From positions 1,521,809 to 1,585,808 of the forward strand of contig JAGVRJ010000012.1 of assembly GCA_019059635.1 (NCBI GenBank): DNA of 64,000 bases, written 5' to 3'. A model generated the notes under the pieces. That model was not told where the DNA came from. It saw nothing but the letters and a program-made list of their open reading frames with translations, and did not search any database. The position numbers were made by a program, and so were the translations under genes. This stretch comes from Proales similis. Its lineage: Eukaryota; Rotifera; Eurotatoria; Ploima; Proalidae. Position 1 is the first letter of the stretch, and every line of letters starts with the position of its first letter. Shown here in pieces: positions 1-64,000 of the stretch.

Positions 1-3000
1 TGATTGTAAGCAGTCGAATTGAACACTGAGAATGGCGAACGAGGTGAGATCATTTTGATGCGCCTCCAATGGAAGCTGTAAACTTGATCGTTGCGATTGA
101 ATAAGAGAGCGGCAAACTTGATCGTAAATTTCCAACTTGTTTTGCTCATCGAGTACGATTCGCTTTGTTAGTTGATCAAATTGAATAATTGACTCAAAAA
201 GGCTTGCCAGACTCGGTCTTGGTAGTTTTGAAATTGAAATATTCTGCTCGGGCTTGATTGAATTGTCAAATAGATCAAACTGGCGCTTATTAATCAAATC
301 CTCGCGTTTAATGGCCAAGGTGTAAACACTTTGGTCCAAGAGCGATTGGCAGAAACCAAGTGGCTGTAACATGAGTTCAATATTAACCAGCGAAGAGTAC
401 TCTGTACTTGGTAGCATCTTGTCTGTGGCCTTGAAGCATCTGATAAGAAATCTCCGCTCCTGCTCCAAACGAGTGCTGGTCAATAACTTTCCGTCTCTGA
501 TCGTAAATTGTCCATCTTCGTTGCCTCGCACCAAGCAGCATTTGTCTGATTGATAATTAATGGTTGACGGAAGTTGCCACAGTTCGCCTGAATGAACCAA
601 TGATTGGTCAATCAGGCGTTGGTCTTTAAATTGTTCAACATTTAGCCGAGATGAACTCGCTCTGAGAAGATCAAAGTAAACAGTGATTCTGCTGAATCCA
701 GACTCAGTCCATACTCTGATTACAGCTTTTGTTTCTTCAATTCGGCCATTTTGCAGACATACAAGTTCTCCTTGCTGGTTTAAACCGATCAGTCGGTCAG
801 CTTTTTCTAATTGAAGCTGCAGGCTGCCTTTCTTGACCACAGAAGCTAATAAATCACCACTGTGACAATTTTCTGAGGCTATTACGTGCCTTGTCTGGTC
901 CAATTGAGTCTCTTGTTGAATCAGTCGAAGATCGAATTTGATGATAAGTTGATACACAAGTTGATTATCGCTCTCAATAGCAGCCAAACAGCAGCTGCAT
1001 GATGGAAAGGTCGTTGTCCAAATGCTTCCGTCCGACCTTATCTGCAGATACTCTTTACTCTGGCCTGTCAGTTTAAGTTCACTCAGCTGACCAGCAGAAA
1101 TCGGAGCCAGAGAGTGAAGATTCAAAATTTGCTGACTAAGAGCTTCGAGTTGCACTGTCATCTGTGTCTTGAGTGGCATTGGTATGCCAAAAGTTGCGAA
1201 TTGATCAGACAAAGTTAATGGTCGTCGCAAAAATATGCGTCCAGCTGCGCTTTTCTCATTCAAGCCATCAAGAGCCAAAACTTCAAAGTCGATGTTTTCA
1301 AACGAGAGTCTTCGGAATTCAGATGAGTTGAGCCATAGTCGGCCATTTCGAGAATCAAGTTCCAGAAGAGATTCTGACCCCAAGCTTCTGTTAACAAATA
1401 GTTTAAGCTGCAATTTGTCTGAGCCGAATACTCTCACTCGGCCAACATAGACTACTTGACGCTTGAAAAGCTCTCTCAAGGACATTGAAAAGTCGAATCG
1501 TTCGAGTGCAAAGCGAAGGGGCTCTTTTGATTCAATTTTTTCGATTGATAGTCTTACTTTGCACGTTTTGAGTGTTTGGAAGGCAAGAGGCATGCCGACG
1601 AGCCATACGGTGAAATTGGCCGAATCTGTTTTCGTATTCAGCTCGAGATGGCCACTGAATTGATTAAGACTGACTCTTTTGTCAGACGATTGGGACAACA
1701 AGAATCGGTAGAATGGAGGCATCAAGTTGGAACCTGCATATTCATTGAGCAGCTCGAACATGTTGAATTGACGCTGATTTTTAACCTGCAGCTGAAGTCC
1801 TTGAGGTGGACAGTCGAGATATTGACTGGCAACGTCGTCGGGTACCAAAGAGCTGATCAGCACTCGTGAATAAATAACTCGATTCTGAAGCTGAGCGGCT
1901 AGAGTGAGTCTGTAGTCGGAAGCCTTTATCAGCTTGGTCTTGCAAATCAGTTGCCCATTGGCCAGTGCGCAAGCATTCGGATCCAACTGGCTGACAATCT
2001 CTATTTTTGAGCTGATTTCGTCCGTTGTGATTTTGAATTGCTGAATCGTTCGAATGCTGCTGTCTGATGCAATGAATTTGTAGCTTTCGTTCAGTTCAGA
2101 CCTTGAATCGCTTAGCTGCAAGATGAGACTCAATTGAGCTGAAATTCTACGCCATCCAATCTTTCCTTTGACAAGTACCAGCGAGCTAATAAAGTTGCGT
2201 TGATTGGTCCCGTGCCAGTCGACTCTTCCAGTAAGACGGTCAACCGACAGTTGATTTTTGCCCTCAAATGGCTCCAGGGTGTGATCAAGTTGAAATGAAT
2301 TTCTTTCGGATATTTCGCTCAACTCGCTCGAGTATTCATGAGCTGCTGCCCTCAAGTCGATAAATGGTCCTTTCTCAAATCTGCTAGCCAAATTGAAACG
2401 CACAATTTGAGCGAGTTGAACTGAAACTGGATCGTCGTTTTGAATGGTAAGCTCCACGGTTAAATTCAAAAGGGTATCTTGATTAGGCCAACGAGCTTGA
2501 AGCTCCACTATAAACACCTTCATCCAGTGGGGTCCGAACGGAGTGCTGTCTTCGCTTGGCAAATAGAATAGTCCTCGCTTTTTGACAGTGAACGGACTGG
2601 TTAATGAAACAAGTCCAATTGGCTGGATGCAGTCGTTCAGACGCACTTGTCTCAGGGCGACTTGATAGCCATTTGACGAGGCAACTGCTGATTGCAAAAG
2701 TTCGCTCTTTTTTACTTTGATTGCTTGAAAATGACTTATATCCCATTCTGGACACTTTGGTTCAAGTGTGGCCTCGATGAACAACTTAAATGCAATTTGC
2801 GTCAATTTTATTTGTTCAAAACAAAATAGTTGAGGGAGAGCGGAATTCTGCTCAAATGTGAATAGATTCTAAAATTGCTAACCTCAATCGCCTCCAAGCG
2901 TTCGATGCTCTTGTCCGATTCATTCAAAGTTAAACGCCAAAGTCGAACGCGAACTCGACCGCCCGGCAGGTAGAGCAGTTTGCGCGACTCCGTTTCCAGA

Positions 3001-6000
3001 ATTTCATTTCGAATGACCAGCTTCAGTTGGCCAGCGCCGTGGGTCGACTCGATTAAATACCTCACTGGCTTCTCTGGCTCGTCTTGTTTACTTTTCGTTC
3101 GAATCTGACTCAAGTTTAGACTAAGAGCTGAGAGTTTGGTGATACGAAAGTATTTTCTCAATTGCAACATCCGATTGCTTGGAGGTCGAACAAGAAGTCG
3201 ATACAAGCCATGTCTTTGTGACTCGTACGTCTTAACCTTCAGCTCGTATAGGCGACTCGGCTTCAGATTCCAATCGATTCTCATCTCCCTCTCTCCGTTT
3301 GGTAAAGTATAGAGAGAATAATCGGTCAACAGCTGGCTACCAAGCTCATTATCCTGTTCCAAGTGAACCTCTTCTATCTTGGCTTTGGATCGCATAGGTA
3401 TTCGAATTTGATCGCCCTCTTCTAAAACGATTAGATCCGGCTCAGAATTGACAGCTGGAACAGTGAAATTGAATCGTCTCGTCCAATCTACACTTCCGGC
3501 TTTGTCAGATTTTAAACGAATGATGAGCTCCAGCTCAACCGATGATGATGAAAGTCCGTAAGCGTTGAAAAGGTCTTGAACCACTTGATCTCTTTCGGCA
3601 ACAAGCGATTTTGAAAGCTTGTCGAGATTGAAGAGCCTTTGGCAGGTAAATGGAGACAAGTTCGAGCAAATAATCGCAATCTCGATCTGTTGGCCAATTT
3701 TGCTCAAGTCAATGAGCCGTACGATTCGCTGGTCGGTTTCGAGCTTGATTTCTTGCGTTTCTTTGTCTTTTAAATCGTAAACAATCACCTCAACTCTTAG
3801 GCTGGGCCCTTTCCTGTTTCCAGAGCGGATACCGATCTCAAATTGATTCTTCGGTCCGAGAAAGGAACCATTGCGGACGTACAAAAGTCCTTGCTCGTGC
3901 TCAAGATAGATCGGCTGTGATGAATCGCTTGATACGTCTACTAAAAGCGATGGTTCAGTGTAAAATAAAAGAGAAGAGGCAAGCTGATGTCCAGGTAGAA
4001 ATGCTGCCAGATTGAGAAATGACTCAAATGAATGGAGAGGTTTTAAGTCATTTAATCGTCGCAGTTGGCCGTCGTCGTCGCGCCAAAACTCGACTTTGAT
4101 TTCGGTCTCATTGAACGAGGGAAGAAACGAGTCAAGTTTAATGTCGACTTGGACATTAAAGCTCAATGTTAAGCACCGTCTGCTTCCAGAGGAATGCGGC
4201 CAGTTGTCAAGACAGGCATCAAGTTGGATCCAGTACACATTTATGGGCTTCGGGTCGGGCTCGTTAACCGGTTGGATAACTAGCCAGCTTTGAACTGGAG
4301 CTACTTTTCTGACATTGAAGAGACTTGATCGATCTTGATGGCTCATTGGCAAGGGACGACTGATGCTTGAGAAGGTGAATGAGACAGCTGAGTCAATTCG
4401 CGTGTTTATCTCGGCTACTTTGAAGGCCCCATGAAGAGAATTCAGCTCTATTTGGAATAGACGATCTTCAAGCTGAGTCCTGATCTCCTCAAGTGCATCT
4501 GTTTCAGCCTTATACGTTTCTTGAAGATGAACGTGAACAAAAAACGAAAACCGCTTTGAAGGCTCCGGACCGATATCGTCCAATTCAACCAAAAGAACGC
4601 TGAGCTCAATCGAAATTAAATCGAGCGAACTCAGGCTATCCAATGGCACAAGTCCAGTTGTCTGCAGCTTTCCTGTGCTTGATTCTATTTTGAACAGATT
4701 CCTCACAGTTGCTCGGTTACTGTCACTAATCTCAAATAGAGCGAGCTGACGAGCTGAGTCAATGCTCAAGTGCGAAAAGATGTCGATATCCAGTGTTCGG
4801 TTCGGTCGAGTTAGTTGGATCCGTTGGATCTCGGTCAACAGTACAATTGGCTCCGATTGATTCGAAACCATCCAAGTTGGCCGGCTGAGTATGAAATTCT
4901 GTACAAGCAAACTGTTACTTTCTACCAGGCTGCATTCGAGTCGATCGAAATCTGACGACCGAAGTAGCCGAGCGAAATGCTTTATTTCATTATTGTGTAT
5001 GCTTATGTAGTGATCTGAAGTGAGCAGCGGCCGTCCGTCCATCTTGCACTCGGAAATTCGTCTATTTCGATGGCTGAGTGGTGTTTGAGAGACATCAATC
5101 GAGTTCATATCAATTCGGTCGTGCCAGACTGGCAGTGTTAGCTGCCTTAAATTTCTGAATTCAATTTCAACGCTGAGATCAGATTCAGCTCTCGAGGCGC
5201 CTTGGCCTTGGACGATAATCTTGAGCCAAGCTTGAAAACGACACAAAAGTTGAATGTCAGTTCGATTGGAGCGTATTCTTAGTTCTCCGTCTATTTGATC
5301 GAGTTCTAGTTTTAGATCGATCTCACACTTGTCATCATTAATCAGCTCGACCAGACTCAGACTGTACGTTAATTCAGCTAGAGCCGGATATTGGTCGCTG
5401 ATGGCATCCAGCTTTGCCACGAGTGAGACTGGCTCTGTGTGGTCCACAACGTGGCGAATGTGAAATCCTGTAAACGGCGGTACAATGAAGTAAGGCGCTT
5501 GACTATCCTCAAGATCGTTTAGATTTAGCTGAACAAGAGCGACGAAAAGCTCGTTTGGATTGCAGTGGGCTAATATTTCAAAATTGAACTTCTGAATCAA
5601 CTCAAAGTCGAGTTCTCTTGTCGTGATTAAATTCACTTTGTTGTTATCTCGTTCGATGACGGCTTTCAAAACAGTTGGTCCGACTCTGTTGGGCCAGATA
5701 TTCGCCAATCTAACATCCTGGCCTTTGCAAGGAAGTAGAAACTGGACAAGAACTCGTTGGCTATAAACTCTGCTCGTGTGCATACTGTACGGCTCACTTA
5801 ACCGATCCTCGTCAGCAGAAAACTTAAAAATCGGCTCGTTACTGTCTGCCCGTAGGTCAAAAACAATCGCGATAACAAACGAACGACGATCGCTCAATAG
5901 GGCTCTAAAGTTGACCAAAAAGTGTTTATCCAGCGGCTGCGAGCTGTTTCTGCTGTACAACAATATGTGGCCGCTCTTTTGAAGGTGAACTCCAATTTGA

Positions 6001-7871
6001 CCAAATGAAGGCGAAATGTCAAAATTTCTTCTACTCCAGAATGGAATGCGTCCCAAACGAATAAAAGGCCATGAATTGAGCTCAGCTGGAGAGACTTTGA
6101 AACGGAAATTGAAATCTGGCGATTCGGTCCTTTCTGTGTGGATAACATTTGCAATCTGTCGTTCTGTTGAGTCAAACTTGACCAAAAGTCGAGCGGTTGT
6201 GTATTTGAACTGAGGAAGACCTTGGTCACGACACAGCAGTGTTAACTCAATAAAATCCAAAGAAGCCAAATGAGCTCGCCTTGAGAGCCAAACTCTGCCA
6301 GTGAGAGGTTCTACGTAGAAGAGATTCTTGAAATTTCTGGATCCGCTCTCCGCCTTAATCAGCTTATAGGTCAGCGTGCCATTTTCTCCATTATCCCGAT
6401 CCTGAGCTCGCTGGTCAAATATTAAACTGAACTCTTCTTGCGCATCGGTGCTGTCATCAATAACTACTTGGTAGAATTCCTTGTCATATTTGGGTTCGTT
6501 ATCATTGACATCCGAGACCTCAATGCGAACAAATGCGTAATCTGGCTCGAAAAGCTTTCGGCTGTCGTAGGCAGAAATGTTAAGCCAGAGCTCCGCAGCG
6601 CCTGTTTCTCTCAACAATGATTCTCGGTCAAGTACTGATCCTCGCCGCAGACTCACGTGCCCATTTATTGCGTCTAGCTCAACAATATCTGGATGGCTTG
6701 TATTCACGATTGAATATCGCATGTAACGCTCCTGGTAATCGATCTGTTGTTCTTGTGATGAGTGATCGAACGCGCTAAGAGTGGGCGCTGCTTGTACCTG
6801 GTAAATATAGCGACCACCGTACGGACTGGTCACCTCTTGTCCATAATCTTCCTCCATTTTAATATTCACACTGGTCCATTCGAAGCGCAGACTAAGCTCG
6901 CGAACATGTTTGAATTTTAACTCTCGCTCTAGTATTACAGACGCCTTTGCTCCTTTGCTTTTTACTTTCAGTTTCAGATTGGACCATTGCTTGGGCGAAT
7001 TGAACAGTTGATGGAAGCCTGGTCGTAGTCGGATCATGTAGAAACTTGGCAGGAACTGCTTTATCTCAAAATAGATCGAACTCTCTGCGCTCAGCTCCAA
7101 GTCATTCTTGTTTTTGGCTAAAATTTTGACCACTGCCACCACGCTTCCGGGCTTTTGCTGCTGTTTAACAAGGCCAAAGTCGGATAGGTTCGACAGCTTG
7201 AACATGAACTCGACGCTCAAATCGACCGGCATGTGCTGATACAGCACACAAGTAAATCGATGAGACCCATCCGGCTGAACTTGACGCAAACCGAAACCGC
7301 AGGTGTCGACCTCTTCTGCTCTGGTCGACTTGGACAAGAGGCCGCATTGGAATCCGTTACATGTGTCGGTAATAGCTCGGTCCCAACTGACGATGCTGCG
7401 TTTCTGTGTGAACTGACTCGGGCCAATCAGCTCAACGCTCGTCTCCTTGTCAAACAGTTCTGATAGGTCGAGTGCTTCGTGCAGTTTGTCTGAATCGAAT
7501 CTTATCAGAACGGCAAACGGTTCGTCCACGCTCACATTGACCCATTGATGCGAATAAGAGTCGCCGATAGAAAGCTGATAGGAGCTTTCTAGTTGGCTTT
7601 TGTCGATCATTTGCAAAAATACTGAACCATGCTCGTGAACTTGGAGGCGGAACTTAGCAAGGCCACTTGGGGGATCAGCGTCGAGAATCGCTGGCATGCA
7701 GAAAGTCGAAGACCAGCAGAGTTGACGTCGCTCGGCCAGAAATACTGTCTGTACTGGGCTCCAGCTCAGGCGTGGTATAAAGTGAGCCTGGAGAAGCGAG
7801 TCGCCGGTTGGCAAAAGGCCGAGCACGATTAAGAAGCCGAACAAGATTAAACACGAGTTCATGGCGAACAT
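1..7871 (-). CDS. giant divergent cadherin (5' part; runs off the left edge)
   Basis: The start at 7871 opens with a hydrophobic signal peptide (first ~27 residues). Exon 1 (7871-2883) encodes 1663 residues. An intron of about 98 nt (2882-2785; a 35-nt alternative acceptor also keeps frame) leads into exon 2, which stays open from 2784 to position 1, so at least 2590 residues are present and the C-terminus, including any membrane segment, is missing. Cadherin identity rests on a canonical inter-repeat linker near residue 455 (VSDVNDNEP), followed by DRDNGENG and a complete EC repeat. Weaker repeats recur (for example a degenerate LNDLEDSQAPYF linker). Most other repeats have lost the acidic calcium ligands. 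By family knowledge it would be a cell-surface adhesion protein of the protocadherin/Fat/Dachsous type. It cannot be assigned to a subfamily because EGF, LamG or cytoplasmic parts are not in view. Confidence 0.85.
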
Positions 7872-9535
7872 TTGTACATCTAAAAGTCAACGAAGCTAAC
7901 TTAAGGCCATAGAACGAATAAGTCGAGTGTGTGGACGAGACGAGATTGTGGACGAGAGCGGAACGTGAGGCCGGCGGACGCAAGCGACTGTCGCATCGAA
8001 CAAAGCGACCTGGACGAACAATGACAAATTGTATTTGTTTCTTCTGAGTGAACTCAACAACACACAGCGCGGATGAGAGGGAAAGAGACACAGAATGAGG
8101 AGGGGGGATTCGTGGTGACCGTGCGCGTTTTCGAGTCACAGTGGCGAAAGTAAACAGAGCGCCGCGAATGGACAACAAGCAAAGCGTTATTAATACACCG
8201 CTCATTGAGAAAGAGAAGCTTGTGGGCGGCGAGAGCAGAAGAAGAAGAAAGCAAAATATTGAAAAGAATCGAGAGTGAAACTGCTGCTTGTTCTTGTGGT
8301 TGTTGTTGCTCCGCCGGTCATCTCACCACTCGATTTGATGAGCCCGGTCCGCTTCTGGCTACAATGACAGCTAATTAAATCTCTCAAGTAGCAAAGCGAA
8401 GAATCAAATGACCGAACGGACGGCACGCAATGAATAAGTAATAGCTGTGCTCGGGCGGCGCCAGTAGGCGCGATTCTCTTCAGAATCGAGCTTTCTTTCA
8501 TTTCTCCACTCGGCTCTCTCTTTCTCTCTCGCTCATTAATCTAATCAAATTAAGCAGCTCGTTTGGCTGGTTGAGCGGATTTGATATCTGTCGCCTGCTG
8601 CATACTAGCGCCTTAATCGGGTTTAAGTCCGGCTGCTTCGAGGCGAATGGCTGCGGTCAACACGCTTATTGTTTATTTAGTCTAACTCATGCCCATCAGA
8701 CCGTCGCCACGCGCCCGTCCGCTTTAATTGTTCACACGCCTGAAAGCGATTAGGCGCGGTCCTCTGTTTAAATCGAATGCAAATGAGAAGAGATAAGCTT
8801 GTTACCTAATCAGACCGGCGCACGCGTCTGTCCTAGCCGTACAAATCAGACTAACGAACCGAAACTTGAGCTTGGTTCAATAAATTTCATCAACATCTGA
8901 AAGCTGCTAAAGTCTCTCGTCACCTTAGACGCTGCGCCCCTCATAATTTTCGTCTAAAAAAAATCATTAGAGAGCTTGCACAACTCTCATTCTCGCACTC
9001 TCTTTGACTTGGTCTGAGGCAAAATTCAGGCTAATTGGAGATAAAGGTCACTCTCAATTTCGTTCGGTCTTTTCGAATCAATTTTCATACAAAAGACGAA
9101 GAGACAGAGATCGCTCTGGTTAATTAAATTTCCGTTTTAGATCGCAACCACGTTCCGGTTTGTTGACCCCAACTTGACGAAAACAAAGAGCTAACAACCC
9201 TCAGGGGGCAGCGAGCGATACAAAGCAGGCAGAAAACAGTAACACTCGATGTCTCAAACAAATCTAGTAGAATGGAAAAGTGTGTAAATTGGCCACGTGG
9301 GCCAGCGTCCTTTGCGTTGTTATTTTTCTAGCCAATTGGACAAAATCGGATTGGGCAGGTTTTAATATTGAATGAAGGTAGAACGAATGTTATTCACGAA
9401 GCCAGTCGGTCAGTTTATTTACACGAGGGGCTGCAGAAAACAGCATGCCTGGGGCAAGGGACTTCTTGATTATTATCGCGCGTCGACGCGTCGCAGATAA
9501 GGGTCGTTTGGGCCGTAATCTCGACGAGCGTCCGT
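7872..9535. promoter_or_regulatory. 5' flank of the cadherin gene
   Basis: There is no convincing gene in these 1.66 kb, which lie between the cadherin start and the 3' end of the armadillo/FN3 gene. Open frames here (such as minus-strand 8205-7675) are low-complexity and lack family resemblance. A pyrimidine-rich run at about 8512-8536 reads as GAGA-type repeats on the cadherin strand and could be a core-promoter element, which is inference only. The promoter and 5' UTR of the cadherin are expected here. Confidence 0.4.
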
Positions 9536-12500
9536 TCACTTTCCAGTTTTTGCTCCGGCTTCGCTAAGCAGCTCTTTAGCGCCAATTAACGTGTGCGATC
9601 GAACGAACGCTGCGGTTGGCACCATTGATTCTCTGTGGCTCACTTTTCGTCGATCCGCATACGAATCAATTAGAATTTTATATTGAAGTGGCAAATCAGC
9701 TGCTCGACGTTTGCTAGTTGTGACACGGCCGCAGCTCGCCTCTCCCTTAATCTCGACTCGAAATCTGTTTGAAGAACTGGCGCTACGACCCTGCTTATTG
9801 GCCACACTCATGGCTGCCAGGCTCGGACTAATCGTGTCCAGTTCAATGCGGAAATTAGTCGGTTGAACTGCAATCGAGCGCTCGCTTTTGCTCAGAACGT
9901 TGCTCTTGGCCACTTTACGCTCTCTGTTAAAACACAATTAGCGCTTATTAGAGGTACAAGGAAAACTGAAATCTAATTACCCGTTCGATGCCAATGAGTG
10001 ATATGTTTTCGAACGAGAAAATTGAGGCAGCGGTGGTTTGGCTTTTTGCGTCCTCTTTGACCTTGATTTTTGTTCAAGGGCTTTAATTGAGTCTTCGGTC
10101 AAATACCTTTCTGGTGAGTATTTCTCATTTTTGACCAATTCGCCGGTCGGATTGGACGATTTCACTGGCACAAGCTTAGAGTAATCGATCGACTCCGCAG
10201 ACGTGATGCTCTCTTTACGCTCTGCGCCTTTTAATTTATCAGTATTAGACGAATCCAAGCCTATTTCTTCGCACACGTTCGTTGGATATTCCTTCTTGCC
10301 CTTCAGTAAATCAAGTAGACTTTCTCCACAAGTTCTACTGCTCGTTTCTTACTTACCATACGAATGCGAGTTTTTTGTCGAATGTAGCTGAGCATCTGTG
10401 GCTCTTTGCTAAGCTTTCGACGATCCAGCAACGGTTCGGTCTTTTCTCTACTTATCCCTCCCGGATACAATGGCGGCCTATCCGGATCATCTTTAAGGCC
10501 AGATTATCCAAATAATTTTAAAACACTTCGATCGACAGCCGCTTACATTCGTCTTTAAGAGTTCGAACTTTAGCAGGCTTGCTTCGACACTTTCCTTCGG
10601 TAGTAAGGGCAATGACCTTTAAAAGTTGATGTAAACAGAATTTATCTCTTCACTGTTAGACCAAGTTTGCTCGTTTAAAATTGTACCTCGAATTTGTATT
10701 CGGTGTCGGCACGCAACATGCAAACTTGGTGCTCAAGAGCAACACCAGAATACACGCATTTCCCATTTAACAAAAGATCGTAGCGGTTAAGCCGGCCCAC
10801 GATAACTTCTGGCGGCTGCCACCGAACCAATATTTCTCGTCGACCGACCATGCCGAACGTGGGCTTCTCAGGCATCGTATCGCCGGGACTACAAGTACTC
10901 ACACAAATTGTTGCCGCGTCGCCTTCTCCTTTTGACGTGCAGCCTCTGATAGCTAGAACTACCGAAGTAGAAGGCGCCAGACCAGTTAAAGTGAAGCTAG
11001 TCTCAGTTGATTTTTCAATAAAATTTTCGTCTTTATAAATTGTGTAGCCGGTCAGGGTGCCATTTGAGCTAGCTGGCGACTCCCAAGAAATTTTGACCGC
11101 GTTCATGCTTCTTGAGACTAGTTTGAGATTCATCGGCTCGGACGGGACCGATTCTTGGGTCGTGGCCTCGACAGTTTCGCTCATTTCACTCAGCTCATTG
11201 AGATGAGAGTTGTAGAGTTGAAGTGAAAACGAATATTTCGTATCGGGTTCAAGGTGATTGAATGAAAAGAAACGCTTTGGGCCTCGGTAAGCACATTCCG
11301 AGTCTTCAAACGCCGTGTTAATAATCAACCGAGAGAAATATCGGCACTAAACTGCCTCTTACCTTTGTAGAGAATAAAGCTTATTGTATTTCGGCTGTCG
11401 TTCGGTTCATCCCAGTCGCATTCAATTGTCGAGTGATCTCTCACTAAACAAGCATCAACGTAAGAGTCTAAAAATTTCGATCAAGTCGAATCAAAACCTG
11501 TCAAGCGAGGTGCTTCTGGTCGATCGAGGGGCTTAATGGCCGCTTCGATTTGCTCTAGTTCTTCTTTAACATCGCTGCTCTTAGCGGATATTTTTATGAG
11601 CTTGTTAAGATACTCGCGAAAATCCGACATGTCTCTTAGTTTGCGGCAGCCGTTCGAATGAGAGCTCAGAACTCGGAGCAGCCTTAGCAGATTTCAGATG
11701 AATAACCCTCCAAGGATTGAGCGTTAAACTTACATGGCTGCGAACCATTGGGTCTCTGGGTCTTCGTTTTTATCGATCACTTTACAGAGTAACTGAATCA
11801 GTTCCGGGAACCACTCTGAATTGGCAACCATCTCGTGTCCTTGTGCGCTTGAGACAAAACCACTTAAGGCATATGCGGCGTTTTTTATGCAGCCAGTGTC
11901 TTGTTCGTATGAAATCATTTTGAAAAATGCTTGTGCCAGTCTGTCAGAAGAATTCAGGCTCAATGCTTTCTTTCTTCCCGCCTCTCGATCGCATATTCTT
12001 CCTTTTATTTTAGAACAGAAATCAATTGATTTTAAATAGGTTAGATGTGGCGTCTTTTCATTCATACCAAGAGCGAATGCACAATTCATAGAGCGACCTA
12101 GATACGATTGAAGAATTAAATAGAGACAAATCAAATCTTCAATTTGGTTACCTGGATTGTCTAATTCAAGAGATGAGCTCAATTTTTGCAAGATTGACAA
12201 TGCGCTTGGATGAGACAAGACCTTATCACAGCCGCTATCCTCAATGGTGACCCGAGCAATCACAAGAGCAGCATTGCTGCTCACCCAAGCGTTTGGTCTA
12301 CCAAGTAGATTCGAGCACCTGATCACAATGTCGAACAATTCGGGCTGTTCTAGTAGCCAACGTCGACCGGTCGCATCTTCTGACTATTATTATCTCACAC
12401 ACTTAGGCTGAGTGCGACATAAAGGCCAAGGACAGATCACTTACCAATGTTCCGATCGTTCCAGCCGCGTTCATTATACACTCTGGGTCAGGACTTTGCA

Positions 12501-12910
12501 GCATGCCAATCAGGTAATTGAGTAGCCTTGATGATTCAGATTGAGGCAATTGACTTAGAAGGCCCGTGAGGTGTTTTATTCCAGGTTCAGTTTCAGCCAC
12601 GGTGCCGATGACAAACGCCGCGTTGCCTTTAACTCGAGTTTCCTCTTTTGACATGAGACGCATTATTGACATCAATATATCCTGAATTCTATCCTGTCGC
12701 AGGAGCTTGCTAATAGTTGCGTCCTTGCCCGTGTGCAAGTCATCCACTAAGTTGGAATAGAAAATTCGAGTCCATGTTAGATTAGCTGTTTAGCGCAATA
12801 CAGATAAAGAAAAGCAACTCACCCAGCCGATCAAGTAGCATAACCGGCGGACTAGGATCACGAGCAAACTGCAAAAAGTAGTTCTCTCGATGCCAGTGCA
12901 AGTTCATCAT
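9536..12910 (-). CDS. armadillo-repeat and fibronectin type III protein
   Basis: I reconstruct about 12 exons on the minus strand: 12910-12823, 12746-12445, 12383-12152, 12098-12069, 12001-11734, 11682-11498, 11467-11363, 11304-10687, 10616-10547, 10490-10357, 10300-9981 and 9923-9536. All introns have GT..AG ends and are 50-110 nt, giving about 910 residues. The start MMNLHWHRENYF is the first ATG in frame. The N-terminal third is helical with ARM-type repeats (for example VKGNAAFVIGTVAETEPGIK, and NAAGTIGTL, NAALVIARV, NAAYALSGF cores). Two to three FN3 domains follow (VKISWESP...LTGYTIYK; EILVRWQPP). The tail of ~280 residues is basic, Ser/Lys-rich and probably disordered. No signal peptide or membrane segment is visible, so it should be cytosolic. 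ARM plus FN3 is a rare combination and I do not recognise the family; a scaffold role is only a guess. Confidence 0.75.
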
Positions 12911-13710
12911 GACTCAATCGAATCGAATATTGCGAAAACACAACGACTCTACAGAGGCCATTTATATAATCTAAGCTTCGAATAGGAAAGTAGAGTGGCA
13001 AAACAAGTAGAGCAAACGGGCTTGCGCCCTTATCAGTGAGCGGTCCGATCGCCTTGGCGATACGAGACCTCATTTTATGAGCAAGTAGCGGCCTGAGAAA
13101 TTGAGTCTTGTTATATGAGCGACAATTACTCTCCTTGCTTAGCATTGCTAAGTCTTCAACAGCCTCTCAACGGCCTGATTTAAAACTAGTAACCCATTCA
13201 ACCGATCATAATCCATGCGAAAGGTAACCTAACGACAGCGAGTGCTAATTATTCTATTGTCAACCGCTCTATTACTCTCTATTACTTCGTTTTTCCCACT
13301 TGCTCACTCAAGCTTCGTTGCAATCGATTAAGCATCTTGAATATTTCTGCGTTGTCAAATAAATTTAAAGAACTGCTGCCGGCTGTTTTTCTTCTCTCTT
13401 TCATCTCATTTAATATTTAAATGAAACTTAACAACAATATTGAGCGAAAACTCTCTTTAAGAGACTGGGACGAATAAAAAGTTTTATGGAAGCTACCTGA
13501 CGTATAAGATCGATTTGAGAATCACTACGGCGAATACAAATTTAAATGAGATATTACTTGATTCTCAGACATGCTCTCAAGATCCATTAAAAAATGTTTT
13601 GAAAGATTTGAATCAGACAGGCCGAGCATAGGCGTGTATATTCACGAGCGAACGCGCATCCAATTCGAATGGCCAAGAGATTTGATTTTAAACCATACCG
13701 TTGAAATAAA
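12911..13710. promoter_or_regulatory. divergent intergenic region, ARM/FN3 gene and Nup107
   Basis: These 800 bp separate the starts of two divergently transcribed genes. The region is AT-rich and I see no coding exon in it. It must hold both promoters. No specific site is identified. Confidence 0.4.
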
Positions 13711-16700
13711 ATGGACAGCTTTTCCGAATCGTTTGGCTTGGGCGCCTTAAGCCGCATGGATCAGAACGATTCAACAACCCCTTTCAAGTCGGCAGTTAAT
13801 CGGTCAAAATTTCTCCTCAATGAAATAACTATCGACTCTCCCTCCGGCTTCAATCGAACTTGTCAAGCCAATGATTCAAGAGTTTTCTCTCAGTCATTTG
13901 TTGATTCGGGTAAGAAGCAACCGAGTCGTTTTTAATCATCCATCATCACACAACAAGCCTCTTTCTTCATTAGCAAGCAGCAGTGGAGTATTCGCTCAGT
14001 TTAAAATGGACACATACAAGCACACTGAAGACGAGCACAACCTAAGTGAGTTGTTGAATTCTTATCGCGATCAATGTGACGAGCAGATCAAGTTTGGCGA
14101 GCAGCGGCTCGAGCAAATGGCGTCGAATTGGTCAAAGTAAATTTCTTCGAACTAGTTTCAAACAATTAAAGCAAATTTGCTTATTTCAATCACAGAGAGA
14201 GAGCAAGAAAGCAAAAAGCTGAAATTGAACAATACGAAACTGAGCGAAATTTGTGGAATATCATCCACTCGTTTCTCGACGATGAAACTCGGAGCCAGAA
14301 TTCAATGGAAACTCATCAACAAGAATTCAATGAAGGCCTTAACGAACACCTAATTGTAGAAAATTTACTCAAGAGCAACGCATTCGTGCGCCGCGTCAAG
14401 TTAGTGCTAGATTGGCTGGAGCAAACATTTGCGCGGTCAGAACGCATGCGAATGGCGCGTGAGAAAATGGCTTCATTCACCGAGAAAAGCGCCAATTGGG
14501 ATAATACTCTCTTTCACTTGAGAAAGGCAACTAACAATAGCGCCTTTTCTGGAAGAGATCTCGTTAACGAACTGGTTAGTGTCTTTTTATTTCGCCCACT
14601 GGTTTTGCTTCTTTTCCAACAATTTCGTCTATTTTCAACTCTTAAGGACCCAGATGCTCCTGCAAGACAGGCAAAACCACTGGACCACGCCGATCAAGAA
14701 GACGAGCTTCGAATCATGGAATTTATATTTTACTTCATTCGTGCGGGCGACTTGAAAGGAGCACGTGACTTTTGCTTTAAAATTGGCCAGCCCTGGCGGG
14801 CAGCCACACTTGAAGGATTTCGAACATACCGTGACGAGAACTTCAATCGCCCGACGTTTCACAATCAAAACAAGTCGATTGAAATGCTTCAAAGCGAAGG
14901 AAACTTTAATCGTGACATTTGGCGTCTAATTGTACAAGGTCTTGTCAACGAGGTCTGTCTCGCTTTTTTGGAAATTCGGCCAAATTCTGTGCCTAGCTCA
15001 GTTAATTGTTCTCAAGACCAACTTCAGTTCATTTGAAAAAGCTGTTTACGCAGCTCTGGCCGGTTTCATAAGCCCTGTACTTCCAGTTTGCCGAACATAC
15101 ACAGATTACGTATGGACTTTTTTCAATGCACTCTATAAGAATCTCATCGAACGCGAGATAAGGTAAGGCATTCGTTTTGCTAATTTCAACTAACTCCCTG
15201 CCCGAATGCGTTTGAAATACTAATCTACTGAACAAAAAAGACGCATCATCACCGTCAGAGAGTTCACAACTCTTCCTTTCGACGCGCTGGAAGAGAATAT
15301 ATTTGAAGACATTGAAAAATGGACAAACGTGGAAATAATCGCGCGAACTTTTGATCGCATACAAAACTTGATTCAAAACAGTGGAATGAGCTCACTTGGC
15401 TCGGTTTTGGCTTCTATGCCAAGTCAGGCAATAAGCGAACTTAAAAAGGATATACAGCGGCCATTTTCTACAATTCTCAAGCTCGTTATTATATCTGGCA
15501 TTGAAGGCTTTCGAATCAGCACCTCAGGTAATAAGCACACAAGTCGTTTCGTTAGGCGTTCAACGAATTCAAACTTTGGATTTAGAAACGCTCGCTTTTG
15601 CTCGAACGGTTCTTAGTGACCAGACAGTTTGTGGTAACCTGCTTCGCTTCTCTACACATTTGGCCTTGTTTTACCTGGCCGCATTCAATCTGAGGGTAAG
15701 ACGTTGGCAAAACAGACTCAAGCATCTGCTTCTAATTGATATTTAACAGGACGATTCCTTTGTCGCCATTTTGGACCGCTACGTTCTTTATCTGGGAGAG
15801 ATCAAGCAAAAAGAAATTGTCGCTTTCTACGCCTCATATTTACCTGACGAGCTCAAGATTCGAAGATATTCAGCACTTCTCAAAGGTTTACCTTTTTTTC
15901 TCAATGGACTTTTTTTTCAATGATGCGATTGTCAATTTTCATCAGATGTGACCGACCAAAAGGAGAGATTGAGGCTTCTCGAACTGGCCAAAGAGCGAAA
16001 CATGCCGATCGAAGCGATTACTCAGAATATTGTGGAAAGCATCAGCCGCCAAGCAGTCTGGAGCGCACCAGAGCTGACCATGAATCAGACCAACCTTTCC
16101 AACACGTTCATGATTCAAAAATCGACCGAGCGATTCGGCCCGGCCGACGAGAGAGGCTTGAGCGAAGAGGATCGAGTTAAAATAAATGCACTTGATTGGG
16201 TGGCTTTCGAGCCAAGGCAACGACTCAAGCTGCTTGAATATGCCAACTTGACAATGAGATACTTCATGCTCGAGCGAAAGAGTCTCGAAGCCGCACAGGC
16301 GGTTTGCAAAAAAGTGCCCGACGACACCATCCAGAGTGTAGCTCTCGAGTTCAGCTCTGGAGGCTCTCGTTCTTTGAGTCTCGAACTCGAGCAGATTGTT
16401 TATCATCTGCCTTGGCACGTCTCAAACAGCATCAAAGAGTTCTTTTGCTACCGGGACTACATTCAGGCGTTGAGACACTACAACGAGTGGTTTGAGTTCT
16501 ACCATAAAGAACAGCCGCAAAAGCCAGAGCGAAAAGAGCGAAATGAAGCCGAAATGACATTTGCCGATCGAATGGCTTTTGACTATCAGATGAAGCAGTT
16601 TCAGGACACACACGCCCGCTGGATGGCACGTGCAACTACGCTTGCGGATAAAGTCAAATCAAGCTTCTTTGCCCTATTAAAATTCCCATTCGGTGGCTGG

Positions 16701-17048
16701 ATGGCCGATATGAACTCGAGCGACAAGTCGGGCGTCGATCGACGGCAGCGAACGAGCGACGAAGTCGATATGGAGCAGAGCGAGAGTGACGATGATAAGC
16801 AGCGTCGTCTCGAGCAATTGAGTGCGCTACGAAAATACTACTTGCCTAACATCTGTTTTATTTTGCTCGACATGCTAGAAAAAATGGGTCTCAACTTAGA
16901 AGAGCTGCGACTTTGCGAGCTAGTTGCTGACGAACGCTACGGTCTCTATAATCTGTTTGATGCAAAGCAGTTAAGCTGTTTCTTAGATAAAACTGCTGAC
17001 TCTTCAATTCGCCTACTAGATCAAAACTCCGATTTTCTTGCCTATTAA
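13711..17048 (+). CDS. NUP107: nucleoporin Nup107
   Basis: Nine exons can be joined in phase: 13711-13912, 13974-14136, 14196-14574, 14647-14952, 15017-15162, 15241-15527, 15586-15695, 15750-15885 and 15946-17048, with introns of 57-75 nt. Together they encode a protein of about 940 residues, the usual Nup107 size. The diagnostic stretch is DPDAPARQ...DELRIMEF followed by IRAGDLKGARDFC and GQPWRAATLEG, then FEKAVYAALAG and VCRTYTDYVWTFF, all matching the Nup84/Nup107 alpha-helical domain. Nup107 is a scaffold subunit of the Y-complex of the nuclear pore and binds Nup133 through its C-terminal helices. The fifth exon start (15017) was chosen because it restores the frame; its donor (GTCTGT) is unusual. 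AATAAA-like signals lie around 17200, just before the next gene. Confidence 0.93.
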
Positions 17049-17310
17049 AAACCAATGCCCTGCCTCTCTCGCTGACCTCATTTAATTCCGATCTGTTGTG
17101 AGGCTCTCAGTTGGCCATCTGGGACTTATTTTCCAAATGTCACAAAAGCACAAGCCACATCATCTCAATGACTTCAATTGAGCTTAATTTCAATTCTAAT
17201 GAATAAAAATTGCCTGAATTCGCATGTCTTCACCACAATTCATTTTATGCCGATGCGCTCAATAACTACCAGAATTCAATTGAAGTGATTTTAATTCGTT
17301 TAGAAAAAGT

Positions 17311-18792
17311 ATGGAAAGCAATCCAGTCGGATTCACTTTAAATGAGGATGGCCATCTCTGCGTTGACGGTACTCCGCTTTCCAGCTTCATCAGAGACTAC
17401 ATTGATGAAGATGATCTGCTGGCCGAAAGCGAAATAAAGCTACGCGACGATCTGTCACTTGATCCGAGTGGAACCAAACTCATCACACCATTTTTCATTT
17501 ACAGTCCGAACAAGCTGCGCGCGAACATGAACGCATACCAACAGGCGTTCAATAAGGAAATTACTCAAAAACTCGGCATCGAAACTATCATTTCTTATTC
17601 GATGAAGGCAAATTTCAATCCGAGCATATTGAAAATGTTCCGTTCTATGGGCAGCTGGGTATCCTTGGTCAACTACAATGAACTGCGTGCAGCGCTTAAA
17701 ATGGGCTTCAAAGGGGACAATCTGATATTTAATGGAAACGGCAAAACGTTTCCTGAAATCAGAATGGCCATTCAAGCTGGCTCTTATCTCAACGTGGACA
17801 GCGACTTTAACCTCAAAGATACAATCCGAGTGTGCAAATATCTTCGTGAGCAAAAGCTTGACGCTTGTCTTCCAGCCAAGTTGATTATTCGCATCAAGAA
17901 ATCATTCGGAACAGCCGGTGGCATTCATTCGTATTTAAACACTTCAATTGAAACGTGCAAATTCGGTGTTGCCGAAACCGAGTGGGAGTCACTGCTAGAA
18001 GTAATCAAAGCAAATCAAGCAGACCTCAAGCTTGTCGGTTTTCACTCCCACGTCGGGTCAACCATTAAAACCGAAGAGGTATTCGAACAAGCTGTTCAAG
18101 GCCTAATTGGCATCACAAAGATAGCAATTGAGCAACACGGAATAGAAACAATAGAGTTGCTCAACTTTGGCGGGGGCCTTGGCATTGACTATGAGCATCA
18201 ATTTAGCAAAACTGCCCAAAACACAAATTTCATCAAACCGTTGCCATCACCGCAAGACCTGGCAGCCGCGATTTCTCGCAATCTTAACCTCACTGGTCTT
18301 GAGTGTAAAAACATTCGAATTGTGGTCGAGCCAGGTCGCTCGTTGGTCGGCGATGCGGCGATTCTCATTTCGAAACTGATCGGAGTCAAACGAACAAGCT
18401 ACCGCAACTTTTTGGTTGTTGATGCTTCAATGTGCGAATGCATTAGACCTTCATTGTATTCGGCCTATCACTACGTGAATTACATTGAGCCGAGCAAGGA
18501 TCCTGAAAATCTTGAGCCACCGCTTTTGTTCGACGTCGTCGGACCCGTATGTGAATCAAGTGACTTTATCGGCCTTGATCGTTTTATGCTGGTTCCTACC
18601 GAAAAGGACATGTCACGTCCGGTTTACATGGCCGTCTGGGACGTGGGCGCTTACTGCAATGTAATGCAAATGAACTATAACCTTCACCGAAGACCAAGCG
18701 AAGTGTTTTTTGACAACGGCCGCCTGTTTCTAAGCCGCACTGCTGACACGCTGGATCAAATTCTTAATCCATACGTTGACTATCGTTCGTAG
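17311..18792 (+). CDS. lysA: diaminopimelate decarboxylase (LysA-type), single exon
   Basis: This 493-residue PLP enzyme of fold type III catalyses meso-diaminopimelate to lysine plus CO2 in the families it matches. Visible hallmarks are the PLP lysine in YSMKAN (K99), the DAPDC-type substrate loop IHSYLNT...CKFGV (205-220), HSHVGS (245-250), the glycine loop GGGLGI (287-292), EPGRS (340-344), RPSLYSAYH (379-387), the catalytic pair in GPVCES (C414, E415) and DVGAY (Y448). These distinguish it from ornithine decarboxylase. It is about 70 residues longer than bacterial LysA, with an N-terminal extension and an insert before residue 60, and no clear transit peptide. The ORF has no intron, while Nup107 just upstream has eight and the next gene many. 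A polyadenylation-type AATAAA follows at ~18880. Animals generally lack this step, so horizontal acquisition is the leading explanation. The flanking metazoan genes argue against simple contamination. Confidence 0.88.
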   Translation: MESNPVGFTLNEDGHLCVDGTPLSSFIRDYIDEDDLLAESEIKLRDDLSLDPSGTKLITPFFIYSPNKLRANMNAYQQAFNKEITQKLGIETIISYSMKANFNPSILKMFRSMGSWVSLVNYNELRAALKMGFKGDNLIFNGNGKTFPEIRMAIQAGSYLNVDSDFNLKDTIRVCKYLREQKLDACLPAKLIIRIKKSFGTAGGIHSYLNTSIETCKFGVAETEWESLLEVIKANQADLKLVGFHSHVGSTIKTEEVFEQAVQGLIGITKIAIEQHGIETIELLNFGGGLGIDYEHQFSKTAQNTNFIKPLPSPQDLAAAISRNLNLTGLECKNIRIVVEPGRSLVGDAAILISKLIGVKRTSYRNFLVVDASMCECIRPSLYSAYHYVNYIEPSKDPENLEPPLLFDVVGPVCESSDFIGLDRFMLVPTEKDMSRPVYMAVWDVGAYCNVMQMNYNLHRRPSEVFFDNGRLFLSRTADTLDQILNPYVDYRS

Positions 18793-19074
18793 TTATAGTT
18801 CGTATACTCCTGCCGTCAAGTTCCCAAGAATTCACTTTAACTTGAGCTTCGCATTAAAATTGCATTCCAGTGTAGAATGAATAAATGGTTGAAATTTCCT
18901 CAACTTATTTGATATAATCTGAGCTTCTCAGCTAATAATTCAAAAATGAAACGAAATTCGGACATTTGAGAACGCAATCAGCTTGGTTGCTATGGAAACA
19001 AAATGTCACTGGACATTATGCTGACCATGGTCTTCGCTCGTGTTTTAATATAAATTCCGGCTGATTAGGCTGAG

Positions 19075-21899
19075 ATGGAGGCAATTTTAGCCCAGATTGG
19101 TAAACAAGATGAGCAAATCGAAGAGCTTATTCGTCTTCAAGATCAATTGTCAAATGTTGAAAGTCAACTACTTGCCGCCCAGACGCGTTTGGATCACAAG
19201 TAATTAGCCTATAATTATTTTAGAATTTAAGACCCTTTAATTTCTTTTAAAGAGATCGCGAGAATGCCGAACTTCTACGTGAACTTACCAAAAAGAGCAA
19301 AGTGCTAACCGAAAAATCTACCGAAGTACTTTTGATATGAGGCGAACATTTTCTTTATTGTCATTATTTATTCTTTATAGTTGGAATGTCTGAGCCGTCG
19401 ATTTGAATCGATTGAGTTTTACTACAACGAATTGGTCGAGAAGCATCGGCTGAGCCTTGAGTGCATGACTCGACAGCAGGCAGAAATAGAGAAATTTCGT
19501 AAAAAAGTCGATCGCCTTCAGGTAAAGAGTATTTCATTGGAAATTCTGTACAATCAAAGAACTTCGAGTCATTAGAGCGCCAAGGAGAAATCCGAATGTG
19601 ATCGTGGCCAACTCCAGGAACTCTTTAGAGACGAGATTCAAAAGCTGGAGGAATTATTTGCTCAAGTAGGTTACAAACAGGACTCAATTATACACGATTT
19701 GTACGAATGAATCATCCCTTTACAGGCAAATGAGCAGAAGCAAGCTAAAGAAAAAGAACTCAAAGAGCTCGTTGAGAAAAATAAAAAACTTCAGGATGAC
19801 TCGGACAGCAAGGAGATGAAATGCAAGCAACTTGCCAGTTCTCTTGCTCAAGTTCAAAATGAGCTGAAGCAACTAACTGAACAGCAGCAGAGCGACGCCG
19901 AAGAAAAAAGAGCCAGAATAGCTTCGAGTGAGAGCCGTGTTCGTTCACTTGAGCTCAAATTAGCACAAACTGAATCCAAGCTTGACGAAGCAACTCTTAA
20001 ACTCAGTCAATTTCAAACAGAGCTGTCCAAACAAGTGATTAAACTTAGTTAACAAACAACCGTTGATCTTACTCAATACTGATCGCTTTAAGGCGGAATG
20101 TTCTTCAGAAACTCTTCAGAAAAGCAAGGGCCAATACCAAGATCTCCTCGAACGCTATCAATTGAGCGTTGAAGAGAACCGTTCTCTACTCGACTTGGTC
20201 GAGAAACTTCAATCTGAAAAGAATCTTCGTCTCACAGCACTTAACCAAAAAGTAAAATTTCAATTTTTTTTCAAATTACTCATTTTTATTTAAGCGATTT
20301 AATTGTTCAGTTAGAGAACGAGCAGCAATTTTTGATGCAATATAAAGCCGAAAATGAATGTCTTCGCGAGAAACTCTTTCAAGTTGACCGCCTTGAAAGC
20401 GAACAAGGCTCTCGGCTCGTTCACTTTAAATCACTGCTAAGGTTTCATTCTCAATCTAAATTGATCTCTATTCACGTTGATTTATCATAAACTGACAACA
20501 GTGCCTATAACGAAGAAAAAAAGGAACTGAGCGAAAAGATTAAGAGCTTTTCTCGCGCATTTAAAATGGAGAGGCAAAACTGGATTGAGACCAAAGTGCA
20601 ACTCGAAGAAGCACGTAGTACCAGTAAGACTAGTTCAGTCTCCTCTCACTCCATTGTACAAAGTCTTATGAAATTAGTTGTCCAACTCGACGAGCGATGC
20701 AGAGCCACGGAGAGGAAATACGGCGAAGAATGCGAAAAAGTTCATGGCCTTCATTGCGAAATACTCTCTGTTCGGGTAATTTGACGTTTTCGCCAAGAGG
20801 AAAGAGTTGTATTTAAATTATTTGCAAAGGGTTCACTTGATGCGGCAGTCAGAGACCTGAACTGCTTCAATTCGATGATTTCGGGCAAAAACGAGGAGAT
20901 AGCGGCGAAAAATCAGACCATCGACCAGTTAGAAGCTTCAATTGAGTAAAAAAGATTTGATGCTAGCCCCCTTGATCATTGCTTACCAATGATTTATGAA
21001 GCCGTTTAAACTCCGAACTGAGCAAGCGTAAAGCAGAGGTAGAGAACAGAATCCGTCAGGTAATTCTACAGCCTCCTTTTTACTAATTTTAAGAGCAAAA
21101 CAATTTATTTTATTGATACTGAATAGATTGAAGAACTCGAGATGTGCTTCAGAAAAGAAAGATCTCATTTCCAAACTGAAAATCAAGAGCTTGTTCGAGA
21201 CATTCAAATCATGAGTCAAGAGCTGATGCTTAAACAAGAGACGGTATTAATTCAAGTACTAAATAGAATCATAACAAAATGAGACTGAATTGGTCGTGAC
21301 TGAAGCTCAACGCGGTGAAAGAAAGTCAAGAAAGATTTCAAGAGGATTCGCAAAGTCTCATGTTTAAGGTGAATCGATTGGAAAAAATGCTTGAATGTCA
21401 GAAGCTCGAGATAGAAAGCAAAGATGCTTTGATCAAGCAACTCGAACTGGTGAGCAAATGGGGTTTAAAAAATCAAGCTCGAATTTAACAAGATCCTTAA
21501 ACCATCTATAGGCTGCGGTTGACTATGAGAATGAACTTGAACGCTATAAAATTTTTGTCGTAGAGAACCAAAGTCTAAAGTGAGTGAGGGCGCAGTTTTC
21601 CTATTTCATAATTCAAATTACATATTCTGTTAAGCACTGAGAAATGCTCACCAGTTGAGGTCAAGCAAACGCAGACTGATTTTATTTTTGTCCCAAAAGG
21701 ATCAGTCACTGACAAAGAAGAGCTGAAACAAGAGGAGTCGAGCTTGAAAAGACTTCAAGAGCTTGAGGACGCTCTTAGATCAACAAAAGAAACAATCGAT
21801 TCAATGAATGAGCTCTTGGTTCTTAAAGAGGCCGAGATCGTGCGCTTGAGGACGAGCGTGAACATGATAGAACGGCAGAGATCTCTCCAGCCCTTTTGA
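19075..21899 (+). CDS. long coiled-coil protein, many small exons
   Basis: About 12-14 exons separated by introns of 45-75 nt run from ATG 19075 (MEAILAQIGKQDEQ) to TGA 21897-21899 (...RQRSLQPF). Clear coding blocks are 19075-19200, ~19253-19325, 19381-19519, 19574-19663, 19727-20035, 20093-20251, 20313-20443, 20503-20775, ~20830-20947 and the exons to 21899. Nearly the whole product, about 700 residues, is heptad-type Glu/Lys/Gln/Leu-rich coiled coil with no transmembrane segment, signal peptide or enzymatic motif. It resembles centrosome, cilium or Golgin-type rods in composition only; I do not recognise the family. The exact exon ends after 20800 are less certain. Confidence 0.7.
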
Positions 21900-21983
21900 T
21901 TCATATTTTGCTTTTGATTAAGTTTGTTTTATTCAATAGTGAAAATAAATTGAAACGAGAGTAAGCAAGCATGTGTGAAATTT

Positions 21984-23173
21984 TTAACTTTGCAGAGGAA
22001 CTGCTTCATCCCAGGGGCCGTGAATTGTTCTTGTATAAAATATCAAATTGAAAAAGCGATGAATGTGCACTGAGAGGACATACCGCTTGAATGATTGAAG
22101 TTGAACCAGGATAGCCGGGCACACAAATGTGACTACTGAGCAAATGGACAAATAGAACGCAAACAAATGCCAGAGTGCCAAATTCAGCAGGAATGCTGTG
22201 CACAGCAAAATATGCAATACTGTCAAATAGGCCACGCAATGAACATTTTTCTTCTGTTTTTGAATAGAATAAGTTTTAAAATATAGCTCTGTTCGAAGAA
22301 GTTACGACCTTAAGAAATTTTCGACACTCGGGCCAAATGGCGAACAGCAAAAAGGACACAGATACCAAAGTGAACGTCAGAAATGGACTTGTCGCAAAAC
22401 GTGACGCTAGGCAAACACAACCGAACAAGGCGGCGTTTATCGATATCGTCTTTGACACTCTTTTAGATTCAACTTGTCATTTTTGGTTTCTTCCGAATTT
22501 CGATTGCTAAGAATTATTTGTTTACAGTTAAGACTTACATAGTTACTTTGAACGAGTCGTAGTCGTGAAACAAAAGGTTAAGACAAAACATGAGAGCAGC
22601 GCCCGCGTAGATTGTGTCGGTGCTGATCGTTTCCGTCAAACTGTTTATAATTGGCGAAAGACCATACGTAAAAAGGCCAAACTTGACCATATTAGCTGCA
22701 TCTATATAGGCTATTTAAAACCATTTCAACTGTACATGAAGCGAACAAAATCATTTTAATCGATGTTATACTTTGATGCCAAGGTGTGCCACCGGCGAAA
22801 ATTCTAGCCATGTAGATTATCAAAACTATCGGTAAGATAATATAGCCCATCAACGCTTCGACTGAAATCAATTCTCTGCGAAGATAGATAAACAGCATGA
22901 TGAAGATCAAGACCGTACTCAACTGATGGAGTACCAAACCAGAGTAAAACACACATGTCCAGTAAGTGTAGATTTTAGCACTAACTTTTTCACAGATTAA
23001 ACAAGCTAAAAAGACAGAAACTCTTTAAGCTACGAATGATCACCATTGGTCCTCTTTTGACTGAGAAAGAACTCGTCCACATAGTTGTCGGGGAGGCCAT
23101 TGTTAATGTAAAGCTTTCTTCTTCGCCTCTCCGAACTTGAAGAAACTGCTTCTGAACTCATTGTTTCGTTCAT
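21984..23173 (-). CDS. PIGC: PIG-C, GPI-GlcNAc transferase subunit
   Basis: Several exons on the minus strand: ~23173-23050, ~22990-22770, ~22690-22520, ~22460-22300 and ~22235-21984. The N-terminus carries PDNYVDEFFL, the PIG-C signature, and the extreme C-terminus is HGPWDEA, matching the family's terminal motif. Between them are hydrophobic segments including TYWTCVFYSGLVLHQLS, FTYGLSPIINSLTETISTDT, NAALFGCVCLASRF and FAIWPECRKFLK. PIG-C is a multispanning ER membrane subunit of the complex that transfers GlcNAc to phosphatidylinositol, the first step of GPI-anchor synthesis. Either of two close in-frame ATGs (23173 or 23161) could be the start. It is tail-to-tail with the coiled-coil gene, with only 84 bp between stops. 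Exon borders are approximate. Confidence 0.9.
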
Positions 23174-23444
23174 TTTAATTCAAATCATCGACTGAAAATG
23201 TTTAGAAATTTTTAAAAATAAGATGGATGACCAGAGGAAACTTTACAATTGGATTTTTGAATATGTAAGCATTTATTAAGTCTCGAATAGTAAAATTAGC
23301 GAATCATGTTGACCGTTTAGGAGGGTCTTGAAGGCTTGATTGATATTTAAAAAAATTACTAGGCGATTAGCGACGTTTTTACACAATTGTCTATACATTC
23401 ATAGAGGCGCTGGGTTGAAATAAAACTTGTTCTCTATGGGCCGG

Positions 23445-24985
23445 CTATTGAGCGGGATGGCTTACGAGAGCAGCTCCTAATCTTTTGGTGATTTTTCGCT
23501 GCAGATATTCCTTGGTACGAAATATGTTATGCCTGGACACCTCCCATGACTTGGCCTTGGATCTAAAGTGTCTAAGGTCTTCGTAATGTTCAGAGTGGAG
23601 CATGGGCTTGTAGGTTTGTGGCTCACAATAATTCTTGAACGCCAATCGTTACTACAATTATAAACATTTCAAATTAAAATAAATACCTTGAAATTTTCGT
23701 AAAAAGATTTGTATCCCCCCTCGAGAAGATAAAGCTCGGGGTAATAGAGATTGGGATAAACGTGCTCGTTCAGGGTTCGATCTTGGTTACGCATGAAGCG
23801 TAGTCTTTTAAACTCGGTTTAACAATTAGAAATAACTGAATATATTTTTTGTTTTTACTTACAGATTAGGGCCCCGTTCGGACGAGAACTCGCAATGGAA
23901 TATTACTATCGTTCGCTTGTTGGTTTGATTTTCAGCCGCGTTACTCTCCTCGGTCATCATAAAATCATCGGTGATTGACTGGTTCATAATGTTGGATGTG
24001 TTTTGATGTTCTAGCATGGACAAGTTTGTACTGGATGTTGATGTAGAGAATTTATTCAACACCGTTTTAGTCTCAAGACGACGGATGAACATTTCCTCGT
24101 AAAGTTTCTCTTTTGTAAAAATATTTAGAGCAGTGGCAATATGGCCACCCTCGTACTCATACGGATAACGAGAGTCAATTACAATAAACTCTCTAATCTT
24201 GTGATCGTAGCGCTTTTCCAAAACATCGACCAACTTTGTAAGCAGCTGAATTTAAACATATAGAAGCAGACAATTAATTGTGAAATAGTTACCGTCTGAG
24301 GTGAAATGCAATGCAGATCCTGGTGCTTTTGGCTTGGTACCGTCGGTAAAACATGAGGAGCCGATCGATCTCCAATTAGATTTTGGACTTTGGCTTCGAT
24401 TTCTAAAGAGTCTTTTACAGCCTGGTGCTGAGGTGGACTAGGCATATGATGATTGTTCGGGTTTTGTCCGAACACAATGCGCTCTAGTTGCGCCAACTCA
24501 TCGATTTCATCACACCCCATATCTTCCTGGATTTGGGCTCGTCCTGGGATTTCATGCATTTTGTTGGACCCAAGTCGACCATTTACTGGATCCATGTTGT
24601 TGAACGGAGACGTGAACAAAAGTTCGTTGTAAAGCGGTGCGCTCCTGTGTTTGACTAATGGAGCACGACGGTTTCCCTTTCTTTTGGCAAGCCAAGAAGG
24701 GCGCATAGCAGTTAGACTATCGTCGAGCATCTTGGGACTATCTGCTCCCAACAGATTTAATGTGCTTGGCAAGTTGAATGGCGAGGTTGCCTCGGTTGTC
24801 TGTACATCTCTAGGAAGGGACTTGCGTCTAATGAAAGACGATTCCTCTGGAGATTGAGGTGCCAAGTTTTCGTCCACTATGGGCGAGCAACTGACTTTGA
24901 GCTCAAATTGCCTTGACATTGATTGGGCTTGCTCCTGGCTAAAATTGTTTTGCGTACACAGAGGTGAGCTTTCAACTTGATTCCC
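23445..24985 (-). CDS. CDC25: Cdc25 (M-phase inducer phosphatase)
   Basis: Exons on the minus strand are 24985-24293, 24245-23863, ~23815-23690 and ~23638-23445, all in phase, with introns of about 47-52 nt. The rhodanese-like catalytic domain begins at [10 protein letters not shown]...LLTKLVDV and continues through [14 protein letters not shown]. The active-site loop is [10 protein letters not shown] (the Cx5R loop), followed by [12 protein letters not shown] and [11 protein letters not shown], all Cdc25 signatures. It removes inhibitory phosphates from Cdk1/2. The N-terminal regulatory part is Ser/Pro-rich and disordered, with candidate Cdk and 14-3-3 sites. The first codon is not resolved: the first visible exon is preceded by an acceptor-like TTTGTAG, so a short 5' coding exon probably lies at 25000-25150 (a possible one begins ATGTTTAAA on the minus strand). 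Confidence 0.92.
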
Positions 24986-25000
24986 TACAAATCTTAACAA

Positions 25001-26651
25001 TTCATGTTAAGAAAACGTTGGTTCGTTAGTCGTCTTGCAAGGAGCACAAAGAAGACAATTAAAATCATCGAGTGAACAGCTGAGACCAGCGGCGAACCCT
25101 CTTTTAGTTGGCTTACACATTTAAACATTGGATGGTCATTTTCAACTAACCCAACAGCCTGTGTAATCCGCTAAAGCAAGATCTAGCTTTTGTCCCTTCC
25201 TTATGAGCTAGCGCGTTTATGAACTAAATCTTACTTGGATTCAAATGGGCTAATTGTGTGACGAATGTGAGTTGGGATGATTGCAGATTCGGCTTCTTCG
25301 GTAATGAGGAACAGGTCATTTCCCTCAACTCTCCACATTTTCTTGTGAGTGTTATATGTTTATCCGACTATCCTGGATCTGGTTCAGCCACACCGTGTTT
25401 TATACTCTTATCTCTCATAATTGGCCAAATTAAATTTGTTAAAGTTGTGCCAAACTAACGCTCTCAGTATGGGAAAGAGCTCAAGTGTTAACTGACTCCA
25501 AGCGTCAAATCTGAGTATGTTTACCCGAACAGTCTGGGTACCAGACGATCATATGGCACACGAATTTGCTAATTGAGTCTTAATTACCTAATTGGCACCT
25601 GGCAGAGATCAGCGATCAAGTGCATTGGATTGGAGTGGCCTGCTTCCAGATGCTGGCCAGGAAAAGATTTATTTTCATAACTTCAGCGGACCATTAAGGA
25701 ACCGTCATTAACGGATTGCGGAACTATCCTCTCTAAAAATGACCTGAGACTGGTCATTCGATTTCGACTTTTGATTGATTTTTTTCGGTGACCTAATAAA
25801 TTTTAAGAAAATCTATTGCTGATTTTATAATTTTTGGTCTCTATTTGAGCTTGGGTTTATTAACTGGAAAGAGGAGTTATAGGCAAAGCGAAAAATGAGC
25901 TGTGTTACAAAGATCCTTTCTGATTAGGCTTTTAAACACGAATTAAAGGGTGCCATTGAAGCAAACTTTAAGGGGCAGCTACTGTCAACAATCGCTAATA
26001 CAAGCAAATTCGAGATTATGAATAAGGCCGACGGCGGTGCATTTCACAATGAAGGTCTCGTTGCAAAATTGCTGCGATGCGTGCAAAATTATGTGCGAAA
26101 TGGAGGCTTCTGAAGACCAGATTATGCTTTTGAAATTTTCGTTCATAATCGAAAATCGAGTTTGTCTGGGTTGCGTTGTGCGTGTGAATTCTAGCTAAAT
26201 GATGCAAGCGGTGTTGGTTTACATTTACATCTTTCTTCAGCCTCAATCAGCCAGAGATCAATCAAGAGATTAGTGTTGACTCTTTCACATCGCTAATCCA
26301 CTCTTTACAAGTCTCATTTAGTTTTCCATCGCTAGTAGGATTGTTCACGAGCTTTGGCTTATTGTCACTTATTTGATCAGATTATTCCCATTGCGAAAGA
26401 TCGCTTATTTACCGCGACTTGGTAGCTGAATTCAAAACTTTTTGATCACCCAACAACTTCCCAATTGTGTTAATTACATGAAAATAATATTATAATGCAA
26501 ACGGTTTATTCAATTGCGTATCTCTGACTCGCTTCTCGGTTACGTAAGCTCTCCTCACATATATTGTTATTTATTTCGATGCCTCGTTTCATCGTTTAGA
26601 GCTAGCCAGTAAACATTTACTGGTCTCTACAACTCGCAATATGCCCAATTG
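25001..26651. promoter_or_regulatory. divergent intergenic region, Cdc25 and TMEM127
   Basis: 1.65 kb between divergent genes. Apart from a possible short first exon of Cdc25 near 25130, I see no coding evidence; the small ORFs are unlike any family. The two promoters must be here. Confidence 0.4.
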
Positions 26652-27966
26652 ATGAACCAGATCGCTCGAAGGATTTCGCAGATTGCTAGCTCTCGTTGTC
26701 ATAACGATCAGGCCGTCCAAACGGCTCATCAATCAGATAGAAGGGAATCGGGCGATGATAGTGTCTTTGAAAGTGGAAACATGAATGATTGCAACCGATC
26801 TGAGTCTTCAAGTGACCAAATTGAACTCTCAGCTGATTTGAGCTCAACTTCCAGTGCAACAACTCCGCCAGTTCCAGTCGGTGGACGACGCCCACGACAA
26901 AGATCTAGATTTGTGCAGTTGATACACAGCGCTGTGCAGCGAAATGCATCAGCATTTTCATCGCCTGTCCAGAGAAGCACTCAGAATCAGCATTCTAATC
27001 CATCGAGTGCGCCATTAGTCATATTCAATCATGGCAAATATCGCGAGCGAAATCTATTCTCAGTGGGCTGTGCTCTGATGGCCATCTCTATCCTTATCGT
27101 GGCCCTAATCGAGATTAGATGGTTCTACCTAGATGGCGGAGGCTGCAACTTGAACTATATCGGTGTTGGACACTTTTTTGCACCTGGCCGCCTTGAATAC
27201 CGGTTCCAACTTAATCAGGCGACACAAAGCGATATTGTGGTCTACAAGTTTACTATGCCAAACGGCCAAGGTAAATCAACAAGGCACATTGCTCCACTCA
27301 ATTTTAGATAAGAAGATAACTCGTTTCATTTTTTCAGAGCTGATAAACTGTGCCAACCGTGAAATCATGTTGATAATGCGTGTGATCATTGCGTTCGTAT
27401 TCTTGGCAATTTTCTCTTGTACGGCTGGTCTCCTTCTCGATCTATTCGGCAGTATGCGGCCCAATCTAAAACTCATTCGGCGCCACGCGGTTTTTTACAT
27501 ATTTGCTGTCATGTTCTGCTTGACAATAAATGGTTTCTGCTTTTGGATTTCGGAGCGAATGTACGAACAGCAATACGAAACAAGACACAAACGTGGCAAA
27601 AAAGTTTTGGTCGAGTTCGATGTCAGTTATTACTTGGTAGTATTCACCAGTGGGCTTTGTATTTTGGCAACAGCTTTTAATCTGGTGCGTCGATACCCGC
27701 CTGACGAAGAAGAGCATTTGGAAAGAATCCTTGGCGAGTATGGAATGCTGGACGAAGGTTTCCAGCTAGAACGCTCACTCCCTGCCCAAGCAGTCGCATG
27801 CACGGTCAGCTGTCAGCTACCATACTCAGAGAGCTTGCAGCCTTTACTTCAGGCGTCTACACTCGCTTCTCCAGAGCATCGTTACACGGACAGTCCACCG
27901 CCTCCGATAAATCAAACAGTCACCGAGCCACCGCCTCCTTACGATCCAAGACCTGTGTATACCTGA
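26652..27966 (+). CDS. TMEM127: TMEM127 homologue
   Basis: Two exons, 26652-27270 and 27338-27966, join in phase across a 67-nt intron, giving 415 residues. The second exon carries LIMRVIIAFVFLAIF...LLLDLFG and FCFWISERM...YYLVVF and LVRRYP.DEEEH, which align with human TMEM127, including the C-terminal proline-tyrosine tail (PPPPYDPRPVYT). TMEM127 is a four-pass endosomal/lysosomal membrane protein that restrains mTORC1 and controls RET trafficking. The protein is longer than the human one (238 residues) because of a Ser/Gln/Asn-rich cytoplasmic N-terminal extension of about 130 residues. Start 26652 is the first ATG in frame. Confidence 0.9.
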
Positions 27967-28307
27967 TTGCCTCACTTACTTGCTTTCCTCAATGCACAGT
28001 GAACATTTTAACGGCCGAAATTTTGCAGTTGAAGAAAAATATATTTTCATAAAATATATCCTTTGCTCTAGACTATTCGTCTCCCGCCGCTAGATTGACC
28101 GAATGTTAAAAGCTTTTTTCTTTTAAATTTTGTCGAATTTATTTTTCCGATCTTGCGAATAAATGCGCCATATTTAATTAAGAAATGTATAAATCCGGTA
28201 TAATCATCATGAAATGATTATCTGCCAAAAGCTTTCTTATTAGAAAGATCGAACTATAAAAATAAAATAAGAAATAAAGGGAAAAACGGGGAAGTAAATA
28301 AGTCGGC

Positions 28308-29357
28308 TTAGAATGATTCAAACTCTTTGTCAAATCTCGGCATTGAGCTGCTCTTGATAACTTCAAAATCAAATTTATCGAATTCCTCATTAAGCTGGAA
28401 GGGAGCTTTTTCTTTCTTGCAGTAAACCCCAAGCCAATCGATATTTTTAAACCAGGCATGACGACGTATTTCACTGACACCGGTGCGCAAGTTCCCGTAG
28501 CGTTTAGTTAAATCTTTCTGAATAAGATTGCGGCAAAGATCGCGAAGATTTTCCGAAAAGTGCGAGGGAAATCTAAGTTTGGCTCCAATTATTTTCTCGT
28601 ATATCTCAATCGGATTATCGGCAAAGAAAGGAGGATAGCCGGCAACCATCTCGTAGATGATGATGCCGAGAGCCCACCAGTCGACGGCCTTGTTGTAGCC
28701 GCGAGAGAGGATGATCTCCGGCGCAAGGTACTCGGGAGTGCCGCACAAAGTCCACGTGCGGTCCTTGAGCACCTTGGCGAAGCCAAAGTCGGTGAGCTTG
28801 ATGTAGCCTTGCGAGTCGTAGAGCACGTTCTCGGGTTTCAGGTCTCGGTAGACAATGTTTAGGTAGTGCAGGTACTCGAAAGCGAGCACGATCTGTGCAG
28901 CGTAGAAGCAGGCGTGTTCCTCCGAGTAGCGACCGGTCTTGCGCAGGTGCGTGAACATCTCGCCGCCACTCACGTACTCGAGCGCCATGTACAGGTTCGA
29001 GTTGTCCTTGAAGGCGTAGCTCAGCTTAACAATGAACGGAAAGTCGATCGACGCCAGTATGCGCTTCTCGTTTATCGTGTGCTCGATTTGCTTCATTTTC
29101 ACCAAATGTTCTTTGCTTAAACATTTTACTGCATACTTTTCATTTACTGATCCTTTTAGCTTGGCTTTAAACACTTTTCCAAAGCTCCCGGAACCAATTA
29201 CTTTCTCCAGCTCAAATGAGTTCAAATTCACAGTTGTAGGTATTTGCGCTGGAGATTCGTACTTTTTTATAAATTCAGTTTTCTTTTCTTCCAAATACTC
29301 ACTGCATTCCTGCTCGTACTTGCTAAGCTTTTGTTTCGACGATGGTGTCTGGCCCAT
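28308..29357 (-). CDS. PKA catalytic subunit, divergent copy A
   Basis: An intronless 349-residue AGC kinase. MGQ at the N-terminus fits N-myristoylation. The glycine loop GSGSFGKVF, the YRDLKPEN catalytic loop, DFGFAKV, the activation loop [14 protein letters not shown] and the terminal hydrophobic motif FESF are all intact, so it should be an active cAMP-dependent kinase. The N-terminal ~90 and C-terminal ~100 residues diverge strongly from mammalian PKA-C (for example [24 protein letters not shown]). The middle (29102-28618) is almost identical at DNA level to the same part of copy B at 30303-30787. The ATG at 29357 is the only plausible start. It lies 635 bp downstream of copy B in the same orientation. 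Confidence 0.95.
28618..29102 (-). repeat. gene-conversion tract, copy in PKA A
   Basis: This 485-bp stretch matches 30303-30787 base for base except T at 29058 versus G at 30743. The match stops abruptly at both ends, where coding sequence on both sides diverges. It is visibly more GC-rich than the flanks. Confidence 0.95.
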
Positions 29358-29992
29358 TTCAATCTATAAATCGATAATTTGTTTAATTTTTTATTATTCA
29401 AGGGCTTGTTTTTTTTTCAATTGCGAATGTGAATTCAACAGCTGGTTTTCGAAATTTGAATCACAACAGTTTGGTGAGACCCACCCGTTATTGGTGGGTT
29501 GCAAAACAAATATTCATTCTTATATACAACCAAGAACACCTCAAAATAGAATGATGTTCTAAATTTAATGTCTTAAGTGGGCGACAGACTTTTGTATTCT
29601 CTTATTTCATAAAATTATTTAATGCTCGGTTCAACGTCTTCGCACAAATCAAACTTTCGCTTTTCCTGACTGTGTAGATTGGCGAGCTGGAACGTATACT
29701 CTTACGAAACAGTGTAGAGCCAAACCCTTTTTTATTCTATTTCATAATTTCCCGATTTCTGTTTTCAATTTTGTTATATAATCCTGCTTGGTTTAAGTTT
29801 CTTTTTATAAAAAATGTCTTTCTTATCGTTCTGTTAATGCTTTCTTCTAGTTATAGATGTTGCGTTTTTGAGCGGCTTGACACCTTTCAAATAATATGAA
29901 ATTCCGTTTGATAATAAATTCTCAAGAGTTAAATTAATACGAGTAAAGAATAAATAATTTTTATTAAATAACTCCGAATCGGATGCGAAGAA
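29358..29992. promoter_or_regulatory. spacer between the two PKA genes
   Basis: 635 bp, AT-rich, no coding evidence. It must contain the promoter of copy A and the 3' UTR of copy B; AATAAA on the minus strand lies near 29958. A short perfect inverted repeat (ACCCACC/GGTGGGT with a 7-nt loop) sits at 29482-29503. Confidence 0.4.
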
Positions 29993-31078
29993 TTAGAAAT
30001 CGGCAAACTCTTTAGCATACTTTTCAGTAGAGGAAATGTAAAGTGGTTCTTCGTCGTAGGTTTCATAATCTTCCTTAGGAATGAACGGCGGTTTTATGCG
30101 GCGCTCGAAAACGGCCATCCAGTCGGTGCGGTGAAACCATTTGTGGTGCTTTATGTCGGAAACGCCGTTTTTAAGATTACCGATCCGCTTAGTCAAATCG
30201 ACTTGGAGGAGATGCTTAAGTAAATCCTTTAAATCAACACTGAAGTGGGAAGGGAAACGTAAATGACCGGAAACGATTTTTTCGTAAATTTGAATCGGGT
30301 TTTCGGCAAAGAAAGGAGGATAGCCGGCAACCATCTCGTAGATGATGATGCCGAGAGCCCACCAGTCGACGGCCTTGTTGTAGCCGCGAGAGAGGATGAT
30401 CTCCGGCGCAAGGTACTCGGGAGTGCCGCACAAAGTCCACGTGCGGTCCTTGAGCACCTTGGCGAAGCCAAAGTCGGTGAGCTTGATGTAGCCTTGCGAG
30501 TCGTAGAGCACGTTCTCGGGTTTCAGGTCTCGGTAGACAATGTTTAGGTAGTGCAGGTACTCGAAAGCGAGCACGATCTGTGCAGCGTAGAAGCAGGCGT
30601 GTTCCTCCGAGTAGCGACCGGTCTTGCGCAGGTGCGTGAACATCTCGCCGCCACTCACGTACTCGAGCGCCATGTACAGGTTCGAGTTGTCCTTGAAGGC
30701 GTAGCTCAGCTTAACAATGAACGGAAAGTCGATCGACGCCAGGATGCGCTTCTCGTTTATCGTGTGCTCGATTTGCTTCATTTTCACAATGTTTTCTTTC
30801 TTTAATATTTTTAAGGCATATTTCTGCGATTTGTTTTTCTTCAAATTAGTTATTATCACTCTGCCGAAACTTCCTGTGCCGATTGTTCGATTAAGGTCAA
30901 AGTCGTTTAAGGATATGCTATTTTGTCCGGTAAATTCGGGTCCTACGCTTTGTTTATATTTTTCCTCGAATTCTTTCTTTTTCTGCTCTAGATATTGCTT
31001 GACAACTCCATCATATTCGCTTTGACCAGTGACTGATTTGGATGCTGTACTACTGCCCTTTGTATTGTTCTGGCCCAT
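29993..31078 (-). CDS. PKA catalytic subunit, canonical copy B
   Basis: Starting at the MGQ codon at 31078, this intronless exon encodes 361 residues. It is closer to mammalian PKA-C than copy A across the C-lobe and tail ([41 protein letters not shown] end). All catalytic motifs are present: GTGSFGRV, K in [24 protein letters not shown]. The Gly at position 2 fits myristoylation. The reading frame stays open upstream of the ATG to an acceptor-like CAAG at about 31209, which suggests a longer isoform (next entries). Confidence 0.95.
30303..30787 (-). repeat. gene-conversion tract, copy in PKA B
   Basis: Partner of 28618-29102; one mismatch in 485 bp. It covers the kinase core from the alpha-C region through the activation loop to the APE-alphaG region. 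Confidence 0.95.
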
Positions 31079-33484
31079 CGCTTTGACGCTTGTGTTCTTT
31101 AACCACTTGAGGCTTTCGGCAGCAGCAGCTTGAGATTGTTTTTCTTCTTTTTGGCCCGTCTGATGCTTGAGCTCTGCAGATGCTTGTGAGCTGTTGCCGA
31201 GTTTGAGCAACCTTGCGTGTCGTTAAAGCGTTAGAATTCAGACCATAAAAGGTTAAAATAAAAAGCCAATGGAAAGAGATTATAGCACAAGCCATGATGC
31301 GCGCGTCTGGTTCGGATTCAAAACTTTCTCAAATCTAATGAGGCATAATTCGTGAGCAATGTTATTATGTGGGATCGCTTCGATGAACAAATTCTGCACC
31401 CCGAGGTGTAAAGGTATCAATAAAGTGAAGCCTGCTTTTGAATGGTGTGTTGAACGCCTTCACATTATTTTTTGGCGAAAGGGCATTTGCAGTCGAAATA
31501 ATAGCAGCAGGCCATCCAGCTCCCTGCGTCTAATCAGGCTTAATTCTATCTGTGGTGAACAACTTTAAAAGCTGTAATTGCGAATGAAATGTGCGAAATG
31601 AACGAATAAAGATGCGTGAGCGCGCACTACCAGTGATCTCAAGTACAACAAAAGCGTTCATACTCCTACTCGAATAGATTAGATAGAACGGGCGCTAATG
31701 CATGATGGGCCAGCTATCATTCGAGCGAGAATTGATATGCAAAACATGAATGCAAAGAGGTTGGAAGCAAGCCTAGTTGATTAGATAAGTTGGAAAATGC
31801 TCAGAGAACCTATGGCATCAAGTTCTTTCATTTTGGTTGAAGGTATTGAAAGAAAAAAATAGCTATAACATATTAATGAGCGCGGCGAACGTTACTGAGC
31901 GATAAAGCGCATCTATTTGACGCTCGAATGAGAGTCGATTAATGGGACCATTTTACCTTTCTGCTTTCTTTAAAATTGACATTGCAAACGTCTCATTAAT
32001 GGAAGAGGCGGCCGCTCAAAGAAACCATATCTTGCCAAGCTTCTGCTCTTCTTCACTCTGGAATCATTTAGAATTCATTAGAAATTTGAATTACAATCGC
32101 TATCGCGTGCCCTGAACGATTTTCTAACACCATATGACAGCACGCAGATCTTTATTTTAGCCAAAGCAGGTTGTGAGGCTTGACATGCTTGTCTGTCTGC
32201 TTAGCTATTCGCCCTTTTTCGTGTGTCTTTATGGCGAGGTGTGGGTGTTTCGGCTACTTCATTACGATTCTCTAGCTATGATACTCGCTACAAATTCTTC
32301 CCCAAACAACTCAACCTTGAAGTATAATAATTTTGATAATTTTGCTCTTCAACGATCGATTTAGGTTGCGAAAAATATTTTTTAAGGTTTTTGATCATGG
32401 AATAGAATACGAAATTCAATGCGAATGCGTTTGATTTAAATTAAAAATTTCAATTAAATTTACCCCTCGTCAATATACGAAATTCCAGCAATTAAAGAGA
32501 GCGAGGCTGATGATCGCTTGCGTGCTTCGATGCTCTCCGTTTGCAGAGATGGAGCAATGAGCTTGTCAAATGAGTTTGATATGAACGTAGTTTTGGCAGC
32601 TTGTCGAAACGAGCTTCTTTTTTTTTGCGTGACATTTTTGCTGCATTTCGACTCAGCATTCGCTTCATTATTTGGAAACTTTCTATTCTCTACTGAATTC
32701 GATACGCAAGCCATCAGTGATCTCTGATTGAATCCAAAACGTTCAGTTCTCAAAATACGGATTTCTGCGCCTTAGAAAATATGATATAGCGTTTCTCATG
32801 CTTCTATTAGCGTTCAGCCGACATTTAAACAGCGTCTGTTTTTGTGAACGTCAGTCTTGCGCTTTTAATGATGCTGAAATAGCAATCCTTGTAGTATAAG
32901 AAGAAAGCACAGAAAGATAAGATAGAAACTCATGATGAGCTCGACTCAACAGCTTCGCTCGTCATTCTCTTTTCTTAACTCTCGCTTCTATTTAAATGCT
33001 CGTTTAATGAAGCCCAACTGTTGGCATTTTTGCAATCGCAAGCTGGCAAATTCGCAAGTCATAATAAAATGCTGAAAGTTGGCTCAATTTCAAAGTAAGA
33101 ATTTAAACTTGGTGCCATTGAATAATTGATAAGACCGCATCGTTCAGTCTTGTGCTATGTAACTTATACTTATAATATCACTCACCTAGTTTTGAAACGA
33201 GACCAGCCTGTATTGTCGAGATCAGCTTTTATCTCCTTGGATCCCTTTTCAGTGCGAGACTGTGAACTGTGATGATTTTCACCGTTGAGGCTTTCGGAAC
33301 CAGGCTTTTGTTTTGGACCATGGAGGCTTCGACTCAACCTGTTTGTGCGGCCTGATTTGCTTGAGCCAGCGTTTTCTTGAGATTCTTTCCTGGAAGAAGC
33401 CTTTACAGAGCTGAATGCGCCCAGACCGAACTTGTAAAAAGCTGAGTCTTTGAATTTGCGGCTGCCATTTACCGCCTCTGACAT
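31079..33484 (-). CDS. probable upstream coding exons of PKA B (long isoform)
   Basis: Three open segments on the minus strand can be joined in phase. The exon 33484-33186 begins [11 protein letters not shown] and ends at a GTGAGT donor. The exon ~32742-32457 starts at a TTTTGAG acceptor and ends in YIDEG at a GTAAAT donor. A 5' extension of the PKA B exon (to ~31208) adds 44 residues before MGQ. The segments are Ser/Lys-rich with no domain, and contain two PKA-type target sequences (KKRSSF, RKRSSAS). Phases agree at both junctions, but the introns (about 430 and 1250 nt) are long for this window. Alternative N-termini from upstream exons are known for PKA-C genes. It could instead be a separate small gene. 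Confidence 0.45.
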
Positions 33485-35835
33485 CTCGTTTAAAGAAATT
33501 CTAAACGCCTTATGAGCATAAAAGGTCAAATTAGAAAAAAAACATTTTCTACTTGGTCCTTGCTTATTGCTAATAATGAAAAAGTCATTGTTTGTTAACG
33601 CAGATTCAGTGCTTTAGGGCACATTTTGATAATGAGAATAAATGAAGGTTCAAATAAGATCGTGGGATGCATGTGCATATTCGTAACTTAAATCGAATTC
33701 AATGCCAACGTTCTATGTGGCTCACTCGCGACTTGTTTTTGGACTCATTATCCATTCTTGTCTCCTCGACCGACGAGACTCGCATATTAATTTCTCGAGC
33801 TTGAATTTAATATCGCTTTTGGTTGGCTTTAAATATCAAGATGAAAGGCGTTCGTATGTTCGTATTGATTGCGTGTTAGTTTCGCTGATGCTTAGTGCCG
33901 TCTTGAATGAGCTCAACGAACATGAATTTTTTAGCTCCCTACGGCATCCAAATTTCCAAGAATGCTTAATTTAGAGCGACTCCCCCGATAGGGCACCAAT
34001 AGATCGATTAAAACTCAACCCTCTTAAAAGCAAGTAATTGGCGAAAAATGGGAGCAGAACCGCAAAGAAAACAAATGGCTCATTGCGTCATGATTATGCG
34101 CTTTGTATTTGTGAATTCAGACTCGGCTGTGTGCAATCGGATATGTTTTCAAACCGAAAAAGTCGACTTTGATAAACTTAATTATTTGCCGCAAGTTTTA
34201 TCCTCTGTTGTCTATAACATAAACGCATCATGAATAGACCGTCCTTCCGCATACTAAAGCGCTTCCAATGCGATCATGCGAAAATAGATTCGATTAACTA
34301 GAATTTTGCGAAATAAATATTGCTGACGCCTCATTCGCATGAATGGTCCTTTTAGCACCAAAACGGCGCGCCTTTCTGAAATTAAGCTATTCTCGCGCTT
34401 TTGCAACATGAAATTTTCCAGATCAATAAAATAGAACCTTAATTCGAATGAGAAATTCTTATCTCTCTTCTTTCTCCTCTCAAGTGTAAAGTATTGATCA
34501 AATATTTGAAGCAATTAATAAAGCGAGAATTAGATGGAAGGTGTGAAGGCTCAAATAAAGGACGTGGATCTCAACCTTCTTGAAAGGAGAAAGGCCGGCA
34601 TAATAAATTGAATATTCTGTTCTTATTTGGTTGGCTCTAGACTCTTACGTATAAAAGCGTTATCATCAAGAGCTTGCTTTATATGCCACTTGCATTTTCA
34701 ACCAATCGATAGCTATAGACACTATCGAGCAGACAGAACTCGCAATAACCGTAATAGCTTCGATGGAATAGATTTACATCTGGTGCAGCGTGCTGTCGTG
34801 CATTTTCCGAAAGTTAAGAGCCGAGCAAATAGAGTAACATGGCCTTGCTGCTATTTTGCACATTATATCAAATGCTCCGGCGCGTAAACATGATGCACTT
34901 GCGGAAATTGCAAACGCTCTGACGCACCCTGTCTGACGTGTTTTCCATAAATTGACGATGCGAACTTTCCCCATACTAAACTCAAACACTTGCTGTAGAC
35001 AAATGGCTCTGAATGAACGCACAAATGAGCTCTAGCTCATGTTCTCTGGCTGTGTACTCACAACTACTGAGAATTTTCTCGGAACTCGAATTTGGCCAAG
35101 TTCTCTGGATGTTCTAGATAGAATGTTTGCGTTTGGATTGAGAATAACTCAAACATAATTCCTCTATTCTCTAAAATGCATGTTCAATGTTTTGCTTATT
35201 GGCAGCTCTAATGGCGCCACGCCACCTCGCCTTAAAGAAGTGCCCGGTGGGGTTTTATTGCTCTCGGAGCGTGGCATGTATACAGAACTGGTTTCAGCAA
35301 GCGATTTGAACTTGCCGTCTAGACCATGTTTAAACGTTATTAATTAACTAAGCTTCTTTAGCTCATCTGCATTATAACGTGTTGGCTCAATTGCCAGATT
35401 CACAATCGGTACTTGCTTTTACAGGGACTAGAAAAATAAAAAACAGCAGAATCTGAAAGGGATCAGAGAGTGCAACCGAAATTCACAAGGCTTGAGATTA
35501 AATCATTTGGTGAAGAACGAAAAGTTTTGGAAATTTTAATTAAAAAATCAAAACCAAGATTGTTAAATTTGTTTGAGTGAGTTTATTCCAACAGTTAAAT
35601 TTAGTTTCCTCTTCAAAATTGAGCACGTTAGTGTTCGAATTAAGAATAAAATCTTGCAATATTTGAGTAAAAAATGTAGAGGGAATAGCAGAAGAGAAGA
35701 GGGGCATTCATACGAGCTGATTGAGATAATGATCGAACGAGATTAGCTCTAACGAAATAATCGGGAGGCTCGGCATGCCAATAACTTAAGCACTCGACGA
35801 GCTAAAGAGTTAAATTATGAAACTGCCTAGGAAAG
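33485..35835. promoter_or_regulatory. gene-free stretch between PKA B and aPKC
   Basis: 2.35 kb without a convincing gene; small ORFs are AT-rich and family-less. It would hold the distal PKA B promoter and the aPKC 3' UTR. Confidence 0.35.
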
Positions 35836-37845
35836 CTAGACCGGTATGTCTTCAGACAGAATCAACGGGTTGATATATTCAAACCCTTCGAACTCGTTTT
35901 GCTGAATACGAGCTAAAGTATTGGGTGATGCCGGAGTCAGCATTACAGGCTCTTTGGTAAATAGCTCATCTATATTAGCAAGGTCCCTTTCTGATTTTAC
36001 TGGTGGTTTGTAAGGCGGGGGTATCTGTCGCTGCTCCATGAGATTCCAATCAATGGGTCTAAAAAACAGATGTTGCTTAACCTCATTAAGGCCATCTTGC
36101 GAGGCAAGACGCTCGCTTGGTTGTTTTTGAAGGAATGCTTTGAGTACTGAGGCAGCGCGCACACTCAAGCTGCGCGGAATTCGTATCGGTTTCTCCAAAA
36201 TAACCTGAAACAGATGGTCTTCTGTGTTGAGGTCAGGATTGTCGCCTGGATTATCATTGAGCGGTTCAAAAGGAGAGCGACCAGCCATCATTTCATAAAG
36301 CAGCACTCCAAGAGCCCACCAATCTACGCTAAAGTCATAGTCCTCGCCTCTAAGCATTTCGGGTGCAATGTAGTTGGGCGTACCGCAGAAAGTGCTTGTT
36401 CTTTCACCTTTGGTCAGACCCTCTTTGCACATGCCATAATCTGTTAGTTTGATATGACCTTCGATATCAAGAAGAACGTTGTCGAGCTTAAGATCTCGAT
36501 AAATTATTCCGCGCGAATGTAGAAATCCGAGAGCAATTGCTATTTCGGCCGCATAAAAACGAGCGTGATCCTCCGGTAAACGACGCTTTCTTTGCATGTG
36601 ATACATTAAATCTCCTCCGCAGAGATACTCGATCACGAAAAAAAGATGCGAGTCTGTCTGAAAGCAAGAATGAAGCCCGACCAAAAATGGATGATTCGTT
36701 GCCTGCTCAAACACATGCTTCTCTGTCTGGACCCAATCGATATCTTCGTCATCGTCGACTATGGATTTCTTGATCACTTTCATCGCATAACACTTGCGGT
36801 TCTTCTTGTACTCGACAAGAAATACTTTGGCGTACGAGCCTCGGCCGATAACCTTGATAAGTTCGAATTGATCAAGACTTATTTGTTTTCCATCTTTGGC
36901 GGTCGGCATCACAGCTTCTTCGTGCGCAGGCGTCTCGTTGATACGAGCTGCCTTTAACTCTGCCACAATATGCTTTTCAATTTGCTGGCGTCCTTCGTCC
37001 TCTTTAGAATCATTGGTCTGTCGGAGTGATTTCTTTTGAATTGAATTCGACTTTTTGAATGCACTTTCCACTGTACTTCTTTGAGATTCTACTGGGGCCA
37101 TGGCTTCTTGTTCATTGGCATTTTGCATCAGAGAAAGTTGCTGCTGTTCCAGTGTTTGTTCGCAGGTTTGGCTGATGAACTTGTGACAGCGTTTATGAAC
37201 CATAATCTTGCATTCAAGACATTTGTATCCTTGACGTCCTAGACCCCATATACGGTCATTGCATACTTTGCAAAGAGCTGTACGAGCGAAACGTTTAGCT
37301 TGGTACTTGTGGCCATTGACCAAATAGATTTTGCGCCATCGACGTGCGCCTCTTCTGTAGATGCTGCGATCTTCTCCCGTGCATTGCATGCCTGGCCTCT
37401 CGGGGATGTTGGCAAACACATGAATAACTAGTTCATTCTCCTTGTTGAGATAGTACAATCGCACTGCTTCGTCCAGTTCTATCTGACTGCTAAGACTGCA
37501 AGGATCACCTTCTTCGTCAACCCACTTAATGGTGAACAACTGCTGCTTGTCGAATCGACAAATCTCGCGCACCATCTCCACAAACTCCTCTAAGCGTGGC
37601 TGGTTGCGCATGTAGACCACCATGATGAGCCCGCAGTAGTAGACTTGAACTTTAATATCATCATTAGCTCCATTCTTGCTACTATAGCTTTTGTTCTGGC
37701 GGCTAGAGCGAGTTCCGCTTGTTCTCTGCTCATACTCTGTCGGCGAGTAATACACCGAGGAGTCTGGAGGAGGAATCGAGTCCACTGCTTGTCCGCCCAT
37801 TAACGAGTTAAGACGATTGGAAGAGCTCTCAATCAGTTGGGTCAT
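35836..37845 (-). CDS. aPKC: atypical protein kinase C
   Basis: A single 669-residue ORF without introns. Domains in order: PB1 (about 63-146, IKVQVYYCG...), which binds Par-6/p62; the invariant pseudosubstrate [11 protein letters not shown] (162-172); one C1 zinc finger (H179 to C228); and the kinase domain from about 328 ([15 protein letters not shown]) with YRDLKLDN, the activation loop [14 protein letters not shown], the turn motif LTPASP and an acidic hydrophobic motif FEGFEYINP, in which Glu replaces the usual phospho-Ser, the hallmark of aPKC iota/zeta. It ends in DIPV, a possible PDZ ligand. Its established role is in the Par polarity complex. The ATG at 37845 is the only one upstream of PB1. 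Confidence 0.97.
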
Positions 37846-38261
37846 GTTTTAGAGCTGTCTCATGGCGAAAGCGTCACAAATCTATAATTTCACGAGAGCA
37901 AGAGTGAATGCGAGCGGGTTAAAGAGCGGTCGGCCATTAAAAATGCGTCATGTCGTCCTCATAAGCATATGCGGCGGCAGTCGTAGAAGGCCGACCTTCC
38001 AGGTCGATCGGACAGCAGTTGCGTCAGGCCCAAAGAGCGGGTCAACATTTTTACCTGTGCGTCTGCTCGTTGGCATTCATTAGCCGGGTCAGGCCACGTC
38101 CGCGACATGCTTGAGGTCAGCTTGCTACCCTCCTTATCTACTCGCACCGATTAGCGTGACCTATGTGCGCTAGTTTCAAACTGATTCGCTCCATTAAAAT
38201 TATTTCTCATCAACCCGCCTTTAACAAAGTATTTCTTATTCTAATTTCTACATTTTATGCT

Positions 38262-39557
38262 TTATTTCCTTGCTTCAATTAACTCGGACAATCTCTCGAG
38301 CAAATGCTCTTGCTGAAGGCACTCAATCATAGAACTGATAGAACCTGACAGGAACTTTTCAATACCATTGAAATTCTCTTGCAAACGATGATCGCTAATT
38401 CGATCTTGAATGAAGTTGTAGGTTCGAATGCGTTCACTTCGCGCCGAGCTTCCAATTTGTAGCTTTCGGTTCATTTGTCTTTTGTTTAATTGCTCTTCGA
38501 ATGCTTTTTGATAGAGCTTTTGACGAAGATTATCAAGCGCTTTAGCTCTGTTTTGAGTCTGAAAACGCTCTTCATCACAATAAACCATAATCCCCGTTGG
38601 TAAATGAACTATTCGCACAGCAGACTCTGTTTTATTGGCGTGCTGTCCTCCAGGGCCACCGGACGTCTTGGTCTCAATCTTGAGCTCTTTAGGATTGAGT
38701 TCGATTTGAATTTGGCGTGGTTTAGGGGTCACTACTACACCCACCGTTGAGGTGTGTATTCTTCCTTTTGACTCTGTCTTGGGCACCCGTTGAACTCTGT
38801 GAACTCCTGATTCGAATTTAAGACTCTTGAATACCAGTTGACCGCTGATTTCGATTTCAGCTTTGCGCATCATTTCACCAATATCTGTCTGTTCAGTGTC
38901 TATTTTGACTGGATTAAAAGACCAGCCCTGAGATCCAGCGAAGGTTCGGTACATCTCAAACAGTTCCCCACAAAATATTCGAGATTCGAGACCGCCAACT
39001 CCAGCACTTAGCTCTACCACCACGTCCTCTTGGTCCTCCTGCTCATCTGGCACCAAAAGCTCTACCATTTTAAGTCTGAGATGTACCACTAGTGACTGGA
39101 GACGAGGAAGCTCTTCTTCTACTAATTTAATCATTTCTTCTGCCTGTTCTTCGCTTTGCATCCTAACCAGCTCTGCTAGCTCATCGTCGGTCTGGCCAAT
39201 TTGCTCTCTTAGAGCTTTCACTCTCTCTAAGTAGCTGAGTCTTTCGAAAAGCGGCTGTTTGCTACCCGTCGAAGGCTCATCCTGGTTCAGTTGCTCTCTA
39301 ATGTTTGCATGCTCCGCCATGAGAGAGGATATAAACGAGTCAGATTGCTTGTGTATTTCGAATAATTTACGATTGGTGCTGGCAAGCAAGAATCTTTTCT
39401 GAGATAGAAGTGGATCTGCAAAGCCAGTCAAGCTGCATCCGCTTCCCTCATCTCTCCGCTGCAAACGCCTGAAGAAATTTACGCCTCTGTTGGTTGAAAA
39501 AGAATATATGCGCGCCGAGTTAAGAAGGGGCGACATTCGAATCCATTCGAGTTTCAT
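38262..39557 (-). CDS. MTRF1L: mitochondrial peptide chain release factor (RF1 type)
   Basis: 431 residues, one exon. The N-terminus is basic, Ser/Asn/Arg-rich and lacks acids, as in a mitochondrial presequence. A PCRF domain follows (AGVGGLES, residues 185-192), then the codon-recognition region with VHRVQRVPKTESKGRIHTST (~252-271) and the catalytic loop SGGPGGQHANKTESAVR with the universal GGQ at 303-305. It hydrolyses peptidyl-tRNA at UAA/UAG in mitochondrial ribosomes. The length matches MTRF1L/MTRF1; I cannot separate the two paralogues by eye. It is divergent from TBC1D13 with 367 bp between starts. Confidence 0.93.
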   Translation of the reverse strand: MKLEWIRMSPLLNSARIYSFSTNRGVNFFRRLQRRDEGSGCSLTGFADPLLSQKRFLLASTNRKLFEIHKQSDSFISSLMAEHANIREQLNQDEPSTGSKQPLFERLSYLERVKALREQIGQTDDELAELVRMQSEEQAEEMIKLVEEELPRLQSLVVHLRLKMVELLVPDEQEDQEDVVVELSAGVGGLESRIFCGELFEMYRTFAGSQGWSFNPVKIDTEQTDIGEMMRKAEIEISGQLVFKSLKFESGVHRVQRVPKTESKGRIHTSTVGVVVTPKPRQIQIELNPKELKIETKTSGGPGGQHANKTESAVRIVHLPTGIMVYCDEERFQTQNRAKALDNLRQKLYQKAFEEQLNKRQMNRKLQIGSSARSERIRTYNFIQDRISDHRLQENFNGIEKFLSGSISSMIECLQQEHLLERLSELIEARK

Positions 39558-39924
39558 TTGGATCCTTGGAGCGGCTTCTCATCAACCCTTTTATTTATGC
39601 ACAAATTAGATGATCTTATTGTCGAATTGCAATACGAACTAGCCATTTGGGATAGCCTTTGTCTGCAGGCATTGCGTGCGGTGATCATCCGCGACCTCTT
39701 TATCATTCCAAATTATTTTATCGCGGTCTACACCATACAATCACATGAGAGCAGTTAAATGCATTTAAATATGATGCCATTGTGCATTACTGTGTCATTC
39801 AATCAGACTCCAAATTATGCATCTATTTGTTCTTCCTGTTTATTAATCCAATTCAAGCTTCTTCTATAGAAATTTGAAGGTTTGAAGAAAAATCATTGCG
39901 TACTATGAAACTTGGAGTTTAAAA

Positions 39925-41556
39925 ATGGAGAAACATAAAGCAAGGTTTGCAATAGAAGAATTAATTGTAACTTTTTAATCTCTTTTTCACAGTTTAAGTT
40001 TTGTTAGGCTACAAGAGCTCCAGTCCGTAGTTGAAAGCGATATAATTGACTTGAAGCGCCTGAGAGAGTTGGTCACAAAAGGTTCAGTTAAACAAGTTAA
40101 ACGGAGTTATTTATCTCTAAGAGTCTTGAACATTTAAAAGGTTGTCCAAATGAAGGAAGCTGGAGAAGTCTCATTTGGAAGCTACTTCTTGACTATCTAC
40201 CCACTGAACGCCGTAAATGGAACCATTTCTTGCAAAAAAGAAGGTGGGCCCTTTCGAAAAGAATTAAGCCATTCGTTTATTATAGAAAATTCGTCTTTCA
40301 CAGAGCAGAGTATCAAGATTTTGTTCGAGATATCATTATAAGACCTGGATATTCCTCAGGCAATCAGGAGCATGACGCAGAAAGCATTGATCACGTACGT
40401 ACTTAGAATCAGCACTTTTATGTTGTTAGTTGATTCTCTGATTTTTTATCTACCAAATAGCCATTGAGCTCGGGGCCACAGAGCGAATGGGATAACTATT
40501 TTAAAGATAATCAAGTTCTGCTTCAAATAGATAAAGATGTGCGCCGACTATGTCCCGATTTGTTCTTTTTCCAAAAGCCAACTGAGTTTCCATGCGAACA
40601 AATTAGAAATGCAACAACCGAGGGGGACGCTCGATATCAAAGTCTGCGAATGAGAGTGGCCAGTACCCAGCTAAAGGCTGATGAAATAAGCCGGGACAGA
40701 ATGGGGGCGACTAGCTATGTAAAGAAAAACAGCTCACTCAACCAGGACGATGATTCATATGCACCGTTGCCTAGTGGACAAGAAGCACATTGGGAAATTG
40801 TTGAACGAATTCTATTTATCTATGCCAAACTTAACGTAGGAACTTCCTATGTCCAAGGCATGAATGAGATATGCGGACCCATTTACTATATATTTGCAAG
40901 CGATCCAGATATCGAGTGGCGACGTAATTTTCATCTAAGAGTTATTTTTCAGATGAAAAATTTTAATATATTTTGTTATGAAAAGAATACGCCGAAGCGG
41001 ACACTTTCTTTTGCTTCTCCAGACTCATGGGTCTTGATGGCGTTCGCGAAAATTTCCATCCTGAGCTAGACTCAGACTCTCACTGTGGCATCGGTAAATT
41101 TCAAGAAAAGATCCTCATTTGGTGAGAAACTTATAGCTTAAAAATTTCTTTAAGGTTCAAATATGCGAAAACTATTCGAATTAGTTCAGAAGGAAGATCC
41201 GCAACTTCATCTCCATCTAATCCAACAAAAACTGCGGCCCGAATTTTTTGCTTTTCGTTGGTTGACTCTGTTTCTTTCTCAGGAGTTCAAGTTGCCAGGT
41301 AGTTTTATTTTTTTTATTTTAAGAAACCTTAAAGAGGATTAAAAAAATTCTAGATGTAATCGCTCTTTGGGATGCACTATTTTCCCAGCGGCGCCCCCTG
41401 GAATTTTTAATTCGAATTTGTTGTGCAATGATGATTGCTGTCAGAGATGAGCTGATGCAGACCGACTTATCGGGGATAATTCGAACCCTTCAGAACTATC
41501 CACTAAATGCCGATGTGGATCGGCTAATATCAATGGCTCTGCGTTTAAAAAACTAA
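39925..41556 (+). CDS. TBC1D13: TBC1D13, Rab GTPase-activating protein
   Basis: About eight exons: 39925-39944, 39993-~40080, ~40140-40230, ~40299-40393, ~40462-40926, ~40992-41091, ~41152-41299 and ~41354-41556. Introns are mostly 48-70 nt. The product begins MEKHKASLSFVRLQEL and is about 390 residues, the usual size. Matches to the family are near continuous: CPNEGSWRSLIWKLLLDYLP, WDNYFKDNQVLLQIDKDVRRLCPD, EAHWEIVERILFIYAKLN..TSYVQGMNEICGPIYY, FFAFRWLTLFLSQEF, and a C-terminus ending ALRLKN. The TBC arginine and glutamine fingers are in the expected places (IDKDVRR; YVQGM). TBC1D13 acts on Rab35 in mammals. The block around 40930-40990 is best read as an intron because removing it restores the A-E-A-D-T-F-F-C-F frame. 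Confidence 0.93.
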
Positions 41557-41682
41557 GTGATTCGAAATTTTTATTACAAAAGCTGAAGTGAGATTATTGA
41601 GACAGTAATGCAATAAAGTATTAATGTCAATTCGAATGAAAATCTAGCCTGATGATCGATACAAAACAAGTTGTTTTGATGT

Positions 41683-42096
41683 TTAAGGTGCATTGAATCG
41701 GTCGTGTCGAAGCCTGAGTAGTAGGGTCATGTCACGTGGGAACAGTGTTACTCGCCTAGCGTGAAGGGCCAGAAGATACGAATCTTCAAAAATGCTTGTA
41801 ATTGCACATTCACATGCCTCTTGAAGGGCCTCGATAGCCATCTCTGTAATGCGCATGCCAAGACCGGCGCGATCCTGAATTAATTCTCGGACAAGGCGAA
41901 GAAAAGGCGCTCGAGGAATAAGAAGATTAGTGGATGTTTGAAGACGACGTATTTCTTTTAGAGCTTTGACTCCTGACTTTTTCCTGGGCGATGCTCTGGA
42001 TTTAGCTGGTGTCCCGGATGATTGAAGTCTTGTTGCGGTTTGAGCAGCGTAACCGGCTTTTTCGGCTGGCTTGGGAACTGATTTCCTTTTGACCAT
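41683..42096 (-). CDS. CENPA: CENP-A-like centromeric histone H3 variant
   Basis: 137 residues, one exon. The histone fold is clear: LKEIRRLQTSTNLLI, PFLRLVRELIQD, ALQEACECAITSIFEDSYLLALHARRVTLFPRDMTLLLRLR. The N-tail lacks the canonical H3 ARTKQTARKS start and is replaced by a Lys/Pro/Ser-rich tail. Loop 1 (RAGLGMRITEM) is one residue longer than in H3, and the alpha-2 and C-terminal sequences are divergent. These are CenH3 features: it would mark centromeric nucleosomes and seed the kinetochore. A non-centromeric divergent H3 variant remains possible. Confidence 0.85.
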   Translation of the reverse strand: MVKRKSVPKPAEKAGYAAQTATRLQSSGTPAKSRASPRKKSGVKALKEIRRLQTSTNLLIPRAPFLRLVRELIQDRAGLGMRITEMAIEALQEACECAITSIFEDSYLLALHARRVTLFPRDMTLLLRLRHDRFNAP

Positions 42097-42381
42097 CTTC
42101 TTCTGTAACTAATTTGAAGTCAGAACAATCAACTTATCTCGTTTGTGAATGAGGATTTAAATTTGAGCGGGCGAGTAACCGTTTTGCTAATTCAGATGGC
42201 GACATATTTTTTGTCTTTACATTGTGTTCCTAAAATCATCATTATATCGATCGCCTCTGTTGTGGATCAAACGTGCTCAGTTTATTTCCTCTCTATAACC
42301 TTAAATACAAAGTAACTTCTATCAAAAATGCTTCATTGAAGAAATTCAAAATTTTGGATTGAGAACGCAAAAAATCATTCG

Positions 42382-43425
42382 ATGAACTTGACTATCCTTT
42401 CTAAATCGCCGGCTCTGGCGATTTCTTTGCATTCAAAAGTGTTAGTTATCGTTATAACAATATTTAGCTTCATAATATTAATGTCAAATTTATGGGCGGC
42501 TTGTATATTTCCTCGAATAGCGGAAAAAAGAGGCAGATTATCGCCATTACTCGTGCTGTTAACAGCCAAATCAATTTGTGGAGTTATATTAATGTTTATC
42601 CAAATCGGATTTCCATTTTATTACTTGGCTGATAGGATAAACCACTCAAATGAATTTCTCTTAAACTTGTGGTATATTTGGTTTTTCTTTTATGGTGAAG
42701 ATGTTTGCGCTTTCCTTTATGGACTATATGAGTCACTTGCATTCTTCATGCTGTTGAGAACCATTCAAAAAGGACCTCAGATTACGAAAAATTCTCCAAC
42801 AGTCACACTCGTAATCTCAGCCATTATTTTCAGCTTCTTTTTTAATCTGTTGACGGCATTCAAGTTCTCTATTCAAGAAGTTTACGAACCGATTAGCCCT
42901 ACAAACAATATTACCATCATCAGATTACTTGTCACCAAGTCATCATTATACGATTGGAAGCCATTTCAAACAATAATTATAATTTATCCGATTATTAGAA
43001 CCGCAACATATCTCATTCCGATGGTTGTATTGAGCATTATTGGACTTATCAACTTAAAAGCCAACTTATCGCGAAAAGAGCGACTTGGTTTGAAAAATAA
43101 AGGGATCAATCCTTCCTTTTTAAGACTACGTCGAATGCAACGTAAAATGATCCTAATGAGTATTTTTAATTGTATTATATTCATCTTGTGTGGTGTTTCC
43201 TCTGTGATTTCTAATTCGGAACTCTCAAATAGTTTCAAACCGTATGACTTTATTACTTTTTACTTTTATATGTTTTTTTATTCCCCATTTTTTCTAAGCT
43301 TCTTGGCTTACTTGGTCTTTAATAAGCGATTTCTTGCACAGGCTAAAAAAGATTGTCATAAAATTAGCTTGATCATGCTCAGACTGAGAAAAAGACTATT
43401 ACTTAGAAAAAAAAATCACCATTAG
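42382..43425 (+). CDS. seven-transmembrane receptor (orphan GPCR 1)
   Basis: 347 residues, intronless, with seven hydrophobic segments at about 19-42, 55-80, 97-125, 142-164, 198-224, 257-280 and 287-311. The layout is GPCR-like: basic third loop (RKERLGLKNKG...RRMQRKM), then a TM7 ending FLAYLVFNKRFL, similar to the usual (N/D)PxxY-plus-helix-8 region but without the exact motif. No DRY is visible after TM3. It resembles GPCR 2 at 53021-54090 in the TM3 region (FYGEDV versus KYGEEV), so they may be members of one divergent family. The ligand is unknown. Confidence 0.7.
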   Translation: MNLTILSKSPALAISLHSKVLVIVITIFSFIILMSNLWAACIFPRIAEKRGRLSPLLVLLTAKSICGVILMFIQIGFPFYYLADRINHSNEFLLNLWYIWFFFYGEDVCAFLYGLYESLAFFMLLRTIQKGPQITKNSPTVTLVISAIIFSFFFNLLTAFKFSIQEVYEPISPTNNITIIRLLVTKSSLYDWKPFQTIIIIYPIIRTATYLIPMVVLSIIGLINLKANLSRKERLGLKNKGINPSFLRLRRMQRKMILMSIFNCIIFILCGVSSVISNSELSNSFKPYDFITFYFYMFFYSPFFLSFLAYLVFNKRFLAQAKKDCHKISLIMLRLRKRLLLRKKNHH

Positions 43426-43917
43426 GTTGCTTTTAGTCTACATCATCTGTTTGTTAAATAAAGTTCTGAAAAAGTCACGTTGCTCTACCTGCTCCGTCTA
43501 ATCAGTATACTGGAATAAAATGTCACGTTTTTTTCAGCTTGAGAGAATAATTAGCTAAAAAGTAGTTTTGTTAATACCCTTAAAAGTGAACGAACCGCTT
43601 ACAAATTTGAATAAAAGTACAGCTAGGCTTCAATTCGATATAAACTTGATTCTCTAAAAGAATCTCTGTTCGATTTAAATTATTATTGAACATGTCATAA
43701 GGTTCTTATTTCTGTTCTACCCAACATAACTCCGATTCGACCCATATTTCAAACGCTGATTATTTTTTTAAAGTGTATATTGGTAAACGATTAAGGAAAT
43801 AATCTTATTTTTATATCCTTATCGTAAAAAGGCCTCTATAGAAAGATTTGAATAGAAATGAATTCTTTAAAAATTAATTCAATTAGAAAATAAATCAACT
43901 AGTCAATCGAAATTTAC
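43426..43917. other. AT-rich spacer, no gene seen
   Basis: 492 bp between the end of GPCR 1 and the end of the short coiled-coil gene. Very AT-rich; the 3' UTRs of two convergent genes. AATAAA lies near 43458. Confidence 0.4.
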
Positions 43918-44786
43918 TTAAATAGCATCAGATAAAATTAAGTCACGCTTGTTTTTGTTTATTTCCTTAATAAAAAAGGATTAAAAAAGAATGAAATAGT
44001 TAAATTGGTGTTTAATAAACTCACTTGTAAATTCCTGAGAAGAATTTTCATCCGATCCTTCAAAATTTTGAGTTGGCCTTTTTGTTGACTGGTAATCTCG
44101 AAGTAGCTCGATTTTTTACGACAATCTTCAAGAGATTCATTTAATCGAATCTTTTCGTTCTCAAGCAACTTAATCTTTTTCCTTAACTCCACAAGATGTT
44201 TGTAAATCTCAGTTATTTTGAGATTTTTAATCCCTTCAATAATTTAGCTCAGCCAATATTTTATAGGGTTAATATTTTTATACTTTCAACTTCGAAATCT
44301 CGAATTGATTTTTCAGTGTCCTTTTCATCTGGAAAACATTTCGACTCCGACAATTTTGCTTGAATTATGAACTTTGGATACCTTAGTTTAAAAATAAACT
44401 GAATTTTAGTGTTACCTTTATTATTTGTTGATTGATTTTGGTATTGATTCTTTTGATTTCTGTTATGGTATTTACGCAAGTTTAAATTTCCTACTCTACT
44501 GGTTTCTATTGGTTTTTCGATTAATCCATTTTTAAGGTTAGTGATTTGTTCGTTCTTTCTTGCTATCAATTGAATCAACCCATTAATTTTGCGAGATTGG
44601 TGATTTGAAAGATCCTGCTGCACTCGTTTTTAGGCACTCGTTAATTCAAATGACCTCTTTTAAAATCTTTTTTTCTTTTTTTATATTTACCTTGTATTCA
44701 GTTTGGATTGAAACGCTCTTCTTGGTATTTTTTATCACACCGATAGCTGCCGGTGATCCTTTCAGATTTTGAAGGTTTCCCAACAT
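43918..44786 (-). CDS. short coiled-coil protein next to the CM1 gene
   Basis: Five exons join in phase: ATG 44786 (MLGNLQNLKGSPAAIG) to ~44691, ~44618-44480, ~44425-44290, ~44236-44035 and ~43966-43918. The last intron has donor CAA|GTGAGT and acceptor TTATTAAG, and the stop TAA is at 43918. The product is about 190 residues, Lys/Glu/Asn-rich, with heptads in LRKKIKLLENEKIRLNESL and IKNLKITEIYKHL. No family is recognised. It lies 143 bp downstream of the CM1-domain gene on the same strand, so it could be a fragment of a once larger centrosomal gene or a separate cofactor; this is inference. Confidence 0.5.
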
Positions 44787-44929
44787 CTTTATTTTGTTCT
44801 AAGAACGGGTTTTATAAATAAGTACACTTTTTGGTGTTCTGCAACTTTTTTTCGAAAGCTAGCACAGGTTCTTAGTTCCCTAGCAATTTTGCACCGAGTC
44901 AGACCTTTAACGCCAACACTTTATTTCTT

Positions 44930-45926
44930 CTAAAGCCTTGGGTCATTGCTTGTTAATATTTGTTGTATGGAATCAAAAGAACCAACTCCTTTTAGAGAGT
45001 TGAAAACTCGAACACCATCGGGCTTGCAAAAGTAAGATTGACCAATGCATGAATTGAAATGATGATGCTTATTGAGGGCACTTTTACAAATAAATTGATT
45101 TGAATTGAGACGCATATTTATTTGTTTTATGCCCTCGTTCCAACTGATGGGCGGTCCTCTTTTCAATGGAATAGAAATTTCATTGCGCTGTGTTTTAGAA
45201 CACTTTTCATTTTGCCTAAGGTTATAACTAGGCCCCTTTTATAAAACTATTGCATTAAACTCAATTCAAACTCTTGGATTCCGAAGCAAGTTTTTTTTAC
45301 CTCAAGATCATCCTTTTGATTCAAGTCATGGTTTGTGTTCCGAGGCGAAAGTATTTCTGATTGCATACTTTCTTCATAGTTACTTTCAGTGCTCTTAGAT
45401 TGAGAAACGCTATCAACTTCGATTCGCATATTTCTGACTGGTTTCGGCAATTCTTGGTTAGAGTATGAAGGGAATTTTTGATCAAAGAAAACTGGTGAAA
45501 GTCTCTGAGCGGCAAGCAAAGTTTTGTTTGAAAGCATTTCCTGAAAACTAACGCTCGCTTCAGAATTGGAATCCGTTAAATTTTCCACATTTGTTAAATC
45601 TTTTCCAAGGCTTTCTTCATCATCTTAAAGGCAAATTGTTCTGATATCATTATAGCAAGATGAGTCAAATTTACCTGATTTAATTACTGCTTTTGTAACT
45701 GATGCTTCCATTTCTTTAAGCTTTTCTTGTAACAAATAGAGTCTAACCTTGAGATCAAAGTTTTCTTCTTTTAAAGATTTTAATTCCTTTATAAACAGCA
45801 TTAAATTGTTATCAACAAACTAAACAGCATTCAGTCTACTTGATCAAAGCGCCTGAGGGTATTAGGTCGCCCTTTGATCGCTTCAACCCCAGAATCGTCA
45901 TCCGAAAGATTCAAAATTGAGCTCAT
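44930..45926 (-). CDS. CM1-motif centrosomal protein (centrosomin/CDK5RAP2-like)
   Basis: Four exons join exactly in phase: 45926-45840, 45786-45675, 45623-45301 and 45235-44930, with introns of 53, 51 and 65 nt, giving 275 residues. Across the first junction the protein reads NTLRRFDQ-ELKSLKEENFDLKVRLYLLQEKL, which matches the CM1 motif of centrosomin, CDK5RAP2, Mto1 and Pcp1, the segment that binds and activates gamma-tubulin ring complexes. The rest is Ser/Asn/Lys-rich and disordered, ending ILTSNDPRL, followed by an AATAAA signal within 15 bp. Family members are usually over 1000 residues, so this is an unusually short one. No CM2 domain is seen. Confidence 0.75.
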
Positions 45927-46632
45927 TGCCTTAATTTAACGTCACTAGTTATTCAAGCGAAAAATTGAATCGACAATAATTTCTCGCTGAAACTCCATAA
46001 ATTTAACAGGAAATGTATGTTATAGGGTCTAGGGAAATTTAATGGAGATTCAGCTAATATTCATGATGACTTGAGATAGAGCCGTAATAGGATGGCTTAC
46101 CAAATAGACCTCACATGAGTATTTAGGCAAAAATTTGAGTAATGCCTTATCAGTAGCGTTTTTACTTGCTATTTCATTGAAGGATAGCAAAATAAGTCAC
46201 TTGATCTGCTAGGTTTATGAATATTGCATAAGTTTTTACGGCCTTACTAATTGAACAATAACCGTGGTTCTCAGGTTAGAATTGCAAATATTACAAGTTG
46301 GTTTGAGTTAGAGTGTTAAGCCTCGAACGAATTTAGGAAGAACGTACTAAACTACTAAACGAGTTATATTAGATAATGACCCTTTGGTCGCGTTTTCAAG
46401 TAAAAAATACAAGTAAACAAAGTTTCGCTTTGAATTTTTTCGTTTATGTAACTGCTAATGCGGTCAAGTGTTTTGAATCTCATAATATAGCGAGTTACTT
46501 GAGGCGAAAAGGTTGGAGGGGTCTAAGACCAAAACTCAAGAACACATAAATACAAGAGCTTAGACGTAAGGATAATATTATTAGTTGTCATTCGTCTTTT
46601 AAAAGGTGAATTACTATAAAAATTTTCATATT
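45927..46632. promoter_or_regulatory. divergent intergenic region, CM1 gene and CIA30 gene
   Basis: 706 bp, AT-rich, no coding evidence. Both promoters should lie here. Confidence 0.4.
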
Positions 46633-47393
46633 ATGTCGACAGGAGTTCGTTTTTACAAATTCAAACAGTCATTTCCATTGAAGTGTATCGTTATTTACTC
46701 ATTAATGGGCGGTCTATTTGCTCGTCAAACAGAAGCATGCAGAATCGAAAATACCTTTGCCAACCAGCAGAGTCCTGAATCTATACAAGAAAAGAGCTTG
46801 ATAAAGATCGGAGGTCCTGGTGGCCAGAGCTGGTCAAGTTGTAAGTGGCTTACAATAGATGACAGGTATGTCTCGATACTTCATTTTTGATATTTATAAT
46901 CATATTGCTCGTTAGGGTGCGAGGTGGAAAAAGTCACAGTCAATTGAAGTTTTCGGGTGAAGATGCAACTTTTTTGGGAGAGCTTGATATTAATACGCTT
47001 GGTGGTGCCGGCTTTGCTTCACAGCGTCTTGTTTTTTCAGAAATTCCCCAAGACATTGATTTTGATGAAATCATTCTCACCATTGTTTCTAGTGACGAGA
47101 AAACTTACTCACTGAATCTTTATCCGACCTTTGACAACGATGGAACTAAAAGCAACATTGAGTACAAAGTCAATTTTAAACAAGCAGAATATTTTAAAAC
47201 TGATGAAGGAATCACACAGCTTGTGTTTAAGAAAACCGACTTCCAGGCGTTCTATCGAGGAAGGCCCGTCCAAAACCCGACTCCTCTGGGATCAACTCTT
47301 CAAGGTTTGAGTTTTATGTGCGCAAGCGGTTTTGGAAAGCAGGAAGGATCTTTCTCGATCTCACTGCGTTCAATTGAGTTTCTTAAACAATGA
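46633..47393 (+). CDS. CIA30-domain protein with N-terminal hydrophobic signal
   Basis: Two exons, 46633-46865 and 46916-47393, join in phase across a 50-nt intron, giving about 236 residues. From residue 60 it matches the CIA30/NDUFAF1 fold (a galactose-binding-like beta sandwich): VRGGKSHSQLKFSGEDATFLGELD, GGAGFASQRL, TYSLNLYP, then FYRGRPVQNPTPLGSTLQGLSF and a final SFSISLRSIEF. NDUFAF1 is a mitochondrial complex I assembly factor. Here the N-terminus (PLKCIVIYSLMGGLFARQTEAC) looks more like a secretory signal than a mitochondrial presequence, and related CIA30 proteins outside the NDUFAF1 clade exist. The ATG at 46633 is the first real ATG. Confidence 0.8.
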
Positions 47394-47571
47394 AAAGTTC
47401 TTCTCACAGAATGCAAAAGCTCTCTTTGAGTTGAAACATTTTATTTATTGGGAATCTAATTGAAATAAAAATATTTACATGAGCCACAAGAAAAAATTTA
47501 TAGTTCGCTATGCTTAAAAATGTCAACAACAAGAAATGAAGAATTTTTAAATAAAGAAAAGCGGTATAGAT

Positions 47572-51921
<4,350 letters not shown>

Positions 51922-52589
51922 CTATGAAGTTTTTGGAGAACTCTCAGTTGGAAGATGAAAGTCTTTGACAGAATCATGAGAAACATATGAAAGTTGGCCG
52001 TAAAAAGAAGGCTCAAAATGCAACAGCCCCGCGAATGAGTCTCCTTTGACGGCAGCTATAAGCCATTCAAATCCCATGGAGCCTTGCCGCTTCCATTTGG
52101 TCCTTGTTTTCATAAGCTAACAATTGGTCAAAAAAAAGGGAAAAGGGTGCTTTACCTTCTGTTTTGATACCAGGTTTTCACTTGTGTGTCGGTTAAGTTA
52201 AGTCGCACCGCCAAATCAATTCTGTCCTGAACGCTCAAATATTTTTGTTTCTCAAAGCTCTTCTCCAAACCCTCAAGTTGAAATTCCGAAAACGCTGTGC
52301 GTGACTTCCTCTGTGGTCTCGCGTCACTGCTTTTTTCACTCCATGTCGGACTTTGTGACCTTTCTTTGAGTAAAAAACGAGGTGGCTCCAACTCGCTGTT
52401 AAGATCGGTGAATCGATCTACAGAATCCCATTCGTTCCATTTAAAATCCGGAAGAGTAGAAGAGTCTAATTGTTGTGATGGCTCAAAATTTTCTGGTAAC
52501 TCGATTCCTAAAATTTCTGATGACTTTTTCTTATCATCGAGCAGATCCTTGATATTAAATGATTTTTTGACAGCTCTGTCTCGGCTCAT
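51922..52589 (-). CDS. BARX: Barx-like homeobox protein
   Basis: Two exons, 52589-52153 and ~52098-51922, give about 204 residues. The homeodomain is [19 protein letters not shown]...[14 protein letters not shown], again with Tyr at position 49; RKSRTAF and [13 protein letters not shown] point to Barx rather than BarH, though [14 protein letters not shown] is intermediate. A FIL/EH1-like motif FNIKDLL is at 11-17. The single intron (about 55 nt) falls inside the homeobox, between codons for the last Arg of QNRR and the following Thr, joined as AG|G. The C-terminal tail after the homeodomain is short. The assignment to Barx is moderate; a BarH-derived duplicate is the alternative. Confidence 0.85.
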
Positions 52590-53020
52590 TTCAGTTGGTT
52601 GCTTGCTGATTTATTTTTAAGTGGTAGAGAAAATTTAATCCGCCGCGTCTCTTGTCTTTTAGCAAGCCCATTGTCTCGTCTTTTAAAAATATGTTTAGAT
52701 TACTACCAAGAGCAAACATCATTCGCGTATTACTATTGGCTAGGCCGTTAAACGAGCCTTAATTTTGATTAGGTAGAAAGGATCCAAGTAAATTATAGGA
52801 TAATTTGAATATATGAATTACTAATATTAAACTGCTGGTTCTATTAGCTAGTAGCTTGCTAGTGGTATAGATGCCTTATAACTCAAGTGACCTAATTTTA
52901 ATGCTCATACTCTTTATTGCTCAGACTTCCGCTCTACGAACATTCAAGCGCTCATTTAATTAAGACAGCATCTGTGCAAAAAAAAACTAAAAAAATCTTT
53001 ATTAATCGTTGTTGGAAGTT
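52590..53020. other. spacer, no gene seen
   Basis: 431 bp of AT-rich DNA, the 5' flank of the Barx-like gene and 3' flank of GPCR 2. Confidence 0.4.
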
Positions 53021-54090
53021 TTATTTTGCATCAATCCTTATGCTTCTCTTCAAATGATTTAATTTTCGAAAATTTCCAATCAAACAATTTCTAAAAGTTT
53101 GATTATAGACATAATAAAAGACAATATTAAAAGAATAGGAAAGATAAAATGTAAAGTGAATGTAGCCAGCGAGCACGCAGTTGAATCCCGCATCTTGCTG
53201 TTTTGCAAATATTTCAAATAGAGCCGTGGGCAGATGACCGATTATGAATATTACGGAGCATGACGAAGCCATCATTATCGAGTTTCGTTTGGCTTTTATT
53301 GATCGAGGACTTACAGAAAGTAATCTACGAGTTCTGGTCAAACCAAGAGTGGATTTCCTTTCCAGAGCGCGTTTTAGTAAGACAAATACGATAGTATTGA
53401 GTATCAAGTTGAAAAGGGGGCACGCAATATCTCGAAATACCGAAAATGCAATCAAAGTAAGTTTTTCTTGCGATAGCCTAATATAGTAGGTTTTATGCAG
53501 ATCGAAAGACAATGTTGAGTTTTTGTCATCATTCGTCTTTGTTGTTGAGACAAAAGCTCCTAAATTAATAGAGAGAAGTACAGGTACACAAATCACAGCA
53601 CATGTGATGAATAGCAAAGGTGCAATCACGCGGAAGTAACGTTTATCAATGATGATTGTTAATTTAAAGCCCATCACTACTTTAGTTACAACTTACAACA
53701 GTTCAGAAGCGCCATATACTCGACTGCGAATGAAAATATTTCCAACACTTCCTCTCCATATTTGCTCAGGCGTAGCAGCCATATTCGAAATTCAGAAGAA
53801 TAGCCTGTTGAATGATAGAAAAAAAGGGGAGTGAGCAGATTGAGAGCCAGTTGAGCTGCGTCTACGACTGATTTAATCAAAAGCCATTGAAACATCACTT
53901 TCATGTGTTTGGTTTTGATAATTATTTGAATAAAGATAATAACTGTGAATACATTCGCCAAGAAGCCTATGGTGCAGACTATTGGTACTATGTACTTTTC
54001 GGTAACTGAGTATTCGCTGCACTTTGAACTTAATGTCTGAAGGGCTGCTTCTGTGCTATTGTTCGGCCAGCTTTTCTCTCTTAAATACAT
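53021..54090 (-). CDS. seven-transmembrane receptor (orphan GPCR 2)
   Basis: Exon 1 is 54090-53697 (ATG at MYLREKSW, with N-glycosylation sites NNS in the ectodomain) and covers TM1-TM3. Exon 2 from 53676 to 53021 covers TM4-TM7. They join in phase only if the 20 bases 53696-53677, which begin GTAAGT and end TAG, are removed. The join then aligns without a gap to GPCR 1. TM7 ends SYSFNIVFYYVYNQTFR, close to the class A NPxxY-helix 8 pattern. A cysteine pair is possible (SSKCSEY and GFNC). The ligand is unknown. Confidence 0.72.
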
Positions 54091-54309
54091 CACAAAATTC
54101 AATATAAGCTATGTTTTGCTCTTCGGTAAATCTTTTCATTTTTCGACTTGGTGTTTTCTCTCCAAACACCAATAAATCAAGAATTATGGATCTCAATTGA
54201 TTACTCAAGTTTTATTTACAACAAAGTTTTAAATTGAGAACGCACCAAGAGAGGAAATGTCAAATAACCTTTAGACGTCTCGCCGATTTAAAAAATTGCC
54301 TCTCGAAGA

Positions 54310-55616
54310 CTAAGTATTCTTCTTGCTGGGCAAGATTTTCTCCTTGCAACGCATGCTGCAAAATAGTACATTTCTCTTAAGCATAAAATGACAATAAAGC
54401 AAGCTTTTACGACAGTTCTCGCATCTAAAGCACTTCTCACATGCATGCCAATTAACTTTTTCGAACGAAAGCCATAAAGCATTAGATTGGATGCCCTCCT
54501 GGCATGTCTGGCAGATCTACAAAGAAATCAAATCGTTAGAATCGGGAAATCGCTACCCTGAATAAAAGTTAGCTTACTTTCTGAAAAAGCCTTTCATAAC
54601 AACATACACAATAGGGCTTAGTATCCTGAATAAGATACTGTTTTTTAGCCAGTGGTGACTCGCATTCCCAGCAAATGAAATGCTCAGTATGCCATAATCG
54701 CTTTTCAGCAGAAACGTATTCACTATCAACGATGGGCTTGATTGTGGTTAATAAAAAAAAAAAATTAAAAAAGGTTGAATAAACAAAATCTCGGTTGAAT
54801 CGAAATTACCATTTCACATGCAGCACACATAAGAATACTTTGATTAAGTCGTGTTTTAAAATGCTTTTCACACATAACATTTCTGTCATTTTCATAGTAT
54901 TGCAAATCTTCCAAGACTTGATCACAAACGCTGCACTTGAAACATTTAGGGTGCCATCGGGCGTCTTTGTCAATTAAATCCGCAATAATCGCTTGCTCTC
55001 CTTCTTCGAATATTTCACCGCATTCAAAACAAGGAACCTTTTTTAATTTTCAATAAGCTCTATAACTCGCTATTTGAAATTTACTTTACTTTTTCGATTT
55101 CTACTGATTTAAAATATCCTGGTAAAGACCTATCATCAGCCGCCTGCAAAGTAATGCTGCTTGATTGCCGCGGTTTTGCTGAGGGAATCGTTTGATTATC
55201 AACATTTGTGCGATGTGTTTTTGAATCTGATTTATTGAGACCATCGCTCGAACGAGATAACTTGACTGCTTCAAGAATTTTCGGAATTTGCGATGCATGT
55301 TCGACGAAAATTTTCCGCTCCTTTGGACTCACGTGGACCTTCAGTGTTTTAGTAGCGGACATGAGCTGATCTCTCAAGTCCATTGGCTCACTGTTTTCGC
55401 CAAAAGAAAAAGTTCAGAAACTGGATCTTTTCAAATTTGTCTTGTAGTTATTACCTAGGATGCTGCCCTTCGATATCTTGATATGTGTTTGTACTCACAA
55501 CCTTAAAATCAAGTCAAGTGTTATCGTATCAAGCATTTCTATCTTATAAGGGTCTTTCTTTCCAGAAAGATTCATACTTTTCTTTTTGCAAGATTGATCT
55601 GCTTCCTCATTCTCAT
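54310..55616 (-). CDS. triple-LIM protein related to testin/prickle, no PET domain seen
   Basis: Exons join in phase: 55616-~55578 (MRMRKQINLAKRK), ~55500-55456, ~55395-55083, ~55034-54811, ~54741-54575 and ~54516-54310. The C-terminal half holds three zinc-binding LIM domains: CFECGEIF...WHPKCFKCSVCDQVL; CAACEM...WHTEHFICWECESPL; CQTCQEGI...WHACEKCFRCENCRKSLL...CSMRCKEK. The spacing and terminal CSxxC pattern match the testin/prickle/LMCD1 group. Those proteins carry a PET domain before the LIMs; here the N-terminal ~130 residues are basic and Ser-rich with no PET signature. By family knowledge it would act in cytoskeletal or polarity complexes. The first exon is the least certain part. Confidence 0.75.
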
Positions 55617-56076
55617 GATTAGTTTTGATAATAAATTTTTTAAATCCTTTATGTTGAAATTAAGCGTTAGTTAGTTGGATTTTCAATTCAGAAGCTATGG
55701 CCGTCACTAGGTACAAAATTAGTTCACGATTGCCCGCAATTTTCACCTTTTGGCTGCATCAAAATTATAGCAATCTTGGTTATGTGCTCAAATGACGAGT
55801 GCAAGTAAATTTCTTTTTCATAATTTATGGTCAAGTTATCCTAAAATTGGACCTCAGCCCCAATCTCTTCTAAAAACCCCACTCATAATACACTCGACTA
55901 GACCAACTCTAATGCACGCTTTATCGCTTGCTCACACCATTCAGATTTTTCATCGAGTGAACACAAATTATCAAGTGAATGATTTTTAGGCCCTTGTTAT
56001 AAGCCTATCAAGGAGAAAAAGATGATGGGCAATTTTTTGTTTATCAATAAAATATGATTTTTACAGAAAAACTGCC

Positions 56077-56559
56077 CTAAATGTCTATAATAACATATAA
56101 ATCATTTGTAGTTTTCTCACAATGGACTTGCATATTTGAATAAGTAATGGCCTTAACTTCCGTTCCTTGAGGATGCTTGTCCAAAGAAAATTGCTCTCCG
56201 TAGCCAAAAGCTTTGATATATTTGTTTTCCAAGTCAAATGTTTCGATGGAAATCTTTCGGGCGATGAAAAACGGCTCTGCAGAAAATAGGAAAAGCCACT
56301 CGTCTAGCCATCGAAAAAGTAGATTGAGAACATCGTCTTCCGGCTCTAAGCGTATTTCAAGTTCTTGTTTCACCTTCATATCAACTGTTTCAATTTCAGT
56401 CATATAACCGAACATAGCAACTGCAACTTGTTCAAATGCTTCCTTTAAACTTTCACCCCATGCGTGTAGCTGAACATCTGCAGTATGATCGAGATATTCA
56501 TATTTTTTCTCAGCTACAGACAAACTTTCAAACTCAGGATCGCTTTGTTCAGCGGACAT
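56077..56559 (-). CDS. ZBTB8OS: archease, RtcB tRNA-ligase cofactor
   Basis: 160 residues, one exon, full length. KYEYLDHTADVQLHAWGESLKEAFEQ at the N-terminus, FLFSAEPFFIARK in the middle and KHPQGTEVKAITYSNMQV...YVIIDI at the end are the archease signature, including the Asp of DHTAD and the terminal Asp that bind metal. Archease activates the RtcB-type RNA ligase in tRNA splicing and XBP1 splicing. The ATG at 56559 is ten codons before the conserved domain. Confidence 0.97.
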   Translation of the reverse strand: MSAEQSDPEFESLSVAEKKYEYLDHTADVQLHAWGESLKEAFEQVAVAMFGYMTEIETVDMKVKQELEIRLEPEDDVLNLLFRWLDEWLFLFSAEPFFIARKISIETFDLENKYIKAFGYGEQFSLDKHPQGTEVKAITYSNMQVHCEKTTNDLYVIIDI

Positions 56560-56656
56560 CGAAACGACTTGCTTGATTTATTGCTATTTAAAGACTATCT
56601 AAACCAAAAATTACGATGAAAGAAAATGGCCGGACACAGATAATGAAATTAAACAT

Positions 56657-56971
56657 TCATTTCGACCGCAACAATTCTTTTTCCCTTCGCTGCTGTTCGG
56701 CCAACAGCTCAGCTTCTTTTTGTTTCAGCTCCATCGCTTCCTCAGCTTTAGTACGATATTTTTCAATCAGCATAGGAACTCCCTCTGCATTAATTTTCAT
56801 GCTTCAATCAAGTGAATGCAAAGAGTAAATTAAATACTAAAATGACTTACCTTTTTTAAAAAGATAAGCATTATATCCTACTAGGCCAGCAGTGACTATG
56901 GCTGTAGCTAAGAAAGAAATAACAGTGAATTTATGAAGCTTATCATAAATAACCGCTTTTCGAGGCAGCAT
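56657..56971 (-). CDS. small single-pass membrane protein
   Basis: Two exons (56971-~56850 and ~56786-56657) join in phase if the acceptor TTAATGCAG is used, giving about 82 residues. MLPRKAVIYDKLHKF precedes one transmembrane helix (TVISFLATAIVTAGLVGYNAYLF), then a charged helix (KYRTKAEEAMELKQKEAELL). The size and layout resemble small mitochondrial inner-membrane assembly factors. I do not recognise the family. It is divergent from the PRELI gene (362 bp between starts). Confidence 0.6.
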
Positions 56972-57332
56972 CTAAACAAAAGAAAGTTTTTAAAAAATCT
57001 TCGGTCAAACAAATTTAGTCTCAAACAAAGTGTTTCAAAAAAAATTTTCTAATTCAATGCATGATTTCATCACCCTAGTCTAAGACAACCAGGCGAAGCA
57101 TCACACCAAATTATGCTCAAATCTGTGGAAAGCGTTGCAAGCTTTAGATACACGAAAAGCCGCGCAAGCTTTCGTCGATTTAATTCTGCATAATGCCGTG
57201 CATGTGTTCTAATAAAAGCTTAGTAGCGTAACTTCAAGTTTAAAATGCATTGTTGCCCTTTACACACCCAGAATGAAAACTTTTTGTTGAATATAAAGGA
57301 AATGTTGTTTTTTTTTCAGATATCGCTCGGGA

Positions 57333-57930
57333 ATGGTCAAAGAATATTCGGGAACATTCTCATTTCCATACCGTTGGGAACATGTTATAGCTGGCTTTTG
57401 GATAAAGTATCCAAACCCATTCAGCAAGCATGTTATATCTGAGGATGTTATAAGCAGGCAAATGACTAATGAAAAGATCCTTATTACCAGACGTCTTATT
57501 GTCAAAGAGAGAAACTTTAGCATGCCCAAATGGACTGGTAGATTCGGCGATTTCAAACACGTTTACGTTATTGAGGAAACTCATTGCGACCCTTTTAAAA
57601 AAACTCTGACCACCTACACCAGAAACTTTTCTCTTACCTCATTTTTGGTAAAAACTAGATATAGAAAAAGTTATCCAAATTGCTTTTTTATTTTTTTTTA
57701 TCAACAAGAACATTGTAGAAAAATGCATCTACACAATGGACCCTGAAAATCCGGAGTTGACGGTGTGCAAAAAGCAGGCTCATATTTATTCTCCATTGTT
57801 TATGGCTGGGAATGCTGTGGAGCAATTTGGACTAAACCGATTCAAAAGGAATGCGGAAAAGGCAAGCCAAGGGCTACTTTATATTCTTGAAAAACTTCGT
57901 GATATCAAAAAACTCAGAGGCTACAGTTAG
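57333..57930 (+). CDS. PRELID1: PRELI-domain mitochondrial lipid transfer protein
   Basis: Two exons, 57333-57647 and 57709-57930, join in phase across a 61-nt intron, giving 178 residues. The PRELI/MSF1 domain fills the protein: YRWEHVIAGFWIKYPNPFSKHVISEDV, RRLIVKERNFSMPKW, YVIEETHCDPFKKTLTTYTRN and, in exon 2, EQFGLNRFKRNAEKASQGLLYIL. This is the PRELID1/Ups1 type, which carries phosphatidic acid across the intermembrane space with TRIAP1. The start was chosen because it is the family's usual first Met (MVK). Confidence 0.92.
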
Positions 57931-58066
57931 ACTGGTTTTTAGTGATAAATTTTTCTTCTTATGCATTTTTTATTCAATTTAAAAATCACAAAAAACTAAC
58001 ACGAGAAAACTTTTCTGCTATCTCTTAATAAGACTGTAAAGGTATTTTGGCGATTTTCAAGATATT

Positions 58067-58997
58067 TCAGTTGTACAATTCAATAATGAAAATCTCCCTG
58101 CATTTTTGTGTTTGGCTCTTTAGTGTTGAGCTGCAATAATCCGCCATTTTCCAGTCTATTTGAAATTTATCCAACAGGAATGAAAGCTTCAGAAAGTCTT
58201 TATGGCTGAAAATAATAATTCTCAATTTTGCCCTAAAATTGCAATCTGGAAAGGATTTTATCTACCTTCTGAGTTCGTAGCTTGTAAAAAACTTCATCTT
58301 GGCTGTTTTTAGCTTAAAGAGTAAACTAACTGTAAATAGCAAAGATTCAAACACTATAGAATTATTTACGTTAAGAGAATTGTTCTTATGGAGAGGATGA
58401 GAGAATTATGCACATTACATCTAGCTTCAAAAAATACATCTGATCCAATAATTAGATTGACTGGAACAAAACAAGATATATCTTCAATCTTTTCTGGCTG
58501 CCCCCACGATAAATTTGTAACAAGGATTTTGTCTGTTGATTGACAATTTCGCTTAATGTTCAAATTAAGCAGTTCACGTAACTTAGAATTCCTATTTAGG
58601 TCATCGGTGATTGTTATATGGACTGCTTTTCCGAACTTATGTATAAGAATTGAAGGCAAAGCGGTTCCTGAGCCAAGCTTAAATTATAAGCTTTTAAGTT
58701 TAAGAAAACCTAACTATTAATAACCGGCTTACTTCTAGTACATTAATATTTTGGTCGTTTATGATACCGTTTCGGCTATCAAGTAGAAAATTTCCCATGG
58801 CCAGACTGCATGGCCAGATAAAATAGGCGTAACTCGAATCTTTTAACTTCAGAATATGATTTTTGCATGAAAGTAATATTTTTTCTCCAAAATACCTCTT
58901 CTATCTGAACAAAATTATTTGAAAAAGTGTTCTGTTTGCATGTTGTAATATCCGAGGTTTCATAAACTTTTTGATGATTAATTAGAAAAATTCTCAT
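58067..58997 (-). CDS. METTL23: METTL23-type methyltransferase
   Basis: Exons on the minus strand: 58997-~58889, ~58840-58734, ~58681-58427, a short exon ~58306-58264 and ~58203-58067, with introns of about 50-120 nt. The seven-beta-strand fold shows YAYFIWPCSLAMGNFLL, then LGSGTALPSILIHKFG (SAM-binding motif I split by an intron at L-E/L-G-S-G), LSWGQ and LIIGSDVFFE, all matching METTL23. The C-terminal exon reads HKDFLKLSFLLDKFQIDWKMADYCSS and ends IFIIELYN. Mammalian METTL23 is a histone-arginine methyltransferase in the PRMT-like fold family; the role here is inferred. The middle short exon is the weakest part. Confidence 0.85.
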
Positions 58998-59131
58998 TTA
59001 GAAAAATTCTCAAATCGTAAAATGTTTTATTTTACCCGTTTTATAATGAAATTTTCATTGAGTTCAAAATAAACTTTGCATTTGTAAAGAATTAATTTAT
59101 TAAGATCATTTTAAGTTAAATTACAAAAAAC

Positions 59132-59995
59132 TCAAGAATTTTTCGGCCGCCAATAGATAAAGATGATAAGTGTTATAAAAAAGAATGCAATTGCGTAGAA
59201 TATAACGCCTAATATTAGCGAAGCAACATTCAGCTTCTCAGCACAATTTGAGTATTTTTCAGCCTTGTCAAATTGCTGCTTTGTCCTGAGTTTTTTGGAT
59301 TTATGAGAAAGGTAGGCTGAGAAAAAGCTTAACAGAGGACAGCAACAACAGATCAAGTTTAGCCAAGTCCAAATTAAAGGTTTATGTATCCTATTAGAGG
59401 AGGTTGAATAGCAACAGAAGCAGCTGTAATAAAACTCCGTTATACTTTCGAGAATTCTTCTAAAAAACGAAAATGATTGCCCACTGGCTGAAGGGGTTAG
59501 TGAAGATGCAAATGATAGGTTGTCATTCAAAATATTCAATGCATCATCAACTTTGTATTTGTTATAAACGATTCGCTTGGGAGGGTTTAATATTGGAAAT
59601 TGACTTTCTGGAGAATTGGCTCCTCTTTGATAGCGCTCTTCATACTTTTGATTTGAATTCCTTGAATTACTTTGAGAGAAATTATTATTTAAACATTCAT
59701 CTTTTGAGACTACAATAACTCCTTCTATCTGGACATCTTTAAGGTCGTCATCACTACCATTTTTGCCTTCCAACTCATCTTCAGCTGTCCCAAGGCCGCT
59801 CTCTCCTTCTGACGAACCAGAATCGTATGTGATTTTAAATGAATTCTCATTGTTAAAAACATTATCTATGCGGGTATTCAAGCCAACCGCCGAACATTTT
59901 TGCTCAGCTATATTGACAAGAGTAGGCGTCTTTGACTGAATTTTATAATGTGTACCCATAGTTATACCAGCCGTGCTATTATTTATTTCTTCCAT
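59132..59995 (-). CDS. CD225/dispanin-domain membrane protein
   Basis: 287 residues, one exon. The N-terminal ~200 residues are acidic, Asn/Ser-rich and probably cytoplasmic and disordered. The C-terminus carries a dispanin (CD225) module: PLIWTWLNLICCCCPLLSFFSAYL with the cysteine cluster, a loop with AEKYSNCAEKLN, then the second membrane helix LILGVIFYAIAFFFITLIIF. The same layout occurs in IFITM/PRRT/TMEM233-type proteins, which act in membrane trafficking and fusion control. The exact subfamily is not clear. ATG 59995 is the only in-frame start. Confidence 0.82.
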   Translation of the reverse strand: MEEINNSTAGITMGTHYKIQSKTPTLVNIAEQKCSAVGLNTRIDNVFNNENSFKITYDSGSSEGESGLGTAEDELEGKNGSDDDLKDVQIEGVIVVSKDECLNNNFSQSNSRNSNQKYEERYQRGANSPESQFPILNPPKRIVYNKYKVDDALNILNDNLSFASSLTPSASGQSFSFFRRILESITEFYYSCFCCYSTSSNRIHKPLIWTWLNLICCCCPLLSFFSAYLSHKSKKLRTKQQFDKAEKYSNCAEKLNVASLILGVIFYAIAFFFITLIIFIYWRPKNS

Positions 59996-60734
59996 TGTTA
60001 CTTTTTTTCCGGGTTTCCCGCATGTTATGTCTAGAAATTGAGAGAAATTGCTTCTAAAAATTACATGTAAATATCGAAATGAAGCATGCTTTTAAAAAAC
60101 TTAATATATTGTTATAGGCGTAATTTGCGTATACGTGTCTAATCCTCAAGGCCAAAGATTCAATAAGAAATGGCAAAATAATCTCGAAGGAGGGAATTAA
60201 ATGCCGAGTTACTTATATTTAAAGATATTGTCGTTTAAGCAGTATATAACTTTTTGCGGTTTTTAAAAATATTGAAATATTTGGATAATATTTTCTTAAG
60301 GACCGTCGTTATAAGATTAATATAAACGTCTAAATCCTTAAGAGAGGAATGTAATAAGAAGTTCTAAATTCTGTGTTAGCCTAAACCCTAATGCTAGCCT
60401 CCATTTTGAATGACCGCTTATTTCAAATTATGAATTCATGCTTATAAATAATTAAGTTCATTGTCCACTCCGTATCAAACTAAACTAAACCTATAGGAAA
60501 AACTAGGCTATTTTTATCCTAGGATTAATATCAGATGAAACGTCATAATTTATTAAAATTTGATTAAGTAAAAACTATCGGTGAGATAGACAACATCTCA
60601 AAAATGACCGACCATAAATCTTGAACGCAAAATCGTGTATAAAGGCGATGTTTTTGCTTTTTTTGAAGCGCAAGGTTGACTCGTTGCCGTTTGCAACTTG
60701 CCTCGGGTTTTAAGGAGCAAAGAAAAAGCCAAAT
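59996..60734. other. AT-rich spacer, no gene seen
   Basis: About 740 bp between the dispanin gene and the repeat block. No coding signature. Confidence 0.4.
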
Positions 60735-60760
60735 AATTAAAAGATGCCGAGAGATGCCGG

Positions 60761-60832
60761 GTTACCTGCGCGCTTCACGCGAAGGTTACCTGCGCGCTTC
60801 ACGCGAAGGTTACCTGCGCGCTTCACGCGAAG
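60761..60832 (+). repeat. 24-bp tandem repeat, three exact copies
   Basis: Three back-to-back identical copies of a 24-bp GC-rich unit beginning GTTACCTGCGCGCTTCACGC at 60761, 60785 and 60809. The GC content is far above the flanks. Confidence 0.95.
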
Positions 60833-60852
60833 GTGTTAGAGGTACCCCTGGT

Positions 60853-60896
60853 GTCCGTCCGTCCGTCCGTCCATCCGTCCGTCCGTCCGTCTGTCC
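60853..60896 (+). repeat. GTCC tetranucleotide microsatellite
   Basis: About eleven GTCC units with two point changes (one CATCC, one CTGTCC). The following sequence (GATAACTCGCGAACGCAAAG) has the look of a dispersed transposable-element fragment. Confidence 0.9.
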
Positions 60897-61225
60897 AGAC
60901 GATAACTCGCGAACGCAAAGTCGGATGAAAATGAAACTTTGGCAATCGAGTAGAATCGAGTTTCCGCACTTGCTGCCAAAATTTGAGCCAAATCGGAGCA
61001 TGTTGAGTTTTGGCCCATTTTGGCGGTCAGGGTTCGAATCCCGGGGCGGCAAAATCGCACAACTTTTTTTTGGAGCATCAGAAGCTCACCAAATTTTGAG
61101 GGTGTTGTTGTTAGTGCAAAATATAAACACATGCAAAAATTTGGCCCAATCGGATCATTTTTGCAATTTTTGAATTTTTGAAGCGCGCAGTGCTGAAAAC
61201 AAAAGTTTTTTAAAAAGATAGAGTA

Positions 61226-61507
61226 GACCATGCTCTACAAGATAAAGTTGGCAAAAAGAGTGCCAAACGATGCCGAAAAGTGCCGTCCGAGAAAAACTTA
61301 GGTCCACGGCCAAGGGACTAAATCCAAAAACTTCTGTCGAGGATAACTCGGCTATTTTTTGTGCCAGCGAGCTGAAACTTGTTTTAATAATAAAAGAGAC
61401 CATGCTCTACAAGACAGAGTTGGTAAAAAGATTGCCAAACGATGCCGAAAAGTGCCGTCCGAGAAAAACTTAGGTCCACGGCCAAGGGACTTAATCCAGA
61501 AACTTCG
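61226..61507 (+). repeat. direct repeat, two diverged copies of ~110 bp
   Basis: 61226-61335 and 61398-61507 are related copies offset by 172 bp (shared runs include CCGAGAAAAACTTAGGTCCA and CCAAACGATGCCGAAAAGTG). They abut the retrotransposon LTR and are probably part of an older repeat. Confidence 0.85.
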
Positions 61508-61531
61508 GTCTGTTAGCCGAGAGAAAGTCGG

Positions 61532-61868
61532 TGTAGGATTTTACAATTTTATTTTCGATTTAACTAAGAATTGTAGAACTCGAGTCCTTCGCCGAAGCGG
61601 GACTCTATATAAAGTATTCCACCAAATAAATTTAAAACATTAACAATGATTTTAATTATTTAATTATTGAATCAAATGAATGGCAACAATGGTTGGGATG
61701 GGGAATCGGACTTAGGGAAAACATTAGCCGAGCACTGTGGCGAGGCCCAATGTCGACTCTATCTGGAATACATTAAATGATCGAGGGTGGACAATAATAA
61801 TGTGCGGATGGTGGGGTAATTACGAAATAACAAGAGCGACTTAGCTGTATAGGACTTGCTCCGTGACA
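61532..61868 (-). repeat. 3' LTR of a retrotransposon (inferred)
   Basis: On the minus strand this 337-bp block starts TGTCACGG and ends CCTACA, the usual TG...CA type ends with inverted TGT/ACA. It is immediately preceded by a polypurine tract. Inside are a TATA-like TTTATATAG (61605-61613) and an AATAAA (61548-61553). The partner 5' LTR would lie beyond the right edge, so the ends cannot be verified by comparison. Confidence 0.65.
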
Positions 61869-61884
61869 AGTCCCCCCCTCCGAC
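61869..61884 (-). other. polypurine tract of the retrotransposon
   Basis: Minus strand GTCGGAGGGGGGGACT, directly against the LTR start. It would prime plus-strand DNA synthesis. Confidence 0.7.
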
Positions 61885-61903
61885 TGAGGATCGTCCACGG
61901 TCC

Positions 61904-62335
61904 TTAGGGCTTTGGCCGACTGAGGTATCGGCAACGGTCCACTCTTTCCCCGTCCTGGGTGACCTCTCCGTCCTCCGTGACCTTTATTTTGGCCACCGTC
62001 CGGTCCGTCCGTCCCTTTTGGACCTGGTCTATAAGGGAATATTTACCCTTGATTTCGGCTTCGCTGAGCCAGATTCCCGCCTCCGGGGGTGTAATTGTTT
62101 CTCCGTTGGCTCTGACTCCGCCGTCCGGTTCGAAGTAGAAGAATTCTTCGGTCATTATAATGTCCTGATCATAAGTGATATATTCCAGCATTGCCACCAG
62201 ATAGAAGTTGACTGATCTTGGGTGAACGATGGCTAGGTAGTCCAGTCGTTCCCAAACCCGGTCTTGCTTTGCTCCCAGTCGATCCATCATCCGTTCCATT
62301 GTCTGCTGGTTGATTTTCTTTTCGTAGGTGTTCAT
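61904..62335 (-). CDS. extra 143-residue ORF between env and the 3' LTR
   Basis: ATG at 62335 to a stop at 61904, 35 bp before the LTR. The product is soluble-looking, acidic, with no membrane segment, and I recognise no family. It starts 2 bp after a run of 25 A residues (minus strand) that separates it from the env stop. Its position matches that of accessory genes downstream of env in some retroelements. It could be expressed by splicing or reinitiation; no signal proves either. Confidence 0.6.
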   Translation of the reverse strand: MNTYEKKINQQTMERMMDRLGAKQDRVWERLDYLAIVHPRSVNFYLVAMLEYITYDQDIIMTEEFFYFEPDGGVRANGETITPPEAGIWLSEAEIKGKYSLIDQVQKGRTDRTVAKIKVTEDGEVTQDGERVDRCRYLSRPKP

Positions 62336-62401
62336 CTTTTTTTTTTTTTTTTTTTTTTTTTAAGATATCCTTAAATATTTGAATGGTTAAGTGAGTTTCT
62401 T

Positions 62402-64000
62402 TTAGTATTGGCCAAGCCTGTTTATGAGGTCCTGGGCCCGACTTCTCGGCTTTTCTATCAGCTCCAAGTCGTTCGTTCTCGGCTCCCGTCTGCATTTTGC
62501 GAGACGCTTGACTAAGATTGCTAAGAGCGCTATCATAATCATTCCCGTTCCAAGAACGAGCGCCGTTCTGTATCCTATTATTTTCTCGACGACCTCTGCG
62601 AAGTCTGCTGTGCTTTGGACTTCGTCGTCTACTAGCTGTTCTCTTATCTTTTCTGACAGCGTCTCTTTCACTCCCTCGTTCACGTCTTCTATATGTTTGA
62701 CGAGCGAGTGTTTAAAGTCGTTGAGTTCTTTAAAATTATGCGACGCGTAATTAAATGACTCGCGTCCTTCCATCTTCGTCCTGATTATGTTGATTTTCCT
62801 TCCAACGTTCGAAAGCACTGTTCCATTCTTTACGTTAATGAAATTCATTTCGTCGCATCTCTTTGGTGTGCTTTTCTGAGTTATAAAATTCCCGTCTGTA
62901 AGCCAGCCTGTTTGGTTGGCCTTGCCGCTTTTAAAAGAGACAAATGCTTCTCTCGTGCAGAGTGAGTTGTTCAGGATCGTCACTTCTTTGGCGTCCGTGC
63001 ATTCCGCTTTGAACATCTCTCCCGCTTCAGAGTAAACTACCCAGTCTTTAAGGATGTTTTCTATGAATCCATTAAAGCTGCTAGAAGTAAGGCGCAGTAC
63101 AGTTTCTGCTAATCTGCACATTTCTTCTGACAGCGCCTGCCATCTTCTTCTGTTTCTTTCTTCCAGGTGGAATGTCGCTGCATCTATGCTCATTATTGTT
63201 AGTGTGTTAACCGAGTCTTGGTTTACGTGCGTCTCCATGTTTTTTGCTTCTGACTTGTTGACCACCACGACCCCTTCTGTCGAGTTCCATCCTTCGACGC
63301 CGCATGCGTTGATCTTCTGGGTTCTCCTGATGAGGTAGTCCTGGTCAATCCACAGGTCGTTGTATTGCTTCATCCTCCTTTCGGCTATTTTCGTGAAGCT
63401 GCAGTTCTTTATTATTTCCTTTTTCCAAACGAACAGCCCTTCTTCTGTCTTGCAGAAGAGTCTATCCGCTCTGCAGTATGCGTTTCTTCCGAAATGGATC
63501 GGTTTATCCTTGTATTTGCCTTTGACCGACGTCTTCCTAGTTCTGCAGTTGAGTTTTTTGAAGATTTTGGTTGTCCAGAGCTCGAAATCGACGCTTGGGT
63601 CTTCCTCGTAGCTACAGTACTCCTCGTCGCACTTCATCGCCTCTTTTCCGCATCTTCCAGCTATTATCAGGGACCAGCAATCCCCCTCTGTCGGTTCCAT
63701 GACCACTTCGTTCCTGTATTTTTCCCACTTGCCGAAAAACGGTTTGTAGGTGGTTATGGTGATCTCTGAAATCCTACAAAAGTAAGCGGTTCCGTCTACT
63801 TCATACATCCTTCTCTCCAGTAGTGCCACGTCCGTTTCGAAGCCTCCGTGATCGCCTCCAATCTTCATGCAGTACTCCTCCTGGATGTTTATCACTTTAT
63901 CCGTTATTTTGCAAGCTTTAAACTCTCCTTCTAGTGTTAGTGCTTTCGCCAGTGGTGCGAGTAACCATATCAGCAGTATTGCTGTGAGTCCTGTGTGAGT
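62402..64000 (-). CDS. env: envelope-type glycoprotein gene of an LTR retrotransposon (partial)
   Basis: The frame is open from the right edge (64000) to the stop at 62402, 532 codons in view. The start codon is just outside the window. The segment nearest the edge is a hydrophobic signal peptide. A Cys-rich ectodomain with several N-glycosylation sequons follows (for example NSTE, NCSF, NQTG, NGTV), then helical stretches, one transmembrane helix near the C-terminus (GMIMIALLAILVKR) and a basic cytoplasmic tail of about 40 residues. This is the layout of a class-unassigned viral-type fusion glycoprotein captured by an LTR element. A furin-like basic run (RNRRRW) sits mid-protein. The origin (baculovirus F, phlebovirus Gc, chuvirus/gB-like or other) cannot be settled by eye. 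The frame is intact, so the copy looks recent. Confidence 0.75.
   Translation of the reverse strand, partial: THTGLTAILLIWLLAPLAKALTLEGEFKACKITDKVINIQEEYCMKIGGDHGGFETDVALLERRMYEVDGTAYFCRISEITITTYKPFFGKWEKYRNEVVMEPTEGDCWSLIIAGRCGKEAMKCDEEYCSYEEDPSVDFELWTTKIFKKLNCRTRKTSVKGKYKDKPIHFGRNAYCRADRLFCKTEEGLFVWKKEIIKNCSFTKIAERRMKQYNDLWIDQDYLIRRTQKINACGVEGWNSTEGVVVVNKSEAKNMETHVNQDSVNTLTIMSIDAATFHLEERNRRRWQALSEEMCRLAETVLRLTSSSFNGFIENILKDWVVYSEAGEMFKAECTDAKEVTILNNSLCTREAFVSFKSGKANQTGWLTDGNFITQKSTPKRCDEMNFINVKNGTVLSNVGRKINIIRTKMEGRESFNYASHNFKELNDFKHSLVKHIEDVNEGVKETLSEKIREQLVDDEVQSTADFAEVVEKIIGYRTALVLGTGMIMIALLAILVKRLAKCRREPRTNDLELIEKPRSRAQDLINRLGQY

What the first reader, a model, noticed from the sequence alone, without database searches (positions are those of the whole stretch)
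17311..18792. A complete diaminopimelate decarboxylase embedded between animal genes
Sequence shows every LysA hallmark (PLP lysine K99, HSHVGS, GGGLGI, EPGRS, RPSLYSAYH, C414-E415) in an intronless ORF between intron-rich Nup107 and a many-exon coiled-coil gene. Established knowledge: animals lack the DAP route and obtain lysine from diet. Inference: horizontal acquisition with retained catalytic residues, so possibly used to make lysine from bacterial meso-DAP. No other lysine-pathway gene is in view, so it may act alone on dietary or symbiont DAP.
Basis: partly seen in the sequence, partly recalled or inferred. Interest (0 to 1): 0.88.

Follow-up and report, generated by a model that had tools for sequence, protein, structure and literature searches.

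The report
Lone lysine-making enzyme in rotifer
A tiny marine rotifer carries an intact enzyme that should turn a bacterial cell-wall amino acid into lysine; the gene looks like an old animal heirloom shared with other rotifers, clams and snails rather than a recent theft from bacteria.

The parts
17311..18792 (+). lysA: diaminopimelate decarboxylase CDS, 493 aa, single exon
17605..17607 (+). codon of Lys99, predicted Schiff-base lysine for PLP
   Evidence: invariant; K in 19 of 19 monogonont-clade and 10 of 10 bdelloid-clade rows; role recalled from the family
18043..18060 (+). HSHVGS motif (residues 245-250)
18169..18186 (+). GGGLGI motif (residues 287-292), PLP-phosphate loop
   Evidence: role recalled
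18193..18243 (+). lengthened loop (residues 295-311) with Thr at +7 from Y294: signature shared with mollusc/annelid/brachiopod LysA
18328..18342 (+). EPGRS motif (residues 340-344)
18445..18471 (+). RPSLYSAYH motif (residues 379-387), substrate carboxylate binding
   Evidence: role recalled
18550..18555 (+). Cys414-Glu415, contributed across the dimer to the partner's active site
   Evidence: role recalled
18880..18885 (+). AATAAA, candidate poly(A) signal 88 nt after the lysA stop
   Evidence: pattern only
14251..17048 (+). upstream neighbour Nup107 (two exon ORFs matched; the last ends 262 bp before lysA)
   Evidence: PF04121, 132 and 170 bits
19075..19810 (+). start of the downstream many-exon coiled-coil-like gene (extent not worked out)
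   Evidence: sequence read only

Best explanation
The gene encodes a working PLP-dependent meso-diaminopimelate decarboxylase, inherited by P. similis from the rotifer ancestor and most likely from an old spiralian or bilaterian LysA, and kept after (or without ever having) the rest of the DAP pathway. It would remove CO2 from the D-centre of meso-DAP to give L-lysine in the cytosol. The meso-DAP would come from eaten bacteria and algae: free pools, or cell-wall stem peptides freed by the animal's own lysozyme and peptidoglycan amidase and by food or gut bacteria. Shown: intact ORF, family, fold, retained catalytic residues, orthology with other rotifers, no upstream pathway genes among those searched. 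Inferred: substrate, reaction, location in the cell, source of DAP, benefit.
Confidence: 0.65

Rival explanations
1. Old horizontal transfer: the common ancestor of monogonont and bdelloid rotifers took LysA from a bacterium or alga, separately from other animals; later vertical in rotifers.
For: AU tests do not reject rotifers grouped with deep bacteria (p 0.055; 0.126), with algal/plant/poribacterial rows in the larger set (0.084) or outside other animals (0.103). In the FastTree of 264 rows the smallest clade holding Proales and five other bilaterians spans 247 rows, algae and Poribacteria included. Other animals did gain lysA by transfer: whitefly and mealybug independently (PMC4607527 passages), a coral entry assigned to chlorophyll-c algae (PMC4878875 passage).
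Against: Best mixture-model trees put rotifers within the animal clade (99/96 and 98/95; 99/91; 91/79); rotifers plus algal/plant/poribacterial rows is rejected in the cleaned set (p 0.011); loop signature shared with spiralians and absent from all 36 non-bilaterian rows. The FastTree run lacks the mixture model and is prone to long-branch pull.
Confidence: 0.18
2. The enzyme has changed substrate: it decarboxylates another D- or L-amino acid (for example D-lysine, D-ornithine or a modified amine precursor).
For: Long terminal branch of the window protein (0.72-0.95), N196K and five other odd residues, no endogenous DAP route found.
Confidence: 0.12
3. Assembly join or bacterial contamination.
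For: No raw reads could be inspected.
Against: Megabase contig; 262 bp from Nup107; GC3 0.495 within the 0.377-0.596 of nine neighbouring coding stretches; homologues in Brachionus and bdelloid records; closest bacterial match 38% by tblastn, 42% in the alignment.
Confidence: 0.01
4. A decaying relic without function.
For: More departures from near-invariant residues than in the other rotifer rows.
Against: Open frame and catalytic residues kept at about 50% identity to the nearest relatives; compare the hemichordate paralogue P0233, which has lost K99, R343 and C414.
Confidence: 0.04

Closest known systems
Diaminopimelate decarboxylase (LysA, EC 4.1.1.20; TIGR01048; PDB 6n2a/6n2f Arabidopsis, 2qgh H. 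pylori, 1twi M. jannaschii)
   Same: Same two-domain PLP fold, same motifs, best structural matches.
   Different: In plants and bacteria it is the last step of a complete pathway (recalled); here none of the upstream genes searched was found. 36% identity to the Arabidopsis enzymes; longer loop at 295-311; N196K.
LysA of other animals: Brachionus calyciflorus/plicatilis, bdelloids, bivalves, gastropods, chiton, Owenia, Lingula, amphioxus, hemichordates
   Same: Single clade in the mixture-model trees; shared loop signature in spiralians and rotifers.
   Different: 47-48% (Brachionus) and 35-39% (bdelloid, clam, amphioxus, annelid, brachiopod) identical to the window protein; the sampled others mostly keep the near-invariant residues that the window lost.
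Horizontally acquired lysA of whitefly Bemisia tabaci (PMC4607527, passages read)
   Same: LysA in an animal genome, intronless there too.
   Different: Assigned there to Planctomycetes, independent of the mealybug gene, and complementing a symbiont's pathway; the rotifer gene is shared across rotifers and has no known symbiont partner.
DAP-pathway genes of choanoflagellates (PMC7971027, passages read)
   Same: Lysine-pathway genes in close kin of animals, with orthologues of such amino-acid genes stated in sponges and cnidarians.
   Different: There dapF, asd and a lysAC gene are reported; in P. similis only lysA was found.
Rumen ciliates said to turn DAP from eaten bacteria into lysine (recalled, no source seen; one search did not find it)
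   Same: A bacteria-eating eukaryote salvaging DAP would work the same way.
   Different: Not an animal; recalled only.

Membership tests
Diaminopimelate decarboxylase (LysA) | Both Pfam domains of the fold-III decarboxylases | tested here: met
   PF02784 126 bits, PF00278 58 bits
Diaminopimelate decarboxylase (LysA) | Score over NCBI's equivalog cut-off for lysA (297.9 bits); an annotation threshold set for prokaryotes, not a biochemical feature | tested here: not met
   277 bits, 7% below the cut-off, though far above every rival model (next 163); B. plicatilis 318.8, B. calyciflorus 302.4, P0001 325.6 pass. Filing as LysA rests on the residues, fold and orthology in the other rows
Diaminopimelate decarboxylase (LysA) | Catalytic and substrate residues: PLP lysine, HxH(L/V)GS, GGGLG, EPGR, RPxLY, CE, GAY | tested here: met
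   (residue roles recalled)
Diaminopimelate decarboxylase (LysA) | Overall fold closest to solved LysA | tested here: met
Diaminopimelate decarboxylase (LysA) | Decarboxylates meso-DAP to L-lysine | not testable with these tools
   needs an assay
Functional DAP lysine pathway | Upstream genes (asd, dapA, dapB, dapL or dapF) present | tested here: not met
   ASADH-C, DapB_N, DapB_C, DapF and aspartokinase 0 matches; the one DHDPS match lies in a HOGA1-like gene; DapL none over cut-off. dapC, dapD, dapE and ddh were not searched
Recent bacterial horizontal transfer | Nested among bacterial sequences to the exclusion of animals | tested here: not met
   Window with deep bacteria p-AU 4.6e-6; with algal/plant/poribacterial rows 2.5e-4
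Animal (bilaterian) LysA clade | One side of a branch with other bilaterian LysAs | tested here: inconclusive
   Supported 99/96, 91/79; alternatives for the whole rotifer clade not rejected in four of five AU tests; not recovered by FastTree
Ornithine decarboxylase | Closest to animal ODC | tested here: not met
   Two separate ODC-like genes in the genome; human ODC E 5.7e-4 against Arabidopsis LysA 1.9e-73

The most novel reading that the evidence does not exclude
LysA is an ancestral bilaterian gene kept on its own, without the DAP pathway, in microbe-eating animals (rotifers, bivalves, grazing snails, chitons, brachiopods, amphioxus, acorn worms), where it salvages meso-DAP from bacterial walls to make lysine; for these animals lysine is not strictly a dietary essential.
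Probability: 0.4. Interest if true: 0.85.

Novelty: new member of a known kind. Interest (0 to 1): 0.54.

Why it matters
Lysine is textbook-essential for animals. An enzyme kept intact across rotifers and, apparently, several bilaterian phyla, without (in the one genome searched here) the pathway that feeds it, points to a lysine route that starts from bacterial cell-wall DAP. That would change how amino-acid budgets of suspension feeders and grazers are modelled, including aquaculture rotifers and bivalves. It would also turn 'when did animals lose lysine synthesis' into a testable question about a remnant that may still work.

Tried and rejected
Rejected: contamination or assembly join (neighbours, GC3, homologues in other rotifers). 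Rejected: a different animal decarboxylase (two ODC-like genes are separate). Rejected: intronlessness as evidence of transfer. Rejected: the DHDPS match as dapA; an adjacent exon-sized ORF of the same locus matches human HOGA1. Weak or failed: DapL gave three fragments under cut-off, not followed up; an NlpC/P60 endopeptidase was sought and not found; the 264-row FastTree did not recover the animal clade, told as evidence against. Distribution in insects, nematodes and most vertebrates was not tested: the three protein searches list only the best 120 hits each. Other animals' genomes were not searched for DAP genes. dN/dS could not be run (no coding DNA of close relatives). Synteny in Brachionus could not be read. 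The Foldseek 'pdb' search did not run. Paper searches on LysA listed no paper whose title or abstract start shows LysA in rotifers or as a shared bilaterian gene; some lists were partial (20 of 673, 20 of 9,401), and the library holds only open-licence PMC papers.

Full report
WHERE IT IS. The window is the end of contig C12 of a 32.7-Mb, 15-contig assembly. A published table gives Proales similis 32,722,929 bp, 15 contigs and a figure of 2,428,301 in the N50 place (PMC11954553, passages); contig C6 here is 2,428,301 bases long. The assembly here has 32,716,893 bases. The organism is therefore almost certainly P. similis, a minute marine monogonont rotifer.

OBSERVATION. 17311-18792 (+) is one 493-aa ORF from ATG to TAG. 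Pfam gives PF02784 and PF00278. NCBIfam ranks lysA first at 277 bits, under its 297.9 cut-off; the next model has 163. B. plicatilis, B. calyciflorus and the nearest metagenome protein P0001 pass that cut-off. In the PDB the best sequence match is Arabidopsis LysA. Nup107 ends at 17048, 262 bp upstream; other animal genes lie on both sides. There is one lysA in the genome; two ODC-like genes are separate.

NOT A SIGN OF TRANSFER. Both ODC-like genes are also long single ORFs (443 and 505 aa), and so are a 1687-aa ORF with a cadherin domain, a PB1-C1-kinase ORF (aPKC by recall), two further kinase ORFs (PKA-like by recall), a release factor and a homeobox gene in the window. GC3 of lysA (0.495) lies within that of nine neighbouring coding stretches (0.377-0.596). 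Lack of introns and composition carry no signal of recent bacterial origin.

RELATIVES. The search of 5.8 billion proteins (best 120 of 3481 listed) gave first unnamed metagenome proteins at 44-51% identity, B. calyciflorus 47% and B. plicatilis 46%, then at about 30-41% clams, bdelloids, abalone, amphioxus, a sponge, a red alga and many unnamed proteins. Searches from a clam protein and from an animal profile (best 120 listed each) added more bivalves, gastropods, a chiton, Owenia, Lingula, acorn worms of three genera, an ostracod, a sturgeon, algae and Poribacteria. In one alignment the window is 47-48% identical to Brachionus, 39% to a bdelloid, 35-38% to other bilaterians, 37-42% to algae, sponge and Poribacteria: raw identity beyond rotifers does not by itself point to animals.

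TREES., quick: 93 rows (window, 44 named and 32 unnamed of the 246 proteins held by then, 16 of 80 bacterial loci; 18 loci were chosen, two gave no usable ORF); 58 rows, whose named members are all bilaterian animals, form one side of a branch at 99; 22 near-duplicate or long rows dropped, Arabidopsis added, 72 rows, careful mixture model: the 46 bilaterian rows are one side of a branch (99/96), rotifers one clade (100/99), monogonont and bdelloid clades each 100/100, rotifers with bivalves and gastropods 98/95; deep bacteria and the sturgeon left out, loop columns removed, 59 rows: rotifers with bivalves and gastropods 99/91; 42 slower rows: same order, bilaterians 91/79. Groups within mostly follow zoology (gastropods, bivalves, acorn worms, bdelloids, monogononts). 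Of the 29 rotifer-clade rows used later, the window, two Brachionus and six bdelloids are named; 20 are unnamed and placed by the tree. Rotifers as sister to bivalves is not the accepted species tree (recalled) and shows limited resolution.

TESTS AGAINST. AU p-values: window with deep bacteria 4.6e-6; window with algal/plant/poribacterial rows 2.5e-4; all rotifers with deep bacteria 0.055 and 0.126; all rotifers with algal/plant/poribacterial rows 0.084 and 0.011; rotifers outside other animals 0.103; bilaterians plus sponge as one clade 0.077. A 264-row FastTree without mixture model, rooted on deep bacteria, did not recover an animal clade: the smallest clade with Proales and five other bilaterians spans 247 rows, algae and Poribacteria included, and sturgeon and ostracod fall outside it. 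So a transfer particular to Proales is excluded by these tests; a transfer into the rotifer ancestor is disfavoured but not excluded.

LOOP SIGNATURE. Between Y294 and P312, algal, plant, sponge and poribacterial rows have 6-9 residues and 14 of 15 deep-bacterial rows 5-9 (one 31); rotifer rows have 14-21. A loop of at least 12 with Thr seven residues after Y294 is found in 28 of 29 rotifer, 14 of 15 mollusc and 2 of 2 annelid/brachiopod rows, 4 of 5 unnamed rows in the animal clade, 0 of 6 deuterostome, 0 of 1 ostracod and 0 of 36 non-bilaterian rows. This was chosen after seeing the alignment, so it is support, not a blind test; the tree keeps its shape without these columns.

WHAT FEEDS IT. 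Whole-genome six-frame searches, which read exon by exon and could miss a gene cut into small exons, found no DapB (two domains), DapF, aspartokinase or aspartate-semialdehyde dehydrogenase C-domain. DapL gave nothing over cut-off. The one DHDPS match is an exon-sized ORF; an adjacent ORF of the same locus matches human HOGA1 (E 4.8e-13), so I take the gene as HOGA1, and it shows that a gene with introns can be found. dapC, dapD, dapE and ddh were not searched. The animal has two i-type lysozyme loci and a PGRP-type amidase gene whose sequence keeps the GHRDGGSTECPG stretch of zinc amidases (meaning of the motif recalled), but no NlpC/P60 peptidase. Meso-DAP is the substrate of LysA (recalled) and part of Gram-negative walls (PMC8689515, passage), so no epimerase is needed.

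KNOWN WORK. Whitefly and mealybug lysA are independent transfers (PMC4607527, passages). Choanoflagellate DAP genes are listed as transfer candidates, with orthologues of such amino-acid genes stated in sponges and cnidarians (PMC7971027, passages). A coral lysA is listed with chlorophyll-c algae as donor (PMC4878875, passage). A survey discusses loss of essential-amino-acid synthesis in animals (PMC3287585, passages). Two bdelloid transfer papers do not mention diaminopimelate in their main text (PMC3499245, PMC4632278; term searches). Public records already name the B. plicatilis protein diaminopimelate decarboxylase and the Mytilus proteins lysA, so the presence is annotated; the paper searches listed no discussion of it.

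VERDICT. Real, intact, functional-looking, apparently alone, and old rather than newly acquired. Substrate and benefit remain inference.

Noticed in passing
protein P0141: A vertebrate LysA: 'diaminopimelate decarboxylase 1 [Huso huso]' on a 41-Mb contig, catalytic residues intact, pairing with amphioxus at 92/79 but placed elsewhere by FastTree.
   Followed up: partly
protein P0233: Second LysA of the acorn worm Glandiceps has lost K99 (Gln), R343 (Ile) and C414 (Gly): a likely dead or repurposed paralogue beside an intact one (P0137).
   Followed up: partly
protein P0213: Ostracod Notodromas LysA gene model with a repeated C-terminal piece and GNAT acetyltransferase repeats; very long branch, possibly a model or assembly artefact.
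   Followed up: partly
bivalve, gastropod, chiton and brachiopod LysA, loop after Y294: The same loop has grown to about 60-96 residues in many molluscs and Lingula, a large unexplained insert beside the active-site domain.
   Followed up: no
window 28308-31210 (-): Two adjacent kinase genes (PKA-like by recall) share a 300-nt stretch at 98% identity, hinting at gene conversion or a young duplication.
   Followed up: partly
window 62402-63895 (-): A 497-aa ORF near the contig end with a C-terminal membrane-anchor-like stretch and no Pfam match; looked at only.
   Followed up: no
L008 (G000 C7): A second ODC-like single-ORF gene (443 aa) beside the ODC-like gene on C6; could be an antizyme-inhibitor-like copy.
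   Followed up: no
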